From the IMG/VR virus record IMGVR_UViG_3300021963_000102, positions 1 to 64,000 of that record: 64,000 bases of DNA. One strand, 5' to 3'. Source of the DNA: a virus. The first letter of the stretch is position 1, and each line of letters opens with the position of its first letter. Of this stretch, positions 1-64,000 are shown in pieces. The notes beneath the pieces were generated by a model that was given only the letters and a program-made list of their open reading frames with translations, was not told where the DNA came from and did no database searches. Made by a program: the position numbers and the translations under genes.

Positions 1-1660
1 CTGCGCCATTTATTGCAACATTACCACTAAACCTACCCGTACCTGTTACATCAAGTTTATATGTATCATTAGTGTTTCCTATTGATAAATTACCTGAAGC
101 GTTTAACGTCATAGCTTGTGTAAAGGTTATGGCATTACCTGCTGTGCCTACTGGTGCATTATACCATCTATGTTCACTTGTTAAAGCAGTAATTGAGTAT
201 CTTGCTGCACCATCTCCAGTACTTTTATATTCCCATCTTGAATCCGTTGCATCAAAAAATGAATTGGTGCTAAAACTAAAATCATTTGCTCCTCCACCTG
301 TCCAAGCCATAGCAGCTGCAGCAAATTCAAATGCTTTCCAACTACTACTCCACGCACTTGGTGTTACTCCTAGTCCTAAATTACCAGAGGCATCTAAACG
401 CATACGTTCTGCATCGGTGCTTCCGTTGTATGTCCAAAATTGTATGTTTGTCGCTCCCGTACTTGCATTTTGCTCAACTGCTTGTATTCTCGCATTTCTA
501 ATTCCACTACCACTTGCTCCAGCCGCAGTTAAAAAACTAATTTCAACCGCATTATTTAAAGCATCTGCGACAGGGTTATCTATTACTAATTGACCACCTA
601 TGCCTCCTGAGTTTGATTTTGCAATATGAAGAATTGCGTCGGGGGAAGAAGTGCCTATTCCTAAATTACCAGAGGATGTAAGCGCTAATCTATCCGCATT
701 TGCAGTTTCGTCATATGTTATTAAATCACCTGAACTACTTATTTGATAAGCATAACTTCTAACTGATGTCCTTGTTAATTGAAATAAATCAGCACCTCCC
801 GCAACATCTAACTTATATGCTGGGGAAGAAGTACCTATTCCTAACCCTGTAGAGGTAAGACGCATACCTTCAGCAGCATTTGTGCCAAATATTAAACCGC
901 CATTTACTTCATTCCAAAGAGATAAATCAGTATTATTATGAAAAACATATCCCCTTGCATTACCGCCTATTTGAAAACCTAATATTGCACCAGCACTTCC
1001 CGCAACATTTATATTACCCCTTCCTGATGCTGTGTATGAATTACTTGAAGTACCAATGCCTAACCCAGTAGAGGTAAGACGCATTTGCTCACTTGCATTT
1101 TGAACAAAAACTAAAGGCACATTCGTTATTGCACCTATTTCTACCGCATTATCAGATGCCTCAAACTTTGCAATTTGTGTTGCGTTATCATTAGAATAAA
1201 ACCTTAATGTGCCACTATTTGCAGTTGCTCTACCTCTTATTTTGATAGAACTTCCCCCAGCATTACTACTAACTTCTAATGGGAAACTTGCATCTGTAAT
1301 GTTAATTCCTATACTTCCACCATTGTCATAAATTACACTATTTCCTATTGCACTTGAACTTGTAAACTTGGGTATATAGTTGGTAGTACCTGTTCCTGTA
1401 ATTTGATTTGCAGGAGTAGTACCACTTGTGCCAGAGGTTCCAGAAGTACCTGAAGATCCACTAGTACCAGATGTTCCTGAAGTTCCAGAGGTGCCGCTAA
1501 GACCCCCATAAGGAAGTGAATTCCAAGCAGTTACACCATCACCAATTTTAAATAAATCAGTATCTGTTTCAAATCCTAATTCTCCATCTAAAAGAACAGG
1601 ATTAGAGGAAGTCCAAGTTGCTGCTAACCCTCTTCTAAATTGAAATATCCCGTAACTCAT
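1..1660 (-). CDS. Tail fibre protein with Mtd-like N-terminus (3' part outside window)
   Basis: The ORF starts at an ATG and stays open for 553 codons to the window edge, so the C-terminus is missing. The first 50 residues (MSYGIFQFRRG..., GELGFETDTDLFKIGDG, WNSLPYGG) match the pattern of the major tropism determinant N-terminal domain, which anchors many phage fibres. About ten GTSG-type collagen-like triplets follow, then an NYIPKFTSSSAIGNS segment and several copies of a fibre repeat of the form MRLTSTGLGIGTSS / LTSSGNLGIGTSSP. Such repeats usually form a trimeric beta-rich shaft. It is the last gene seen in the leftward fibre unit, 7 bp after the collagen-like gene. A receptor-binding or chaperone tip is expected beyond the edge but cannot be seen. 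Fibre identity is secure; receptor specificity is unknown. Confidence 0.85.
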   Translation of the reverse strand, partial: MSYGIFQFRRGLAATWTSSNPVLLDGELGFETDTDLFKIGDGVTAWNSLPYGGLSGTSGTSGTSGTSGSSGTSGTSGTSGTTPANQITGTGTTNYIPKFTSSSAIGNSVIYDNGGSIGINITDASFPLEVSSNAGGSSIKIRGRATANSGTLRFYSNDNATQIAKFEASDNAVEIGAITNVPLVFVQNASEQMRLTSTGLGIGTSSNSYTASGRGNINVAGSAGAILGFQIGGNARGYVFHNNTDLSLWNEVNGGLIFGTNAAEGMRLTSTGLGIGTSSPAYKLDVAGGADLFQLTRTSVRSYAYQISSSGDLITYDETANADRLALTSSGNLGIGTSSPDAILHIAKSNSGGIGGQLVIDNPVADALNNAVEISFLTAAGASGSGIRNARIQAVEQNASTGATNIQFWTYNGSTDAERMRLDASGNLGLGVTPSAWSSSWKAFEFAAAAMAWTGGGANDFSFSTNSFFDATDSRWEYKSTGDGAARYSITALTSEHRWYNAPVGTAGNAITFTQAMTLNASGNLSIGNTNDTYKLDVTGTGRFSGNVAINGA

Positions 1661-1667
1661 ATATTTT

Positions 1668-4163
1668 TTAATTTACACTTCCAAAATCAATTTTAAACAA
1701 TCCAGCTATAGACATAGATGGTGTTCCTCCATCAACATTGAAGTAGTTTATATTTGTTGTTTCACCAGAAGTCCCACTCGTACCAGAGGTTCCAGAAGAC
1801 CCTGAGGAACCTGCTGTACCAGATGTACCCGTTGTTCCAGATGTTCCTGTGGTGCCTGAAGATCCAGAGCTGCCACTAGTTCCACTAGTACCGCTGGTTC
1901 CTCCTGTTCCATTGGTACCAGATGTACCAGCTGTTCCACTTGTTCCTGAGCTTCCTGCTGTACCTGAGCTACCAGCAGTGCCACTAGACCCTGATGTGCC
2001 AGAGGTGCCACTTGTACCATTCACTCCTGATGTACCAGAAGTGCCTGACACTCCGCTAGTTCCAGAGGTGCCTGTTGTACCACTAGTCCCTGTAGTGCCC
2101 GATGTACCACTTGTTCCTGTTGTACCACTAGATCCAGAGGTGCCAGAGGTTCCTGGACTTCCTGCTGTTCCACTAGTACCAGAACTACCACTTGTTCCAG
2201 AAGACCCACTTGTTCCACTAGTACCACCAGTGCCATCTGTACCTGATGTACCTGATGTACCTCGTGTACCACTACTACCACTAGACCCACTTGTACCAGA
2301 TGTACCTGTTGTTCCACTTGATCCACTAGATCCTGAGGTGCCACTAGTACCACTTGTACCACCTGATCCATCAGTTCCTGATGTTCCAGATGATCCACTA
2401 GTAGCGCTAGTACCTGAAGACCCTGAGGTGCCTGTAGTTCCTGATGTACCACTAGTGCCATCTATACCACTAGAACCAGAGGTTCCAGACGTACCAGAGG
2501 TGCCTGTTGTACCAGAGGTTCCAGAAGTTCCAGATGTACCTGTGCTGCCCGATGTACCAGATGTAGCAGATGTTCCACTGGTACCTGACGTACCATTAGA
2601 ACCATCTCCTCCTGTTGCACCATCTAGGTTTACAAACCATGAACTGTATGTTCCACTTCCCACCTGTGTAATGGTGATGAATGATAAACTACCTGTAAGA
2701 GGATTGTAGGATGTCACCTCAGCCTCTTGGTAATTCGTTGCATCGTAGGCAATTATAATAGACTGAGCCACTGTATAGGCTAATCCTGTTCCTACAGTGA
2801 TTGTACCTGGGTTACCAGCAGCTTGTAATGTATATGTTGTGCTTGATGTAGTGGCATATCTATCCCCACTCAAGCCAGAGCTTCCTGATGTACCAGTGGT
2901 TCCACTAGTTCCAGACGTGCCTGATGTAGCACTTGTACCACTTGTTCCACTTGTTGCACTGGTTCCTGATGTTCCACTTGTTCCTCCAGATCCATCAGTG
3001 CCACTAGTCCCAGCTGTACCACTGGTGCCAGATGTTCCTGTGGTGCCACTACTTCCTGATGTTCCACTGGTTCCACTTGAACCTCCTGTACCATCTGTTG
3101 CAGACGTACCACTTGTGCCACTAGAGCCTGAAGATCCTGATGTACCTGTGGTTCCAGAAGTTCCTGTTGTACCAGAACTACCACTGGTGGCACTTGTACC
3201 ACTAGTGCCAGATGTGCCTCCTGTACCATCAGTTCCAGAAGAGCCTGATGTACCAGAGGTGGCTGATGTACCTGATGTTCCACTTGTTCCCTCTGAGCCA
3301 TCAGTTCCAGATGTCCCAGAAGTGCCTGAGGTTCCACTAGTTGCAGATGTGCCTGATGTACCTGTGCTACCTGAAGTACCACTAGTCGCACTAGTTCCTG
3401 AGGACCCAGAAGATCCAGAAGTTCCAGAGGTTCCACCACTACCATCTGTTCCAGAAGTGCCACTTGTCCCACTTGTTCCACTAGACCCACTTGTGCCTGT
3501 AGTACCACTGCTTCCACTTGTAGCTGATGTTCCTGAGGTTCCAGATGTACCTCCTGTTCCGTCTGTAGCGCTAGTACCAGAAGTTCCACTAGTTGCACTA
3601 GTACCAGATGTTCCTGATGTACCAGTGGAGCCAGAAGTACCTGATGTACCTGTGGTACCAGATGTGCCCGTTGTACCAGAGGTACCAGACGTTCCTGTTG
3701 TACCACTTGTGCCTGATGTAGCAGATGTACCTGATGTTCCAGATGTGCCTGTAGTTCCAGAACTGCCTGATGTACCACTAGTTGCAGAAGTTCCAGAAGT
3801 ACCACTTGTACCGCTAGTTCCTCCACTACCATCTGTGCCTGACGTACCACTAGTACCTGTTGTTCCACTAGTACCAGCTGTGCCTGAAGTACCACTGGTA
3901 CCTGTTGTACCAGAGGTTCCTGTAGTTCCGCTTGTTCCTGAAGTGCCTGAAGTACCTGCAGTGCCACTTGTACCAGCAGTTCCAGAGGTACCACTGGTTC
4001 CAGATGTACCCACCTCAGCTAAGGCAGCATCCAGTTTCTCGATAACCACCTGCAGGTTGTCGTTAGTATTAACACCAGAATACACCAAATTGGGGCCTTC
4101 ATAGAAAACACAGGCCGCATTTAGTATAATTGGACATTTAGGAGGGGCACAAAGAACATTCAT
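1668..4163 (-). CDS. Collagen-like (GTS triplet) fibre or virion surface protein, 831 aa
   Basis: Residues 1-50 form a Cys-containing module (YEGPNLVYSGVNTNDNL, then VIEKLDAAL) that recurs in three other proteins of this phage. From about residue 52 the chain is almost pure Gly-X-Y triplets, mainly GTS, GSS, GTT, GTA, GTD and GSG, nearly free of proline. It is interrupted at about residues 430-522 by a globular insert (DRYATTSSTTYT..., GTYSSWFVNLDGATG) of a kind seen in phage collar and fibre proteins. The triplets then resume to about residue 805, with a short non-repetitive C-terminus ending in FKIDFGSVN. Gly-X-Y tracts in phages form trimeric rods, so a long flexible fibre is likely. It lies between a small module protein and the Mtd-like fibre gene. 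The fibre role is inferred from composition and context. Confidence 0.85.
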   Translation of the reverse strand: MNVLCAPPKCPIILNAACVFYEGPNLVYSGVNTNDNLQVVIEKLDAALAEVGTSGTSGTSGTAGTSGTAGTSGTSGTSGTTGTSGTTGTSGTSGTAGTSGTTGTSGTSGTDGSGGTSGTSGTSGTSATSGTSGSSGTTGTSGTSGTSATSGTSGTTGTSGTSGTTGTSGTTGTSGTSGSTGTSGTSGTSATSGTSGTSATDGTGGTSGTSGTSATSGSSGTTGTSGSSGTSGTSGTSGTDGSGGTSGTSGSSGSSGTSATSGTSGSTGTSGTSATSGTSGTSGTSGTDGSEGTSGTSGTSATSGTSGSSGTDGTGGTSGTSGTSATSGSSGTTGTSGTTGTSGSSGSSGTSGTSATDGTGGSSGTSGTSGSSGTTGTSGTSGTAGTSGTDGSGGTSGTSGTSATSGTSGTSATSGTSGTSGTTGTSGSSGLSGDRYATTSSTTYTLQAAGNPGTITVGTGLAYTVAQSIIIAYDATNYQEAEVTSYNPLTGSLSFITITQVGSGTYSSWFVNLDGATGGDGSNGTSGTSGTSATSGTSGSTGTSGTSGTSGTTGTSGTSGTSGSSGIDGTSGTSGTTGTSGSSGTSATSGSSGTSGTDGSGGTSGTSGTSGSSGSSGTTGTSGTSGSSGSSGTRGTSGTSGTDGTGGTSGTSGSSGTSGSSGTSGTAGSPGTSGTSGSSGTTGTSGTSGTTGTSGTTGTSGTSGVSGTSGTSGVNGTSGTSGTSGSSGTAGSSGTAGSSGTSGTAGTSGTNGTGGTSGTSGTSGSSGSSGTTGTSGTTGTSGTAGSSGSSGTSGTSGTSGETTNINYFNVDGGTPSMSIAGLFKIDFGSVN
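1766..4010 (-). repeat. Degenerate 9-bp tandem repeat tracts encoding Gly-Thr-Ser triplets
   Basis: Two long arrays (about 1766-2610 and 2870-4010) are built from degenerate 9-base units encoding GTS-like triplets, separated by a unique 260-bp insert. Synonymous codons are mixed (GGT/GGA/GGC, ACT/ACA/ACC), so the protein repeat is far more regular than the DNA. The periodicity also makes other frames and the opposite strand look open for long distances. Unit number could vary between isolates by slippage or recombination. Confidence 0.9.
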
Positions 4164-4184
4164 GCTCTATAGGATGTGTATGGA

Positions 4185-4580
4185 TTAATGAACTATTTTT
4201 AGCGTATCACCAGTGCGATACACTTGTCCAACAGTGAGTCCGCCTAATAATGCAGCAGCGTTATCAGCGTATACAGGAGCTCCTGTGGTGGGAATGGTGA
4301 GCACAAGTTTCCAGTCAGCAGCTCCCAGTCCTGTTGTAGCAGCATGGAAGAGCTTGGGGAAAGGAGTTGTGTTTACATAAAGCTGTCCTACATAGACAGC
4401 ACTGTTTGTAGGTCCTGTCACCCCTGTAACAGGAACAAGATTAGCATCAATTTTTTGGAGTGCAACTTCCAGAGAATCAAGGGGTTGTATATCTGTATTA
4501 GGCAGATATTCTCCATTGTAAAGAATACATAAAGCATTCTCATACGTAGCACATGTGGGGCAAATAGCAGCGGTTCTCAT
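4185..4580 (-). CDS. Small virion-type protein with the shared N-terminal module, 131 aa
   Basis: The start is the ATG giving MRTAAICPTC; an in-frame TTG three codons upstream is less likely because it lies inside the promoter -7 box. Residues about 10-48 (ALCILYNGEYLPNTDIQPLDSL, then ALQKIDANL) align with the N-termini of the 831-aa, 103-aa and 381-aa proteins: a Cys, Y-x-G, a D/N-S-L turn and an L-x-K-I/L-D-x-x-L helix. The remaining 80 residues (YVGQLYVNTTPFPKLFHAATTGLGAADWKL) look like a small beta domain of the sort found in fibre-attached proteins. It is the first gene of the fibre unit and sits directly behind a Bacteroidota-type promoter. The function is unknown; a fibre or decoration subunit is inferred. 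Confidence 0.7.
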   Translation of the reverse strand: MRTAAICPTCATYENALCILYNGEYLPNTDIQPLDSLEVALQKIDANLVPVTGVTGPTNSAVYVGQLYVNTTPFPKLFHAATTGLGAADWKLVLTIPTTGAPVYADNAAALLGGLTVGQVYRTGDTLKIVH

Positions 4581-4586
4581 AGTGAG

Positions 4587-4616
4587 CAAAGTTAGTTAAT
4601 TAGTATTAATATTCAA
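4587..4616 (-). promoter_or_regulatory. Bacteroidota-type promoter for the fibre unit
   Basis: Read leftward: TTG, 19 bp, TAACTTTG, which matches TTTG/TTG-N19-21-TAnnTTTG. Only 6 bp separate the end of the -7 box from the ATG of the 131-aa gene, so the transcript would be leaderless or nearly so. No expression evidence can be seen. Confidence 0.65.
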
Positions 4617-4623
4617 TGAGTTA

Positions 4624-4638
4624 GAGGAAAAATTCCTC
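4624..4638 (-). other. Short hairpin between nuclease protein and fibre unit
   Basis: GAGGAA-AAA-TTCCTC is a perfect 6-bp stem just upstream of the fibre-unit promoter. It lacks a clear T-run in either direction, so a terminator role is not supported. It could be an operator or chance. Confidence 0.3.
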
Positions 4639-4652
4639 ATAATATAGCGTTA

Positions 4653-7600
4653 TCATCTCCTTGTTTCCTTCTGGATGGTTACATCATATTCCTTAGCAAA
4701 CTCAGAGTCAAGGATGGCCATATAGGTGATGAGAGATTTTGTTACGGGGAACATCTTAGCTAGGTTCTTTACAGGCTGTGCTTTCTTTCTCACCTCATCC
4801 ATTGTTAAATCTGGGTTGGATGTATCCACACCTGTGGTTTCCATTATGAAATGGCTACCAAATCTACTTGCATCAGAGAAGATACCTAGTGCTGGGAATG
4901 CAGAACCACTTAGTATTTTCTGGAACTCTACAGGATTGTAGAAGAAAGAAAGCTCACTAATGAATCTATCTACAACACGCTGGGCATATCTGTGGAAGTT
5001 TTTATCAGCCTTATCATCGTCATCATCTGGAGCTACAAACCCAAGAGCCATCATAGCACCCAGTAGAGATAGACCAATTGCAAACTCCTTCATTTGATTA
5101 CGAAGGTTGGTTCTAATCAAATCAATGAATTGATCCCTATCCATTTCAAGAGGCTTTCCTGTACGCTTCTCATAGGTGGTAGAGAAGTCCTCATACATCT
5201 TATCTAGCACAGCAAGCCCTTTATCATTGAGAGACAATATGTTATAGATGTTAGAGTTCATGTCTCTAAGTGATGTACCCACTACATATGCCCAAAGTCT
5301 GATTCTACCAATGTCATATTTCTCTCCTGTGGTTTGTCCTTTCTCATCTATTTCTACAGAGAAGTCATCACTCACCTTTCTAAACTCACCAAAGCGTGTA
5401 TCCACCAGCTTAGGAATCCAGTTCTTAAATACCATCATAGACCTAGTCCACACATTCATGCTCATACGGTTGACATCACTATCAGATAGTCCACCTGTAG
5501 CATTTCTAGAAATACGTCTAGTGAGATTGGTAAGTCGTTGAATCTCAGTGTTATTGGTTAAATCAAGCCCAGGAATGACAAGCTTTCCATCTTCTAGTTT
5601 CTTTGTAGCACTAATAGATCTTGTCTTCTTTAGCTCTTCTATTTCCTGTTTTATTTTAGGAGCCACCTCTCTATACTTAGCAGCAGAGGCATATCTATCT
5701 TTATACTTGTTCTTTACAAACTCATTGATGCTTACAATCTTTCCATTCTCCACCATCATGTTATCCAGAAGGGTGAGGAATATAGACTTCTCCATGTGTT
5801 GTTCTGGTTCTCTCATGAACACCATTAGGAAGTCTGAGAAGCTAGATCTTGTTAGTCTTGTAAGACCAGCAGCTTTTAGTTTCTCATAGTTGGGATCATC
5901 TTTTAGAGGTAGGAATGTATCAATAAGCTGAAGGAACATGTCACGCTCCTCATCATTTTTAAACTTATTTCCCACCAGCTTCAGCTCATTAGCTCCCACC
6001 TCTCTAGCATTAAAATATGTACCAGCCTGTGTAGCAATCTGGATGTTACTACCAAATGCGTTCACAGCACCTGATACAAACTCAAGCCCAAGAGCTTTTA
6101 ATTGGAAAGCCCTGTTTGCAGCATCCATGGTTTTCACCAGAGATGTAGCAGATGGGTTTTCTTCAGGTTTAAATATCTCTCTACCAGCAACCCTGTTAAT
6201 AGCTGTCTTTACAAAGTTGGTCACCTTTCCTATACCTAGAGGGGTGTCACTATCAGAGAGAGGATATTTCTGCTCATAAAGCAAAGCACGAAGGAAGTCA
6301 TTGAACATCTTAGTGTTCTCTTCATTCCCTTTAAGTTCTTCAGGTTTTCCATTTACAAACACCACATCTCCAGTTCTGTTTGTATTTAAGTGGCTCTTGA
6401 AGGTTTCAATAGTTTTAACCAAATTAAGCTGACCTTCCACTTCAGACAAATACTTATACTTCTCCATGTGGTTGATGTATAAGATCATGTTCTTAAACAC
6501 GTCCTCACTTACATCAGAATAATCATTTACACCACTTTCTGTTTTTGTGAAGTCATAAGAGTAGTATTTGGGAATAGCGTTCTCCAGTTCACCTGTAAGT
6601 TCATTCACCTTTCCATATCCCACATCATCTGCTTTAATATCTAAAGCATCTTTCCAGTTGGATATTGCTGACAAACTAAAGTCCCAAGCTAGGCTTTCAG
6701 CCATGCTCTTTCTTACAAAGGGTAGGAATGTAGAGGCTACACGATTACTGATATATCCAGATTCTTTAGCCTTCTGGTTCATCTTAGTGATGAAATTGTA
6801 AAGATCATTAAGCTCTGAGTCCTTGAGGATTTCTTTATATTCCTCTGTGTACCAATCAGTTTTGGGATGTCTTTTGAGAATAGGATTGTTCCAGCCATTA
6901 AATCCTGGAAAATCCAAATCATATTTCTGTTTCTCTTCTTCTATAAGCTTGTCTAGTAGTGCAGGATTGTCATCATACAGCTTTTCAATTCTTGCGATTC
7001 TGTTAGTTAGCATCTTATCAGCCTCAGCTTTGTAAGCTGCTACATCCACATTGTTCTTCACCCAAGCTATATCACCCTGACCTGTGCTAGCCATTTCATC
7101 TAGCTTTGTGTAAAACTCTCTTCTAAACTTGTATACAAGCTTATTTACCAAATTGTTTTCCTTATCTCTTTGGTAGATTTTCTGTACAAACTTTCGTGTA
7201 TCTCCACCTCTATCAACAATCCTTTTCCTTATAGCCATTAGTTCATCCACCTCTCCTATAGCATCTCTAGAAGCTCTACCCTTTGCATTTGTAACAAGCT
7301 TGTAGAGGATTTGTAAAGAAGCAAGAGGGAGTTCTGAAATGCCTCTGAATGTGGAAGATAAACCCTTGATAACTGCCTCAGCACTAAGGAGTCCTGAAAC
7401 TAGGTTACGCTGTCCAATATGTTTGTCAGCAAACTTTTGAGAAGCTTCTTTTATGTCAGCTCTAGAAAGCCTAATAGAACGGGCTTGTGTAGAGATTTGC
7501 TCTAACAAATCCTTTCTAAATTGTACATCCTGTTTAGCTTCATCAGTGGTGGCATCAGCTTCCATCTCTTTTGTATACACCAGGTCAGCCACTAAGTCAT

Positions 7601-9737
7601 CTATTCCACCAAACACTTCTGCTAAAGCTAGATACTCTCTCATGTCATCAGAAAACTCAGATAGTTCTTTGTTCTCAGAATCTTCTGACAGAGCTGGTCT
7701 ATCCTTGTAAATAGTGTTATAATCATTTAGGATTTGCTCACCTTGTTTTTTCATCAGGGTGATGAGGTCTACAAGAGGAGCAATGTTCATAGCTGTTTGA
7801 GCAGCACGGATGGATTGTTTTAAGGCATTAAGACGATCACTCTTAAACTCACGTTCATCCTCATCTGTCACCACCTTTTTAGAAATCTGTCTGTACACAG
7901 CATTTAACATACCTAGAAGTCTGTCTAGGTTTTTATATCCTGTAGACTCAGTTTCTTCTGATACAGGCACCAAACGAAGGTCTTCTATCTCTGCTGTGTT
8001 TACAGAACCTATTGCTATTCCAGTCATAATAATGGGAGAGTTTTCCACCTTTGGATTTTCTTTCTTCACATCCATTAAAATAGGAATAGCTCTGTTTAAT
8101 CCAAACTCTTTTATCCCATAGTTGTCACGCAGGATTTCCTTATATCTAGTGAGCTGGATGTTGTAAGCTCCTTGCTTATACCAGGTGACATCCTTTGCAC
8201 CCTTAGCTAGGCTCATAAACTTCCAGTCAAAGATGTTAGCCTTACCATTTTCTTCTAAAATTAGAAGGTCAACAGTACCAGCCTCTTTCTCTTTATTATC
8301 AAATATAAACACCTCAGAGAACACCAGTGGATTCTTACCATCTTTTGTAAAGCTAGCTATGAGGTCAGTGTAATACTTCTCTAGCTTTTGGTACACCTCT
8401 TCATCAACAGGATCAAGTCTTTCAAAGCGTTCTCCAGGAACATCTCTTCTTGTACCATCCTCATTGAAATATCTAAGGTGGATGTCTTCAAAGAACTTGT
8501 GTCCTTTAACACCCTGTTGTCTTTTAAACTCGTTAAACTTCTTCTCTTCTTCTGTAAACACCTTATCCCCAAAACGTTGCTTATACCAAGCTTTTACACG
8601 GTCTGTCACCCTTTTAAGTACACGAGACCATGAACCATCAGGCTGTTTTATTTCGTAATAGTTATTAGCTTCTTCTGTATCAAGTAGTAGAGGGTCAGCA
8701 GTTTCCTTAGTTTCCACCACCTTTTTCAGGTTGTCTTTTGTCTGTAACAAGCTTTGCTGTACATCCTTTTGAATATCAGAGAGTTGGAAATAGATTTCAC
8801 CCTCTGTCATATCAATCATATTCCCTTCCACCTCACCAGCCATGATTTTAGCAGCTGTGTCTTGGAACAAAGAGATGTCAGATTTCAAATACAAACCTCT
8901 AATAAACTGTAATATCTTAGCCCAGAAGTTTGCCACTAAAGACCTGTTCTCTTCTTTCAACAGCTCAGGGAACATCTCTTCATTAGTTCCACCATTTATA
9001 ATGAGCTCAGTAATTAGCTTATCTACAGCCTCTTTCTTTATTTTACGGATGTTAGGCTTACCATCAGCTGTCTGGTAGTTCTTATTGTTTCTATACTGGT
9101 CTAATGTGTATTTGTATATCTTGAATCTATCAATCTTAGATATCATTTCGTTGATGAGCTGTGGGTTGGTTTGCTCCACCATCTGTGTAGCAATGTGTAC
9201 AAGTTCTTCTACAATTGCTACATCCTCTTTACCCTCAGCAATAGCTATCACCTTTCTCATAGCATCTGCCACACCATTCACACCCTTTACATCAATGCCT
9301 GTTTGTTTAGAATAGGTGCTAAGATCGGTGATAGATATACCCATTTGTGCAGCAAGCTTTTTCACCTTCTCAGTGAGCTCTTTAGGAATAGGAGCAATAG
9401 GAATAACAGGCTCTTGGTTATAGATGTCTATGGGAGCATCTCCATCATAAAGGTCATTTATATCATCTTCTGATAATCCAGTGGTTTGGAAGTTGTCATG
9501 CTTTTTCTGAAGCTCTTCAAACATTTCCTCGTTAGGAATAGCTTTCACCCTATCATTGATTAGCCTTTCTGTAGTGAATAGTTTACCACTATTTTTCACT
9601 CCATACTTATTTCTGGCTAAGTCAGATAGTTTATTGTTCTCAAAGAAGAACATGGCATTTGTGACAAACATATTGTCATCAATATATCCTTTCTTCTTTA
9701 AGTGGTTAATTGCGTTTATTTGAACGTTACAAGCCAT
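4653..9737 (-). CDS. Giant virion cargo-type protein with PD-(D/E)XK nuclease motif, 1,694 aa
   Basis: A RecB/Cas4-like PD-(D/E)XK core is visible near residues 475-506: E475 in SEVFIF, D490 in GTVDLL, and D504-W-K506 in NIFDWKF, with the usual G-K-x-x-I/N-I spacing. The rest is mostly charged and helical. Near the C-terminus there is a hydrophobic stretch (FAIGLSLLGAMMALGFVA) followed by DDDDDK. It is the third gene of the unit led by the 856-aa and 3,954-aa proteins and begins 12 bp after the polymerase gene ends. In crAss-like phages the giant genes next to the virion RNA polymerase encode proteins packed in the particle and ejected with the DNA. I infer that here, with the nuclease acting on host or incoming DNA. 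The nuclease motif is seen; activity is unproven. Confidence 0.75.
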   Translation of the reverse strand: MACNVQINAINHLKKKGYIDDNMFVTNAMFFFENNKLSDLARNKYGVKNSGKLFTTERLINDRVKAIPNEEMFEELQKKHDNFQTTGLSEDDINDLYDGDAPIDIYNQEPVIPIAPIPKELTEKVKKLAAQMGISITDLSTYSKQTGIDVKGVNGVADAMRKVIAIAEGKEDVAIVEELVHIATQMVEQTNPQLINEMISKIDRFKIYKYTLDQYRNNKNYQTADGKPNIRKIKKEAVDKLITELIINGGTNEEMFPELLKEENRSLVANFWAKILQFIRGLYLKSDISLFQDTAAKIMAGEVEGNMIDMTEGEIYFQLSDIQKDVQQSLLQTKDNLKKVVETKETADPLLLDTEEANNYYEIKQPDGSWSRVLKRVTDRVKAWYKQRFGDKVFTEEEKKFNEFKRQQGVKGHKFFEDIHLRYFNEDGTRRDVPGERFERLDPVDEEVYQKLEKYYTDLIASFTKDGKNPLVFSEVFIFDNKEKEAGTVDLLILEENGKANIFDWKFMSLAKGAKDVTWYKQGAYNIQLTRYKEILRDNYGIKEFGLNRAIPILMDVKKENPKVENSPIIMTGIAIGSVNTAEIEDLRLVPVSEETESTGYKNLDRLLGMLNAVYRQISKKVVTDEDEREFKSDRLNALKQSIRAAQTAMNIAPLVDLITLMKKQGEQILNDYNTIYKDRPALSEDSENKELSEFSDDMREYLALAEVFGGIDDLVADLVYTKEMEADATTDEAKQDVQFRKDLLEQISTQARSIRLSRADIKEASQKFADKHIGQRNLVSGLLSAEAVIKGLSSTFRGISELPLASLQILYKLVTNAKGRASRDAIGEVDELMAIRKRIVDRGGDTRKFVQKIYQRDKENNLVNKLVYKFRREFYTKLDEMASTGQGDIAWVKNNVDVAAYKAEADKMLTNRIARIEKLYDDNPALLDKLIEEEKQKYDLDFPGFNGWNNPILKRHPKTDWYTEEYKEILKDSELNDLYNFITKMNQKAKESGYISNRVASTFLPFVRKSMAESLAWDFSLSAISNWKDALDIKADDVGYGKVNELTGELENAIPKYYSYDFTKTESGVNDYSDVSEDVFKNMILYINHMEKYKYLSEVEGQLNLVKTIETFKSHLNTNRTGDVVFVNGKPEELKGNEENTKMFNDFLRALLYEQKYPLSDSDTPLGIGKVTNFVKTAINRVAGREIFKPEENPSATSLVKTMDAANRAFQLKALGLEFVSGAVNAFGSNIQIATQAGTYFNAREVGANELKLVGNKFKNDEERDMFLQLIDTFLPLKDDPNYEKLKAAGLTRLTRSSFSDFLMVFMREPEQHMEKSIFLTLLDNMMVENGKIVSINEFVKNKYKDRYASAAKYREVAPKIKQEIEELKKTRSISATKKLEDGKLVIPGLDLTNNTEIQRLTNLTRRISRNATGGLSDSDVNRMSMNVWTRSMMVFKNWIPKLVDTRFGEFRKVSDDFSVEIDEKGQTTGEKYDIGRIRLWAYVVGTSLRDMNSNIYNILSLNDKGLAVLDKMYEDFSTTYEKRTGKPLEMDRDQFIDLIRTNLRNQMKEFAIGLSLLGAMMALGFVAPDDDDDKADKNFHRYAQRVVDRFISELSFFYNPVEFQKILSGSAFPALGIFSDASRFGSHFIMETTGVDTSNPDLTMDEVRKKAQPVKNLAKMFPVTKSLITYMAILDSEFAKEYDVTIQKETRR

Positions 9738-9749
9738 TAAATATTAGTT

Positions 9750-12700
9750 TTAGCATGTGAATGGGTCTGCACCTTGAATATCACTAATGTCATATACATA
9801 AAGTTTTCCCCTACCATTTATCCAATCTCTAACCATTTGATAGGAAAGTTCTTCAGCAGAGGTAACACCTTCTGACTGTAGCATAGCTTCTTTACCACCA
9901 GCTTCATCAACAGTGAGTAAACCTCTATTAGTAACCATATATTCTTTATTACCAATTCTTCTTATCTCACTTTGACCAACAGGGATATTAATTCTTTCAC
10001 TTTCTGATGTAGATCTTACAGTGGTAGTTTTCAATCCCTGTTCAATCTTTTCCACATTCTGAGGTTGCATTGTAATACCCTTCACACGTGTGCCTGTACC
10101 TCTTTGTGTTGTTCTACTAGGCTTCTTTTCAAACTCAGAGATTATGGCATTATCATCTATACCATCTGTCTTAATAAAGCCATTATTAATATCAGATGTA
10201 TGTTCTACATCCCAAAACTCGTTAGCTCTATATCCATCACCCCATGCATTTACAGCCTTGTAGATGAAATACTTTCCACCGTTCTTATCATTGTGCAACA
10301 AAGGATTACCAAAGTTGTCATACACCTTCTTGAATAGTCCCTTCTGAATGAATGAATAGTCACCCTCTTTACGCATCTGGGCTTTCTTCTTAGCTGCTGT
10401 AAGTCCATCAGCTTTCTCTTGTTCTGTTAGAAGCTCAGCAGCTCCCTTTTCCCATCTGTAAACAATATAATCATATCTACCTTCAGATCTATAGATGGAT
10501 CTAGAAACCACTGGAGGGATGGTTCCTTTTTCTACAGCCTCTCTTACAGGCTTAGGAAGGAACTTCATGGATGGGTTGTATACAGGACCAGCTGCAGTTT
10601 CTATAGTGTTAGCCATTACATATGGTACAATATCATCATTGTTCCAGTTGTTTCTTTGGAACACTCCCATTGTTTGGAAGTTTTCCAGATTGGGTATAGC
10701 CTCTAGTCTAGACAGGGTTTGGTTGTAGATTCTCTCAAAGTCTTCATATGGAAGAACAGAGGTGAATGATATAGGTGATGAAGATAGACCGCTTTGTAAA
10801 ATAGCAAGAGATACTAGTCTGTCATACAGAGGGCTCTTGTCTTTAAAATAATCCCTAAGCTCACGGAAAGCATAGATGATGTTATTTTGGTCGTAGGTTC
10901 TATTATCCATTCCCTTCACCTTCAAGTTGTTAGGAAGGTTTTGTCCCACTTTTTTGGATGGATCACCTGATACAATATTAACAACATAGTTGTTATGTAG
11001 AGGATGGGAAGGATTTGCTTTTACATCATTTACAAATGACAGCATCTCTGTAGCCACCCCACCATCGTTTAAAAGAATCTCTTGAATCTCAAGATTTAGA
11101 TTTTGGTCTATCTGTACAGCATAGTCAAATAAGTCATTCACTGCCTTACGAGCAAGCTTTACAAACTCTCTGTCAGACATAGAGGTTGCATAAGGAGCAA
11201 TTATACCATGAATAATTGCTCTCACTCTAGGCTTGTCAGAGAGAAGCAGTTGTGCAAATGCATTTCTTGTGTCCTTCATTATTTCAGCTAGCTCTCCTAT
11301 AAATGCATTTTCCATAAGCTCTTCAACAGAAGAGATGATGGTGTTTTGAGCTTTCTGAAGCTGTATCTCTTTCTTTAACACCAGATAGGGATCATTTAGT
11401 GTTGCTGTATCCCAGTTAGTTCCTTGTGTAACATGGAACAGGTGTTCAGCCATTTTAGCATATTTCAAGAACTCCTTTAGAATAATAGCTTGTTCAAGTT
11501 TTTCATCCTTGCTCATTTGTCTTGTAGGCATTCCTACATTTCTTTTAAGCACTGCTTTGGAAGGAATAGTTCCTTCGTTTAGTTGCTGCATGATGGCATC
11601 ATGTTCCTCTTTAGTTGTGGCTTTAGGAAGATAGCTTTCCATCACATCATTATAGATGCCATCATTAAACACGTAAGAATATCCAGCGTTCTCAATGCTA
11701 CGAAGATAGTTACGGACGGATGTTTGGTTCATGAAATAAGAAACAGTGTCAATAGGCACACCAATCTTAACCAGGAACAACCATGTGCTAGCCACGTTTG
11801 GTGTAGCACCAAGTTCCATAATCCATGGGCCCTTAGAGATGTCCACATATCCATCAATAAACTGACCAATGATATCAGAGATGTCTTTCCCATCAGCATT
11901 CTGAATGCCAGAGAGCATAGCCACACTACCCTTTCCTTCTACATCAATAGAGTTGTATTTATCAAACTTAATGGTGCCATCACCCAACCAGAACTGATCT
12001 GCAAGAGGAAGGTTCTCCAATCTATTGCGATCAATATATATAAGCTGACGCTGGTTCAAAGAGTGGTTGGTTTGAGCCACAGCTGCAATACCAATAGCAT
12101 ATTTACCTCTTACAAAGGCATGACGCAATCTTGACATGAATGTTCTATCAAGCATGTTTCCAGGATCATTATAGTCAAAGGTACCACCTGTTGTTTTATT
12201 AGCTACAAATCTTGCCAAGTCTTTTAACTGTTCTGCAGAGTTGGGAGAAGTGAGTCTTATAAAGTTGGCCTTAGTTTCTACAAGGTTTTGGAAAGAGTCA
12301 ATGTATTGATTCTCAAGGCTTTTCTTATAGAGGTTGTTTATAATCTGGTCTCTCACCTTTATACCTCTAGTGAAGTCACGCACTATTTCTTCTACAGAGA
12401 ATAGCTGTCCTACGCCCATAAGCTTCTTCATAAGCTGAGCAGTATTAGACTCATCATTCATGAAGTCTTCAGCAGCAATCAGCTCTTCATCAATATATCT
12501 ATTTAATTGCTTCTCTTGCTCTTTTGAAAGGAACTCTCCTTTGTCAAACATTTCTCCTAGCTTCTCAATAGCTTCTTGCTTATTAGCAAAAGAAGGAACA
12601 AGCTTTGGCTTACCATCTTTAACATATACGTTCTTCAGATAGATGGAAAGTTTATCTATGTCAAAGTCAGATCCCACTTTCTTTACAATCTCTGAAGGAA

Positions 12701-15700
12701 CCACCACACTATCTCCCATTCCTTTAGGAAGGAACTTTGCAATACGGAATGATTCAATAGAATTTTGTTTCTGTGTGGGTATACGGAAAGCTACACCAGC
12801 TAGAGCTGCAAGTTGTTTCTTACCCTCTTCAGTGTTATTGAAATAATCCATCAACTGATCATCTGTGAGATCACTGTCAAACCATCTAGCCACCATTATC
12901 TCACAATAACGCTTACCATCTTCACCCTCATAAAACTTAAGCAGGTCAGAGGTGTAAGCCATCTTACCATTTATCTCTGTTGGTTTTATACGATTGGATT
13001 CAAACAGGGATGAAGGGATTTGCACCTTCAAGCCACCATTCACCTTAGGAGATACAATGTTCTTATCAGCTATTGAATATAGAATGTTTCTAATCTGTTG
13101 GTAGGCAGGGGTGGCTTCTAGCACAGCTTTACCTTCCAAGAATCCCTGAAGGGCATCACTGATGTTATCATTCACCTCTCTTTTTAAGATTTCACTACGT
13201 AGGGTGGCAACAGCTTTATCTTTGTTTTCCACCTCAAACCTCTTTTTAGTGACATCATCTACATCCTTGAAGGTTATCTCTTTTATACCAAGTCTGTCTA
13301 ATGTGTTTAGATATCCTTCTTTTGTAAGTTCTTCTAGGAGCTTTTGGTTTCTTTTTATCTCAGCATAGATGGTAGATCTATTTTCTCTTTCTTCCTCAGA
13401 AGCTAAACTCATCCAGGCTTTGTAGCGTTGGTCAATTGTTTTGCTTGGGAAGAAGTCAACAGGTACACCTGCTTCCAGGAGGTCCATTGTTACCAGCTTA
13501 GTGGGCTGGCTACCTCTAGTTACTAGATTGTCTTCTTTAGAAGGCACCTCAGATTGTACGCTCATGATGGAGAATGGCACATTAGTGATGATTTCACTCT
13601 TGCTATCATTGAACTCACCATTCTCATTGTACACATCTTGTGCACCTACAGATCCCACCTTTCTACCACTGTTAAACACCACATAATCAATGTCTTCCTC
13701 ATCCATCTTCTCATCTAGTTTTAATAGATTAGCGTCAGGATTGAGTTCCTTGATGAGGCGATAGGATAGAACATACAAGGCAAACTTGTCTAGCACTATC
13801 TCATTATAGGGCTGTCCATTTGCTTTGTTACCAGATACAATAGGTTTGAGGTTTACATATGCACTTTGTACATTAGGATTGCCCTCTCTTAATATTCTTT
13901 CTTCATCAGAGCTTAAACCTAGTCCTTTATCTCTTTTCTTCCAAGCCATGTCATATTTATACTGACGCTCCTCATCACTATTCCATTTACCAGCTCTGAT
14001 TCTGAAGTTACGATTGGCTTTCATATTGATGATACCAGCACCATCTGTTTCATCATACACTCCATAGTTTAACAATTTGTTGTATGCCTGAACATCTTTA
14101 TAAGGAACTGTACGGAAATAGTCTCTTGTAAAGTTGGTGTATGCTACATCTCCAGGACTATATCCCTTATTCCACACAGAATTGTATACACCATTCATTG
14201 TGGGGGAATTATTAACAATAGCCTGACGAGGGGAGTTGAAACTCTTTGTACGTTTTAGCTCCTCTTTGTATTGGTAGGGATCTCCATATGCTAGCTTGTG
14301 AAGCTCAATATTAGCAATAATGTAATTAATGCTAAGCATGTCAATGTGCCTGTTGTAATCATTTTCATTCATCACTCTAGGTAAGCTGAGACCATTTGTT
14401 TCAATACCCACTGATGTAGATTTTGCAACTCCATAACTATCAAGTAGTTCTTTGGTGTTTGCAGATCTTCCATCAATGAAGGCATCAATAGCAGCTCTAA
14501 TTCTTTGTCCATAATCTTCCCCATCAAACATTGCTTCAGGGGCACTAGTGGTGTCAGCAACAATCTCATCATGTAAACTTTCTCCTAGAATAGACTTAAA
14601 GAAGCGAAGGTCTGTACGCTTTCTATCTCCTAGCTTTACAAAAGGACGATTGGGATCTCTACCCACCTTCATCTCAGAAATAAAATAGTCTCTGAAAATA
14701 TTATACACATCTCCTCTTCCTCTAGATAGGGAAGTGAGAGATATGACATTTCCCATCTTAAGCATCCATTCTAGAGAAGCATCTCCAGGTACAAGGTTTA
14801 GATAGTAGCCTGCTAAGTTGAGATTGATTTCCTGTGCAACACGTTCTTTATAAGTGAGTTGTGCAGATTCTTTGTTTCTTCCGTTTTGCTCATTCAAGGT
14901 GCCACCAACATATCCCACCCTCATTATTTGGTCTTTTCTAGCATCAGACTTAGGTAGTCCATCACTAGCAAAGAGCTGTTTAATCATAACAGATCCCTGA
15001 GTGAAATCATCACTAAGTAGGTATTCATATTGTGTACCAGCCAAACTATCTTTATCTAGTCTCTTGAGCTGAGATAGGAAGTTGTATAGGTCATACACAG
15101 CGTTAGGGCCTAAGAAGGATTGTACACGCTCACCGCTGAGGTTGAAATAGGTGCTGTCAAACTGTGGGTTAGAAATCTTAGCCTTGAATAGAGCAAGCTC
15201 TAATAAACGGTTGCTAATATCTAGTGACTTACCAGAGAACGTAGCAATCTTTCTACCCTCAATAATACTCTTCTTAATACCCTGTACAGACTCTCTAAAC
15301 TCTTGTAAGTCATTAGGACTTAGTGATTGTATTTCTTTGGTGCTAAATGATATGCCCATTTCCTCTAGGAAGTTGGATAGCTCAGCAGGAGTTTCTGTTC
15401 TCTTACCTCTTGCCTTTGCAACATCTCCTACAAATACATTACTCTTAGTGTCATATTTGAAATAGCCCTTACCATTCTTAGCATATTGAGTGATGCTATC
15501 AATGTAGTCAGCTCTAAGTTGAACAGCTGCATTAGATAGGTTAGCATCCCCAACCACCACTGTACCATCTTCTAGAATAAATACATTCTTCACCTCAGGG
15601 TCTTGCTTCTTAAAGGTTTGCCAGAAACCTCCTATAAGCTGAGAAGCAGCTTCTGTATTTACATTACTAAAGTTTAACCCAGGAATATCCCATGGTGACT

Positions 15701-18700
15701 TAGTGAGTCTCTTATATAAAACTCTGTAGTTGCGATCATTAGCAGCCATTACACGTAGTTTCTCTAGCATATCTTCTATGCTAATAGCATCATGAACATT
15801 GTTCATTACGCTAATATATGTTTGGCTGATGGGTAGCAGTTGTGTACCACCAATAGAAGAAGGAACAGGTTTACCATTTGCATCAACAATAGGAATGGTG
15901 GCAAGCAGAAGCTTAATAGCTCCATTAGCTTTTCTAAATCCATCTATTTTCTCAGCAGAAGCAAAGTCACTTTCTTTAATCTTATTCTCATCAGTTCTTT
16001 GCATGTCATCATTCTCATCAAATGTGATGGAATAAGCATTTAGATATTCCTCATGACGCTTAACTATATCATCCCATTGATTATCAATGTGTTGCATCAA
16101 CTCTGTTGTAGAGGTGATGATGGGATCAACGTTCTCTTGTGTGCGCAGTCCTTGTTTTACAAACTCTTGAGCTACATCAATCTTTCTACCCACCTTCTGT
16201 AATAGCTGGGTTTTGATGGTGTCATACAACTCCTTCCTATTTATTTTAGGTATGGAGAATAGTCCCTCATCTGTATTGATAAAGTTTCCAAGAGTGAGAT
16301 AGGTCATCTCATTAATAATCTCAGACCTTTGTTTGTCAGTGATGCCCACTAAGCTAAACTCACTATCTGATGTAGCAAATGCATCCTCTATATCAATCAC
16401 ACCCTCTTTAGCATAAGCTAGAGAGGCGTAATTAGGAGAGTAGTTTTTGTAATATCCATTACCTATTTTCTTAAATAGTTCCTCAGTATTAGTGGCTGCT
16501 TTAGGACCAACAAAGAATTCCTTAATAAACTTCACTAGGTCAGCAAACAGCTTTACAATAAAAGGTCTACCATCTTTAGGTTTAGCAGGAATCTTACCCT
16601 CTTGTACATAATCTCTGAACTCTTCAGCCAGCTTTTCTTCAAGCTGGTCATCTGTAGCCTCAGAATATTTAACATCTTGTCTAGACTTTTTATCAAAGAA
16701 TGAACCACCTCTTTTTCTAAGTTCATTCATAACTGCCTCACGCTCAGCACTATCTGCAAACATTCTCCATACAGCATGGAACACCTCATGGTAGGCTGTA
16801 CCCACCTCAGCATTTGTGTATATATAGATGGCTCCATCTCTGTACATACCCCATGCTTGTCTACCATTAGTGGCTTGAATAACATTCTTTACACGGTAGA
16901 CAGGAATGTTAGGGAGGTTAGCCTTTATAAATGCTTCCACCTTATTCCAATCCTCACGCTGATATTGATCTATCTCACTTCCAATCATCTCACGTAAAGC
17001 CTCATCATTTGTATCTGCTAGCCTGATGTTGATAGCATCCATCACATTATCATTGATGGGCTGTCCTAAGTTCTGGGAAGCAGCTTGAATAGCAGGAGCT
17101 GTTCCACCAATCACCACAGGAGCCATCTCTATTTTGATTCTATCAAGCTCAGGGGCTATAGCATTGAATATGATTTTCTTAAGCTCTATCTCTGGGTTCT
17201 TTCCAGCTCTCTCCATTATTCCAGCCACCTCAGCATAGTCACCACTTTGCGTTCCCAGAATAATCTTCTGGTTGATGGTTTCCATTGTGACATCTTCTGG
17301 AGCTTTGAAATTAATCACCTTACCACCAGGAGATACATATTTGTTGATGGTTCTACCATCAAGAATATATGTAGGAGCAGGAGGTGCTGTTGGTGCAGCT
17401 TGAGGAGCTGTGGGAGCAGGAGCTGCATTTCTTTGTACACCAGCAGCTGTAATCACAGTGGATGATATAGGTGTTGCAGGTTTAGCTGGTTTAGGAATAA
17501 CAAAGTCATCAGCTGTATCTGCTGTATAGAAATAGATGCCCATTCTATTCATTACATCATCACTAGTCTTAGGCACCATAGGTGTTGATAGAGGTAGGTC
17601 TTCACCACTTCTCTTACCACCATTTGGGTTCTTATTAGACAGCAGATAGGTTTGATAGTTGGGCCATATTCTACTTTCTACAGATCCATCCTCAGCAACA
17701 GAGGTGATCTCTTCGTAGGGTTCATTTAAATTCTTGGCTATAGAAGAGTTGATGTTGTTGTACATCTTTTGTAGCTGCTCTATAATAGCAGCTTTGTTCT
17801 CTTCTAGTCCTATAGGTGTCATGGAGAAGTCCTTACCAGCTTCTTTCAAACTAAGCATTAGTCTTCTTCCTGTACCATCTTTCTCCCAGAACACACTGTT
17901 ATATCCAGCAGGTTTTCTTACACCAGCTTGTGTGGTGGGAATACCCCAATAAACAATAGACCTTAACCAGGTGAGTAGACGTACAGATTTATCTGATGTC
18001 ACCCATTCATCTACATTCTGCATGTTCTTAGACAGTTGCAGAAGTGCTTGGTAGATGGTCTCAGCTTCTTTCTTTGTTAGATTGCGGTTTCTTAGCTTTA
18101 CCAGTCCATTAGGGAGATTGAGGAATGGTTTACCCATTGGGTTACTAAAGCTAACAGTGCCCTTAGTTTGTTTCTCATTATCTTTTGGAATGAAAATAAG
18201 AGGGTCTCTTTCTAGCTGTGCTGCTGTAATAAGTCCAGCATCCTCTACAGATGTCTTAGTGTTCCAATCTGTATTACCATCAGCATCTTTAACGTATAAA
18301 GGAATACCAAATGAAGCACCTATAGTGTGACGCTCATTTAGATTGGGATTAGCAATCACTCCATTTCTCCACTCTTTATATTGCTTTGTAACAGCTTCTA
18401 TTACATTATCAGGAGTGCCCTCTCTGAACATGCTCTTTCCACCAAACTCCTCACTCCATGTAAGGCTAGCTGTGGGGAACACTTGATATATAGCACTATT
18501 TAATTTATCAGAACCTTCAGGTAGAGGATTACCATCCACTCCTACAAGGTTACCAGCATCATCCACCATTACAAGAGTAATGATGTCATCTTTGCTAATT
18601 GTTTCATCAATGTTTCCCTGAACATCCAATCTTAAATGTTCTGTTAGTCCAGGGATGAGTTGGTCCTCATTCTTTGAGGTGACATACACCCCACGAATAT

Positions 18701-21614
18701 TTTTTCTATTTGGAAGACTTTCTAAATCAAGACCAAATTTATTAGCTCTCATCTGATGAGGCTTTCCTCTCATTACACCAGCTGTAGCACGTGGAAGGAT
18801 TTCTGTAGACTTCTTAGGATCAGCCTCATAGGTTTTAACAAACTCTGCAGTTTGTACAGTTTCTCTATCCTGTGTATTAAGAGCCTGGTCAATCACCTTT
18901 GCATTACGCATTGCTTTTTGTTCCTGCTCTCTTTGCTCTACAAGCTTTTGAGATAGCTTATCAAACTCAGTTTCCACCTCATCCATTAACTCACTGTTAT
19001 TCAATGAGTTAACAAAGTCAATAGGAGATGTGTTTTCAGGCACCTTTACATCTGTGTGTTTCTTTCTACTAAGAACATTGTTAATAGCGTTCTCAAGTGT
19101 TTTATTTAGTTCATCTACACCTATAGGCGCATCTGACAAATCAAATTGTTTGAACTCTTGAGGAGTGAGATATTCTATATTACCATTTGGCATTAACACC
19201 TCAAATTCTCCACCTAAGGTTTGGGAGAGCACACGTAGCTTTGGAGCCACTTGTATAGTGTTTCCTTGTCTTGAGAATGGCTTTTTGAGATAGTAGTCCT
19301 CACCCACCTCTAATTTCTTAGTGATGATTTTACCAGGTTTGTTAGGATCTACTTGTTCTACACTAACAGCTAGTTCTTCTGTAGATCCAAAAGGGAATGC
19401 TTTCTTATCGTAAAAATCTTTAGGATTGTTCTTGATGGTGTCATATTCTTGCAAGAACTGATTCCTATCCAAGCTCATATCAATGATGTCTATTAAATTT
19501 TGCTTCAAATCGCTCTTAACATCAGAAAGCACATTCATATCATTGATGGCATCTATTGCTTTACTAGTGGCTTCTTTGTTTGGTTTTTTATCCACTACAA
19601 TGCTGTCAATTATATCATTGACATTCACACCACGCAGATTCAACTGGTCAGCTAGCTTTGGAATACGTGTGTCATAATCAGCCACCTTTGTAGCTGCATA
19701 CACCATTTGATCCATTACAGCAGGAGTGTATACAAGGTTTCCTTCCTTGTTCACAATACTACCATAGCGAAGATTGAGAGATTGATAAAGGGATTTTACA
19801 TTGTCTGCAGTTTTCTCTAGGTTGAGAATTCTTTGCATATAGGCTTCTCTACTATCTGTAGGAAGAGCCTTTCCTTCTGCTTGCAATTGTGCAAATCCTT
19901 CAGGAGTGGCAGCTAGTTGTTTGTAGTCTGCTATATCTTGCATCACCAAATCATACCTACCATATTTGATTCTAGGAGATAGGTAGTTGATGATGTAGTC
20001 TGTTTCCTTATCCTTACTTCCTTTAACATCACCCTTCTTCAGCAGTTCTTCTCTTTCTTGCTGAAGAACAGTTCCACGGTTGACAGAATCAATAGTTTCT
20101 TTTGTGAAATCAGAAAGTTCGTATCTATTGAATGCTTGGATAGCATCTGCTGTATTTCTGCTCTTAGCAGCGTTTTCAACATATCTACCTCTAGCTTGCA
20201 TAAGGGCTCCAGACAATCCACCAATTAGGACATTCTCCATACCCTCGTTTGTACCAAGGGTTTCTGTAATACCCTCACTCAAAGACTCAAGCCATGATGT
20301 AGCTTGTCCTCTGTATTTCTTATTGTAATAGTCTTGTGTAGTTTTAGTGATGGCAAACTGAGCACCTTCTTCAAATGCTTCTGAAGCAGAGAATGTATAA
20401 GGTCTTATCTTATCTAGCGTGGATACAAGTTTTCCTCCTGTGGTGGTGATAGCCTTTTCAGCATATCTACCAGTGGCATCTTTTGCTACATCTCTAATCT
20501 CTCTAGTGAGAGAGTTGATGATTCCTTTCTCACCTGTGTATGTAGAACCTAATATTTTAGGAAACTGTATATAGTTGGTTACAGAAAGTAAACCCACATT
20601 AGTTAAGAATGAGGAGTTACCCACATTATCAGCTAATGCATTAATCTTTTCAAGATCAGCACCTTTAGGATCTAGTCCATTATTCTCTTCTCTATACTTC
20701 TGTATTAGATTATCTCTGTATTCATTGAGATTGTGGTAGGCTTCAAAACCAGCCTCACCTGTTGTAGCAAGTCCTGCTACAAGTGCTCTTCCTCCAGGGT
20801 TGAGAAGATTGTAAGAAGATAGAAACTTATCAGAAAGTGATCTCACCTTCCCATATGTTTCAGCCACTTTATTAGCAGCAAGCAGTCCTTGTTCTGTAGC
20901 AGCCAAAGTTTCAGCAGCTTTACCTACAGAAAACAAACGTGCTGTAAGAGGGAGGGCTTTTAGTCCAGCTGTAAATACACCTCCTGATAGAGCAGCACCT
21001 GCTGCAAATCCCATATTCTTAACTATACCATTCCAGAAGAAGTTGGCTGTAAATAGTTTATCAGGAGAATACCAACTAGCGTTCTTTTCAACATCTGTAT
21101 AATAGTTGGGAAGAACATTCTCAGCAGCTTTGTTTATTTCATCTAGTCTTCTGTTAAAACCATTGTCATAGAAAGAAGCTGCTCTTCCATCTCCAATAGC
21201 ACGAACCATTCCATTTAATAGTCCAAATGTAGATTGTAGAAGAGTGGTGCCTGTTAAGAGCAAACCCTTACCAACACTATTCACCATCTTAGAAGTCCAT
21301 CCCTGTCCCTGTGCATATGCATCTTCGTTATTATAATCTCCAGGAATGAAGAAGTTGTAACGATTGGAAGTGAGCTCTGATAAAGGGCGTGGGATAGATC
21401 CACCTGTCATCTTACCATCAGATCCTGTTTTACTAAGAAGATAGTTCTCTAAAGATGTGAGGGCAGATGGGGCAGGTTCTGTACTCTCAGAAGGCATTCC
21501 AAGAGCAGGGGACCTATAGGCAATGTTAGGTAGGCTAGACATATCCCTTTCAGGATTATATCCACCAAACTGTTTCTCCAGTTCAAGTCTGTCTAATAAG
21601 GGTGTATCAGGCAT
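9750..21614 (-). CDS. Giant virion RNA polymerase (DFDID motif) with zincin motif, 3,954 aa
   Basis: The chosen start is ATG (MPDTPLLDRLELEKQ); the codon before it is an in-frame TTG. At residues 2981-2989 lies GSDFDIDKL, giving D2983-x-D2985-x-D2987. This is the metal-binding DxDxD signature of two-barrel RNA polymerases; the characterised crAss-like case is phi14:2 gp66, a virion enzyme that transcribes early phage genes after ejection. Residues 1608-1616 (YHEVFHAVW) contain an HExxH zinc-metallopeptidase motif, H1609-E-x-x-H1613. An Ala/Pro linker lies near residue 1400. Near the C-terminus TMQPQNVEKIEQGLKTTTVR resembles the start of an ASCH-like domain (weak). The N-terminal 250 residues contain several hydrophobic stretches that might aid ejection. 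The chain is much longer than a single polymerase needs, so a polyprotein or processed multi-domain protein is possible. Polymerase identity rests on motif plus context. Confidence 0.82.
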   Translation of the reverse strand: MPDTPLLDRLELEKQFGGYNPERDMSSLPNIAYRSPALGMPSESTEPAPSALTSLENYLLSKTGSDGKMTGGSIPRPLSELTSNRYNFFIPGDYNNEDAYAQGQGWTSKMVNSVGKGLLLTGTTLLQSTFGLLNGMVRAIGDGRAASFYDNGFNRRLDEINKAAENVLPNYYTDVEKNASWYSPDKLFTANFFWNGIVKNMGFAAGAALSGGVFTAGLKALPLTARLFSVGKAAETLAATEQGLLAANKVAETYGKVRSLSDKFLSSYNLLNPGGRALVAGLATTGEAGFEAYHNLNEYRDNLIQKYREENNGLDPKGADLEKINALADNVGNSSFLTNVGLLSVTNYIQFPKILGSTYTGEKGIINSLTREIRDVAKDATGRYAEKAITTTGGKLVSTLDKIRPYTFSASEAFEEGAQFAITKTTQDYYNKKYRGQATSWLESLSEGITETLGTNEGMENVLIGGLSGALMQARGRYVENAAKSRNTADAIQAFNRYELSDFTKETIDSVNRGTVLQQEREELLKKGDVKGSKDKETDYIINYLSPRIKYGRYDLVMQDIADYKQLAATPEGFAQLQAEGKALPTDSREAYMQRILNLEKTADNVKSLYQSLNLRYGSIVNKEGNLVYTPAVMDQMVYAATKVADYDTRIPKLADQLNLRGVNVNDIIDSIVVDKKPNKEATSKAIDAINDMNVLSDVKSDLKQNLIDIIDMSLDRNQFLQEYDTIKNNPKDFYDKKAFPFGSTEELAVSVEQVDPNKPGKIITKKLEVGEDYYLKKPFSRQGNTIQVAPKLRVLSQTLGGEFEVLMPNGNIEYLTPQEFKQFDLSDAPIGVDELNKTLENAINNVLSRKKHTDVKVPENTSPIDFVNSLNNSELMDEVETEFDKLSQKLVEQREQEQKAMRNAKVIDQALNTQDRETVQTAEFVKTYEADPKKSTEILPRATAGVMRGKPHQMRANKFGLDLESLPNRKNIRGVYVTSKNEDQLIPGLTEHLRLDVQGNIDETISKDDIITLVMVDDAGNLVGVDGNPLPEGSDKLNSAIYQVFPTASLTWSEEFGGKSMFREGTPDNVIEAVTKQYKEWRNGVIANPNLNERHTIGASFGIPLYVKDADGNTDWNTKTSVEDAGLITAAQLERDPLIFIPKDNEKQTKGTVSFSNPMGKPFLNLPNGLVKLRNRNLTKKEAETIYQALLQLSKNMQNVDEWVTSDKSVRLLTWLRSIVYWGIPTTQAGVRKPAGYNSVFWEKDGTGRRLMLSLKEAGKDFSMTPIGLEENKAAIIEQLQKMYNNINSSIAKNLNEPYEEITSVAEDGSVESRIWPNYQTYLLSNKNPNGGKRSGEDLPLSTPMVPKTSDDVMNRMGIYFYTADTADDFVIPKPAKPATPISSTVITAAGVQRNAAPAPTAPQAAPTAPPAPTYILDGRTINKYVSPGGKVINFKAPEDVTMETINQKIILGTQSGDYAEVAGIMERAGKNPEIELKKIIFNAIAPELDRIKIEMAPVVIGGTAPAIQAASQNLGQPINDNVMDAINIRLADTNDEALREMIGSEIDQYQREDWNKVEAFIKANLPNIPVYRVKNVIQATNGRQAWGMYRDGAIYIYTNAEVGTAYHEVFHAVWRMFADSAEREAVMNELRKRGGSFFDKKSRQDVKYSEATDDQLEEKLAEEFRDYVQEGKIPAKPKDGRPFIVKLFADLVKFIKEFFVGPKAATNTEELFKKIGNGYYKNYSPNYASLAYAKEGVIDIEDAFATSDSEFSLVGITDKQRSEIINEMTYLTLGNFINTDEGLFSIPKINRKELYDTIKTQLLQKVGRKIDVAQEFVKQGLRTQENVDPIITSTTELMQHIDNQWDDIVKRHEEYLNAYSITFDENDDMQRTDENKIKESDFASAEKIDGFRKANGAIKLLLATIPIVDANGKPVPSSIGGTQLLPISQTYISVMNNVHDAISIEDMLEKLRVMAANDRNYRVLYKRLTKSPWDIPGLNFSNVNTEAASQLIGGFWQTFKKQDPEVKNVFILEDGTVVVGDANLSNAAVQLRADYIDSITQYAKNGKGYFKYDTKSNVFVGDVAKARGKRTETPAELSNFLEEMGISFSTKEIQSLSPNDLQEFRESVQGIKKSIIEGRKIATFSGKSLDISNRLLELALFKAKISNPQFDSTYFNLSGERVQSFLGPNAVYDLYNFLSQLKRLDKDSLAGTQYEYLLSDDFTQGSVMIKQLFASDGLPKSDARKDQIMRVGYVGGTLNEQNGRNKESAQLTYKERVAQEINLNLAGYYLNLVPGDASLEWMLKMGNVISLTSLSRGRGDVYNIFRDYFISEMKVGRDPNRPFVKLGDRKRTDLRFFKSILGESLHDEIVADTTSAPEAMFDGEDYGQRIRAAIDAFIDGRSANTKELLDSYGVAKSTSVGIETNGLSLPRVMNENDYNRHIDMLSINYIIANIELHKLAYGDPYQYKEELKRTKSFNSPRQAIVNNSPTMNGVYNSVWNKGYSPGDVAYTNFTRDYFRTVPYKDVQAYNKLLNYGVYDETDGAGIINMKANRNFRIRAGKWNSDEERQYKYDMAWKKRDKGLGLSSDEERILREGNPNVQSAYVNLKPIVSGNKANGQPYNEIVLDKFALYVLSYRLIKELNPDANLLKLDEKMDEEDIDYVVFNSGRKVGSVGAQDVYNENGEFNDSKSEIITNVPFSIMSVQSEVPSKEDNLVTRGSQPTKLVTMDLLEAGVPVDFFPSKTIDQRYKAWMSLASEEERENRSTIYAEIKRNQKLLEELTKEGYLNTLDRLGIKEITFKDVDDVTKKRFEVENKDKAVATLRSEILKREVNDNISDALQGFLEGKAVLEATPAYQQIRNILYSIADKNIVSPKVNGGLKVQIPSSLFESNRIKPTEINGKMAYTSDLLKFYEGEDGKRYCEIMVARWFDSDLTDDQLMDYFNNTEEGKKQLAALAGVAFRIPTQKQNSIESFRIAKFLPKGMGDSVVVPSEIVKKVGSDFDIDKLSIYLKNVYVKDGKPKLVPSFANKQEAIEKLGEMFDKGEFLSKEQEKQLNRYIDEELIAAEDFMNDESNTAQLMKKLMGVGQLFSVEEIVRDFTRGIKVRDQIINNLYKKSLENQYIDSFQNLVETKANFIRLTSPNSAEQLKDLARFVANKTTGGTFDYNDPGNMLDRTFMSRLRHAFVRGKYAIGIAAVAQTNHSLNQRQLIYIDRNRLENLPLADQFWLGDGTIKFDKYNSIDVEGKGSVAMLSGIQNADGKDISDIIGQFIDGYVDISKGPWIMELGATPNVASTWLFLVKIGVPIDTVSYFMNQTSVRNYLRSIENAGYSYVFNDGIYNDVMESYLPKATTKEEHDAIMQQLNEGTIPSKAVLKRNVGMPTRQMSKDEKLEQAIILKEFLKYAKMAEHLFHVTQGTNWDTATLNDPYLVLKKEIQLQKAQNTIISSVEELMENAFIGELAEIMKDTRNAFAQLLLSDKPRVRAIIHGIIAPYATSMSDREFVKLARKAVNDLFDYAVQIDQNLNLEIQEILLNDGGVATEMLSFVNDVKANPSHPLHNNYVVNIVSGDPSKKVGQNLPNNLKVKGMDNRTYDQNNIIYAFRELRDYFKDKSPLYDRLVSLAILQSGLSSSPISFTSVLPYEDFERIYNQTLSRLEAIPNLENFQTMGVFQRNNWNNDDIVPYVMANTIETAAGPVYNPSMKFLPKPVREAVEKGTIPPVVSRSIYRSEGRYDYIVYRWEKGAAELLTEQEKADGLTAAKKKAQMRKEGDYSFIQKGLFKKVYDNFGNPLLHNDKNGGKYFIYKAVNAWGDGYRANEFWDVEHTSDINNGFIKTDGIDDNAIISEFEKKPSRTTQRGTGTRVKGITMQPQNVEKIEQGLKTTTVRSTSESERINIPVGQSEIRRIGNKEYMVTNRGLLTVDEAGGKEAMLQSEGVTSAEELSYQMVRDWINGRGKLYVYDISDIQGADPFTC

Positions 21615-21625
21615 CAATAATCCGT

Positions 21626-24196
21626 TTAAGGTATTTTAGAAGCTTCCTTCATAAGTTTTAACTCTGCAGCTGTAGGAGGTCTTTCGTTGATTAGTTCAAA
21701 TATAGCAGCATCATTTAAGCTGCCCATAGCAGCTGCAAGCTTTTCTTTTTGCATAAGTCCTCCACGAGGATAGGAAACATCATTCACCCATTGTTTTCTT
21801 AGAGGATCAAACACTGCAAGTTTATACCCATACAGTCCTCCAGATTGTATAATGTTTCCCTTCACACCATAAATATCAATACTAGGAAAATCTATAGATG
21901 ATAGATAGGAATTATTAGCATTAGTGGGACCAGGAGCAGTGGCAGTGCTCACTCCTCCAGTTTTTGAAAGTTGTGAAAGATAGGGTTGTACAGCTTTCAC
22001 TTCTGGAGCAGATTCAAAAGCAGCATTCCCAAAATAATTCACCTTGATTTCAGGGGTTATTTTGAACTTCATACTTTTTCCATCCTTTCCTGAAACAGTC
22101 ACTTCATATAAAGCAGGCTGTAACTCAGTGCCTTCTATAACACGAATCACTCCAGATAGAGAAGGATCTGCTGCCAACTCTCTAGCTTTTTGTGATGTAA
22201 ACTCTGGAGAGTTAGCTAGTCCTCCTGGTACATCAGCATTAGTGGCTAAACCACCAAGAAGAGTGACAAGCTGTTGTCTAAGCTCAGGCTTATAAGAATC
22301 AATACCATATGACATTGCTTGAGAACCTTGCATTCTATTTAGCAATATTTCATTAGCTCTAATAACCCTTTCGTTTAATTTAGCCTGGTAAGGAAGATTT
22401 ACTTTCTCTTTATAGAAGCCTAGGTTTTGTCTCATACCAAGTTCTCCACTATCTAGCTTTCCACCTTGTGATTCTTTCTTTAAAATATTATACAACAAAA
22501 GCTCTTTACCATTTAAATTTTGTTGAGCCTTTTCATCATCAAATAGGTTACTACCTGTTGTTCCCATAGTGGCAGATCCACCACTACCCACTCTTATTAG
22601 AAATTCTGGATACTTCTGGTTAAACTGCACTAGCTCTTGTGGTGTGAATGAATATCCCTTGTATGTAACAGTGGGAGATCCTGGAGGAATTAAACTTTCT
22701 ATTTTTCCTTTTTCAGCATCCACTTGATTATAGATGTTACCAAGAAGAGCCTCATTAGATTTTATAAGTCTTGTAAGGTTTTCTGTAGCAACAAAGTGTT
22801 GAGCAAGTACAGGATCTACACCTTTAGGATTTCTTTCCCAAGCAGCTTTTTGATCTGCTAGCCATGTAACATCCTTGCCCATATATTCAGGGCGATTTAA
22901 AAGAGAAGCTTCATCATTTACTAATTGTTTCTTATCAGTTTCAATTAGTTTCACTAAATTAGTCATGTTGTAGGTTCCAATCTCCTCAGTGGTAGCTCCT
23001 CCTGCAACACCTCCTTTTCCTCCAATACCAAGCTTTGATTGTTCTATTTCAAGCTTTGCTCTTTCTATTGCCATCTTTTCTCCATGCTGTCTATTTTCCT
23101 CTTCATACTTCTCTTTGTCAAAAGTTAGTCTATCTCTAAACTGTTGAGCAGCAACATATGGACTATTCTCATATGTTTTGGAAGTTTCTGTAAAGCTGAA
23201 GGCGCTAGCAAAGTTGTTTAAGTTGTTGATTGTCTGTAGTCTAGATTTTGCAGATTCTACATCTCCACTAGCAAATGATTTAGAAACACCAGAATATTCT
23301 TCTTTAGTTCTTTCAATCATTTTTTTCAACATGTCAATTTTACCATCTATCTCAGTTTTCTGAGCAGTGGATTGAGTTTGGTATTTAGAAGCATCAAGAG
23401 TTTTTATTTGACTCATATACTTCTCCACCTTCTCACTATACTGACTGTTTATATCATTTACAAACTGTTCAGGGGTAACATTAGAATAGTTGTATCTACC
23501 ATCTATTTCCATTTGCTTAAATGCATTAGGAGATAGTCCCACTAGTAAAGCCTGTTGTAAACGCTCAGGAGAAATACCTTCTAGCTTCTGTCTTGTAATA
23601 GCATCTGTTATTGTAAGGTTGCCTTTATTATCCACTCTAAAAGCATCATCTGTTATAGTGGAATCTTTTGTAAGAGCTTTTAATACATCAACAGCTTCCT
23701 TTCTCCAATTGGTGTATGGTGTGAACCTGCCATTAAAAGAAACATTTAAGTCATTGCTATTCAACCACTTAGAAGCTTGGTCTCTAAAATCCCATTCATT
23801 TGATGTACCAGATTTACCCTCTTTTCTAGCTGCATCTATTTCTTCTAAACTCTTTCTATAGAGCTTTGTAGAGGATACAGCATTTAGAATGTAAGGGTCT
23901 TTGGTTAACTGTGTCACCATCCCCCCTACAGAATTAACTAGTTGGAAGTTAGAGAAGTCTCCACTAGCCACATTTCTTAGGTTGTTACCAAGCTGGTTAA
24001 ACTTTGATTGTAGATAGGCCTTATCAACAGGTCTAGCCACCTCTAATCCAGAAAGACTGTCCAAATAGGTTTGTATCCTTTGGACACCTTCCTCATAGCG
24101 CTTTTGTTTTTCCATGCCCACTTGGACCATGGCTTCCACAGGAAGCTGGTCAATGTAGGGGTTAAACTTGGGTATTATGTCTGTATAAGAAGCCAT
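21626..24196 (-). CDS. Virion cargo-type protein upstream of the polymerase, 856 aa
   Basis: This soluble, largely helical protein begins MASYTDIIPKFNPYIDQLPVEAMVQVGMEKQKRYEEGVQRI. A Lys/Glu-rich coiled region lies near residues 360-395 (DRLTFDKEKYEEENRQHGEKMAIERAKLEIEQ), followed by a Gly-rich hinge. I see no catalytic motif. It is the first gene behind the promoter at 24,211-24,241, with the polymerase gene 11 bp downstream. A conserved gene in this place beside the giant polymerase is a regular feature of crAss-like phages, where such proteins are packaged as capsid cargo or ejected. The role is inferred from position only. Confidence 0.65.
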   Translation of the reverse strand: MASYTDIIPKFNPYIDQLPVEAMVQVGMEKQKRYEEGVQRIQTYLDSLSGLEVARPVDKAYLQSKFNQLGNNLRNVASGDFSNFQLVNSVGGMVTQLTKDPYILNAVSSTKLYRKSLEEIDAARKEGKSGTSNEWDFRDQASKWLNSNDLNVSFNGRFTPYTNWRKEAVDVLKALTKDSTITDDAFRVDNKGNLTITDAITRQKLEGISPERLQQALLVGLSPNAFKQMEIDGRYNYSNVTPEQFVNDINSQYSEKVEKYMSQIKTLDASKYQTQSTAQKTEIDGKIDMLKKMIERTKEEYSGVSKSFASGDVESAKSRLQTINNLNNFASAFSFTETSKTYENSPYVAAQQFRDRLTFDKEKYEEENRQHGEKMAIERAKLEIEQSKLGIGGKGGVAGGATTEEIGTYNMTNLVKLIETDKKQLVNDEASLLNRPEYMGKDVTWLADQKAAWERNPKGVDPVLAQHFVATENLTRLIKSNEALLGNIYNQVDAEKGKIESLIPPGSPTVTYKGYSFTPQELVQFNQKYPEFLIRVGSGGSATMGTTGSNLFDDEKAQQNLNGKELLLYNILKKESQGGKLDSGELGMRQNLGFYKEKVNLPYQAKLNERVIRANEILLNRMQGSQAMSYGIDSYKPELRQQLVTLLGGLATNADVPGGLANSPEFTSQKARELAADPSLSGVIRVIEGTELQPALYEVTVSGKDGKSMKFKITPEIKVNYFGNAAFESAPEVKAVQPYLSQLSKTGGVSTATAPGPTNANNSYLSSIDFPSIDIYGVKGNIIQSGGLYGYKLAVFDPLRKQWVNDVSYPRGGLMQKEKLAAAMGSLNDAAIFELINERPPTAAELKLMKEASKIP

Positions 24197-24210
24197 AGCG
24201 CATTAAGTTA

Positions 24211-24241
24211 CAAATGTAATATGAAAAATTATATCTTCCAA
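24211..24241 (-). promoter_or_regulatory. Bacteroidota-type promoter for the polymerase unit
   Basis: Read leftward: TTG, 20 bp, TACATTTG, a full match to the TAnnTTTG -7 element. The ATG of the 856-aa gene lies 14 bp past the box. It would drive the 856-aa, 3,954-aa and 1,694-aa genes as one unit, since the gaps between those genes are only 11-12 bp. Confidence 0.65.
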
Positions 24242-24282
24242 GAGGAATAACGAATTTTGGTAAATCACTCTAACTGAGTTAG

Positions 24283-27200
24283 TTATAGATTTTTTATAGC
24301 CTTTGCTATATTAGCTCCTCTCTTTCCTTTTTTATTACCCGTAGGTGCTGTAGGACTAGGAGCTTCAGGGTTTCCAATATCACTGTAAATCAAGTTTCCT
24401 TGATCATCATATGATGCCACTAGTCCTGGAACTGTAGGAAGATTGAACGTAGGAGTAGGGTTTACATTAATAGCTCTAAATCCAGGAGTGAATCTGTAAT
24501 TGAACATGTTCTCCATAACAGCATATTGTCTTTGTCTGTTTAGGTTTTGAGCATATTTAGATGATATGGAGTTGAGAGCTTCCTGTGTTGTAGCCTTAGT
24601 GTTAGAAAGAGCTTTAGCTTGTCTTTCTGCTTGACGATCAAGGATTTGTAAATTAGCAAGCTTAGCTTGATTAAGAATGTCTCTGTTCTCTTTATACACA
24701 GTGTCCTTCTTAGCTTGGTTCAGTCTAAACTGCTCACCCAACACTCTTTGATTAGCTGAATACTTCTGAGCATTTAACATAGAGAGTGCCTCAGGGTTGT
24801 ATCCTGTAAGTCTTTGTGTAGAATTGTAATCAGCCTGATTAGCATTTAGAATATCTTGTAGGGATATGTCATATGGAGTGCTGAGCTCAGGGATGTATTT
24901 TTGAGCATATACAGGCTCCACCTGATTTTGAGAAAGAGCATACATCTCACCCAATAGCTGGTTAGGATCAAGAGGTTGCATTCTTCTACGTGTTAGAATA
25001 GGAACCAAATCTCTAAGACCAGCAGGAATAGGATCTGGTTGTACAGGAGGGATGTTAAATGAAACAGGTCCTCTACCCTTAGGTTCTTCTTTCTTACCAC
25101 CAAGACCTACAGTTTTAAGTCCTTCTTCTGTAGCTTTAGTGGTGGTGGCAAGAGAAGTGAGGCGTGGGAAGCGGTAGTCCCATAATCCATCATTAAACTG
25201 CTCAAATAGTCTGTCAGCATCTAGAGCAATTTGATTAGCTCCTGGTCCATAAAGTCTTTTTCCTTTGTTAGTTAGAGGAACAGAACGTAAGTAGGAAGTG
25301 AGTTCACTAGCTACAGATGGATTCTTTTTAGCCTCTCCTACAATCCACTTCTGTAGCTCATCAATGTTTTCTGCTCCTTTATATCCAAACTGTTTGTAAT
25401 AGTTAGTGATGTCACTTACATTTTGGAAGTTTCTTCCTGTTCCACCTATTGTAATATTGGGGTAGATGGAAGAAGCTTTCTTTCTAAAATCATCTGCTAA
25501 AGGTGTGCCCTTGTCATATCCAAAATGGATGTGGGGACCTGTAGCTCCTGTTTTCTCCTGAACAGTGGGGTCATATTCATTAATAGCTGTGATGTCGTTT
25601 TGCAATAGATAGGATGCAATCTCTGGGTCTTTCAAAATAGCATCATATGCGCCACCCTTCAAATCTGGGAAAACAACATCCATAGCTTGTCCAGAAGCAT
25701 GTCTAGATTCTCTTCCTCCAGCAGTTTGACTACCAGGTCTCATACCACTTGTAGCTTGTACATTATATCCTTTCTGATTCAAAAGCTCTAGGAGATTAAG
25801 AATCTTTGGATCAACATTTCTAAGAGCAGCTCTAGCTGACATGCTTCTACCAGCTTGAGCTTTAGGAATACTAGCTCCTTTCTGAGCTAACACTCTTCCA
25901 TCATCTGTAACGTTTAGCAAGCCTTCTTCTTTGCTATCATTAATAGCATTCTGAAGAGCTGCAGCATTTTGTTTCTTTTCTGCCAAGTCTTTAAGTTTTG
26001 CGTTAGCACCTTGAATGTTTGCTTGTAGGGTTCCAAAAGCAAGCTTATCAAAAGATGATTGTACATTTAATTCATCAAGTTTATCCACTGACTTCTCAAT
26101 CAACTTGTTCTGCTTGTTTTCTTGTTTAGATAGATCAGCCACATAGGTTTTGAACTTCTTACCCTTAGCTTTAGAATCTGCTAACATATCTGCAAATGAA
26201 TTTGTGATTTTGATGTTTCCAAACACTGTGAGATTGGATTCACCACTTGTACCATCTTGTAGCTTTACAGCAGGTTCTCCACGCTCCACCTCTACAGGAT
26301 TCTCACCATAGGTGATACCAATTCCTGTATTTCCTTTTCCATCAGATTCATCGTGAGACTGTCCTCTGAACATGATGGTTTCTCCTCCCTCAGGAAGGTA
26401 GGGATTTTGAGATAGGGTTTCAGCATATCCACCCCAGTGTGTCTCAAGCTCTCCACCCATTTGCATAGCTGGTCTTTCTGTAGACATAGCTGCAGCACTA
26501 GGAGGTGTATACTCTTTCAGGTGACCACCAGCTCTGAGCATATCAGCATCTGTTGGGGGCTTGAGAAGGTCTTTCAACTTATGCTCTCCAAAGGATGCAA
26601 TCACCTGTGGTTGCCATGTGTGGCTCACCCACTTGTAAGGAGAAACATCCCCACCATCTTGCACATTAGCACTAAACATTGTTTGAAAATTAGATCCCAT
26701 CTGCTGACCTAAAATATTTCCTAAATTCCTATTACTTACATCTTGGTAGGCTTTTATCTTCTCTTCACTTCTATCAACCAATCCACCAAGTCCACTTCCT
26801 AAAAGTCCTCCTATAGCACCACCAACAGGTCCTCCAAAAGCTGTACCAATTGCTGATCCAATTCCCTTACCTATCTTATTACCAGCTTCTGGTGTGTTTC
26901 CTTGAATAATTTGATTAAGAGAACCCATCATAGAACTACCTGCATCACCTTGTAGAAATGTTTCAAGTCCAGTGGCTGCTCTAGGAAGTTTACCACCTCT
27001 CATGTATTGTTTTACATCTTGGTTATCATTTAATGGCTCATATCCTAGGTCTGTATATAAAGTGCCAGGATTGTACATGTTCTGAATCTCTGTAGGATTG
27101 CCACCAATCATCGCACCATCTTGAGCAAGTATATTTGTGCCTACACCATAAGAAGGAAACATTTGTTCTGGTTGAAATTCTACATCTTCTGGTCTAACAT

Positions 27201-27612
27201 ATTGACGCTTAAGAGGTTGCTTAGGTGTGCTCATTGCAGCAGCAGATTGAACACCTGTAAGCTCTTTCATTTGTCTAGCACTACGTACAGCATCTCTTTG
27301 ATCTTTAATCATACTAACACCTTCTATAAAATCTACACCAGCTTGTATATAAGGAGCAGCACCAACAGGAGTTTTCATAGCTGATGGTGTAGCACTAGGT
27401 TTGATAGTTTGAGCAGGAGAAGTTTTATCTAATAATACATCTCTAGTGGGAATTTGTATTCTAGGTAGACCACCAGTAGGTATATTTCTACCAACCTGGG
27501 CTTTCCTAAACTCCTTTCCGTGTTTAGCCATAAAAGCTTCTTCTGTAGGAAACTTCTCATAGAATTCCTTTTCAGATTTAACACCAGCGATTTTGAGCAT
27601 CTGTTTTTTCAT
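24283..27612 (-). CDS. Virion protein with glycine zipper and M15-type peptidase, 1,109 aa
   Basis: Residues about 600-700 carry the D-Ala-D-Ala carboxypeptidase (VanY/M15) pattern: SGMRPG, then SRHASGQAMD with H638 and D645, then GPHIHFGYD with H694-x-H696. These supply the zinc ligands and catalytic residues of peptidoglycan peptidases. At about residues 241-277 there is a glycine zipper (GKGIGSAIGTAFGGPVGGAI), typical of membrane-inserting segments. The C-terminal third is Gln/Ala/Arg-rich and helical. The gene lies 1 bp after the 1,342-aa gene and before the polymerase unit. Cell-wall hydrolase plus membrane-insertion segment suggests a protein ejected from the particle to help DNA cross the envelope. 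The peptidase motif is clear; the ejection role is inferred. Confidence 0.78.
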   Translation of the reverse strand: MKKQMLKIAGVKSEKEFYEKFPTEEAFMAKHGKEFRKAQVGRNIPTGGLPRIQIPTRDVLLDKTSPAQTIKPSATPSAMKTPVGAAPYIQAGVDFIEGVSMIKDQRDAVRSARQMKELTGVQSAAAMSTPKQPLKRQYVRPEDVEFQPEQMFPSYGVGTNILAQDGAMIGGNPTEIQNMYNPGTLYTDLGYEPLNDNQDVKQYMRGGKLPRAATGLETFLQGDAGSSMMGSLNQIIQGNTPEAGNKIGKGIGSAIGTAFGGPVGGAIGGLLGSGLGGLVDRSEEKIKAYQDVSNRNLGNILGQQMGSNFQTMFSANVQDGGDVSPYKWVSHTWQPQVIASFGEHKLKDLLKPPTDADMLRAGGHLKEYTPPSAAAMSTERPAMQMGGELETHWGGYAETLSQNPYLPEGGETIMFRGQSHDESDGKGNTGIGITYGENPVEVERGEPAVKLQDGTSGESNLTVFGNIKITNSFADMLADSKAKGKKFKTYVADLSKQENKQNKLIEKSVDKLDELNVQSSFDKLAFGTLQANIQGANAKLKDLAEKKQNAAALQNAINDSKEEGLLNVTDDGRVLAQKGASIPKAQAGRSMSARAALRNVDPKILNLLELLNQKGYNVQATSGMRPGSQTAGGRESRHASGQAMDVVFPDLKGGAYDAILKDPEIASYLLQNDITAINEYDPTVQEKTGATGPHIHFGYDKGTPLADDFRKKASSIYPNITIGGTGRNFQNVSDITNYYKQFGYKGAENIDELQKWIVGEAKKNPSVASELTSYLRSVPLTNKGKRLYGPGANQIALDADRLFEQFNDGLWDYRFPRLTSLATTTKATEEGLKTVGLGGKKEEPKGRGPVSFNIPPVQPDPIPAGLRDLVPILTRRRMQPLDPNQLLGEMYALSQNQVEPVYAQKYIPELSTPYDISLQDILNANQADYNSTQRLTGYNPEALSMLNAQKYSANQRVLGEQFRLNQAKKDTVYKENRDILNQAKLANLQILDRQAERQAKALSNTKATTQEALNSISSKYAQNLNRQRQYAVMENMFNYRFTPGFRAINVNPTPTFNLPTVPGLVASYDDQGNLIYSDIGNPEAPSPTAPTGNKKGKRGANIAKAIKNL

Positions 27613-27613
27613 G

Positions 27614-30600
27614 TTATTGGTATTTATCTAACCATCCACCCTTGGTTGGTTTGTTATAGTTTGTAAAGTTAAGTGATTGGTCCAGCTTCTCAATAGGTTG
27701 AGCATCAGCATTATTCACACCACCATTCCTCTGTTTCTTCTTGCTCTCAATAAACTTCTTTCCGTATTCAGGAACACCCATCCTCTCATAGTCTTCAGGC
27801 TTCACAAATACAGTGTCTCCTTGTGGTGTTTTATATCCTACAAACGCAGCACCTCCACCATATGGAGTGGGAGCAAATACAGAAGATCCTTGGAAGTAGT
27901 CTGTTAAAACGGGTTTAGGTTGTTCCGTTTTTATTGTTTCTACTGGTAACTCTTTAACCTTTTTACTAACATAACGATTAAACAAACCACGTGAACGAGG
28001 ATCATCTTCAGAATATGGATGTTTAGGTTTTGCTTTTATATCCTTTGAGCTATATATTTTATCACCCTTCTGAGCTACAGGATACTCTGTTACATATTCA
28101 CCATCAAATTCATAATCCTCTCCAGGCTCCATATATTGTACATCTCCTGTATCAGATATACCAATGAGTGGTTCATACACTCCCTCCATAGTGATGTCTG
28201 TGGATGGGATGATAACAGGATTGCCCCAGTTCTCAGGGTTCCAATATCCCATAGGATCTACATTACCACCATCTTGAAGTTGCATTCCAGGACGCATTCT
28301 ATTTACATAACGTCTAATTTGTTCCATACTTAGAGGCTGTACATCTTCTTGTTCAAAAGATGTAATATTAGAAGTTGTAGGACGTGTTGTCAATCTCATT
28401 TCCCTTGGTGCTCCTCCTCCCTGTGGAATAAGTCCTATTAAAGGTCTTTGTATTCCTGATACATCATTTAACCTAGCTGCTGGTATATTGCTTCCTATTG
28501 CTCTGTTAACATCGCTAATAGCTGAGTTAGCCATCTTGCTCTCAATCATTAGATTCTTTAACAATCTAGGATTGATGGGATCACGATAGGCTAACACTAA
28601 ATTTAAATCATCTTGGTTTAATGTTGATAGATTACGTTTACCAAGTGTTTGTTGAACCCTATCAAGATATTGTTGTCTTACATCATTTGCCTGAACAATA
28701 CCAGCAGACTCATTTGCATAGCTTGGAAAAATACTACCTATATCATTGGACATTGGTACAGGTGTGGCATTTAATCTCTCAGCCATTGGTACTGCTCTCA
28801 TGGCCATTTCATAACTGTCAGCACTCATGCTTCCTGATCCAATAAATGTCTTACCTATATTACTAGGGTCTCCAAACACCTCGCTTCTTCTTTCAAGTAT
28901 TCTTCTTGAAACATCATCTTTAGCTGCAGCTCTTTGAGCTTCTGTAGGTAAACTACTATAAGGTCTTCTGAATAGAGTGGGAAATATATCATTTGCACCA
29001 CTTATATTGCCACGATACATAGAATATGCATCACTTAATTCAAACTGCTGACGAGCATCCTTTGCTTTTACTGCCATATCTACTACACTCCTTCTAAGTT
29101 GATTTCCCAGAAAGTTTGATCCAAAACGTGGTTCTCCAAGAACACCTCTCAATCTTAAAGCCTCAGGGATATCTCTATAGTTTTCTGCTAGTGAAAATAG
29201 GTCTCTTGCTGCTGTATACTCAGCTATGGGATTAGCCACTGTTGATCCTCTACGTGTATCATAAAGGGTGTTTAACATCTGAATCTTTTGATTCTCTGGA
29301 ATGTTAAGACCATATAAGAATGGCACAACATCTCTTGCAGATAGGTTCTGAGTGTTTTCAAGTAGCCATTGAGCAGAACGTGGATTATCTCTAAATCCAG
29401 TTGTTCTTCCTACATCTATTGCAACATCTCCAAGCTCTTTTATGTAATTACGTTGTTGTTTTGTAAAAGACACCTTAGAGGGATCCACTTCTGTTAACAC
29501 CCTTGCCATCTCATCAATGGTTTGCATTGGGAGATTTGGATTAGTGATGGCTGCTGCGTAAGCAGGATCTGCTTGAGCTAGTCCTCTAGTGGAAGCTATT
29601 TGCTCACCTACGTTTCTAAATGCTTCTCTAGCTGCTGGTGTTTCTATTAATTCTTTAACACGGTTTACACTCTCTGTAAAAGTTGAAACATTAATTGGAT
29701 CAACTGTGCCTGATTTTTTATAGAAAAGTAGGGGTGCAGCTGTCATAGCTTTTAATCCTACACCTTTTGACATTAGTCCTAACCCTTTCAATCCTCCAAC
29801 AACTCCCTTTGTCAAAGCTGCAGGTGCTCCTACATCAGCAACATCTATTACATCAGATAGGACATTTGTTGCTCCTTCTGCTACACCTTGTAAGCTTCCT
29901 CGTGTGAATGGTTCTACATAACGCTGTTGAGGAAACATAACATTGGAAGCCACTGCGCCTGGGGCTGTCATTATGTCTCTAGCAATGTTCATAGCAGTTC
30001 CTAAAACTGGTACATCATTGCTATAGTCGTAGTTTCTTAAAAGGTTCTTACCTCTTAACATTCTGGTTTTCAGAGAGTTATCACTAGCCAAATCACGTTG
30101 TTCCTCTAAAGAAAGTTCTGGGTTGTAATTAGGATTGTTCTCTATTAGAGTTTTTGTAACGTTCTCATATTTAACAGCATCAGAAACATGCTTTGGCCAT
30201 TTAGAAGGATCTTTAGCTAATTGTTTAAGTTCTTTGTCATCGTATAGTTTAAGAGCAGGATTGCTTCTTAAAGCTTCATATGTAGTGTTAGCTTTCTCTT
30301 GTTTATCTCTTTGCTGAGTGGCTGCAATGTTTGCAGACATTCTAGGATCTATCTTAGGACCTCTTAAATCTCCTGTAGCTCTAGGAATAAGTTTTAAACC
30401 ATCTTGACTAATAGTCTTAGGTCTGAAATCTAGTCCTTCTTGATAGTATTTCATCTCCTGTCCATTCTGTGCACTAGCCTTGGTCTTCTTAGCATAAGGA
30501 CCATTAGATGGAGCAGGGTTGATTGTACGTGCGTACATCATTCCTGTAGCACCAGGAAGGTTACCACCCATAGCAAACTGTCCACCCCATGCAGGACTGT

Positions 30601-31642
30601 AGTTACGTCCTTTTGTGTTATATCCTAGTCCTACAAATCCAGGAGGTAGGCTTACATCAGAGTTGTTAGCATTAGGTTTTGTTCCGTAGTTATCTTGCTT
30701 CTTTTGCTTTAACACTAGTCCTCCTTGCTCATACTTATCTAACCATCCACCATTCTCATTCTTAGGAAGATTCATAAATTCCAACGGAGAAATTTTGTAG
30801 TCTTTAGGATATTCTCTTACTAGTTCTTTATATTTTTCTTTAGCCTTGCTTTTCAGGAAATCTTCATACGTCTTAAATTTAGCCATTTCTGATTTAGAAA
30901 CATAAGGACTTGCACTACTTTTCCACTCAGATCCTCCAGGTACATTTTTAAACTCTTTAACATGACTCTTTCTCATGTCAAATAAAACAGACTCTGGATT
31001 TAACTTTTGTAAATTTATCACAGGTTCGGGATGAATACCATGATAAAGTCTCATATCTTCTTCTAAAGCTTGTTGAGCCTTGTACCTTTTTAAATCTTCT
31101 GGTGAGAATCTCCAAGCTTCATTATCTCTTAATGCCTCTCTAGTCTTACTGAAGCGATCAATATTACGTTTAGAACTAATGTATCCTTCAGTCATTGCCT
31201 TTTCAGCCCTAGGATCAGTCAGCAAATCTGATGTGTATACTACAGATTTTTTACCAGCACTACTGGCAGCTTTTGTAGCTTTTGTAGCTTTTGATGCTTT
31301 TCCTGCTAGTCCTGCTCCTAAAAGATTTACAGGATCAAGAAGGATGTCTGTAGCTATTGCACCAGCTTTGTTCTTGATTCCTATAGCTTCAGAAGGAGTT
31401 TGATACTCTCCTGTAAATAGTTTTGTAATAGCTCTTTGAGGAAAGGCAAGTGCATCAGATAGTCTATCCATCATATTAGAGGGAAGAGCTGTAAGCATTG
31501 TTCCAATCTGTGCCTTGTAGGGCTCAGCTCCTCCAGCAATAGCACCAAAGAACTTACGTTGCTTCTCAGTGAGAGGCTTCCCATGCACGCTCTTGTCGTG
31601 TAGGATTTTCCTTGCTTTTTTGGATGTGAGCTTCTTTGCCAT
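27614..31642 (-). CDS. Large virion protein, function unknown, 1,342 aa
   Basis: The start ATG overlaps the stop of the upstream gene by one base (TAATG). The N-terminus is very basic (MAKKLTSKKARKILHDKSVHGKPLTEKQRKFFGAIAGG), a type often found at the start of large structural proteins of Bacteroidota phages. An Ala/Gly/Lys-rich stretch near residue 115-130 (LAGKASKATKATKAASSAGK) and several MQDGG/KYQ/GGWLDKY-like short repeats (near residues 300 and 1335) are visible. No enzymatic motif was recognised. It sits between the tail genes and the peptidase protein, in the block of giant cargo-type genes. Tail or ejected virion component is inferred from position. Confidence 0.6.
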   Translation of the reverse strand: MAKKLTSKKARKILHDKSVHGKPLTEKQRKFFGAIAGGAEPYKAQIGTMLTALPSNMMDRLSDALAFPQRAITKLFTGEYQTPSEAIGIKNKAGAIATDILLDPVNLLGAGLAGKASKATKATKAASSAGKKSVVYTSDLLTDPRAEKAMTEGYISSKRNIDRFSKTREALRDNEAWRFSPEDLKRYKAQQALEEDMRLYHGIHPEPVINLQKLNPESVLFDMRKSHVKEFKNVPGGSEWKSSASPYVSKSEMAKFKTYEDFLKSKAKEKYKELVREYPKDYKISPLEFMNLPKNENGGWLDKYEQGGLVLKQKKQDNYGTKPNANNSDVSLPPGFVGLGYNTKGRNYSPAWGGQFAMGGNLPGATGMMYARTINPAPSNGPYAKKTKASAQNGQEMKYYQEGLDFRPKTISQDGLKLIPRATGDLRGPKIDPRMSANIAATQQRDKQEKANTTYEALRSNPALKLYDDKELKQLAKDPSKWPKHVSDAVKYENVTKTLIENNPNYNPELSLEEQRDLASDNSLKTRMLRGKNLLRNYDYSNDVPVLGTAMNIARDIMTAPGAVASNVMFPQQRYVEPFTRGSLQGVAEGATNVLSDVIDVADVGAPAALTKGVVGGLKGLGLMSKGVGLKAMTAAPLLFYKKSGTVDPINVSTFTESVNRVKELIETPAAREAFRNVGEQIASTRGLAQADPAYAAAITNPNLPMQTIDEMARVLTEVDPSKVSFTKQQRNYIKELGDVAIDVGRTTGFRDNPRSAQWLLENTQNLSARDVVPFLYGLNIPENQKIQMLNTLYDTRRGSTVANPIAEYTAARDLFSLAENYRDIPEALRLRGVLGEPRFGSNFLGNQLRRSVVDMAVKAKDARQQFELSDAYSMYRGNISGANDIFPTLFRRPYSSLPTEAQRAAAKDDVSRRILERRSEVFGDPSNIGKTFIGSGSMSADSYEMAMRAVPMAERLNATPVPMSNDIGSIFPSYANESAGIVQANDVRQQYLDRVQQTLGKRNLSTLNQDDLNLVLAYRDPINPRLLKNLMIESKMANSAISDVNRAIGSNIPAARLNDVSGIQRPLIGLIPQGGGAPREMRLTTRPTTSNITSFEQEDVQPLSMEQIRRYVNRMRPGMQLQDGGNVDPMGYWNPENWGNPVIIPSTDITMEGVYEPLIGISDTGDVQYMEPGEDYEFDGEYVTEYPVAQKGDKIYSSKDIKAKPKHPYSEDDPRSRGLFNRYVSKKVKELPVETIKTEQPKPVLTDYFQGSSVFAPTPYGGGAAFVGYKTPQGDTVFVKPEDYERMGVPEYGKKFIESKKKQRNGGVNNADAQPIEKLDQSLNFTNYNKPTKGGWLDKYQ

Positions 31643-32508
31643 TATTTATAAGAGATTTGGGCAGGTGTAAAGATGAATTGGCTAACCAGATGCACATCAG
31701 ACTTATTATCCAATATGTGCCTCACCTTCAGGTCTTTAGCTCTTAGAGGTTCCTTCTTGAAGGATCTCTTACCATAGTCCATATTAACCTGGTTTACCAC
31801 CTTATCCAAGGATAGAGATTCACAAGTGGTTAGGAACAGTGGAATAGATTTATTCTTTACCAGTGACCAGAAGGTGTTATACTGGTAGAAGTTATCACTC
31901 TTTGTGAATGTAATTGTTTTACTCTCAGTGTTATATATAGGATATTTTAAGTATTCGTTGAGGTTGTTGATGGGCTTTGGAACCAGTTCAAGCACACCTG
32001 TGCTTTGCTGACCGTTGTATAATACAGCTTTGTTAAACCATTCATTGTCAACCTCAATCCTATCGTTATCATTAAATACACCAGTAGTAGATAAAAAGTA
32101 CCTATAAGCCTTGGTGTAGTCTTTAACACATTGAAGAATCTCATCATAATAGGAATAGCTGAACGGATACTCAATAATATAGGGTTCGATGTTTCCATAA
32201 AATTTGTTGTAATTTACCACATCTGTCAAGTGTCTCCATACACAAGAGCTAAGCTTTTGTGTAAACGTGAGGGTCACTTGCTCATCAGGTGTCACCTGAG
32301 AGATGGGGAAGTTGATAACTTTCTTACAAGCACCCACCGACTGAATGATAATCACTGTAGCATCATCAGCCACACTATAGCTCACCCCTTCTATTAGCAC
32401 ACTCTTGGGCACATTTGTAGCTATAACATTTCCAAGGTTGTCAGAAATATTAAAGGGCCCAGATTTGGGGGAAGCTTTGGTGAGTTTTATATACACTACT
32501 TGTGCCAT
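31642..32508 (-). CDS. Tail-associated protein with GPFN-type N-terminal domain, 288 aa
   Basis: The chosen start is the ATG giving MAQVVYIKLTKASPKSGPFNI, 7 bp after the 1,822-aa gene; a longer in-frame TTG start would overlap that gene. Residues 1-70 (IKLTKASPKSGPFNISDNLG..., IIIQSVGACKKVI) resemble the whole of the 85-aa protein encoded at 41.6-41.9 kb. The remainder (SYYDEILQCVKDYTKAYRYFL, DKVVNQVNMDYGKRSFKKEPL) is mixed alpha/beta with no catalytic motif. Its place between the tail protein and the giant proteins points to a tail-tip or tail-fibre connector. Unrecognised family. Confidence 0.6.
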   Translation of the reverse strand: MAQVVYIKLTKASPKSGPFNISDNLGNVIATNVPKSVLIEGVSYSVADDATVIIIQSVGACKKVINFPISQVTPDEQVTLTFTQKLSSCVWRHLTDVVNYNKFYGNIEPYIIEYPFSYSYYDEILQCVKDYTKAYRYFLSTTGVFNDNDRIEVDNEWFNKAVLYNGQQSTGVLELVPKPINNLNEYLKYPIYNTESKTITFTKSDNFYQYNTFWSLVKNKSIPLFLTTCESLSLDKVVNQVNMDYGKRSFKKEPLRAKDLKVRHILDNKSDVHLVSQFIFTPAQISYK

Positions 32509-32515
32509 GTTCAAT

Positions 32516-35500
32516 TTATAAAGGTGGAAGTGTTGTTGTTGTAGTGGTGGTGCCACATGTATTTCCACAATAATCACCCTGTGTAGCTGTTCCAAATCCA
32601 AATGTAAATGTTACACTACCCTCAACAGCGCATAGTATGTTATAACTTCCATCAACACCTATGCTATCAGTTTGTGTAAATCCTTGACAATCAATCCATT
32701 GGAACGTAGCTCCTAGCTCAGAAGTGACAGTGTATTCATAACAATCATCACAACCAGGAGCTAGTGTAGTGGTGGTAGTGGTTGTACACTCTTCACAATC
32801 TGAATCTTGTGTACAAGGTGTTCCACAGAGTGTAATAATCACTCCAGGATCAGAATAAGGAACTATCTGTGTGCTAACACATATGTTGATAACTTGTCCT
32901 GCTTCTACAGGAGTGTAAGATAGCTGACTAGCATCACACTTGTAAGAAGCTACAAGGTGAGTGATTTCATTAGAATTGTATACAACATAACACTCACAAG
33001 GATAGGCAGTTGTTGTTGTAGTGGTTGTGCTTGTACTAGTGGTGGTGGTTGTGGTTATTTCACAAGCCTCACCCTCTAGGTCACAACCAGTGAAAGCTGT
33101 TGTGGTGGTAGTAGTAGTGATGCATCCTGAACCAACTAATGTTACATTTAGTCCTTTAGCTGCAGCATATATCTCATCTCCACATACACAAACTGTTTGA
33201 ATTTCACCGCCTATAATAGGAGTGCTGTTCTGTGGTTGATTGTTGCAATCTATATAGTCATAATAAAGTGTCTCAGAAGATTGATTCTCAACAGAATATG
33301 TAGTGCACTCACACTCAAATTGTGTTGTTGTAGTGGTGGTTGTATTAGGAACAGGATTACCCACTACAGCCTCAAAGTCAGCACAGCAATCATTCACTCC
33401 TGAATAGAAGAAGTTGTTCTCAGCTATATAGAAGTTAGGAATGTAGCTATGGAAGCTTATCCAGCTCTTAGTGTTGAAGTTGAAAGACAGGGTCCAGCTC
33501 TTGTTACAGAAGTATTCTGAGTCTGTCAGATACACCTGCTTTCTAATAATCTCTGTGCCATCACAGCATTCCACCTCTTCTTCTAGATAGAAGTTGAAGT
33601 CTGTGTCATCATAAACAATATTATTCAGCTTAGGGATGTAGTCAAGCTTAGTAATGATGACACGGTCAAACTTGCTATCATACACACCATGGAGTCCTAC
33701 ACCATTGAAATGGTTATCCACATCCACTTTAGGGAAGTAACGCAAGATTTCAAAAGCTAGATGGTCTGTAAAGAACCTGTTCATTCCTGATCCAAATGCT
33801 GACAAGTCTTGCACCTGATTACCAGCAATAAGAAACACTTGTCCACGCTTAGCATCTATTGTTATCTGTCCTTGTGGTATCTTCAGAAGCATCTTGTTTT
33901 GAGAGCCCACATATCCTAAATCAGTTTCTGCAAAGTCAATAGGAGGAGCACTTGTAAACAAAGAAGGATTACCTATATAGGCAGCCTGTGGATTGCTAGT
34001 GTTGATAGTGAGAAGCGTGTTGTATAACAAGCTCTTGTTCTCAAAACGAGCTAGAATAGCCTTGTTCTGTATACCATCTAAGCTCACTAGAGGTCCATAG
34101 TTCTGAGGGAAGTCAAAGAAAGAAGAAGCTCTATAAATCAACCAGTTGTTTGCATTTGGTGATGTGGTGAGTTCTTGGCTATCAGAATAGATGGTTCTGA
34201 ATGGGAAGTTGGTGAAACATACACTCTTCCAATCATAAGGAAGATGGGTGAATGTATTTTCTTTATTTTGCTTAGAGAATGTAGTGTTATAATAATAGGT
34301 GTTATCCTGAGCAATAGACACATAGTCTTCTTGCACCCAATCATCAGGAATACCTGTACTTACGTGAGGCCAGAAGTCACCTTCTCTATTGTTAAATGCT
34401 TGACGTAGATCAACATTGTAGGAGCTCTCACAATAGAAATAAGGCACACCATACGCAAACAAATACATCTTACCATCATAATATGTTCTACCAGGACTGG
34501 TGATAGGAGTTTGACTATTAGGACAGTCTAGGTTGTTAGCCTTAATAGATATGAAGTTTGTAAGTGTTTGTGGTCCAGCCACTGCTGTTGTAAGAATAGA
34601 ACGTCCTGAGTGCCAGTATACAGGATAGGCTACATTACCTATTTCATCAAAGAATATATCACTATCATCAGGAGCATTCACACGGTTATCTATAAAGAAA
34701 GGCAGTTTGGTCTTGAAAGCAAACTTGCTGATAAATGTATCTCCTCCAAAGAATGTAGCTACAATAGGACCTGTGAGAGGAGTGATGTCTCTTTGGAATC
34801 CTGTATCCACTGTGTCATAAGAATACATCTGTCCATATTGATTGACAAATATGTTCTTAAGAGATCCATAATAAGAGATGACACTTATATACTGTTCTTG
34901 AGCAGGGGTGCCACATGTTCCAGACTCACTAAGAGTTGTTCTAGATCTATCGTTTACAAGTCCTGAGATGGTAGGAGTTTGGTTAGGGAAAGGAAGAGCT
35001 GGTCTGTTTGACTTAGTCTTTAGATAGACAGAACTCTCTCTGCTCCAGTTGTTTACATTCTTATCATCACCCACTCCCTGCACACCAGGAATTAGATATT
35101 GTTTTAATTCTAGCTCACGCTGCTTCACTCCTAATCCATTGTTAATCAAGTTACTATAGTCATAGCTTGCTATAGAATTGTAGGAATAAGCGTAGTTGCG
35201 TCTAGTGATACCATTTACATAAATAGTTAGATAGGCTTGATAGGCAGCAAATAATGCTGATGCATTGTAGTCAGTGGTGATAGCTGCTATATTGTTTGCA
35301 CTGTTTAGTGCATCTTGTTGAGCCTCAGCACTTAGCAGTCTGTACATTGCATTCTTCTGCACTTGTACAAAATGGGATTTTCCAGCACCAAATATTACGT
35401 TCTCTAGTTTTAAAACGCCTCCTAAGAAAGGTTGACCAAATGAGGTTTCTGGAGAGTTGAATACATGTCTGTATTTAGATGAAGGATCATCAAAAGCATC

Positions 35501-37984
35501 TAGTTTGTCTGGATAACAATCGTTAATTCCCACTGAACGTACATACTCCACTTTAAATGTTGTACCTGTGCCTAGATTGCTTTGAGCAAATGTAGGTGGT
35601 GTAAGCGATGCAATTAAAAAAGAATAGCTACCTGATCCACCAGTGTCTGTTGTTACATACTGATTATTTAAGTCAAGAGGCTCATTTAAGAATAAACCAC
35701 AGCATGGATTTGTATTATTGAGTGCACAATATTTAGTCCATCCATCAATATCAGTGGACATACTATATCCCGTAGGAGCAGCAATAACATTTCCTTGAGT
35801 TAAACCACATCTGGAAATTGGCCAAACTAGTCTAAATACAACAGTTTGTGGCGTAGAAGGAACTAAATCAATTGTGATCTTATATACATTATAAGTGTTT
35901 GATCCCATTGCTCCATCAGCACCTCCATTAAACTTTGGTGCAGGATAGTCCAAAGCACAAAGTTTGATGATGGTTTTCACCTCTGATGGAAGAATAGTTC
36001 TACTAGCTATCTCTCCTGTATAACAGTCAATGTAATCAATTGTACCAGGTGCTGTAGGGTAGATACTAAAGTTTCTACATATAGATGTATTACTTGTCGC
36101 AGCAAGAGGAATGGTGTAAGCATTGCTCTTTTCAAGTAAGAATGGATCTTGTCTTAGGTCATTGTAAGGATAGTTGGGGAAATAGTATTCTGTACCCTCT
36201 CTATCATACTTACCTACGTTTCTAAGGATACCCTTAGCTACAATAGATTTGTTTGTGCTTCTATCACCACGTATAATCTTAAAGCCAGCTATCTCACTTT
36301 TTTGTTCAGCAGTGAGATTGGAAGAGTTGATTAGAGATTGCACCTGCTGTACATCTATTCTTACACCCAGTGGGAATACAGCATCTTTCTGCATCACCAT
36401 TGAGTTTTCTCCTGTAAATAAAGCAGACTCAAATATAGGGCTCACCAGCACATCTGGGAACTTATGGTGTCTGATGGGTTGACCAGCTAAGTTTCCCCAT
36501 AATTCTTCATTACAAGGGTATTCTTCTGTAGATTGCCAGTAGCTAAATTCACCATTCTGGTAAGGTCCTTTGTAATCTACAGCAGGAGAATATCCTGGAG
36601 AGAATCCTGTAACAGTGGCTGTGTTGTATATCTTCCAATAAGGGCTAGTGTTTGCAATAGGATCTTCAGGATCACCTATGAAATCATCATTTGCTGTAGA
36701 AACAGGAAATAGATCATTAGCATTAGCAAGTCTTCCTGGGATGTGAAATCCATCAGTTTGTTTACCGTTCTTAAGAAGGAACACTAATTCAAATGCATAC
36801 ACCTCATCTCTTAAATAGCCTCTGAGGTTGGTGGCATTAAACTCATCCGCATAGGTTTGTGTATTAGGAATCCTATAAGTTTCCCATTGAAGAGTGACAC
36901 CACTAGCAATTTGCTGGTAGTTGATTCTTTCTATGGAGGTGAGTTGGTCCCATACTAATATATCACGTACAGCTGTAACATCTTGAGCCACCTCATAATA
37001 AGGAAACTTCTCAAAGATGTCATTCACTGTTAAGCGAATATCAGTTTTGTTTTGACCTGTGTAAGTGATCACCTGTGATAGGGTGTCAATGAAATAAGTG
37101 CCTATGAGCTCAACAGAGGTGATACCATTTATGGTTTTAATCACTGCTATGTTGAAATGCTGATAGAGTCCAGATCCTTCTAAGTTGCTGACAGTGAGTT
37201 CAATAGACCTACCTACAGGATAGTTGAAATTGGGAGTGGTTAGACTTGGATCAGCAACAGGAGTGGGATTGGTCACTGAGTAATATGATGTAAGAGGATT
37301 ACCATTAGCATCACAATACTGAATAGCAAATTGGTATGTACCAGCAATAAGCTCACCCCCTGTAGTGATGTTAGTCACTTCAAGCTGGGGAACCTGAAAG
37401 TTGGGCTGTACATTTAGTCCGTTACAATCTATTTGGTCACTGTATATAGGATCACAGGCTGGTGTTCCTGATATAAGAATATAGGGAAGATTCTCAGGAT
37501 TTAGGTCAATATATCTTCTGGGATTGAGACCATCTGTCCAATACACTTCTGTATTACACTCTGTGATTCTGTGGACAGCCTTATGAATAGGATGGTCAAT
37601 GTTAAAATTGAGACAAGGAGCATTTACATATGTATGATAGATGCAGTCGTTATTATCCATATACCCAATCTCAGAACCACCTGTGTCAGGATTGGTAATA
37701 AAGAATACATGTTTATTTCTTTCTGGAATGAAATGCTCACCAATAAGCACATATCCATCAGGGAAGCTAAGACAGAATACATTCCCTGGCTCATTCTGAT
37801 AGTTAACAGAATTTGAGTCAAAGTTCTCAACAGCAGCATTCAATGCATACGTTAGCTGACCTTTGGGAATCTGCGTAACAGATTGATCCATGTTAAGGCC
37901 AACGGTAGCATTGTTAGATTCTTGGACAACATTACTTCTGTTGGCACCAAGAATGTTTTTTATTTGTTCTAATTCATCTGCCAT
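32516..37984 (-). CDS. Large tail protein (tail stabilisation/muzzle type), 1,822 aa
   Basis: The N-terminus (NMDQSVTQIPKGQLTYALNAAVENFDSNSVNYQNEPGN) is typical of the large, conserved tail protein of crAss-like phages that closes the short tail. The body to about residue 1545 is beta-rich and Tyr/Asn-rich, with a long series of sheet-like segments. The C-terminal 275 residues are different: three Cys-rich domains of about 60 residues (starting near CECTTYSV, CECYVVYN and CDDCYEYT) joined by runs of 6-8 threonines, and a final poly-Thr tail (TTTTTTLPPL). It follows the tail tubular protein by 6 bp. The Thr-linked domains are probably surface modules and may be variable between relatives. Identity rests on position, size and N-terminal pattern. 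Confidence 0.7.
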   Translation of the reverse strand: MADELEQIKNILGANRSNVVQESNNATVGLNMDQSVTQIPKGQLTYALNAAVENFDSNSVNYQNEPGNVFCLSFPDGYVLIGEHFIPERNKHVFFITNPDTGGSEIGYMDNNDCIYHTYVNAPCLNFNIDHPIHKAVHRITECNTEVYWTDGLNPRRYIDLNPENLPYILISGTPACDPIYSDQIDCNGLNVQPNFQVPQLEVTNITTGGELIAGTYQFAIQYCDANGNPLTSYYSVTNPTPVADPSLTTPNFNYPVGRSIELTVSNLEGSGLYQHFNIAVIKTINGITSVELIGTYFIDTLSQVITYTGQNKTDIRLTVNDIFEKFPYYEVAQDVTAVRDILVWDQLTSIERINYQQIASGVTLQWETYRIPNTQTYADEFNATNLRGYLRDEVYAFELVFLLKNGKQTDGFHIPGRLANANDLFPVSTANDDFIGDPEDPIANTSPYWKIYNTATVTGFSPGYSPAVDYKGPYQNGEFSYWQSTEEYPCNEELWGNLAGQPIRHHKFPDVLVSPIFESALFTGENSMVMQKDAVFPLGVRIDVQQVQSLINSSNLTAEQKSEIAGFKIIRGDRSTNKSIVAKGILRNVGKYDREGTEYYFPNYPYNDLRQDPFLLEKSNAYTIPLAATSNTSICRNFSIYPTAPGTIDYIDCYTGEIASRTILPSEVKTIIKLCALDYPAPKFNGGADGAMGSNTYNVYKITIDLVPSTPQTVVFRLVWPISRCGLTQGNVIAAPTGYSMSTDIDGWTKYCALNNTNPCCGLFLNEPLDLNNQYVTTDTGGSGSYSFLIASLTPPTFAQSNLGTGTTFKVEYVRSVGINDCYPDKLDAFDDPSSKYRHVFNSPETSFGQPFLGGVLKLENVIFGAGKSHFVQVQKNAMYRLLSAEAQQDALNSANNIAAITTDYNASALFAAYQAYLTIYVNGITRRNYAYSYNSIASYDYSNLINNGLGVKQRELELKQYLIPGVQGVGDDKNVNNWSRESSVYLKTKSNRPALPFPNQTPTISGLVNDRSRTTLSESGTCGTPAQEQYISVISYYGSLKNIFVNQYGQMYSYDTVDTGFQRDITPLTGPIVATFFGGDTFISKFAFKTKLPFFIDNRVNAPDDSDIFFDEIGNVAYPVYWHSGRSILTTAVAGPQTLTNFISIKANNLDCPNSQTPITSPGRTYYDGKMYLFAYGVPYFYCESSYNVDLRQAFNNREGDFWPHVSTGIPDDWVQEDYVSIAQDNTYYYNTTFSKQNKENTFTHLPYDWKSVCFTNFPFRTIYSDSQELTTSPNANNWLIYRASSFFDFPQNYGPLVSLDGIQNKAILARFENKSLLYNTLLTINTSNPQAAYIGNPSLFTSAPPIDFAETDLGYVGSQNKMLLKIPQGQITIDAKRGQVFLIAGNQVQDLSAFGSGMNRFFTDHLAFEILRYFPKVDVDNHFNGVGLHGVYDSKFDRVIITKLDYIPKLNNIVYDDTDFNFYLEEEVECCDGTEIIRKQVYLTDSEYFCNKSWTLSFNFNTKSWISFHSYIPNFYIAENNFFYSGVNDCCADFEAVVGNPVPNTTTTTTTQFECECTTYSVENQSSETLYYDYIDCNNQPQNSTPIIGGEIQTVCVCGDEIYAAAKGLNVTLVGSGCITTTTTTTAFTGCDLEGEACEITTTTTTSTSTTTTTTTAYPCECYVVYNSNEITHLVASYKCDASQLSYTPVEAGQVINICVSTQIVPYSDPGVIITLCGTPCTQDSDCEECTTTTTTTLAPGCDDCYEYTVTSELGATFQWIDCQGFTQTDSIGVDGSYNILCAVEGSVTFTFGFGTATQGDYCGNTCGTTTTTTTLPPL

Positions 37985-37990
37985 TTCCTA

Positions 37991-38965
37991 TTAGTTATTA
38001 CGTCTCCAACCATATCTATTAGTACGATTGGGGAGTTCATACATATTAAATCTGTTAAGGTCATTCTTGATTCTACGTTGCTTAGTCCAAGCATCTTGCT
38101 TCTTAATCTCAATATCAGCCATGATGAATGCTTCTTCAGCCTGTTGTTTGTAGAAGGCTAGCTTTGATTGAAGCTGATTAAAGGTTTCATCATTGGTCTG
38201 GTTGGTGAGAGTTTCAATCACCTTATATTTGATGAAAGCCTCAATATATTCTCTAATACGATAGTTGTCAGGAATTAGCTGATTTCCATTAGGATCATAG
38301 TCTGTAGCATAGAACAATAGATGCACAATTCCATTACGGAAGTTGGTAACAAACTTATTGTCTCTAATATCAAATGAGTCATATCCAGCAGATCCTGGTG
38401 TAAACTCATGTAAAGGAGGAGCTTCTTGATAAAACTCCCAGTTGTTTGTATAATCTACACCACAGTTCTTCCTAGCAGAAATGTTTCCTGGTTTTAATAG
38501 GTATTCTCTTCTGTATTGAACAGCAGCAGTGTTGTTAGACTTATAGACAGCCTGAATAATAGCAGGCATACAATTCCCATCACACTGTGGATTTTGACAT
38601 CCAGGGTTGTTACAAGGGGTGCCTCCAATAGTGAGTGGGGAGATTTGAATAGTAGTGTGTGTAGAAGCTTGAGAATAGAAAGAATTAGCTGACTGATAGG
38701 GGTAACCATTCACTGCTGTACACATCCAAGCTTCACGTACAGCAAAGAAGTTATCTGGTAGCCTAGCTTCATAGTCAGATATGTTGAGAATGTCTTCAGC
38801 AATTACATAGGTGGTTCTACCCAGCTTTCTAAGACACTTGTCCAGATAGGTGGGGAACATTAGATCATCAACAGCACCAGTATCAAAATAGCTCTTAAAC
38901 TCCTCTTTTACAATAGAGTAGGTGGGCTCTGGGCTGGTGAAGTTGTATTTATAGTAGTATGACAT
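37991..38965 (-). CDS. Tail tubular / head-tail ring protein, 324 aa
   Basis: It begins MSYYYKYNFTSPEPTYSIVKEEFKSYF, with DYEARLPDNFFAVREAWMC near residue 65, the pattern of P22 gp4-like connector and ring proteins seen in short-tailed phages. A Cys cluster (CNNPGCQNPQCDGNC, about residues 117-131) could bind metal. The C-terminal half is helical (VIETLTNQTNDETFNQLQSKLAFYKQQAEEAFIMADIEIKKQ), as expected for a dodecameric ring. It lies between an IHF-like gene and the large tail protein, 6 bp from each. I judge ring or tail-tube function likely. Confidence 0.65.
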   Translation of the reverse strand: MSYYYKYNFTSPEPTYSIVKEEFKSYFDTGAVDDLMFPTYLDKCLRKLGRTTYVIAEDILNISDYEARLPDNFFAVREAWMCTAVNGYPYQSANSFYSQASTHTTIQISPLTIGGTPCNNPGCQNPQCDGNCMPAIIQAVYKSNNTAAVQYRREYLLKPGNISARKNCGVDYTNNWEFYQEAPPLHEFTPGSAGYDSFDIRDNKFVTNFRNGIVHLLFYATDYDPNGNQLIPDNYRIREYIEAFIKYKVIETLTNQTNDETFNQLQSKLAFYKQQAEEAFIMADIEIKKQDAWTKQRRIKNDLNRFNMYELPNRTNRYGWRRNN

Positions 38966-38971
38966 AGTGTA

Positions 38972-39448
38972 TTATCTTTTCCATTCACGATAGATTTGCT
39001 GATACTTGTCATTGGTTTTCAAGTAGTGTGACAAAAGTCTGGAGGTGGTTCTAGAGGGTTTGAAATACCAAAGCTCACCGTGTTTTAATCTGTGAGAGTT
39101 TTTAAACCACATCCATCCAAAGAAATATCCTTCTGTATGGAAGTTGAAATTGTAGATGATTTTACCCTTCTCTTTTGTCTTTTTCCAATCTACAGGCAGG
39201 TTGACAAACTCTTTACCATCTACTCCCTTCATCTTTCTACGCTTCTTCTTATTGATGGAGAACTCACCAAACCCAAAAGGGAGCTTTGCTTTCTCCCCAG
39301 TTTCTAGAATGTATTCCTTAAAAGCGTCTGTAAAAGAATAGATGATGTTTCTCCACTCATCAAATGTAAGTTTGATGGAGGGGTGCTTCTTACAGAAATT
39401 GTTGTAGTTTTCTTTGCTTGAACTTCTCCAATCTACCTTTATTCGCAT
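38972..39448 (-). CDS. HU/IHF-like protein in the tail block, 158 aa
   Basis: Residues 28-72 follow the HU/IHF plan: a helical N-part (LTFDEWRNIIYSFTDAFKEYILETGEKAKL), then the glycine turn FGFGEFSI at 58-65 and a basic strand (KKKRRK). HU/IHF proteins bend DNA as dimers; crAss-like phages are known to carry IHF-like genes inside the tail-gene block. The C-terminal half (YNFNFHTEGYFFGWMWFKN, SRTTSRLLSHYLK) is an extra aromatic domain absent from bacterial HU, so a structural role in the tail ring is as plausible as DNA packing. It overlaps the next upstream gene by one base. Confidence 0.65.
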   Translation of the reverse strand: MRIKVDWRSSSKENYNNFCKKHPSIKLTFDEWRNIIYSFTDAFKEYILETGEKAKLPFGFGEFSINKKKRRKMKGVDGKEFVNLPVDWKKTKEKGKIIYNFNFHTEGYFFGWMWFKNSHRLKHGELWYFKPSRTTSRLLSHYLKTNDKYQQIYREWKR

Positions 39449-40176
39449 TAATTGGTTGGTTTAGTATTGGGGGCCTGACCATCAATACCTTCTGCTGTCA
39501 TATCTGTCTTGAGTGAGAAATATGTAGCCAGAAGCTTTTGAGAGGTGAGCTCCAATACCTGCTTCTCCAGATAGCCTGGAAGAGCAAACTCCTTGTCTAG
39601 TGGATTAACACATAGTTGTTCCACTGTATACTGAGGAGTACCGCAACCACAAGCTGGATAGAGTATTTCATTAGGAACATCCTCCTCAAACAGAGCCACT
39701 AGTCTGATAGCCTGTAGAAGCGGATTGCTCACATATAGATAGCCATTGCTTATCCAATAATACTCTTCCTTCTTAATGATGGGAAGTTTTAGAAGATTTA
39801 TATACCTATTGATGGTTATTTCCTTCAGCTTTTTTCCTTGTCCACTCATTGCATTAATTGAGTAGACACCCTGTATTACATATTGGTAATTACCCTCAGA
39901 AATACGAGGAAGTTTGTATTTGCTCCTAGCCACTGAGCAAGGGTCAACATATTCACAACATTCGGAAATAGGAACCTCTATCATCTCCAGACAAGGAATA
40001 GTGGTGAACAGAGTGTCTGTTGCCCACAACTTTCTGAGGTTGGTTTCCCTTTTGAGAAGCAAAAGAGAATTGTTCCTAATTTCAGAAGCAATAGCCCTGT
40101 CCGTAATCAAGCTATCTGTAGACAGAAGCTTGTGGGCAGAGCGTACATCTGAAACTAATTTCCTTAACGTGGCCAT
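39448..40176 (-). CDS. Conserved tail/neck structural protein, 242 aa
   Basis: The protein starts MATLRKLVSDVRSAHKLLSTD and contains SLLLLKRETNLRKLWATDTLF, PISECCEYVDPCSVARSKYKLP, and a basic motif in the middle (GKKLKEITINRYINLLKLP). Three Cys pairs are present (CC, C...C, CGC). There is no catalytic motif. It is coupled at both ends by 1-bp overlaps to the metallophosphoesterase and the HU/IHF-like gene. The context of ring and tail genes suggests a connector component. I recall this sequence type as a conserved hypothetical of Bacteroidota phages, but cannot name a family. Confidence 0.6.
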   Translation of the reverse strand: MATLRKLVSDVRSAHKLLSTDSLITDRAIASEIRNNSLLLLKRETNLRKLWATDTLFTTIPCLEMIEVPISECCEYVDPCSVARSKYKLPRISEGNYQYVIQGVYSINAMSGQGKKLKEITINRYINLLKLPIIKKEEYYWISNGYLYVSNPLLQAIRLVALFEEDVPNEILYPACGCGTPQYTVEQLCVNPLDKEFALPGYLEKQVLELTSQKLLATYFSLKTDMTAEGIDGQAPNTKPTN

Positions 40177-41426
40177 TATATATACTGTTTGAAAATGTTT
40201 GTCATTCCATTAATTTGGTCTATGAGAAAGCCAGTCACCTCACCTTTAGAAACTGTATATCCATTTTTATCATCCCATCCACTCTTTGCTGTAGAGAAAG
40301 CTGGAAGCTGGTAAAACTTGATACCATTGAAATCTAAGCTCATCTCATGATGTTTGTCTCCTGTGAAGATGTAGAAGTGATCATGGTCTGACCAATCACT
40401 CTTATATTCCATAGGAAACAAGTTAGCAAGCTTGGCAGGTTTAAGAGCATCTCCATGGTTGAACATCATTGCTGAGTATCCATAGCTCACATACTTTCTA
40501 TACCTAGGAGAGATGTCAAAAACTAAACGTTCTTCATTTCTGAAATAAGTTTGTAACCAGCTAGCTAGATGCCAGCCTACAAACTCATCATGGTTACCAG
40601 CTACAAAAATCACCTCAACATTTATTGCTTTTTGAAGAAGCAGGTTGATGACACTTATTTCATGTTCACATATAGCTTGGAAAGCGCTGTGATAGGAAAG
40701 AATGTTCTGTTGAGGAGTGCCCTTTGTAGTGGTGTTGGTGAACTCACTGTTAAACTCGTCTGACCCAATAATGTATTTAATATCTGTTAGATTGTTAGCT
40801 AGGGAGGCTTGATTTAGAATAACATCCACCTTTTGAATGAAATTGTTAAATCTCTTCTCAATGTTGTTATCTCCTCCTATGTCCAGTTTGTTTAAATGGG
40901 AGTCTTGTTTATTGATTATTAAACAGGAGTCTTTCTTATCTAAATCAAACTCAGGACCTACTATCTGGGATGAACAGGGTTCATATGTGCTTAAGAAAGA
41001 AACAAAGCTATCTTGGAATATCTGTTCATCTTTCTTTTTGCCCAACCAAGCCTTCACTTGGTAGTGAGGCTGGTCAGCATTTCCCCAGTAGTTTTGGACG
41101 TATTTAGTTATTTCCCACTTGTCTGTATCTATCTTACATTTCTCAATAAGTTCTTCTAAACTCTTGATTTCTTCCTTTGAGTTGAACACCACCTCACCTG
41201 TTCCCTTCTGTACATCTTCAAAGAACCTTACCACTTGGTCTTCTAGGTCTCCAATGTAGTTCCCCACCTCTGCCTCATTTCTAGTATCTTCCGAGTTTTT
41301 TATCTCTCTCAGCAGTTCATCCACCTCAGCTTCTTTAATGTTTAGCTTTTCTGCATAGAACTTTTTGCTCTTCTTCCAGTGAAGCATTTGCTCCAGCTGT
41401 TGCAGAAGGGATTGATTTTCAGGCAT
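40176..41426 (-). CDS. Calcineurin-like metallophosphoesterase with N-terminal helical region, 416 aa
   Basis: The metal-binding motifs of the metallophosphoesterase fold occur in order: D175-x-H177 (NKQDSHLNK), a degenerate GDxxD segment (GSDEFNS, 221-227), GNHD at 277-280, NHGD at 323-326 and GDKHHE near residue 350. The fold includes Mre11/SbcD nucleases and protein phosphatases; the substrate here cannot be read from sequence. The first 50 residues (HWKKSKKFYAEKLNIKEAEVDELL) look like a helix-turn-helix, so DNA binding is possible. It is the first gene behind the promoter at 41,455-41,486 and precedes the tail genes. Confidence 0.8.
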   Translation of the reverse strand: MPENQSLLQQLEQMLHWKKSKKFYAEKLNIKEAEVDELLREIKNSEDTRNEAEVGNYIGDLEDQVVRFFEDVQKGTGEVVFNSKEEIKSLEELIEKCKIDTDKWEITKYVQNYWGNADQPHYQVKAWLGKKKDEQIFQDSFVSFLSTYEPCSSQIVGPEFDLDKKDSCLIINKQDSHLNKLDIGGDNNIEKRFNNFIQKVDVILNQASLANNLTDIKYIIGSDEFNSEFTNTTTKGTPQQNILSYHSAFQAICEHEISVINLLLQKAINVEVIFVAGNHDEFVGWHLASWLQTYFRNEERLVFDISPRYRKYVSYGYSAMMFNHGDALKPAKLANLFPMEYKSDWSDHDHFYIFTGDKHHEMSLDFNGIKFYQLPAFSTAKSGWDDKNGYTVSKGEVTGFLIDQINGMTNIFKQYI

Positions 41427-41454
41427 TTACGTTTTGATTTAGTTAAAATTGCAG

Positions 41455-41486
41455 TAAAGGTAGGAAACTTTTTGATATTTCCCAAA
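41455..41486 (-). promoter_or_regulatory. Bacteroidota-type promoter for the tail unit
   Basis: Read leftward: TTTG, 20 bp, TACCTTTA, matching TTTG-N20-TAnnTTT with A at the last position. It lies between the terminator at 41,531-41,594 and the metallophosphoesterase ATG (28 bp away), where a new transcription unit would be expected to begin. Confidence 0.6.
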
Positions 41487-41530
41487 ATTATCCAAACATT
41501 TTTCGTTATCCATGATAACATTTTTGGTTA

Positions 41531-41594
41531 TAAATAAAAACTCCCCAGGGTAGAAACCCCAGGGAGAAGCCCTGAAAACCAACAAACAGGGCTT
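41531..41594 (-). terminator. Double-hairpin terminator ending the decoration-gene unit
   Basis: Read leftward: an 8-bp stem (AAGCCCTG...CAGGGCTT, positions 41,594-41,567), then a second hairpin of CTCCC, a 2-nt internal loop, GGGT, loop, ACCC, 2 nt, GGGAG (41,566-41,541), directly followed by TTTTTATTTA. This is a classic intrinsic terminator. Confidence 0.8.
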
Positions 41595-41605
41595 TTTGAT
41601 AGCCT

Positions 41606-41863
41606 TTACATTATCATAGTGGTGGTTGTGGTTGTACACTCCACTATACTAATGTCAATATAATTTGTGCATACGGGAGGATTGTCAGACATCACCCTAA
41701 TGATAGTGGTTCCATTAGGAACTAATACACTTGTATACCCAGCTAACAGAGCTGCTTTAGAAACACCTGTTTCAAAGGCTGATGTATATCCATCCACATC
41801 TGAATACAGGTTAAAAGGTCCTGTATCAGATCCAGCTACAGTGAGAGTTATTACTACAATCAT
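41606..41863 (-). CDS. Small decoration-type protein with poly-Thr tail, 85 aa
   Basis: Nearly the whole protein is one beta-type domain (ITLTVAGSDTGPFNLYSDVDG..., TTIIRVMSDNPPVCTNYIDISI) similar to the N-terminal 70 residues of the 288-aa tail-associated protein. It ends ECTTTTTTMIM, one of several Cys-plus-poly-threonine tails in this region. The start ATG overlaps the upstream stop by 4 bp (ATGA), and the terminator follows within 12 bp. A small virion surface protein is inferred from the tail and neighbours; no function is known. Confidence 0.65.
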   Translation of the reverse strand: MIVVITLTVAGSDTGPFNLYSDVDGYTSAFETGVSKAALLAGYTSVLVPNGTTIIRVMSDNPPVCTNYIDISIVECTTTTTTMIM

Positions 41864-42171
41864 AATAAAGTGGTGGTAGTGGTTGTTGTTGGTAAGCAGC
41901 CATTTACAAGCTCACAGAACTGAACGTGGAATGTGGGATTTACACGAAGAAGGATGAGAATAGTGTTCAGAATGTATTCTGGACATATCTTAGAATCTAT
42001 CTTCTCTAGAGCAATATCAAGGGAATCTCCTGTATTTACACCAGAGCATGGAAGGTTGTTCCCATTGTAGATAATTTGACTAGCATCTAGACAAACTGGA
42101 GGACAAGGACCCATTCCTTCTGGGTATACAGGCCCTGTCTGATAACAGGGCATTCCTGGTAAACAAGCCAT
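41860..42171 (-). CDS. Small shared-module protein with poly-Thr tail, 103 aa
   Basis: It begins with a Cys/Pro-rich segment (MACLPGMPCYQTGPVYPEGM), then the shared module (QIIYNGNNLPCSGVNTGDSL, ALEKIDSKI) also present in the 831-, 131- and 381-aa proteins, then a hydrophobic stretch (YILNTILILLRVNPTFHVQF), and ends CLPTTTTTTTLL. The four-base overlap with the next gene indicates translational coupling. The mix of module and tail suggests a small exposed virion component; this is inference. Confidence 0.6.
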   Translation of the reverse strand: MACLPGMPCYQTGPVYPEGMGPCPPVCLDASQIIYNGNNLPCSGVNTGDSLDIALEKIDSKICPEYILNTILILLRVNPTFHVQFCELVNGCLPTTTTTTTLL

Positions 42172-42182
42172 TTATAATTAGT

Positions 42183-43328
42183 TTATGGGATGTACATAAT
42201 ATAGTAGCAAGCAAGAACAGGTGGGATGTTATTATGAGACTGGCCACCTCCTGTAGAATCATTATTCACACCTACAAATATTCCTGTTGTTTTTGTTTCA
42301 CTTAATCCAAGAGTGGGTAAATTATTGCTACCTGTCATTCTATAAGACAAATCAGTTTCTAAATCATGTCTAAAATCAATGAATGTAGAAGGTGTTACAT
42401 CAGGAGCAGATGAGCCACTAGCAATAGCACCAACAAGTAGGTGGTTGTGTCCAGGATCTACAAGAGTGGTGTTAGCAACGTGTGTGTGGGCAGGAATCTG
42501 TGGAGTGGTAAGTGTAATAGTGTTAGCACCTGTGGTAGTGTTGAGAGCATAGTTGGGGTTACCAGCTACACCAGGATCAACCACTGGACTAAGAGCTCCA
42601 CCACCTGGAACAGCTTGAATAGCTCCTACAGGAATTCTTCCACGCTTATCAGGAGTGCCATTAGCACCATTACATAGATAGATGTCTTCAAACCCATTAG
42701 CAGGGATACCTATACCAGCACCATCAAAGTTGCTGAGAGATCCATAGTATTCCACCACTGTATAAGGAACCATTCTATCCTTGTATTGTGTTACACCAGG
42801 AGCTGGTGTACAAGCTGCTACAAGAGCACAGAGCTCTGATTTCTTTACATAGTTGGTTTCAACATCCACTACAAAAGCATCAAAATTACCTTCTAGTAAG
42901 CAGAGCTTTGTAATGACAGCCTGAAGAATAGCGTGTGTGCCAGAGTTAGCATTTACACCTGAAAGACAATCTACATCATAAGGCCCTTCTAAAGCTGCTA
43001 AATCTGCTACAATAGCATCCACTTGCTCCTGTAAATCACAGGCAGCTTTAATAAGAGCTATAAACAGATCAAGAGCTGTAAGGTCTTGACAGTCAGGTAG
43101 ATACTGTTGAACAAGTTCACATATAATATCAGGATCAATAACTGGCTTGATTCCTGTAGCATCTAATGTAGAAGTGAGAAATCCAATAAGAGTTTGTTCT
43201 ACATAAGAAAGGGAATCTCCAGTTTGGATTCCTAAGAGTGGAACATTCACTCCTGTATATTTGACGCACTGATCTGATACTATCTCAGCGCAACCATTAA
43301 AGCAATTTGAACAGTTTGAGGAGGACAT
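42183..43328 (-). CDS. Fibre-like protein with tail-collar/microcystin-dependent C-terminus, 381 aa
   Basis: The N-terminal 50 residues carry the shared module (QCVKYTGVNVPLLGIQTGDSL). A helical middle (about 60-170) follows. From about residue 195 the protein has the layout of the phage tail-collar / microcystin-dependent protein domain: a FEDIYLCNGANGTPDKRGRI segment (about 223), IPVGA, the PAHTH motif near residue 279, a second HNHLL, and the end HNNIPPVLACYYIMYIP. Such domains form trimers at fibre tips or collars. Its position among decoration genes suggests a head or collar fibre. Domain assignment is by motif and fairly secure. Confidence 0.75.
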   Translation of the reverse strand: MSSSNCSNCFNGCAEIVSDQCVKYTGVNVPLLGIQTGDSLSYVEQTLIGFLTSTLDATGIKPVIDPDIICELVQQYLPDCQDLTALDLFIALIKAACDLQEQVDAIVADLAALEGPYDVDCLSGVNANSGTHAILQAVITKLCLLEGNFDAFVVDVETNYVKKSELCALVAACTPAPGVTQYKDRMVPYTVVEYYGSLSNFDGAGIGIPANGFEDIYLCNGANGTPDKRGRIPVGAIQAVPGGGALSPVVDPGVAGNPNYALNTTTGANTITLTTPQIPAHTHVANTTLVDPGHNHLLVGAIASGSSAPDVTPSTFIDFRHDLETDLSYRMTGSNNLPTLGLSETKTTGIFVGVNNDSTGGGQSHNNIPPVLACYYIMYIP

Positions 43329-43338
43329 TTATTTAGGT

Positions 43339-43467
43339 TTATGTGTGAGGAAAAAGAAGAGTGGTTGTGGTGGTAGTGGTTGATAGACAATCTGTTGGTA
43401 TGCAGTTGTTTGGATAGTAAACTGTTACTATCACAGGGTCTCCACAAGGATCGTAATAGCAGTTCAT
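43339..43467 (-). CDS. Very small Cys-rich protein with poly-Thr tail, 42 aa
   Basis: Reading from the ATG gives MNCYYDPCGDPVIVTVYYPN, then a Cys-rich stretch and seven threonines ending LLFPHT. The ATG overlaps the upstream stop by 4 bp (ATGA), and the TAA lies 10 bp before the collar-type gene. The tail (DCLSTTTTTTTLL) is nearly the same as that of the 103-aa protein, which supports a real gene despite its size. Confidence 0.6.
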   Translation of the reverse strand: MNCYYDPCGDPVIVTVYYPNNCIPTDCLSTTTTTTTLLFPHT

Positions 43468-43730
43468 TTGCTTATCAACAGTTTAACCCTACTAGCAATC
43501 ATCTCCACAGTATACATCTTTGCATAATTTGGATTGCAAAACTTATACGTGAGGATTCTTTTGTAATTCAGCAGGTCTAATATAGCTCCTGCTGGAACAG
43601 GTTGATTTAAAATAAATACAACGTTATTGTACAGATTTCCAGCTAGTTGCTTGAGTTTGCAATCAATGTCATTAAGCAACGCTGGAATTGTGGAACATTC
43701 TGGATAGTTGATTAATCTGGGAGTTAACAT
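43464..43730 (-). CDS. Small helical protein, 88 aa
   Basis: The start is placed at MLTPRLINYPECSTIPALL; an earlier in-frame ATG at 43,790 would add 20 residues that overlap the zinc-ribbon gene further and look non-coding. The protein continues DIDCKLKQLAGNLYNNVVF and PVPAGAILDLLNYKRILTYKF and has no catalytic motif. It overlaps the upstream zinc-ribbon gene by 59 bp in another frame and the downstream 42-aa gene by 4 bp. Function unknown. Confidence 0.6.
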   Translation of the reverse strand: MLTPRLINYPECSTIPALLNDIDCKLKQLAGNLYNNVVFILNQPVPAGAILDLLNYKRILTYKFCNPNYAKMYTVEMIASRVKLLISK

Positions 43731-43845
43731 ATCGTTTAAAGTTTTGTACGCCTTTACTTGCAGCTGCATTACATGCTGCACAAAGACCATTAATCAATTG
43801 ACAACCACATCCAACATTTGTGCCACATTTACTACATTTAGCCAT
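43672..43845 (-). CDS. Small zinc-ribbon-type protein, 57 aa
   Basis: The frame opened by ATG just after the 188-aa gene gives MAKCSKCGTNVGCGCQLING, then LCAACNAAASKG. Cysteines at 4, 7, 13, 15, 22 and 25 form three closely spaced pairs that could bind zinc. The C-terminal half is basic and ends FHNSSVA. The start lies 1 bp after the preceding stop, supporting coupling. Its 3' end overlaps the 88-aa gene, an unusual arrangement in an otherwise tidy operon. Probably a real small virion or regulatory protein. Confidence 0.6.
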   Translation of the reverse strand: MAKCSKCGTNVGCGCQLINGLCAACNAAASKGVQNFKRYVNSQINQLSRMFHNSSVA

Positions 43846-43846
43846 A

Positions 43847-44413
43847 TTATTGGAAGTTTAATACATAGTTATTTCCACCGCATCCACAATTGTTCTTGAT
43901 GAAATTATTCAACATCATGCTTGCTTGGTTATAAAGTTTGTTAGCTTCATCAATAGCGCAGTTGTTAGCTGCAGCAATAGATCCCTGTATAAAGAAGTAG
44001 ATGGTGTTTAAATTCACCTTCTGCTGTGTTTTAATAGCTCTGTCACACTCCATCATATCAAGCTTCATAAAGGCCTCATCAAACTTTTCTTGTATGAGGT
44101 CTGTACGCATGATAGCTTTTTCTACGAAGTTTAGATAGGCAGGAGCAACAGTGTATTTAAACTTATACACTCCATCTGGGAGAGGCAATAGGGAATCCCC
44201 TAATGATGTAATTCCCAAACTTGTGGAGTTATAAATGTTAAAATCATTAACGTTAAAGGGAATGCTAACTGACCCAAAACCAGGAACAGTGATGTCAATT
44301 GTGGGGGAAGAAACAACAGGAGGATTGGTCGGATAGGTAGATGCATCAGCAACACCAAGTGTGTACGAGTTGTACGTAGGTATCACTAATATATCAAGTT
44401 TCAAATCTGGCAT
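43847..44413 (-). CDS. Structural-block protein with Cys-Gly tail, 188 aa
   Basis: Residues 1-90 are beta-type (LDILVIPTYNSYTLGVADAS, PDGVYKFKYTVAPAYLNFV); residues 90-175 are helical (KFDEAFMKLDMMECDRAIKTQQ, ANKLYNQASMMLNNFI). It ends NNCGCGGNNYVLNFQ. A beta head plus helical rod may suit a head fibre or collar attachment protein, but I recognise no family. It is the first gene after the terminator at 44,420-44,470, so it must rely on read-through or an unrecognised promoter. Confidence 0.6.
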   Translation of the reverse strand: MPDLKLDILVIPTYNSYTLGVADASTYPTNPPVVSSPTIDITVPGFGSVSIPFNVNDFNIYNSTSLGITSLGDSLLPLPDGVYKFKYTVAPAYLNFVEKAIMRTDLIQEKFDEAFMKLDMMECDRAIKTQQKVNLNTIYFFIQGSIAAANNCAIDEANKLYNQASMMLNNFIKNNCGCGGNNYVLNFQ

Positions 44414-44419
44414 CTTATT

Positions 44420-44470
44420 CTAAATAAATAAGCCAGAGGATCTGAGTTTTAATCCTCTCACCTCTGGCTT
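44420..44470 (-). terminator. Terminator after the 387-aa structural gene
   Basis: Read leftward: AAGCCAGAGG, 21-nt loop, CCTCTGGCTT (perfect 10-bp stem at 44,470-44,461 and 44,439-44,430), then ATTTATTT. The T-run is imperfect, so partial read-through into the following genes is likely. Confidence 0.7.
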
Positions 44471-44500
44471 AGGTTATATGATGTTGTTTCTTAGCTACTA

Positions 44501-45664
44501 TTACGGAATCAAGGTAGATGTAGTAGTAGTAGTTGGCCACACAGTGGTAGTAGTAGATGTAGTGGTAATACACTCGTTATCTGCTAATACAGTTCCTAAT
44601 GCAGCCTCAAGGATGGCTTGAAGAGCAGTCTCTTCACCAGATCCTTTTTCAACAGCAATGATCACTCTGCTATCCTCCATGATGTAATCACCCCATTGGT
44701 AAGCAGTTTTGTCATACTCGTTGAAACGGATGTTGAAGGTGTTGTAAGTTGTACCATCACTCACCCAGCTTTCAAAGTTCTCATTGTAGCCATTCATTCT
44801 GTACAAATGCTTCAAGTAACCTGCTTGGTAGCTGTAGAAGTTCTTCTCCAATTGTGCAATCTCTGCAGATGTACCGCTTGGATAAGAAGCACGCTGAATA
44901 ACAGTGGCATCAGCTACAATGTTACAAGCATCAGCTACAATGAAGTCAGCAGTTGTTGCTGGACCATTGTACACGAAAGTACGGAACCACATACGGTCAT
45001 ACTCCCAAGGGAATGCTGCAACATCACAAGGCTGTCCGTATTTAGTAAGAGGCTTACCAGTGATACGTAAGATAGCGTTCTGATCATTTCCAATACGTTG
45101 GAACTGATAGAATGTGTTGAAAGAGATGTTGTCAGGGTTGTTACCAGGAGCTTGTAATTCTAATTGATAGATGAACTGGTCAATAAGAGCAGGAACATCT
45201 ACAATAGAACAAGGGTCTCCACCACAATCACAACAAGGAGCTTGAACAGTTACACTACGAGTGAAACCGTTGAAATACAATGTGTCAATGTAGCTAGAGT
45301 GAGCACGAAGTGTTAAGGTAACAATGTCACCACACTGTACATTCCAATTAGTTACATCAGTCACCTGAGTGGCAGCAGTAGGACAACCTACAGTTTTGTA
45401 CCATTCAGTTACATTGCTTGTGCAATTAGCAGTGGCACATCCTTTAATTTTATCAGAGCGTTTAGAACCCTGCAAGTAAGTGTTTGTGCGTCCTTGTGCT
45501 ACATAGAAGTAGGGAGAAGCAGCAATGTTACCAGCAGTGGCTACAGCATAATCCGCTTTGAAGATACCCACTTTACCAGGGGTTAAGTCTTGCGTAGATC
45601 CGCTATTGGCAATACCACTACCAACAGGAACTACGAAGAGCGTAGTTAATGAAAAATCAGCCAT
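44501..45664 (-). CDS. Major structural-type protein with Cys clusters and Thr-rich tail, 387 aa
   Basis: The N-terminus (MADFSLTTLFVVPVGSGIAN) and the even, beta-rich composition resemble phage capsid-accessory or tail-tube proteins. A dense Cys group lies mid-chain (CCDCGGDPC, about residues 143-151). The C-terminus carries ECITTTSTTTTVWPTTTTTS, a poly-Thr tail related to those of neighbouring small genes. It is third after the major capsid gene in a 5-gene run and is followed by its own terminator, which suggests high expression. An auxiliary capsid, head-fibre or tail-tube subunit is the best reading; I cannot choose between them. Confidence 0.6.
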   Translation of the reverse strand: MADFSLTTLFVVPVGSGIANSGSTQDLTPGKVGIFKADYAVATAGNIAASPYFYVAQGRTNTYLQGSKRSDKIKGCATANCTSNVTEWYKTVGCPTAATQVTDVTNWNVQCGDIVTLTLRAHSSYIDTLYFNGFTRSVTVQAPCCDCGGDPCSIVDVPALIDQFIYQLELQAPGNNPDNISFNTFYQFQRIGNDQNAILRITGKPLTKYGQPCDVAAFPWEYDRMWFRTFVYNGPATTADFIVADACNIVADATVIQRASYPSGTSAEIAQLEKNFYSYQAGYLKHLYRMNGYNENFESWVSDGTTYNTFNIRFNEYDKTAYQWGDYIMEDSRVIIAVEKGSGEETALQAILEAALGTVLADNECITTTSTTTTVWPTTTTTSTLIP

Positions 45665-45692
45665 TTTGCTTTATTTTAATTGTTAAAAATGT

Positions 45693-46424
45693 TTATTCGT
45701 TCGTCTGAATTCTATACACTGAGCTTTGTACAGCAGATTGATTTTCAGTGTACATTGCTAGATTTTGTACTGTTAGGTCTAAGAGTTCATCCTCTAGATA
45801 GGTTTCCAACTCACAATCAGAATCTATGGAAGGCATACCATCAAATCTAGTGTAACCAGTTTTATCAATGTATTGAGGATATCTCATATACATGATGTTA
45901 ATAGTTTTTGGTATGAATGTACCATCTGTGAAGATGGATATTTCATCTGAAGATAGAAAGTTGAATGTTTCTTGATATTCAAAGGAGGGCCTGTAATGGT
46001 CATTATTCAGAATGAACTGAAGGTCACCATGTTTAGCCAAGTCTCTGTTTATCCATATCTTTCTATCTTTACAAAGTCCTTTATCCGCAATTACATATGC
46101 ATCTACGTAAAACATGTATTTTGGATCAAGAAGATGTAAGGATGCTTTCCACTGATGTAGTTCTTCATTGAGTATTGTAAGCGTAAGAGGTTGGTGATTA
46201 TATGTAACCACTAAGCTCTGAAGATCCTCATAACGCTTTTTGAATGAGTCAAGACCCAGTCCACTAACTACGCTTATACCATCAACCTTTTGTTTTATCA
46301 GCTTGATTTGAGCCTCATTAAGGGCTAAAATCTTATCCTCCAGGTTGATCTGCTGATGAACGTTGGTAGATAGTTTATTTAGTCGTTGGTCAATCTTGTA
46401 CAATAAACTATCTACTGGTATCAT
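45693..46424 (-). CDS. Neck/connector-type structural protein, 243 aa
   Basis: It starts MIPVDSLLYKIDQRLNKLSTNVHQQINLEDKILALNEAQI, a helical region, followed by a beta-rich middle and a C-terminal helix (CELETYLEDELLDLTVQNLAMYTENQSAV) typical of head-completion or neck proteins. The ATG overlaps the previous stop by 4 bp. Proximity to the capsid genes and this end-helix support a connector role. Unnamed family. Confidence 0.6.
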   Translation of the reverse strand: MIPVDSLLYKIDQRLNKLSTNVHQQINLEDKILALNEAQIKLIKQKVDGISVVSGLGLDSFKKRYEDLQSLVVTYNHQPLTLTILNEELHQWKASLHLLDPKYMFYVDAYVIADKGLCKDRKIWINRDLAKHGDLQFILNNDHYRPSFEYQETFNFLSSDEISIFTDGTFIPKTINIMYMRYPQYIDKTGYTRFDGMPSIDSDCELETYLEDELLDLTVQNLAMYTENQSAVQSSVYRIQTNE

Positions 46425-47389
46425 AAGGCAGCTAGTTTCTTAGTTTTCAACTTGCCTTCAAGTGTCAGAAGCATATCCTGATTATCATCGTCAGCAAGTG
46501 TTTTAATTAAATCATCTTCATCCTTGGCCACTTCAAACTCACCCTCGTAAATCTTACCACTAGGTCTAACTCTGTAGACAGAGTGTGTGAGAGCTTGTTT
46601 AACCAAGTCTTTAATATGGAGCAAGTTTTCTTTCATGTCTGCATATCTGTTAAACACTTCCACAGGAGAGAGTCCCTGGTATTTACCAGTTTTGAACTCT
46701 GTCTGTTTTAGCAGGTTATCCACCTGGTTGTACACAGCTTCTTCTGTAGTGTTATCAGTAACAGGGAGTCCCAACAAACGAGCCACTTTCTTTTTCTTCT
46801 CAGGAGTCATACTATCAAACTTGACAATAGCCTTGTTGATAAGTTGTTTCTTCTTGAATAGAACAGCATTTTCAATTTCATCATCAGCTACGTAAAACTG
46901 AACATCAGCAGGAAATTCACCACGCTCCCAAGCTTGATAAGAGCTTGCAATTGTAGGATGAACACGTAACCAAGCAAATGCTAATTCCTGGAAGGGAATA
47001 CCTAAGTCAAAGAAGTTGTCACCATCCAGCAGTTTTACAGGCTGAACATGTAGAGTGTCTTGATTAGATGTTGATAGGCCATAGTTCCAGAATGTAGAAC
47101 GAGGACCTAAATCAATGTCTCCAAGATCTCTTTCAAGCTTTTGTTTTAAAGCTGTGACACGCTCAACTTCCATTTCTCTTTCTAGAGGATCTTGTATACG
47201 TCTAATGTAAGCAGCATCAGGATCAATTCCTGTTCTGTATTTACCATCTAGCTCTTTGTAGGGATATTTAAACACCCCTGTTCCAGGAATACGTGTAAAT
47301 CCTCTTAATGCAAGACCACCTTGCATAGTTTGGAGTTGAGAGTTGTTATACTCTTTCTTGATTGTTGAGATTTTTCCAATCTTGCCCAT
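46421..47389 (-). CDS. Capsid-adjacent conserved structural protein, 322 aa
   Basis: The ATG giving MGKIGKISTIKKEYNNSQLQ is chosen; an upstream in-frame TTG would extend into the structured intergenic region. Charged helical segments dominate (QDPLEREMEVERVTALKQKL, DSMTPEKKKKVARLLGLPV), with an aromatic mid-part (STFWNYGLSTSNQDTLHVQP). No enzymatic motif. It is the first gene after the major capsid gene and the RNA-structure-rich gap. Likely a structural protein of the head; exact role unknown. Confidence 0.6.
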   Translation of the reverse strand: MGKIGKISTIKKEYNNSQLQTMQGGLALRGFTRIPGTGVFKYPYKELDGKYRTGIDPDAAYIRRIQDPLEREMEVERVTALKQKLERDLGDIDLGPRSTFWNYGLSTSNQDTLHVQPVKLLDGDNFFDLGIPFQELAFAWLRVHPTIASSYQAWERGEFPADVQFYVADDEIENAVLFKKKQLINKAIVKFDSMTPEKKKKVARLLGLPVTDNTTEEAVYNQVDNLLKQTEFKTGKYQGLSPVEVFNRYADMKENLLHIKDLVKQALTHSVYRVRPSGKIYEGEFEVAKDEDDLIKTLADDDNQDMLLTLEGKLKTKKLAAL

Positions 47390-47416
47390 ATGTAGTTTAT
47401 TTATTTGGTTTATTTG

Positions 47417-47551
47417 CAGAGTGATTCCCACTGAAGGGAACAGCGATTGGGAGATGCCCCAGTCCAATCACTCTGTAGTTTGAGAAGAGCTCCCCCACTC
47501 TGAAGTGTGGGGGGCAATCTCTCCTCGGTGTATATTGCACACAGGGTGTGC
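47417..47551 (-). other. Highly structured intergenic region after the capsid gene
   Basis: Four inverted repeats lie between the capsid stop and the next gene: GCACAC-AGG-GTGTGC (47,537-47,551 area), CCCCCAC...GTGGGGG (47,492-47,513), GATTGG...CCAATC (47,445-47,469) and a perfect 10-bp CAGAGTGATT...AATCACTCTG (47,417-47,475) enclosing TTCCC...GGGAA. The last two outer pairings share bases, so they are mutually exclusive. No T-run follows, so this is not a plain terminator; RNA processing, mRNA stabilisation or attenuation are possible. Confidence 0.6.
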
Positions 47552-47557
47552 GGTTTC

Positions 47558-49111
47558 TTAGAATTGTGGGATTTCTTCAATCAACACTGTACGAGACAGG
47601 TCTTCAATGAATACATCACAACGATCCTTCATCCATAATTCGTATCCTGGGAATTTGTTCGCAGAGCTCATACCCTGAGACTTAGCAAAGCCTAGGTGAT
47701 GACGAGTTCCATCAATATATCCCCAAGTCATAGAAGGAGCACCCTTCATACGCACCTCACGGATGTTATTAATCAAGGAACCATCAGACATAGGAGATAC
47801 ATCAAACACCATGAATACAGGTGTGCTCTTCTTGTTCTGTCCAAATTCTAGGTTAGATTGAGGAAGGTCTAATTCTTTTAAGTGAATTAGTTCAACACGA
47901 CCAGTTTCACGTGTAACCATTGCATCGAATGCAAAGTTGTAAGTGATGTGTTGTCCTTCTCCTTGCATGTAACGGTTTCCGCTATCAGCCATGAATGTCA
48001 AACCACTGTTCAAAGCGTCTGTCTTCAAAGCTTGTTGGAACACGTCAAATCCAGCCTCATTAGTATACATTTTAACACGACGGTCTTTAACATCCACACG
48101 ACGATAGAACAGGTCACCAAACACTGAACGAATCAGGTTAGCAGAGAATTCACCACGGTTGTATTGAACCAGGTTACCGTTGTTACGCATGCGGTGGTAA
48201 ACACCAGCAGATGTACGCTTAAGTTCTTGCTTGCTACCGTTTGTTTTAACAGTACCAGGACGAGACCAAATCATACGCTTAACTTTTAACTCAAGCATAG
48301 ACTTACGCATCCAGAACTCAATAAATGGCTCCCATTTAACATCATTACGAGTTAAAGGAAGTTGATTACGACGCTGAGGTGCATACACTAGAATGTCCAA
48401 AGGACGTCCAGCGCTATCACGCATCATTTTGTCATCAGCCCACTCAGTGATTTTGTGCTCAAAACCATATGCAGAACCTAAAGATTCAAACATAGTGATT
48501 TGCTCTCCCAAACGAGGAAGACCTAATAAATCCTGATCGAATTCACCGATTGCAGCATCCACTAGCTCAAGCTCAATACCATACTGAAGGAATGTAGAGC
48601 TAACAAAATCCACTGTAGGATTGTCGCTCACAAGTGTGAAACTGTACAAGAATCCTGCGTTCCAAGGAACGGGATCTTTAATCACATAGAAACGAGGACC
48701 ATACTGACGAGAACCTACAGACACAATAGCGTTCTTAGAGAACTCGTTTGTGTCAAGGATCAGTTGGAACTCTTGACCATCAATACCAGGCTTGCTCAGC
48801 TCAGCTGTGCTAGTTGGAACATCAATGATTTTAGGGAATTTGTAGGGAACAGCCACTTGCCATTTCCAAGCATCGCTATTATTATCAATGTAATAAGGCG
48901 TGCTTTTGTTGATCATGTCTAGAAAGTCGTTGCTGTAAAGAGAGCTCTGTGTATAGAGACTGATGATTTTCTTGTCATAATCAGCAGGCTCTGTAGAGTG
49001 AAAGCTCTCCAGGTGGTTAGCGTCAGTTAGCTTACCCACAGCACGCTTGTCCATAGATGCGACACGAGCATACGTGAAGCCAGTTAAACCTGGGATTGTT
49101 TGAATTGCCAT
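47558..49111 (-). CDS. Major capsid protein (HK97-type, crAss-like), 517 aa
   Basis: Position (scaffold candidate upstream, neck-type proteins downstream), size and composition fit the crAss-like major capsid protein. Segments such as ITMFESLGSAYGFEHKITEW, YNFAFDAMVTRETGRVELIH and the C-terminal KFPGYELWMKDRCDVFIEDL agree with an HK97-type A-domain and P-domain layout, but I cannot verify the fold by alignment. The start MAIQTIPGLTGFTYARVAS is preceded by an A/T-rich leader. Codon usage is richer in G/C-ending and CGT/AAC/AAG codons than its neighbours, as expected of a highly expressed gene. Confidence 0.8.
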   Translation of the reverse strand: MAIQTIPGLTGFTYARVASMDKRAVGKLTDANHLESFHSTEPADYDKKIISLYTQSSLYSNDFLDMINKSTPYYIDNNSDAWKWQVAVPYKFPKIIDVPTSTAELSKPGIDGQEFQLILDTNEFSKNAIVSVGSRQYGPRFYVIKDPVPWNAGFLYSFTLVSDNPTVDFVSSTFLQYGIELELVDAAIGEFDQDLLGLPRLGEQITMFESLGSAYGFEHKITEWADDKMMRDSAGRPLDILVYAPQRRNQLPLTRNDVKWEPFIEFWMRKSMLELKVKRMIWSRPGTVKTNGSKQELKRTSAGVYHRMRNNGNLVQYNRGEFSANLIRSVFGDLFYRRVDVKDRRVKMYTNEAGFDVFQQALKTDALNSGLTFMADSGNRYMQGEGQHITYNFAFDAMVTRETGRVELIHLKELDLPQSNLEFGQNKKSTPVFMVFDVSPMSDGSLINNIREVRMKGAPSMTWGYIDGTRHHLGFAKSQGMSSANKFPGYELWMKDRCDVFIEDLSRTVLIEEIPQF

Positions 49112-49137
49112 TTTGTTATCCTTTTATTTTATGAAAT

Positions 49138-50415
49138 TTAAATGAACCATGAATTTGTTTTAGGCTGTTGAGCAGGAGAGCTCTTAGCCTTAGTCACTTG
49201 TCTGGCTACTTCCCCAAACAGTTCGTTAGATTTCTTTGTAACGCCTGTCTTTTGGATGGTGGATAGAGTGGGATCTTTCTCCAATATCTTGAGGAGGAGA
49301 GCAACCTTCACTTTAGTTGCATGGTTCTCAGGTCTCTTCAATTCCAGGATGGTACGATCAAAGTCTGTGAGAGTTTCACCAGACGTTGTTTTGTACTTAT
49401 CCACCAGTAGGAAGTCTTGTAGTTCACCAGCTAGTTTAGGATTGATGGGTATACCGTCAAACTCTTTAGATTTCAGCTTGTCTTGTAGCACTTGCTGAAC
49501 ATTGCTAATGTATTGATTTTTAATGGCTTGTTTTTGTTGAAGCTCCTGTTCAGCTTTTTGCTCCATCTGAGCTAGTTTCTGTGCTTCTTTCTTCACCAAC
49601 ACCTTGTGGTGTTTTGTAGCCACTGATTCTAAATCACCATAGTTTTTGAGCCTTTCCACTTCTGTATTAACATCCTCTGGCTCAAATCCTTGGTCAGTGA
49701 GTGCTTGTTTTATCACTGCCACTTGATTATTCTCTTGTGACAGGTCCATTTCAGCAAAGCCTATTACATTATTATATGTACCAAAATATTCTTTTGGATT
49801 AACACCTTTTACGAATATAGCATCAAACGCTTGTTGATAATCTTCACCAAACTGACCAATGAAGCTATTCACCATCTCAATTGCTCCCTTTTTCTTTTCG
49901 TTGTTAAAACGATCTAGAAATTCTTCAGGAGTGGAGATGTTTACATCTTCTTCTTCTTCTTCTTTAGAGAATACACCTAATTTGAATAGGTCTTTTGCTA
50001 GAGCACCAAATTGTGTAGAGTCTTCTTCTGCTGGTTGTTCTTCATCAGCAGGAGTTTCTTCTTGTTTCAGCTCTCCAGCTTTTGGAGCTTTAGAAGTGGT
50101 TTTCTTTGGTGCAACTTCCTGATTGTCAGCATCTTGCTCTTCTTCATCTGTAGCATCTAATAAGAAGTTCTTCAGAGTGTCTTGAGCATCTGCTTCAGAA
50201 GCAGGAGCAGAAATTTCTTTTCCTTTTGGACCAGAAGCTTCAGCAGGTTTAGGAGGCTCAGCCTCTTTAACAATCTCCTTAAGCTCATCTGGGTTTCCAC
50301 TAGCAGTTTCAGGAGCCACCAAGTCATTAAGTAGTTCAGCACTACCAAGGCCCATTTCCATGGTGTCTTGTATGCTAAAATTACCAAAGGATTGCATATC
50401 AACGTTCTCAGCCAT
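49138..50415 (-). CDS. Probable scaffolding protein, 425 aa
   Basis: A highly acidic N-terminal half (LKNFLLDATDEEEQDADNQE, KEEEEEDVNISTPEEFLDRF), a Gln/Lys-rich coiled-coil in the middle (KEAQKLAQMEQKAEQELQQK) and a basic C-terminus (RQVTKAKSSPAQQPKTNSWF) are characteristic of tailed-phage scaffolding proteins. It lies directly upstream of the major capsid gene and downstream of the portal genes, the usual scaffold place. It is the first gene behind the promoter at 50,447-50,477. The call is from composition and position. Confidence 0.7.
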   Translation of the reverse strand: MAENVDMQSFGNFSIQDTMEMGLGSAELLNDLVAPETASGNPDELKEIVKEAEPPKPAEASGPKGKEISAPASEADAQDTLKNFLLDATDEEEQDADNQEVAPKKTTSKAPKAGELKQEETPADEEQPAEEDSTQFGALAKDLFKLGVFSKEEEEEDVNISTPEEFLDRFNNEKKKGAIEMVNSFIGQFGEDYQQAFDAIFVKGVNPKEYFGTYNNVIGFAEMDLSQENNQVAVIKQALTDQGFEPEDVNTEVERLKNYGDLESVATKHHKVLVKKEAQKLAQMEQKAEQELQQKQAIKNQYISNVQQVLQDKLKSKEFDGIPINPKLAGELQDFLLVDKYKTTSGETLTDFDRTILELKRPENHATKVKVALLLKILEKDPTLSTIQKTGVTKKSNELFGEVARQVTKAKSSPAQQPKTNSWFI

Positions 50416-50446
50416 ATGTAGTTGTTTTTGATTGGTTTATGAAGTG

Positions 50447-50477
50447 TAAAAATATATAAAGCCTATTGAATAACAAA
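50447..50477 (-). promoter_or_regulatory. Bacteroidota-type promoter for scaffold and capsid genes
   Basis: Read leftward: TTTG, 19 bp, TATTTTTA, a match to TTTG-N19-TAnnTTT with A at the last position. It lies 31 bp before the scaffold ATG, in the only sizeable gap of the head block. An AAAGCC...GGCTTT arch overlaps it. Confidence 0.5.
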
Positions 50478-50544
50478 GAGTTATGTAGCTATAGTGGGCT
50501 TTTTTGCAGATAATATAGCATTAATATAATTTACTCTAACTAAT

Positions 50545-50799
50545 TTACTTTAACTCCACCCATCTAAATCCCATTTGCCACAGGAATCTAGCTGTTTTAC
50601 TAGATTCATTTCTAATCTTTGTTTCACTCCAGTCTGGGTGCTTGAGATGGAAATGCTCATGAAGGAGGTAGAGAAGATATCTATATCCCTTCAAAGAAGG
50701 GTCAATACTTATCTTATTCTCATTCATCCAGGCAATTCCCCAAGCACGTTCCTTACCAAGCTTACGGTGTTCAACTTTGTGTGGGTTGGTTATTTCCAT
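50545..50799 (-). CDS. Small HExxH zinc metallopeptidase, 84 aa
   Basis: ATG (MEITNPHKVEHRKLGKERAW) is chosen over a TTG five codons upstream. The motif H47-E-H-F-H51 followed by LKHPDWSE gives the zincin HExxH signature with an aspartate downstream, like SprT/WSS-type mini-peptidases. The protein is only 84 residues, so it is a minimal domain. It overlaps the upstream gene by 29 bp and sits between portal and scaffold, where many phages keep the prohead protease. A head-maturation role is attractive but unproven; it could act on host proteins instead. Confidence 0.65.
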   Translation of the reverse strand: MEITNPHKVEHRKLGKERAWGIAWMNENKISIDPSLKGYRYLLYLLHEHFHLKHPDWSETKIRNESSKTARFLWQMGFRWVELK

Positions 50800-51010
50800 A
50801 TTTATTTGCTTCAAAGATTTCGCTCAAGGCTTGATGGGTTATAAGAAGGGACATCTTCTTTATTCGTTCTATCATCTCAGCTTCTTCTTCACTCAGTAGA
50901 AGCGTGTCTATTTCCTCAATCACACCCATAGCCTGTATGCAGGCTGTGATGTCTTCATGAGGAGTGGGATCAAATGGGAAGGTTTCATCTATTAACTCAT
51001 CTTTATCCAT
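50771..51010 (-). CDS. Small acidic protein, 79 aa
   Basis: The ATG overlaps the portal stop by one base (TGATG). Sequence MDKDELIDETFPFDPTPHED followed by a Glu-rich helix (IEEIDTLLLSEEEAEMIERI) and a polar tail. No motif is recognised. Translationally coupled to the portal gene; it might be a small head-assembly factor. Confidence 0.55.
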   Translation of the reverse strand: MDKDELIDETFPFDPTPHEDITACIQAMGVIEEIDTLLLSEEEAEMIERIKKMSLLITHQALSEIFEANKYGNNQPTQS

Positions 51011-53598
51011 CACTCTTTAGGTTTTTTCTTAGCTCTTCCTTTTGCGTTCTCTTTTGCTATAGCTAAATCATTCTTCTGGTTTTCTCTAGCCACCTGAAGT
51101 TTTTCTCTTTCAACAGCTAGTTTCTCAGCAGCCAGTCTATTCTTGCTGCTTATATCAGCCATCTTTGCTTCAAAATCTTTAGAAGCTTTAGATTGTTCTG
51201 TAGCTAACTTGCTGATTTCCAGTACATCAGGTGTGCCACTAGCATCAACATCAGATAGAGGACCAGCTTTAGATTCAGCAGCTATTAGAGCAATCTCTTT
51301 CTTATTGATTCTATCAAGCTCGTTTTGGTAGTTTTCATTAGCAATGTCTTGCTCCTTAATAGCTTGAGCTTGTTGCATTTGAGCCTGAGCAATCTGAGCT
51401 TGCTGTTCAATTTGCTGTTGTTGCTGTTGCATTTGCTGTTGTTGTATAGCATCTTGCTTATCACGCAGCTCTTTGAACACCTTCTTCATAGCCCTCATAG
51501 ACTTGGTGCTGTAGAGCTCAATCACGTCATATAAGCTTCCACCATTTTGAATAAGTGGCTGAGCAAGTTGACGAAGCTCATTAAACATCTGTGTATCCTC
51601 AGGACGGTTGGTAAGGAACACCTTCAAATCTCTAAACTTGAGATCAGAACCATTCACTGTAACAAATGCAGACTCACCCTCGTTTGTAATATAGCTGAGA
51701 GTGGACTGAGGCTTCTTAGATTCTACATATAGAGCAGCATCAATAATAGCTTGATAGAGCTGTCCTAAAACATATTCGTGTGCAACAAACAGAGGTTCTG
51801 TTTGAGAATAAGACTGTTGTATAGCAGCTTGTGTACCTGTAGCAGATTCACTAGCTGTTACAGAACCAAGGCGCTGTCTACTCATACCAACAAGCTCCCA
51901 ACACTCGTTCTTCAGTTGCATAGCAAGTGTATAACGAGATTGGATTTCTTGTGTACGTGTAAGGTCAATATCTCTAAACTGATTGAATGAGCTTGGGCTC
52001 TTTAGGTTCTCAGGACTATCATCAATGAATACAACACCTCTGTTGCGTGCTTCCATTTCCCATACATCTAATGCATCTTGGGCATCACCATCCTTTGGAA
52101 CAGGAATATGACGAATGGATGTTAAATACACCTTACCCACTTCCTTCTCAAGAAGTTTGTAAAGCTGATTCATACATACATTATATAGCACCTGGAAAGG
52201 CTTCATCAAATCCACCAGAGATTTAGCCTCTGTGTTCTTCACCTCAAAGGTGGTGCCTATGATGGGACAATAGTTGAGGAGTTTGTAGGGTTTTATGTGA
52301 TAGATGTCTGGACCAATCTTAATTCCTTGATACCACTGATTCACCCATCCCCATTCTAAAGATTGTTCTGTAGGAATAGTACCACTCTTGTAATTCTCAT
52401 CTACAAGAATAGACTGTTCATTTCCCATCTCATCTATGTAGATAAGTTTACCAATCTTCTTCTTACTTATCCAATAACAACGAACAACAACATATTTATA
52501 TCCAAAACTACTAACGTTTGACGTTAGCCCTAAGAAGTCTTTTAATCCATCGTTGTTCTCCTTCATTTCTGATTCAATAATCATACGTGTCTGAAGAACC
52601 AAAGGATCATATGTGTCATACATTACAGAGTCTATACCAGGAATAGCATTTGGATTACCTAGATTGGACTCACGTACATTAATCAGTCCATAGTCTTGTA
52701 GAGAGCTTCTGAGATGATCTATTTCTTCCTTTGTAAGATCAGGAATACTCTCAATGATTTCTGAAAGCTCCATCACCTGCACTGTACCAGCAGCATAAGC
52801 TCCTTGTGCTCTACCTGTAGGATCACTAATCCACTTTCTATCAGGTGTGGTGAGAAACCATGTATTCTTTGGGTTAGCCACCTCAATGTTAAATCCAAGC
52901 TTAGAGTTGTCTTCATATATATGATAGAACTGACGTGCTGAAATAAGAAGGTCACGAAATGCATCTTCTGATTTCTCCTTCAAATTAAATTCAGCCTTCT
53001 GACATGTAAGCACATGGTTAGCCCATTTCTCAGCAACAGATGTGTAACTATCAAGGACATCTTTCACATCCTCCATGGTCATTTGATTCACCTCCTCATC
53101 ACCTATCTCTTCTCCATTTAGTGCTGCTTGTTGTAATATCTTTTGTCTAGCTTGAGAAATAACGTATTGCTGGAGAATGCCAGTTTTAAATTCTAGTTCT
53201 TCAGATTGACTATCATCATCAAATGCTTTAACACGGAAGGTGTCTGGACGCTTAGATATTTCACCCACTAATTCGTTCACAGGTGTGGTGATGATGGAAT
53301 ACATCTTTACATATGCAGGAAGCTGTAAATCAGCTGTCATTACATCTGTAAAACTTCTCACCTGTGGTTCTTGATAGAAGTCTTCCATTCTTAGGATGCC
53401 CTTCATCAAGTCATAGTTTTTGACAAATGTGTCACGGTTCTTTACATACTCAGCATATGCCTTGTTTGCAAAGTAGTCCATGGTGTTTTTTATCCAGCTC
53501 TCATCTTGCTTCTCCTTATCAGTTTTAAACTGGTCAGGGAATATATTCAAATAAGCATACCTGATGGTAGCATCTTTCGTATATCTAATTATGGCCAT
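51010..53598 (-). CDS. Portal protein, 862 aa
   Basis: It follows the large terminase with a 1-bp TAATG overlap, the standard order. Length, the mixed alpha/beta body (EWGWVNQWYQGIKIGPDIYH, LMKPFQVLYNVCMNQLYKLL) and the Gln-rich helical C-terminus (QQQQMQQQQQQIEQQAQIAQ) are characteristic of crAss-like portals. In the particle it forms the dodecameric channel at one capsid vertex and docks the terminase. The acidic/basic coiled C-terminal 150 residues end KGRAKKKPKE. No anomaly seen. Confidence 0.82.
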   Translation of the reverse strand: MAIIRYTKDATIRYAYLNIFPDQFKTDKEKQDESWIKNTMDYFANKAYAEYVKNRDTFVKNYDLMKGILRMEDFYQEPQVRSFTDVMTADLQLPAYVKMYSIITTPVNELVGEISKRPDTFRVKAFDDDSQSEELEFKTGILQQYVISQARQKILQQAALNGEEIGDEEVNQMTMEDVKDVLDSYTSVAEKWANHVLTCQKAEFNLKEKSEDAFRDLLISARQFYHIYEDNSKLGFNIEVANPKNTWFLTTPDRKWISDPTGRAQGAYAAGTVQVMELSEIIESIPDLTKEEIDHLRSSLQDYGLINVRESNLGNPNAIPGIDSVMYDTYDPLVLQTRMIIESEMKENNDGLKDFLGLTSNVSSFGYKYVVVRCYWISKKKIGKLIYIDEMGNEQSILVDENYKSGTIPTEQSLEWGWVNQWYQGIKIGPDIYHIKPYKLLNYCPIIGTTFEVKNTEAKSLVDLMKPFQVLYNVCMNQLYKLLEKEVGKVYLTSIRHIPVPKDGDAQDALDVWEMEARNRGVVFIDDSPENLKSPSSFNQFRDIDLTRTQEIQSRYTLAMQLKNECWELVGMSRQRLGSVTASESATGTQAAIQQSYSQTEPLFVAHEYVLGQLYQAIIDAALYVESKKPQSTLSYITNEGESAFVTVNGSDLKFRDLKVFLTNRPEDTQMFNELRQLAQPLIQNGGSLYDVIELYSTKSMRAMKKVFKELRDKQDAIQQQQMQQQQQQIEQQAQIAQAQMQQAQAIKEQDIANENYQNELDRINKKEIALIAAESKAGPLSDVDASGTPDVLEISKLATEQSKASKDFEAKMADISSKNRLAAEKLAVEREKLQVARENQKNDLAIAKENAKGRAKKKPKE

Positions 53599-55622
53599 TA
53601 TATAAACAATTTACTTTTCTTTCTTTGGAATATCCCTCTGGATTCTGTAAATAACTGATTCTTTCTATTAGGTTTGAAAAGTGCTTTCACTCTATCATCT
53701 CCTGTTCCTCCCACCTTTCCTAAAATGGGATTCATCTTTAACGCCTGTGCTATAGCTAGTTCTGCAGCAATAATACGGTCAAAGTTACCCTGATCGTTGT
53801 ATTGAATTATTTCTTCTAATAACATGGGATCAAATATCTTTGACACCCCTCTAAATTCTTTTGTAACATTTCCATCTGTGTCTGTCTCTCTGTGAATCAC
53901 CTCTTCCATATATTTCTTTAGACAGTTGTGCAAATAGTCCCTGATTTTATCAGAGCTTCTATGCACTCCATACTCACGTCTCACGGTAGTACCAGGCACT
54001 ATCTCCTTTAACCAATCAGGTTGCTTTTCAAGATAGTGTGCATCTCCTTTTGCTTTCATATATTCTATAAAGGAGATGTCATCATTTTCACAAAGCGTTC
54101 TAGCATTGTAAAACTTGATGAGCATTCTAGCCTGTTCTTCCCATGTTTCCTTCTTATCAGGACGTGCACAATAAGAAGCTACAAACATATCTTGATATTT
54201 CTCACTAGTGATGTCGTGCATACGTTTGTAAATATACACAGATCCTAGAGAAGTGGAATAGGCAGCTTGTCCTTGTCTATAAGGGTCAACACCTGCTACA
54301 TAAAGCCCATATGGAGGGTTTTCCATGGGAAACTCATATATGACAACAGGGGCTTCCTTTAAATCACTGTTCTTTAGAGGGAAGTTGGTGATGGGTTGTT
54401 TATCTGTAAACTCATGTCTTACACCATCTTCATCTTGAAACAGTATAACGGGAGTGCCTGTTCTTTCCTGCTGAAGAAGTCTAAACTTCTGACGCTTAGC
54501 TGCCTCTATATCAAATATGTTTGTGTCCTCATTTAAGAAGATGTCATCCACCTCAATTGGGTAGTACATCTTCTCTTTTAGATAGGCCACCCTATCTCCT
54601 GCTTTCTTTAGACGCTCTAGGTTGGTTTCTGTTATCTGTTTTGCTTTCTCTTCATTAGAGACAAGCATAGGAACATCATGTAAACTACTACTTGTAGGTT
54701 GGTCTAGAAAAGCTCCTAATGTGCTTTCTTCCTTAGCTTCCATCCTATACTTATAGGAAATGAAAAGCCCATGCACTCTTCTATCATCTTTCTCATTATT
54801 GTATGTGAGAAAGTTGAAATTGTCTACATCAAACATGAGGGTTTTAGCGTCCATGAAACGCTTCATATCACCACCTGTACCAGTGAGAATAGGAGAGCAC
54901 CCCCATCCATATGGTGTGGTGAAACCAGGCACAGCTGCCTGAAAACCTCTAAGGAAATTGCCCTTACCAATCTCATCAATAATCAGTTTACGAGGCTTTG
55001 TACCAGCAATAGCCTCTTCATTATTACCTTCATCCAGGTTACGAATGAGGATTTGGGAGAAGGGTATGCGTTCTCCTCCCTTGGTTTTAATACCCAGTGT
55101 CACTTGGTTTTTCCAGTTGTCTTCCACTCTTTGCCACCTCCAAGCTTCTGGTAAAAAGTTGAGGCCTTTGTCCAGCTTATCTGTGATCAGCTTGATATCT
55201 GGAGCATTCAACCCAGCGATCACATTCTGGGAATTCTCATCAAATGTTGCGCCCCATCCGATATAACTGGCCTCAATGACAGACTTAGCAAAACGTCTGA
55301 TGCCCAGTATCACTAGGCCTCTTTTATCTTGCTGAGCTCTGTCTATTTCGTTTGTCACCACCCACTCATTATCACGTAATAAGGGGTTGGCATATTTTTG
55401 ATAGATTCTTCCACGCTCATCTATTACATCCACTTCTGTGTGCCAGATGTTTAGATGCCAATAAAGGAATGGATTAATATACACCCCGTTCATTAAGCAT
55501 CCGTTGAGACATATCTCTCTATGGAAGTCAAAGAATGGCTTATACTCTGCAGATTCTCTATCTGGCAGACGCCCCTGATTAATAAACCAGTCTTTGTAGT
55601 CTATACTTATAAGCTCACTCAT
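53598..55622 (-). CDS. terL: Terminase large subunit, 674 aa
   Basis: The ATPase has a Walker-A-type loop GIRRFAKS at residues 107-114 (the variant R-R-x-A-K-S P-loop of terminases) and Walker B LIIDE at 213-217. The C-terminal RNase-H-like nuclease begins around GLYVAGVDPYRQG with D446 as the first metal ligand. The enzyme cuts concatemeric DNA and drives it into the prohead through the portal. It overlaps both neighbours by one base (TAATG). This is one of the most secure assignments in the window. Confidence 0.92.
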   Translation of the reverse strand: MSELISIDYKDWFINQGRLPDRESAEYKPFFDFHREICLNGCLMNGVYINPFLYWHLNIWHTEVDVIDERGRIYQKYANPLLRDNEWVVTNEIDRAQQDKRGLVILGIRRFAKSVIEASYIGWGATFDENSQNVIAGLNAPDIKLITDKLDKGLNFLPEAWRWQRVEDNWKNQVTLGIKTKGGERIPFSQILIRNLDEGNNEEAIAGTKPRKLIIDEIGKGNFLRGFQAAVPGFTTPYGWGCSPILTGTGGDMKRFMDAKTLMFDVDNFNFLTYNNEKDDRRVHGLFISYKYRMEAKEESTLGAFLDQPTSSSLHDVPMLVSNEEKAKQITETNLERLKKAGDRVAYLKEKMYYPIEVDDIFLNEDTNIFDIEAAKRQKFRLLQQERTGTPVILFQDEDGVRHEFTDKQPITNFPLKNSDLKEAPVVIYEFPMENPPYGLYVAGVDPYRQGQAAYSTSLGSVYIYKRMHDITSEKYQDMFVASYCARPDKKETWEEQARMLIKFYNARTLCENDDISFIEYMKAKGDAHYLEKQPDWLKEIVPGTTVRREYGVHRSSDKIRDYLHNCLKKYMEEVIHRETDTDGNVTKEFRGVSKIFDPMLLEEIIQYNDQGNFDRIIAAELAIAQALKMNPILGKVGGTGDDRVKALFKPNRKNQLFTESRGIFQRKKSKLFI

Positions 55623-55954
55623 TATCTCCTGCTTCTCAGGAAGTCTTCAGCCATAGAACTTAGCTCCCCATTTCCTCTCACTTCCACCTTAGCTTCTTCT
55701 TTCTCACGCAGCTTTTCCACCACCTCAAGAAGGGCTAAATAGTTCTTCATGGTTTCCTGAATAAACTTACCCTGAGCCTCAATAGAAGCAATCACCATAG
55801 GTATCATGCCTCCTTTGGACGTAGGTTTCCATTCTACACGGTCTTTTAATTCATGTAGGGGATTGGCATCCACGTATGATTTCCAGCTTCTCAGCTGTTG
55901 CTCAGCCCAATCAAGCTCAGCATTTACGTATGTAGTTTTAGAAATCTTCGCCAT
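55622..55954 (-). CDS. Candidate terminase small subunit, 110 aa
   Basis: Directly upstream of terL and coupled to it by a 1-bp overlap. The protein is helical and charged (VNAELDWAEQQLRSWKSYVD, LALLEVVEKLREKEEAKVEV), with a central turn (KPTSKGGMIP) and basic C-terminus (FLRSRR). Small terminase subunits have this size, helical build and position, but no specific motif proves it. Confidence 0.5.
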   Translation of the reverse strand: MAKISKTTYVNAELDWAEQQLRSWKSYVDANPLHELKDRVEWKPTSKGGMIPMVIASIEAQGKFIQETMKNYLALLEVVEKLREKEEAKVEVRGNGELSSMAEDFLRSRR

Positions 55955-56219
55955 CTTCTTCTTTTAAAATGTCATCTAGGTTCATTCCATCCTTAATGAT
56001 TTTATCTATTTCATCATCATCTGTGTGTGGAATGTCCATTTCAAGCTGAGCTTTGTATTTCTCTAGTGCAAATAAAAGCTCTCTATCTGTTATTCCCCAT
56101 ACATCCCCATATTCATCCAGGGCTGTTGCTAAATGCTTTCCCATGTTATATTCTGGGTAGGCGCTATGTAAGGCTTGCAAAACGTGCAACACCTGGGAAT
56201 AATAATTTGCTTTTCTCAT
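55938..56219 (-). CDS. Small acidic protein upstream of terminase genes, 93 aa
   Basis: A helical N-terminal part (MRKANYYSQVLHVLQALHSA) with GKHLATALDEYGDVWGITDR, then an acidic tail (TDDDEIDKIIKDGMNLDDIL, KEEDGEDF). Overlaps the next gene by 17 bp. No catalytic motif; it may bind DNA through the N-terminal helices or assist packaging. Function unknown. Confidence 0.55.
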   Translation of the reverse strand: MRKANYYSQVLHVLQALHSAYPEYNMGKHLATALDEYGDVWGITDRELLFALEKYKAQLEMDIPHTDDDEIDKIIKDGMNLDDILKEEDGEDF

Positions 56220-56230
56220 AAGCCTTTGTT

Positions 56231-56410
56231 TTACAGAACAATACCTGTGCTAGCTGCTGTAAATTTAGCTAAGCTGGGCTTAATAACGGAGCTTAGGAGT
56301 TTTTCTATTTCTTCATTAGCCAGGGTTTTCACTTCTTGGCTTACATCAGGGGTGGCAATTAAAGCAGCTAGCTTTTCAATTACAATCCACGCTTCCACTA
56401 CAGGGTTCAT
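56231..56410 (-). CDS. Small helical protein, 59 aa
   Basis: Translation from the ATG gives MNPVVEAWIVIEKLAALIAT, then EEIEKLLSSVIKPSLAKF and a short tail, ending 11 bp before the 93-aa gene. The ATG overlaps the upstream stop by 4 bp (ATGA). The amphipathic helical pattern and the coupling support a real gene. Function unknown. Confidence 0.6.
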   Translation of the reverse strand: MNPVVEAWIVIEKLAALIATPDVSQEVKTLANEEIEKLLSSVIKPSLAKFTAASTGIVL

Positions 56411-56631
56411 ATTAGTTGGTTTAAATCTTCATCTGTTATTGAATCATCGTCTTCCTCATCTTCAGGAGCAAAATACTCCTTGTTAATAGCTATGCCTATT
56501 GAGTCTTGCTCTACACCAGGCACACCAATTATATCTACATAGTCTGCACCACGTTCATATACATCTCTAAGGGCTTCCAAAAGCACCAATAGGGGTATTT
56601 TCTTAAGCCTGATTTCATTACTCTTCTCCAT
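56407..56631 (-). CDS. Small acidic protein, 74 aa
   Basis: Basic start (MEKSNEIRLKKIPLLVLLEALRD) followed by ERGADYVDIIGVPGVEQDSI and a strongly acidic tail (APEDEEDDDSITDEDLNQLI). It overlaps the zinc-ribbon gene by 14 bp and the 59-aa gene by 4 bp. The GADYVDIIGVPG segment looks like a small beta-turn domain. No family recognised. Confidence 0.55.
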   Translation of the reverse strand: MEKSNEIRLKKIPLLVLLEALRDVYERGADYVDIIGVPGVEQDSIGIAINKEYFAPEDEEDDDSITDEDLNQLI

Positions 56632-56911
56632 ATTTTTCTAATTCATCACCCTGTTCTTCCGTGGCTACAGCCCCCCACTTGTCTATAGGACAGGAACAAG
56701 AAAGGCATTTTGTCTTAGCAGCTAGTGTACATCCACAATGTGTGCAATGTTCATCTGGACGAACAGAGTTGTAGTTTTTTGAATGCCAGCGACAAGCTTC
56801 ACAAATCCCCATCCTATATTCACTTGTTTCCTGGATGGCCTGTTTTATCTCCTTAGGTGGTATGAGGTTGTTCCTCCACCCCTCGTACATCTGGGAGAAG
56901 TTGATTTTCAT
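56618..56911 (-). CDS. Small zinc-ribbon protein, 97 aa
   Basis: Cysteines at 37, 40, 56, 59, 61, 69, 72 and 74 (GICEACRWH, HCTHCGCTLAAKTKCLSCSC, PIDKW) make a double zinc-ribbon resembling small phage proteins of the type CxxC...CxxCGCxLxxK...CP..KW. Such proteins are common near phage packaging or regulatory genes and may bind nucleic acid or protein. The 59-bp overlap with the upstream HU-like gene is in another frame. Activity unknown. Confidence 0.65.
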   Translation of the reverse strand: MKINFSQMYEGWRNNLIPPKEIKQAIQETSEYRMGICEACRWHSKNYNSVRPDEHCTHCGCTLAAKTKCLSCSCPIDKWGAVATEEQGDELEKYGEE

Positions 56912-57251
56912 GTAATTTTGGTTTTAACACTTCTATATTATGTCTTGTTGCCTGAAGCTTCATCTCTGTTGTTCTCTTTTTGGTTTCTGTTACATCGGGC
57001 TTAGAGAGGATGTTTACCAGGGCTTTTTCAATCTGCTTATACATTGCCATCTTCTTAATGGCCTTCTTATCATTAAAAATAAGCTTCCCAAATCCACTAA
57101 TCTCTATTGTCTTATTACTGAGCATAGCTTCGTTAGCGCTTTGGAACTGGTGATTGATGACAGCTTCAATGGTCTTTTCACTAAGAAGCATCTTAGGGGC
57201 TAGTTTCCTTATCAGCCAATCTTTCATGGCTAAACTCACTGGCTTATCCAT
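56853..57251 (-). CDS. HU/IHF-like DNA-binding protein, 132 aa
   Basis: The ATG (MDKPVSLAMKDWLIRKLAPK) overlaps the upstream regulator by 8 bp; a TTG two codons earlier is less likely. Residues 23-68 match the HU/IHF layout: a helix (SEKTIEAVINHQFQSANEAM), a strand with IEISGFGKLIF (GFGK at 53-56) and a Lys-rich strand (NDKKAIKKM). The C-terminal 60 residues are an unrelated basic extension. It is the second HU/IHF-like protein of this phage and lies with the regulatory genes rather than in the tail block, so a nucleoid-type or transcription role is more likely. Confidence 0.62.
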   Translation of the reverse strand: MDKPVSLAMKDWLIRKLAPKMLLSEKTIEAVINHQFQSANEAMLSNKTIEISGFGKLIFNDKKAIKKMAMYKQIEKALVNILSKPDVTETKKRTTEMKLQATRHNIEVLKPKLHENQLLPDVRGVEEQPHTT

Positions 57252-57597
57252 TGACAAGCTTTATTTCAAGGGTGATGTCTTTTGCAAAATCTAGGACAAT
57301 AACTGGATTCACCTTCACCTTAGAAGCATCCTTCACCAGAATGCCCATCTTCTTAAGCTTGGAAATAATGTTATTTATTGTAGGCCCTGTTGTTCCATAT
57401 TTCTCACAAAACTCCTGTCTTATGTTAGCATAGCTCATATTCCCCCTAACAGCTGTAAAGGCTATAAGCTCTATTTCTCTTTTTGTAAGCTGTAAATTGT
57501 TTACAGAAGACAATATAGAATAATACCTCTGAGCTAATAAGAAACTATCAGCTTCAGCTTTTTTCATCTTTTGTAATATCACCACTCTCTTTTCCAT
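57244..57597 (-). CDS. Winged-helix transcription regulator candidate, 117 aa
   Basis: ATG (MEKRVVILQKMKKAEADSFL) is chosen; an in-frame TTG 16 codons upstream would lie upstream of the -7 box. Residues 37-90 (LTKREIELIAFTAV, ANIRQEFCEKYGTTGPTINN, IISKLKKMGIL) form a winged helix-turn-helix: KREIEL, a turn, recognition helix TTGPTINNIISKLKK and a wing. It is the first gene of the whole leftward arm and sits directly behind two promoters, the usual place for a regulator of the late/structural genes, possibly autoregulatory. The DNA target cannot be read from the sequence. Confidence 0.65.
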   Translation of the reverse strand: MEKRVVILQKMKKAEADSFLLAQRYYSILSSVNNLQLTKREIELIAFTAVRGNMSYANIRQEFCEKYGTTGPTINNIISKLKKMGILVKDASKVKVNPVIVLDFAKDITLEIKLVNG

Positions 57598-57610
57598 ATT
57601 ATAGATGGTA

Positions 57611-57642
57611 CAAAGATAGGGAATGTTTCTAACATATTCAAA
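57611..57642 (-). promoter_or_regulatory. Leftward promoter 1 (perfect Bacteroidota consensus)
   Basis: Read leftward: TTTG, 20 bp, TATCTTTG, identical to TTTG-N20-TAnnTTTG. The regulator ATG follows 13 bp after the -7 box, so the leader is very short. Confidence 0.8.
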
Positions 57643-57727
57643 CACAATTATTTACACGAATGCTATATTATGCTCCGTTTTTCATCCTATCATCAGCACC
57701 ATTAACACCTTCCCCACCCAACCACCC

Positions 57728-57760
57728 CAAAGATACAGGTGAATAAATGACATTTCCAAA
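57728..57760 (-). promoter_or_regulatory. Leftward promoter 2 (upstream, tandem)
   Basis: Read leftward: TTTG, 21 bp, TATCTTTG. The -7 box is identical to that of promoter 1, about 117 bp further upstream. Together they form a tandem promoter pair for the leftward arm. Confidence 0.7.
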
Positions 57761-57822
57761 TTTATTTTTAACAGTTTAAAAACACACCCCTATTCATACC
57801 CACAGTGTAAATATGTTCTATT

Positions 57823-57890
57823 ATGTAAACCCATCATGTCCTAATATGTAAACCCACCCCTTAACAAACACCCCCCTAGTAGTAAACCCA
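57823..57890. repeat. Three iteron-like GTAAACCCA repeats
   Basis: ATGTAAACCCA occurs at 57,823-57,833 and 57,846-57,856, and GTAAACCCA again at 57,882-57,890. The spacing is 23 and 34 bp. All are in one orientation and upstream of both leftward promoters, so they could be origin iterons or regulator sites. Confidence 0.5.
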
Positions 57891-58059
57891 TATATTGACC
57901 ATTCCCCCCTCCATAAACATCCTTCTATCAACCCCCTATCCCCTAATCATCTGGAAATCAACTATGTGCATAGGAGGGGAGGGTACTTCCAACAGAAACC
58001 CCACTGTCGAAAAGTAAATTGGGGGTATCCCCCCTATCATTAACCTAAAACCATTTAAA

Positions 58060-58458
58060 ATGGCTTTTAATTTTAAGATTTATCAAAGAGAAGACAGAGT
58101 GTCATTGGGAACACTCGCAACAGTTTGTGGTGTTGGCGGTAGCTATCGCCCTTGTAGTACAAAGAACCTTGCTGACCACAGCAAGCGTTTGGTGCTAACA
58201 CTTACAAGAGCTGATGGCACAAGTGATTTAGTAACTTGCAGTGGGGAACTCTCAAAGCGCTTGCGTAATAAAGAGATTGCCCTCAGCCAAATTGCTAATT
58301 TCCCAATTGTTGAGCAATTAACAGAAGATGGTGACATTATGAACTGCGTTCAATTGCCTGCTGGTACAACACAGCTTCCCACTGTTAATGTAACAGAAGA
58401 AATGCCTGACTATCAGCCTGTTAACACCTTCAACCCAGAAGAGCTAATTGCCTTCTGA
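58060..58458 (+). CDS. Single-gene unit protein of unknown function, 132 aa
   Basis: Starts MAFNFKIYQREDRVSLGTLA and has a basic mid-part (STKNLADHSKRLVLTLTRAD) and acidic C-terminus (TEEMPDYQPVNTFNPEELIA). Two Cys in the N-part (VCGVGGSYRPC) are close enough for a metal site. No family recognised. It is the first rightward gene, is followed at once by a strong terminator, and shows a different codon choice (CGC, GTT, GAC, GCT) from the small genes after it, which suggests strong expression. Nucleic-acid binding is conceivable from the basic segment but unsupported. Confidence 0.65.
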   Translation: MAFNFKIYQREDRVSLGTLATVCGVGGSYRPCSTKNLADHSKRLVLTLTRADGTSDLVTCSGELSKRLRNKEIALSQIANFPIVEQLTEDGDIMNCVQLPAGTTQLPTVNVTEEMPDYQPVNTFNPEELIAF

Positions 58459-58463
58459 TAATT

Positions 58464-58491
58464 GAGAGAGCCCTTCGGGGCTCTTTCTTTT
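58464..58491 (+). terminator. Strong intrinsic terminator (UUCG tetraloop)
   Basis: GAGAGAGCCC-TTCG-GGGCTCTTTC gives a 10-bp stem (one G-U) capped by a UUCG tetraloop and followed by TTTTAT. It closes the 132-aa gene as a monocistronic unit. Confidence 0.9.
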
Positions 58492-58576
58492 ATATATTGG
58501 GTGGGAAGAAAGCATTTCTAGGGTGGGAAGTGGTAAAATTATGCTCATAACGCATTGATATTCAGTGTGTTAGAGA

Positions 58577-58590
58577 GGTGATGTATCACC
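58577..58590. promoter_or_regulatory. Operator-like palindrome
   Basis: GGTGAT-GT-ATCACC is a perfect 6-bp inverted repeat with a 2-bp centre in the gap before the 38-aa ORF. Its size and symmetry suit a dimeric repressor site, but no second copy was found nearby. Confidence 0.3.
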
Positions 58591-58686
58591 ATTCACCACT
58601 TTCTCCCACTTTTTGACACATATAAGTAAATAAAACACCTATATGCCATACATATAGCATTAATTAACCATTTAAACCTATTAGCT

Positions 58687-58803
58687 ATGAGTTATTTTAT
58701 TATTGATCCTAAAGGTAAGATATATTATGAAGCTTGCTGTATGGAAGAAGCTTTAATGAATTGTCCTAAAGGATATACAATTAAAATTGGACAGAGCCTG
58801 TAA
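58687..58803 (+). CDS. Very small protein, 38 aa
   Basis: Reads MSYFIIDPKGKIYYEACCME, then EALMNCPKGYTIKIGQSL. It has an ATTAACCATTTAAA-type leader like its rightward neighbours, and its stop codon lies within a terminator hairpin. Three cysteines are present. Small size lowers certainty, but the leader and terminator support a real gene. Confidence 0.5.
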   Translation: MSYFIIDPKGKIYYEACCMEEALMNCPKGYTIKIGQSL

Positions 58804-58818
58804 CAGGGCTCTTTTAAT
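58792..58818 (+). terminator. Terminator overlapping the 38-aa stop
   Basis: AGAGCCTG-TAA-CAGGGCTCT followed by TTTAATT: an 8-bp stem with one bulged G, the loop being the stop codon itself. It is upstream of the tRNA-like element. Confidence 0.6.
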
Positions 58819-58821
58819 TAT

Positions 58822-58901
58822 AGTTAGGTGGCGAAATAGAGCAAACGCACGTATTATTGTACGATTCCTATTGGAATACAGGTTCAAGTCCTGTCCTGAC
58901 A
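58822..58901 (+). tRNA. Class-II (Leu-like) tRNA-like structure with aberrant anticodon arm
   Basis: A cloverleaf can be drawn end to end: acceptor 58,823-58,828 with 58,895-58,900 (GTTAGG/CCTGAC), D stem GCG/CGC (31-33 with 46-48), long variable stem ATTCC-TATT-GGAAT (64-77) and a perfect T arm ACAGG-TTCAAGT-CCTGT (78-94). The arm in the anticodon place is CGTA-TTATTG-TACG, a 4-bp stem with a 6-nt loop, so no anticodon can be assigned. No CCA is encoded. It may be a degenerate tRNA, a tRNA mimic or a tRNA with an unusual loop. Confidence 0.5.
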
Positions 58902-58978
58902 TTTGTTGCATATGACATACAACAGAATATATATGCTGAGGCAACATTAGGCTATATATTCGCTTTAAAACGCTTGTT

Positions 58979-59341
58979 ATGAAAAACGAAACTATTTACA
59001 CAATAGTCCCTGATACCATAGATGGCAATTACATAGGAGATTACAAATATGAAGATGTTGTTAGAGCTAGTTGGTGTTATTTACACGGTGATTTACAAGA
59101 TAAGGTGGGATATGACATATTCAGTATGTTACGGGCTGAGTTAAAGCCTGAGCAGATTGATGAAACATGGCTGTCTGATGAATTTACAGAAGGCATATAT
59201 TCATGTGTATGCATGGGTGAGCCTTGTACATTCTTCAGATGGAAGCGTATGCACTATAAAGGACTTGTGGTCCTTAATGCAGATAAGGAGTCATACGAAT
59301 ATGCATCTAAATGTTATGAAGAAAGAGAATATTCAATTTAA
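58979..59341 (+). CDS. Hypothetical protein of the rightward arm, 120 aa
   Basis: Begins MKNETIYTIVPDTIDGNYIG, with aromatic and acidic segments (DYKYEDVVRASWCYLHGDLQ, LSDEFTEGIYSCVCMGEPC) and ends KCYEEREYSI. No conserved motif is recognised. The leader contains CTTTAAAACGCTTGTTATG, much like that of the next gene (TTTAAAACAGTTTGCTATG), suggesting that the two are expressed by the same signal or arose by duplication of the leader. Confidence 0.65.
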   Translation: MKNETIYTIVPDTIDGNYIGDYKYEDVVRASWCYLHGDLQDKVGYDIFSMLRAELKPEQIDETWLSDEFTEGIYSCVCMGEPCTFFRWKRMHYKGLVVLNADKESYEYASKCYEEREYSI

Positions 59342-59375
59342 CTTATTAATAATCAATCATTTAAAACAGTTTGCT

Positions 59376-59864
59376 ATGAAAAATGAACTTGTTCTCCCTT
59401 TAGGAGTAAAAATTGAAGATGGTCACCTGTATTTTGGAGATCGTCAGGTTTCTTTCCACCGTAAGCCATACAAATTTGCTCACATTCCTACAATGGCAAC
59501 AATGTTTGCTGTTAGATATGGCAAAGGTCAGCTGTGCACCACATTTGATATTATGCTACGTGAGGATGGTCATGAAGAACCACTTATTTGGCTTTCTGGA
59601 GTGAGAATGGCAGAAGATAAATTTCTTCCTAGTGCTTATTATTCCAATTGGAGGTCTGTTGAGTATGTACTAAACACCTTTGCCAAAGAACTACAGGGTG
59701 AAGAGTGGTACATAGAAGTGGATGACATTAATGATGAGTATGCGTGGGATGAGGAAAAAGGTGTATTTAGAAAGCAGATGAAGATTGAGAAGATAGAGTA
59801 TACGTGGGCTGATGATGATGAGCCAACATATGACTCAGCAGGCTATACAGACCAAGATAGATGA
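59376..59864 (+). CDS. Hypothetical protein, 162 aa
   Basis: The ATG giving MKNELVLPLGVKIEDGHLYF is chosen; the frame is open further upstream only because it overlaps the preceding gene. The N-part is beta-rich (FGDRQVSFHRKPYKFAHIPT), the C-part acidic and aromatic (GEEWYIEVDDINDEYAWDEE, YTWADDDEPTYDSAGYTDQD). No known domain. The N-terminal MKNE and leader match those of the 120-aa gene. Confidence 0.65.
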   Translation: MKNELVLPLGVKIEDGHLYFGDRQVSFHRKPYKFAHIPTMATMFAVRYGKGQLCTTFDIMLREDGHEEPLIWLSGVRMAEDKFLPSAYYSNWRSVEYVLNTFAKELQGEEWYIEVDDINDEYAWDEEKGVFRKQMKIEKIEYTWADDDEPTYDSAGYTDQDR

Positions 59865-59965
59865 TATATTGAAGGTGTCTATGCACAAGATAGATAGTGA
59901 CTACCTGGTAACAGCCTTTATATTCTTCTTTACATTACATTTATAAACCCTTAATAATCAACAAC

Positions 59966-60106
59966 ATGAGAAAGTCACTCACTCTCAGGAGCTATGAGCT
60001 CTTCCAAAGCTGGTACAACCACCTAAAAAGACGTTTTATGTCTCTTAAACTCTTGTTTATCAAGAGAATAGGAGCAAGAGCTGTTCATGTAATCATTTCT
60101 TATTAA
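59966..60106 (+). CDS. Small basic protein, 46 aa
   Basis: Translation gives MRKSLTLRSYELFQSWYNHL, KRRFMSLKLLFIKRIGARAV, HVIISY. It is very basic and helical, with a leader of the CTTAATAATCAACAAC type. The next gene starts 15 bp later. Possibly a small nucleic-acid or membrane-surface binder; function unknown. Confidence 0.5.
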   Translation: MRKSLTLRSYELFQSWYNHLKRRFMSLKLLFIKRIGARAVHVIISY

Positions 60107-60121
60107 CCAAAATCAATTCCT

Positions 60122-60337
60122 ATGCAACCTCTCAAACATTTGTTCAATTGGACATGCTGGATGCTGGTGCCTCCAGTGTTGTTTTTCATTTTCTCGTTCA
60201 TTTTTAGTTATTCTTATTTTGATGTGGTGAAAAGCGCTCCGTTTTTCATTATTTATTTCCTATGGGCTATTATAGCCACTGTGGGATATTGTGCATCATT
60301 AGAAGAAGACCACAAACCAATGTCTTTTATTAAATAA
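60122..60337 (+). CDS. Small membrane protein with two TM segments, 71 aa
   Basis: Two hydrophobic stretches (CWMLVPPVLFFIFSFIFSY, about 12-30, and APFFIIYFLWAIIATVGY, about 39-56) with a short loop between and a polar tail predict a two-pass inner-membrane protein. The size suits holins and superinfection-exclusion proteins, but no lysis partner lies next to it, so I do not assign either role. Confidence 0.6.
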   Translation: MQPLKHLFNWTCWMLVPPVLFFIFSFIFSYSYFDVVKSAPFFIIYFLWAIIATVGYCASLEEDHKPMSFIK

Positions 60338-60358
60338 CCCTTAAAAACTCACAAACCA

Positions 60359-60763
60359 ATGAAAGAGTTAGTATTTAGTCACGACAATAGCAGCATACAT
60401 GAGGCTTTTGGCGTGGAAACAGAAAGGAGAGACTACCTACATGGTGCAATTCTCTACAACATTGCCTACCAAAAAATTATGGTGGACCAATTATTTGATG
60501 ATGAGGATAATGTGCCTAGGAATCTATGCACTAAAACTGGCATTATAGAGCGCTTTTTAGAAAATGCTGAGACAGAAGAAGAGCGTCTTGTAATGATGTG
60601 GGACTATGCCACAGTGGATTGTAAAATTGACAGTAATGATATTAGAGGACATTTGTTCTTTGAAATGATCTTAAAAAGAGTGAAACACTTTGACTTAGAT
60701 CAGGACAAATTCTGTTCCTGGTGGATAAATAAGAAAAGACAAGTGGACGCTGAAAACGATTAA
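60359..60763 (+). CDS. Hypothetical acidic protein, 134 aa
   Basis: Sequence starts MKELVFSHDNSSIHEAFGVE and continues with acidic helices (DQLFDDEDNVPRNLCTKTGI, ENAETEEERLVMMWDYATVD) and a basic end (WWINKKRQVDAEND). No motif recognised. It is 29 bp before the MoxR-type ATPase gene and might belong to the same unit. Confidence 0.6.
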   Translation: MKELVFSHDNSSIHEAFGVETERRDYLHGAILYNIAYQKIMVDQLFDDEDNVPRNLCTKTGIIERFLENAETEEERLVMMWDYATVDCKIDSNDIRGHLFFEMILKRVKHFDLDQDKFCSWWINKKRQVDAEND

Positions 60764-60792
60764 TTAACCAATAAAACAAAAACAAAAGGTTT

Positions 60793-61785
60793 ATGAAAAC
60801 CACAACACTCAAAACCGACAGAACATCAGCTAAAAAGGCTACAGAGCCCTTATTTAGCGCAGAAACAATGGTGGAACTAATCAAGGGGTCCACAGAAGGA
60901 GACAGTAAACCAGAGCCTAAGCCTGAATTTAGCAGTGAGAGACACATTAAGCTCAATGGCTATTTTATGGTGAGCGAGGGTATGTATGCTGTTTTAAAGC
61001 GTAACATCTTAAGAAATGTAAATACGCTCTTATTAGGCCCTACAGGTGTAGGTAAAACAGAACTAGTGAGCAATATTGCTCAGTCGTTAGGTGTGCCTCT
61101 CACCATATTTGACATGGGCACTATGACAGACCCAATTATGTCCTTAGTGGGTAATCACGTTATTAAGATGACTGATGGCATCACCACTAGTACATTTGTT
61201 AACAGTAGATTTTCTGAGGTGATTCAAAAGCCTGGTATTGTCCTATTAGACGAGATATCAAGGGCTGTTGTTACATCTAACAACCTGCTGTTCCCATGTC
61301 TAGATTTTCGTAGAGAGCTTCCTATGGAATATTCATTTGAGAACAATGAGCCTATTAAGGTGCATCCTCAATGTGTATTCATAGCTACAGCCAATTTAGG
61401 TGGTCAATATACAGGTACACATAAGCTAGATAGAGCTCTATTAGACCGTTTTATGGTGATTGAGCTTGATCCGCTTAAGAGCACAGAGGTGAAAAGAGCC
61501 CTTAAAACAAGCTATAAGAGCTTAAATACAGACATCATCAACGAGGCTGTGAAAACATATGTGGACATCAATAAGGCCCATTCTGAGTTCACTATTAGCT
61601 TTAGCCTATCTCTGCGTCACTTAAAGATGATATGTGAGCTAGTGGAAGATGGATTCACCCTTTATGACTCATTCTATATTGTTTGTAAGGGTATTGGTGG
61701 TCCTGATGGGGCAAAGGCTCTCGAAACAATATTTAAAACTTCTAAATCTGATTCTGATGGGGAAGATAGCGAAGATGATGAATAG
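60793..61785 (+). CDS. MoxR/CobS-type AAA+ ATPase, 330 aa
   Basis: A complete AAA+ core is present: Walker A GPTGVGKT (82-89), Walker B IVLLDE (149-154), sensor-1 N201 in IATANLGG and the arginine-finger segment LLDRF ending at 220. The layout with an insert before sensor 1 is that of MoxR ATPases, which remodel partners through a VWA-domain protein; CobS of cobaltochelatase is a related case. The first 45 residues are a low-complexity Lys/Glu/Pro linker and the C-terminus is acidic (SDGEDSEDDE). The VWA gene overlaps its 3' end by 11 bp. Confidence 0.85.
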   Translation: MKTTTLKTDRTSAKKATEPLFSAETMVELIKGSTEGDSKPEPKPEFSSERHIKLNGYFMVSEGMYAVLKRNILRNVNTLLLGPTGVGKTELVSNIAQSLGVPLTIFDMGTMTDPIMSLVGNHVIKMTDGITTSTFVNSRFSEVIQKPGIVLLDEISRAVVTSNNLLFPCLDFRRELPMEYSFENNEPIKVHPQCVFIATANLGGQYTGTHKLDRALLDRFMVIELDPLKSTEVKRALKTSYKSLNTDIINEAVKTYVDINKAHSEFTISFSLSLRHLKMICELVEDGFTLYDSFYIVCKGIGGPDGAKALETIFKTSKSDSDGEDSEDDE

Positions 61786-63103
61786 TGTCTTCAATTGGGA
61801 AGATAGCTATTTCGGTGGATATGAAAGGGTGATCTATGATCATCCTTCCATATTCGTTCCTCTGTCTATTGATGTAAGTTATACATCCAATCCTTCTGGT
61901 CTCACGTATTACACAGCCAATAAACTCTGTAATTTGTTTCTTCTTAAATGCATGAAACATAATATGTATCCTGTTTTGCTTAAGAATGCAAAAACAGAGG
62001 TGCGTAAAAACTGGATGGGTAAGGAGGAAACAGTGACAGTTTTTAACCAAAGATCTATTCGTGAATGTGTAACAGCCCTTTGTGTTATTGGAGATCCATT
62101 AGAAAACCTATTTGGTCATTATGCCAAGTTTCTAAGGGACATCACCATTGAATATACACATCCTGATGAGAAAGATAAGAAAAAATCAATTTGTGCATCA
62201 AGAGGTGGAGATTCTGTTGAGGAGCTTATGGGTGAAGAGTTCAGTAAAATAAAGGAGAACAATCCCTATTCATCAATGCGTTCTGGGGATGCTGTTTCTG
62301 GTGATTTAAAGGATGAAACCGTCTTTGAGAATGCTGATGATAAAGGATGTGGTGTATGGACTCCATCTCCAGAAGAACAAAAACTCTCTAATGCTCTTGT
62401 CAACCTATTAGATATATCTTTTGATCCTACAGAGGACAGGATATCCAATCTAAAATGTGGCAAAATGAGCCCTCACAAGGTGGCAGAAATCCCTGCTGGT
62501 AATACACACATTTATTACAGAGTGGAACATGACCAAAACACTAAACCATTCAGTGTGTGCATATTATGCGATGAGAGTGGTTCTATGAGAGGAGATCGTT
62601 TAGCTGTTTCTCAAAATCACCTTGTAAAGGTGCTATACGGAGCATTTTCTCAAATTATGCCCAAAGAGAAGATATATATCTATGGGCACAGTGGTGATAG
62701 CACACCTGTTGTTCGTGTGTATAATGACCATTACAATCTCTGTTTTGAAGAACTCATCAACTCTCAACTACATCAACATTATGATGAGAACTATGATGGT
62801 CCTGTTATAGAATGTGTTTATGAGCGTGTCAGAGAACAAACCTCTGATAACATCCTATTCATATCTATTAGCGATGGTCAGCCATCTGGTGTAGATTATG
62901 GTGGTCAATCTGCTATTGAGGACCTACAGAGAGTGATTGAGAAGTGCAAACGTGATGGGTTTGTTACAATGGGTATAGGACTTCTCTATCACAAAGTGAA
63001 AGACATATACAACTATCACACTGTCATTAATAACACAAAACATCTAGTTCAAAATGTATCATCCCTTATTAACCGTGTTGTAAAAACGGAATTTAAGAGC
63101 TAG
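61775..63103 (+). CDS. VWA-domain protein, MoxR partner (CobT-like), 442 aa
   Basis: Start at ATGATG (MMNSVFNWEDSYFGGYERVI), overlapping the ATPase stop, which indicates coupled translation. The MIDAS motif D266-E-S268-G-S270 (CDESGSMRG) and the downstream D367 (ISISDGQPSG) define a von Willebrand A domain in the C-terminal half. The N-terminal half is helical with polar linkers. MoxR-VWA pairs insert metals or remodel protein complexes in bacteria; the phage target is unknown. A CobS/CobT role in porphyrin chelation is not suggested by the neighbours. Confidence 0.85.
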   Translation: MMNSVFNWEDSYFGGYERVIYDHPSIFVPLSIDVSYTSNPSGLTYYTANKLCNLFLLKCMKHNMYPVLLKNAKTEVRKNWMGKEETVTVFNQRSIRECVTALCVIGDPLENLFGHYAKFLRDITIEYTHPDEKDKKKSICASRGGDSVEELMGEEFSKIKENNPYSSMRSGDAVSGDLKDETVFENADDKGCGVWTPSPEEQKLSNALVNLLDISFDPTEDRISNLKCGKMSPHKVAEIPAGNTHIYYRVEHDQNTKPFSVCILCDESGSMRGDRLAVSQNHLVKVLYGAFSQIMPKEKIYIYGHSGDSTPVVRVYNDHYNLCFEELINSQLHQHYDENYDGPVIECVYERVREQTSDNILFISISDGQPSGVDYGGQSAIEDLQRVIEKCKRDGFVTMGIGLLYHKVKDIYNYHTVINNTKHLVQNVSSLINRVVKTEFKS

Positions 63104-63128
63104 GTTTGTGAGTGTAAACCGAAAAGAT

Positions 63129-63163
63129 GGAAGGGGCTTTAACTAGCCTCTTCCTCTTTTATT
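63129..63163 (+). terminator. Terminator 1 after the MoxR-VWA unit
   Basis: GGAAGGGGCT-TTAACT-AGCCTCTTCC, a 10-bp stem with one G-U pair, followed by TCTTTTATTTATTT. Confidence 0.8.
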
Positions 63164-63185
63164 TATTTATGGCAAGCAATCATAC

Positions 63186-63217
63186 GCTCCTGTATGTCTA
63201 TACGGGGAGCTTTTATT
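63186..63217 (+). terminator. Terminator 2 after the MoxR-VWA unit
   Basis: GCTCCTGTAT-GTCT-ATACGGGGAGC, a stem of about 10 bp with one bulged G, followed by TTTTATT. The two hairpins in tandem isolate the following gene from the ATPase unit. Confidence 0.7.
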
Positions 63218-63235
63218 AATTAAAATTTTATTCAA

Positions 63236-63640
63236 ATGACAACTATGACAGATGTTATTGTAGAAACAAGAAGGTTCTACAAAGAAGATGGCAGGTGGTA
63301 TATTGACCTACCTGAATATATTGATGCAGGTGGCACAAAAGGTGACCTGCAAATGGTGGCAGGAGCTGATCAATGGCTTGATAAGCTGTCTGATAATACA
63401 CAAGAGGTGACAATAAAATTCTCTAATGCAAAGTTTGATGGATATGAAGACTCTATGGGTCAGTCTCTGTATTTTGCAGGTGGATGGGAAGTGGAAGATG
63501 TTTCTCCATCTGAAATAGACAGTGGTAAATGGTACACCACCACATCAGGACATAATTTATGGCTGTGTCCTGTTACAAAGTTTGTATTCTGGGGAGACTA
63601 TCCAAAGGTGATATTCTACTCAGTGATAAAACCACAATAA
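63236..63640 (+). CDS. Hypothetical protein, possibly DUF6717-like, 134 aa
   Basis: The pattern RRFYKEDGRWYIDLPEYIDA, VAGADQWLDKLSDNTQEVTI, GKWYTTTSGHNLWLCPVTKF, VFWGDYPKVIFYSV resembles a small family of phage and bacterial proteins (W-Y-D ... A-D-x-W-L-D ... W-L-C-P) that I recall as DUF6717; this is weak. The function of that family is unknown. It is followed after 1 bp by a lipoprotein gene, so the two are probably co-transcribed. Confidence 0.6.
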   Translation: MTTMTDVIVETRRFYKEDGRWYIDLPEYIDAGGTKGDLQMVAGADQWLDKLSDNTQEVTIKFSNAKFDGYEDSMGQSLYFAGGWEVEDVSPSEIDSGKWYTTTSGHNLWLCPVTKFVFWGDYPKVIFYSVIKPQ

Positions 63641-63641
63641 C

Positions 63642-63776
63642 ATGAAAAAATATTTGTTTCTATGCCTAATAATGGTTATATTTATGTGCCAATCTTGCGC
63701 TACAAATGGGTATGGATGCAAGGGTAGGGCTAAAGAACCTACAGGTACAATAGGTAAACGCTGGAAGGCATTATAA
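63642..63776 (+). CDS. Small lipoprotein, 44 aa
   Basis: MKKYLFLCLIMVIFMCQSCA is a lipoprotein signal: Lys-rich start, hydrophobic core and a relaxed lipobox ending at Cys 19, followed by NGYGCKGR and a basic tail. The mature peptide would have about 26 residues. The ATG lies 1 bp after the preceding stop. A phage-encoded surface lipoprotein could block superinfecting phage or alter the envelope; this is inference. Confidence 0.6.
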   Translation: MKKYLFLCLIMVIFMCQSCATNGYGCKGRAKEPTGTIGKRWKAL

Positions 63777-63806
63777 ATCATTATATGGGTGGGTTAGTAA
63801 GGATGA

Positions 63807-63842
63807 AAAGGACAGCTCTGAAATATGAGCTGTTCCTTTTTT
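63807..63842 (+). terminator. Terminator after the lipoprotein gene
   Basis: GGACAGCTC-TGAAATAT-GAGCTGTTCC with one bulge, then TTTTTT. Confidence 0.8.
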
Positions 63843-63885
63843 ATGTTTGAAAAAGTGTAATTTTATCACATAAATAACATTTAAC

Positions 63886-64000
63886 ATGAAAACAGTAGTG
63901 TTAGGAGACACACATGGCACATCATTCTGGAAGCTCATTACAAACATAGAACAGCCTGATAGAGTGGTGTTTATAGGAGATTATTTTGACTCATTTGACA
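63886..64000 (+). CDS. Calcineurin-like metallophosphoesterase (3' part outside window)
   Basis: The 38 codons seen read MKTVVLGDTHGTSFWKLITN..., VVFIGDYFDSFD. GDTHG and GDYFDS are the first two metal-binding motifs (DxH and GDxxD) of the metallophosphoesterase fold, in the form seen in phage and bacterial serine/threonine phosphatases. The gene runs off the right edge. It is the second such fold in this window and is not close to the 416-aa one in sequence. Confidence 0.8.
   Translation, partial: MKTVVLGDTHGTSFWKLITNIEQPDRVVFIGDYFDSFD

Follow-up and report, generated by a model that had tools for sequence, protein, structure and literature searches.

The DNA that we analysed (the window, 64,000 nucleotides of a virus record of 71,097 bases) carries a plus-strand element that has the cloverleaf frame of a tRNA without a normal anticodon arm. 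Sequence comparison places this element in a large class of phage RNAs built on a tRNA frame and argues against an isolated decayed tRNA. The class is apparently undescribed; no published description of these elements was found in the open-licence literature, and as this was the only literature covered, its silence counts as weak evidence. With moderate confidence, we interpret the element as a non-decoding RNA on a tRNA-Leu-like chassis, which would be matured by host enzymes and in which the variable domain would be the functional part. The element and its arms are as follows, L019 being the locus of the nearest relative.

58822-58901 (+): tRNA-like RNA with a cloverleaf frame that lacks a normal anticodon arm (Rfam, fold, covariance model)
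58822-58828 (+): acceptor stem, 5' strand AGTTAGG (Rfam alignment, fold; stem tested class-wide)
58831-58848 (+): D arm GCG-AAATAGAGCAAA-CGC with a 3-bp stem (Rfam alignment; frame common to L019, L124 and L241)
58850-58863 (+): hairpin replacing the anticodon arm, CGTATTATTGTACG (fold)
58864-58877 (+): variable arm ATTCC-TATT-GGAAT (fold; identical in L019)
58878-58894 (+): T arm ACAGG-TTCAAGT-CCTGT (Rfam alignment, fold)
58895-58901 (+): acceptor stem, 3' strand CCTGACA (comparison with L019)

The tRNA-like cloverleaf noted in a preliminary description of this DNA is real. The Rfam tRNA model matched 58822-58902 with 29.4 bits (gathering 29; E=4e-4, permissive filters, 601 bases), the element folds as a cloverleaf (z=-2.65, with 4 of 200 shuffles equally good), and R1, a covariance model built from 47 elements of the class with the window and L019 left out, scored it at 50.8 bits (E=4e-8 in 1.48 Mb, comprising the window and 80 terminase relatives). 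Six R1 matches reached E<=7e-7 (L071, L077 with two, L019, L043 and the window) and the next stood at E=0.81; L071 was among the training sequences. The outcome of the tRNA-finder and covariance searches proposed at the outset was divided: ARAGORN called no tRNA anywhere within the window, and Rfam with default filters over the whole window did not detect the element, whereas the permissive Rfam scan and R1 both found it. The D, variable and T arms pair in register, as had been described, and the T arm is perfect, with TTCAAGT closed by ACAGG/CCTGT; full pairing of the acceptor did not hold, as AGTTAGG/CCTGACA forms six of seven pairs, including a U4.G69 wobble, and leaves an A1.A72 mismatch. 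Apart from this one mismatch, the element has an acceptor stem and a T arm of tRNA geometry, with a TTCRANY loop, and it lacks the canonical anticodon arm (5-bp stem, 7-nt loop, Y32 U33, R37). The reported 4-bp stem with a 6-nt loop is seen in its place (CGTA/TACG around TTATTG), and RNAfold alternatively closes an extra U.G pair to give 5 bp and a 4-nt loop.

From its very long ORFs and terminase kinship, we take the window contig to be a freshwater crAss-like phage. Through the terminase large subunit, 80 relatives (82-95% amino-acid identity) were gathered from IMG/VR; no close relatives of the window were found among isolated phages at the DNA level, and none were found through the 132-aa upstream protein. 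The features surrounding the element are listed below.

53598-55622 (-): terminase large subunit, phrog_6681
58652-58663 (+): promoter-like element ATATAGCATTAA (sequence and position conserved in relatives)
58687-58803 (+): small ORF of 38 codons, MSYFIIDPKGKIYYEACCMEEALMNCPKGYTIKIGQSL (read from sequence)
58793-58812 (+): terminator-like hairpin AGAGCC..GGGCTCT followed by T (upstream of RNA modules in many relatives)
58903-58963 (+): conserved element, possible H-type pseudoknot (pairing, sequence conservation)
58979-59341 (+): ORF of 120 aa (no family match)

The exact 12-mer ATATAGCATTAA is likely to be a phage promoter. It has 108 exact copies at recurring positions in 73 of the 80 terminase-relative loci, compared with 2 in control loci that total 1.08 Mb, and is often trailed by TTAACCATTTAAA and then ATG. 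Of its two exact copies in the window (58652-58663 and 50513-50524, both +), the former lies 160 bases upstream of the tRNA-like element, which suggests a plausible transcription start and a direction towards the element; the latter, also in plus orientation, falls within the 594 bases that separate two minus-strand ORFs. The stop codon of the 38-codon ORF sits within the terminator-like hairpin. Three such hairpins were observed against 0.3 expected in shuffles, and the hairpin region comprises 23 bases that are identical in many relatives. Because this hairpin is just upstream, transcription of the element would require read-through. Downstream, the putative pseudoknot interleaves TGTTGC/GCAACA with GAATATATA/TATATATTC. 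This 61-nt segment, which the window and L019 have in common, has 98.9% of cells paired and covariation that is merely suggestive; it precedes different genes in crAss-like contigs (L019, L021, L076, L081, L084 and about 12 further loci) and had no match in Rfam. A minus-strand ORF at 58753-58947 was rejected as coding because L019 has an indel of 1 nt and a block of 55 nt inside it. Adjoining the region of the element is a gene pair in which a MoxR-type AAA ATPase (60793-61785, +) overlaps a CobT/VWA-domain protein (61649-63103, +), and a C-run-rich intergenic stretch at 57860-58040 (+; CCCCCC, ACCCCCCTA and similar) separates a minus-strand from a plus-strand gene block.

Comparison of the same locus in relatives bears on simple decay, one of three origins that had been suggested for the element, by which it would be the remnant of a phage tRNA-Leu/Ser whose anticodon has been lost. 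Several observations are in keeping with decay: the silence of ARAGORN and the low Rfam score, the state of the acceptor end in the window, and the distribution of the element at this site, as most of the crAss-like terminase relatives lack it and L037 presents an empty site, where the homologue of the 120-aa ORF directly follows the terminator-like hairpin with neither a tRNA-like element nor a pseudoknot. However, the element of L019 is 97.5% identical to that of the window over 80 bases, differing in a loop that is one base shorter (CGTATTATGTACG) and in a single A/G substitution within the T loop. The closest relative is therefore likewise without an anticodon, as is the class as a whole, and no copy with an intact anticodon was found at this locus among the relatives examined. 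Across all their arms, the identity of the two elements is about 97%, whereas their surroundings differ, and helices in the class are maintained by compensatory change (below). A tRNA pseudogene would be marked by close relatives that keep their anticodon and by arms that erode uncompensated, and neither was seen. Both outcomes that would have told against the preliminary description, arms not conserved in relatives and a relative whose anticodon is intact, were looked for and did not occur. The insert of the window element is known from only these two phages; the two copies differ at few positions and show no covariation. We reject decay both for the class and as the reason for the missing anticodon, and regard it overall as very unlikely.

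The window copy itself is nevertheless damaged at its 3' end. In L019, CCTGAC is directly followed by a 55-nt block that contains T72, A73 and C74 and folds as a branched hairpin. This block is missing from the window together with positions 72-74, which accounts for the A1.A72 mismatch and for T73/T74 where the class has A73/C74. Lacking these positions, the window copy may be poorly processed or on its way out, and in this restricted sense it may be failing.

The class was collected from viral contigs with a query of 20 bases from the 3' half of the element, in the class form and with two variable positions; the D-arm sequence played no part in this search. The copies extracted from all loci with this one 3' pattern comprise at least 173 distinct related sequences, and at least 191 elements with a paired acceptor were obtained within a set of candidates 53-180 bases long. 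Most have the common frame AGTCAGGTGGCGGAATTGGTAGACGC - insert - ATACAGGTTCGAATCCTGTCCTGACTAC, sharing the tRNA-Leu-like D arm, a near-constant acceptor AGUCAGG/CCUGACU and the T arm, with unrelated structures replacing the anticodon arm. Because the class was gathered by its constant 3' sequence, the constancy of that side is partly a matter of ascertainment; other acceptor sequences are present in L246, L242, L239 and L241. As scored by R1, the window element has the class frame (AGUYAGG-UGGCGRAAU..., T arm and CCUGAC acceptor) and departs from it in the A1-U72 pair and the A73-C74 flank.

Among the matches listed, the carriers are mostly metagenomic phages of the Bacteroidota type, and many of the records are fragments. 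A phage record may contain up to about ten strong matches; one 62-kb record (G009) has 15 matches in total and three others (G012, G013 and G014) have 10-13, the weakest of which include true tRNAs. At L127, seven elements within 3.4 kb alternate with short ORFs and true tRNAs. An exact 25-base pattern matched six contigs among 84,980 bacterial and archaeal genomes, all of them metagenome-assembled (four Bacteroidota, one labelled Neisseriaceae and one Helicobacteraceae), and related frames were rare among 50,697 phage records, where MW202828, LR756501 and, as a more distant case, crAssphage cr4_1 had them. Besides the elements, the arrays contain tmRNA genes, a GOLLD RNA and true tRNAs, which indicates that the elements belong to islands of stable RNA. 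In these arrays, the GOLLD RNA lies at L165:4476-4887 (-), and the tmRNA genes, separate from the elements, lie at L211:5724-6218, L129:1088-1533, L165:2717-3112 and L126:7832-8193, the last of them adjoined by a group I intron. At the elements themselves, Rfam reported no family except tRNA, and neither a group I intron nor any other known RNA was found in the inserts. A few canonical tRNAs bear the outer frame of the class, for example L168:13031-13101 (-), which has the anticodon TTT within AGUCAGG/CCUGACU; this suggests that true tRNAs and the elements have exchanged parts.

The absence of an anticodon arm is a property of the class. Among the matches listed, a canonical anticodon arm was present in 3 of 191 elements compared with 203 of 250 true tRNAs at the same loci, the expectation from shuffled inserts being 0.4. 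As almost no member presents an anticodon loop, a decoy for anticodon-cleaving defences, another of the suggested origins, is unlikely. In a broader form, the elements could be decoys or sponges for some other host defence or enzyme that acts on tRNAs, such as a nuclease, a modification enzyme, a synthetase or a toxin directed at the acceptor end, with the domains diversified in an arms race. The multi-copy arrays, the constant acceptor and T frame combined with highly diverse inserts, and the near confinement of the elements to phages in the searches run would all suit such a role. However, anticodon nucleases require the loop that is absent here, no defence partner was identified, and the constant part is common to true tRNAs, so that specificity would have to reside in the inserts. 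We consider this broader form unlikely as well.

By contrast with the anticodon region, the ends of the elements resemble those of true tRNAs. C74 is found in 187 of 191 elements and in 247 of 250 true tRNAs (matches listed), U-1 in 83% of elements compared with 69% of true tRNAs, and A73 in 90% of elements; position 1 differs, being A in 93% of elements and G in 69% of true tRNAs. Conservation of the class ends at -2 and at about +75. In bacteria, RNase P and the enzymes of 3' maturation encounter ends of this kind on tRNAs. Judged from the U-1 and C74 flanks, which are like those of real tRNAs, the elements look like substrates of the tRNA-maturation enzymes. The remaining suggestion, a tRNA mimic engaged by host enzymes, is thus the best supported of the three: the flanks and the compensatory changes in the acceptor/T helix speak for the mimicry, and engagement by enzymes would follow from these features.

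The same ends would also suit a cloverleaf that is a mere cutting site, separating the messages of a polycistronic phage transcript and leaving an excised RNA with no task. Among the matches listed, both flanking ORFs lie on the same strand as the element in 116 of 151 cases and both on the opposite strand in 3 of 151; the elements often alternate with short ORFs in arrays, and the window element is placed between the 38-codon and 120-aa ORFs, a position of the t-element type. The t-elements of plant mitochondria provide a precedent, as they are cleaved by RNase P and RNase Z and CCA-tailed but are not aminoacylated (PMC11658184). They resemble the phage elements in being tRNA-like, non-decoding and located between or at the ends of messages, and the phage elements are expected to be acted on by the same enzymes, RNase P, RNase Z and those that add CCA. 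In contrast to t-elements, the phage elements form arrays of several copies, in which the frame is constant and many different inserts are each conserved. A cutting site would have no need of the conservation seen in individual inserts, which in different phages show compensatory changes and contain unpaired segments that do not vary, and the elements are also found in ordinary tRNA islands. The position between ORFs fits a cutting site and a chassis for a functional domain equally, but the conserved inserts favour the chassis, and we regard a role limited to cutting as possible, though rather doubtful.

The compensatory changes indicate that the structure of the class is under selection, as far as can be judged from sequence comparison. 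In an alignment of 148 distinct matches, 99.4% of the cells of the acceptor and T helix are paired, and 9 of 12 acceptor/T pairs have changed on both sides, with 29 double-change cells compared with 1.3 in shuffles; this alignment leans towards structure because it was fitted to the model and includes some true tRNAs. Independently of that alignment, four orthologues, L197, L207, L225 and L246 (ctfjg026 in MW202828), display seven compensated pairs, of which three are in the acceptor, one is in the D stem and three are in the stems replacing the anticodon arm; in this family, the acceptor has switched from AGUCAGG/CCUGACU to AGUGCAG/CUGCACU. In the element of L139 and two elements of L172, the insert contains four compensated pairs together with invariant unpaired segments. 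At least 23 insert families are common to two or more sequences.

The elements can also be set against other tRNA-like RNAs. With canonical phage tRNAs they share the T arm, the U-1 and C74 flanks, the location in tRNA islands and the D-arm sequence GGCGGAAUUGGUAGACGC, which we take to be tRNA-Leu-like. Unlike these tRNAs, they have unrelated structures instead of an anticodon arm, and A1-U72 instead of the usual G1. tmRNA, of which genes occur in the element arrays, is similar in that a tRNA-like acceptor/T domain is joined to another domain; however, the phage elements, including that of the window, had no match to the tmRNA model in Rfam scans, and their insert takes the position of the anticodon arm.

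The YrlA bacterial Y RNAs are non-decoding RNAs that imitate tRNA, and the elements could by analogy be phage Y RNAs, tRNA-mimicking partners of Ro60. TROVE (Ro60) domain proteins are indeed encoded in two element-rich phages, at L256:787-2328 (+) and L257:715-2361 (+). However, they were found in only these 2 of 60 element-selected records and in 0 of 49 further crAss-like or pseudoknot records, and a Ro60 gene is absent from the window record and from most carriers. No match to the YrlA family was obtained in Rfam scans of the window element and the class loci. On this search of 110 records, the link to Ro60 is disfavoured as a general explanation, and we judge it extremely improbable.

A counterpart from a cultured phage is found in Tenacibaculum phage pT24 (LC168164), in which two genes are annotated merely as undetermined tRNAs.

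LC168164 192032-192110 (L243:3790-3868): 'tRNA-Undet' gene
LC168164 192399-192477 (L243:4157-4235): 'tRNA-Undet' gene

These two genes are near-identical, perfect cloverleafs with a hairpin of 3-nt loop for an anticodon arm. They lack an anticodon in the same way as the class does, but their acceptor stem (GGUUGUA) and D arm differ from those of the class. As pT24 is in culture, it would allow a similar element without an anticodon to be tested directly.

On our preferred reading, that of a host-matured RNA with a functional variable domain, the element would be transcribed within a longer phage transcript starting from the upstream promoter-like element. Host tRNA-maturation enzymes would recognize the acceptor/T-arm helix; RNase P would cut the 5' side, and the 3' side would be processed by RNase Z or exonucleases and receive CCA. 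The outcome would be a stable small RNA, whose variable domain may carry the specific task. If this reading is right, annotation programs overlook a large class of phage non-coding RNAs or take its members for odd or undetermined tRNAs or for tRNAs with four-base anticodons; the phage tRNA counts on which ecological and host-range studies draw would include non-decoding RNAs; and the class would be a natural case of tRNA-maturation enzymes making non-translational RNAs in bacteria. More tentatively, we can speculate that the tRNA fold serves Bacteroidota phages as a general chassis that bears a different RNA domain in each array member. A genome would then produce several to about a dozen RNAs with a constant acceptor/D/T frame, matured by the host in the manner of tRNAs, in which the domains at the place of the anticodon arm could act as distinct regulators, decoys or guides. 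Such an arrangement would be the natural counterpart of the 'tRNA scaffold' used in the laboratory.

Other structured RNAs were encountered in the loci examined. In the 735-kb phage LR756501, a tRNA-like gene (L242:1864-1980) has a hairpin of about 45 nt between its D and anticodon arms. A second structured RNA, present in L005, L007, L028, L067, L070, L076, L108 and L114, has the same design as the tRNA-like class and an unrelated sequence: a constant frame (CACCATT..hairpin with TTCCCAAGG loop..ACAG ... CTGAGTGCAGAGGGA) carries a variable insert behind a stem that changes on both sides between phages. In L076, this RNA lies on the minus strand, immediately upstream of the pseudoknot.
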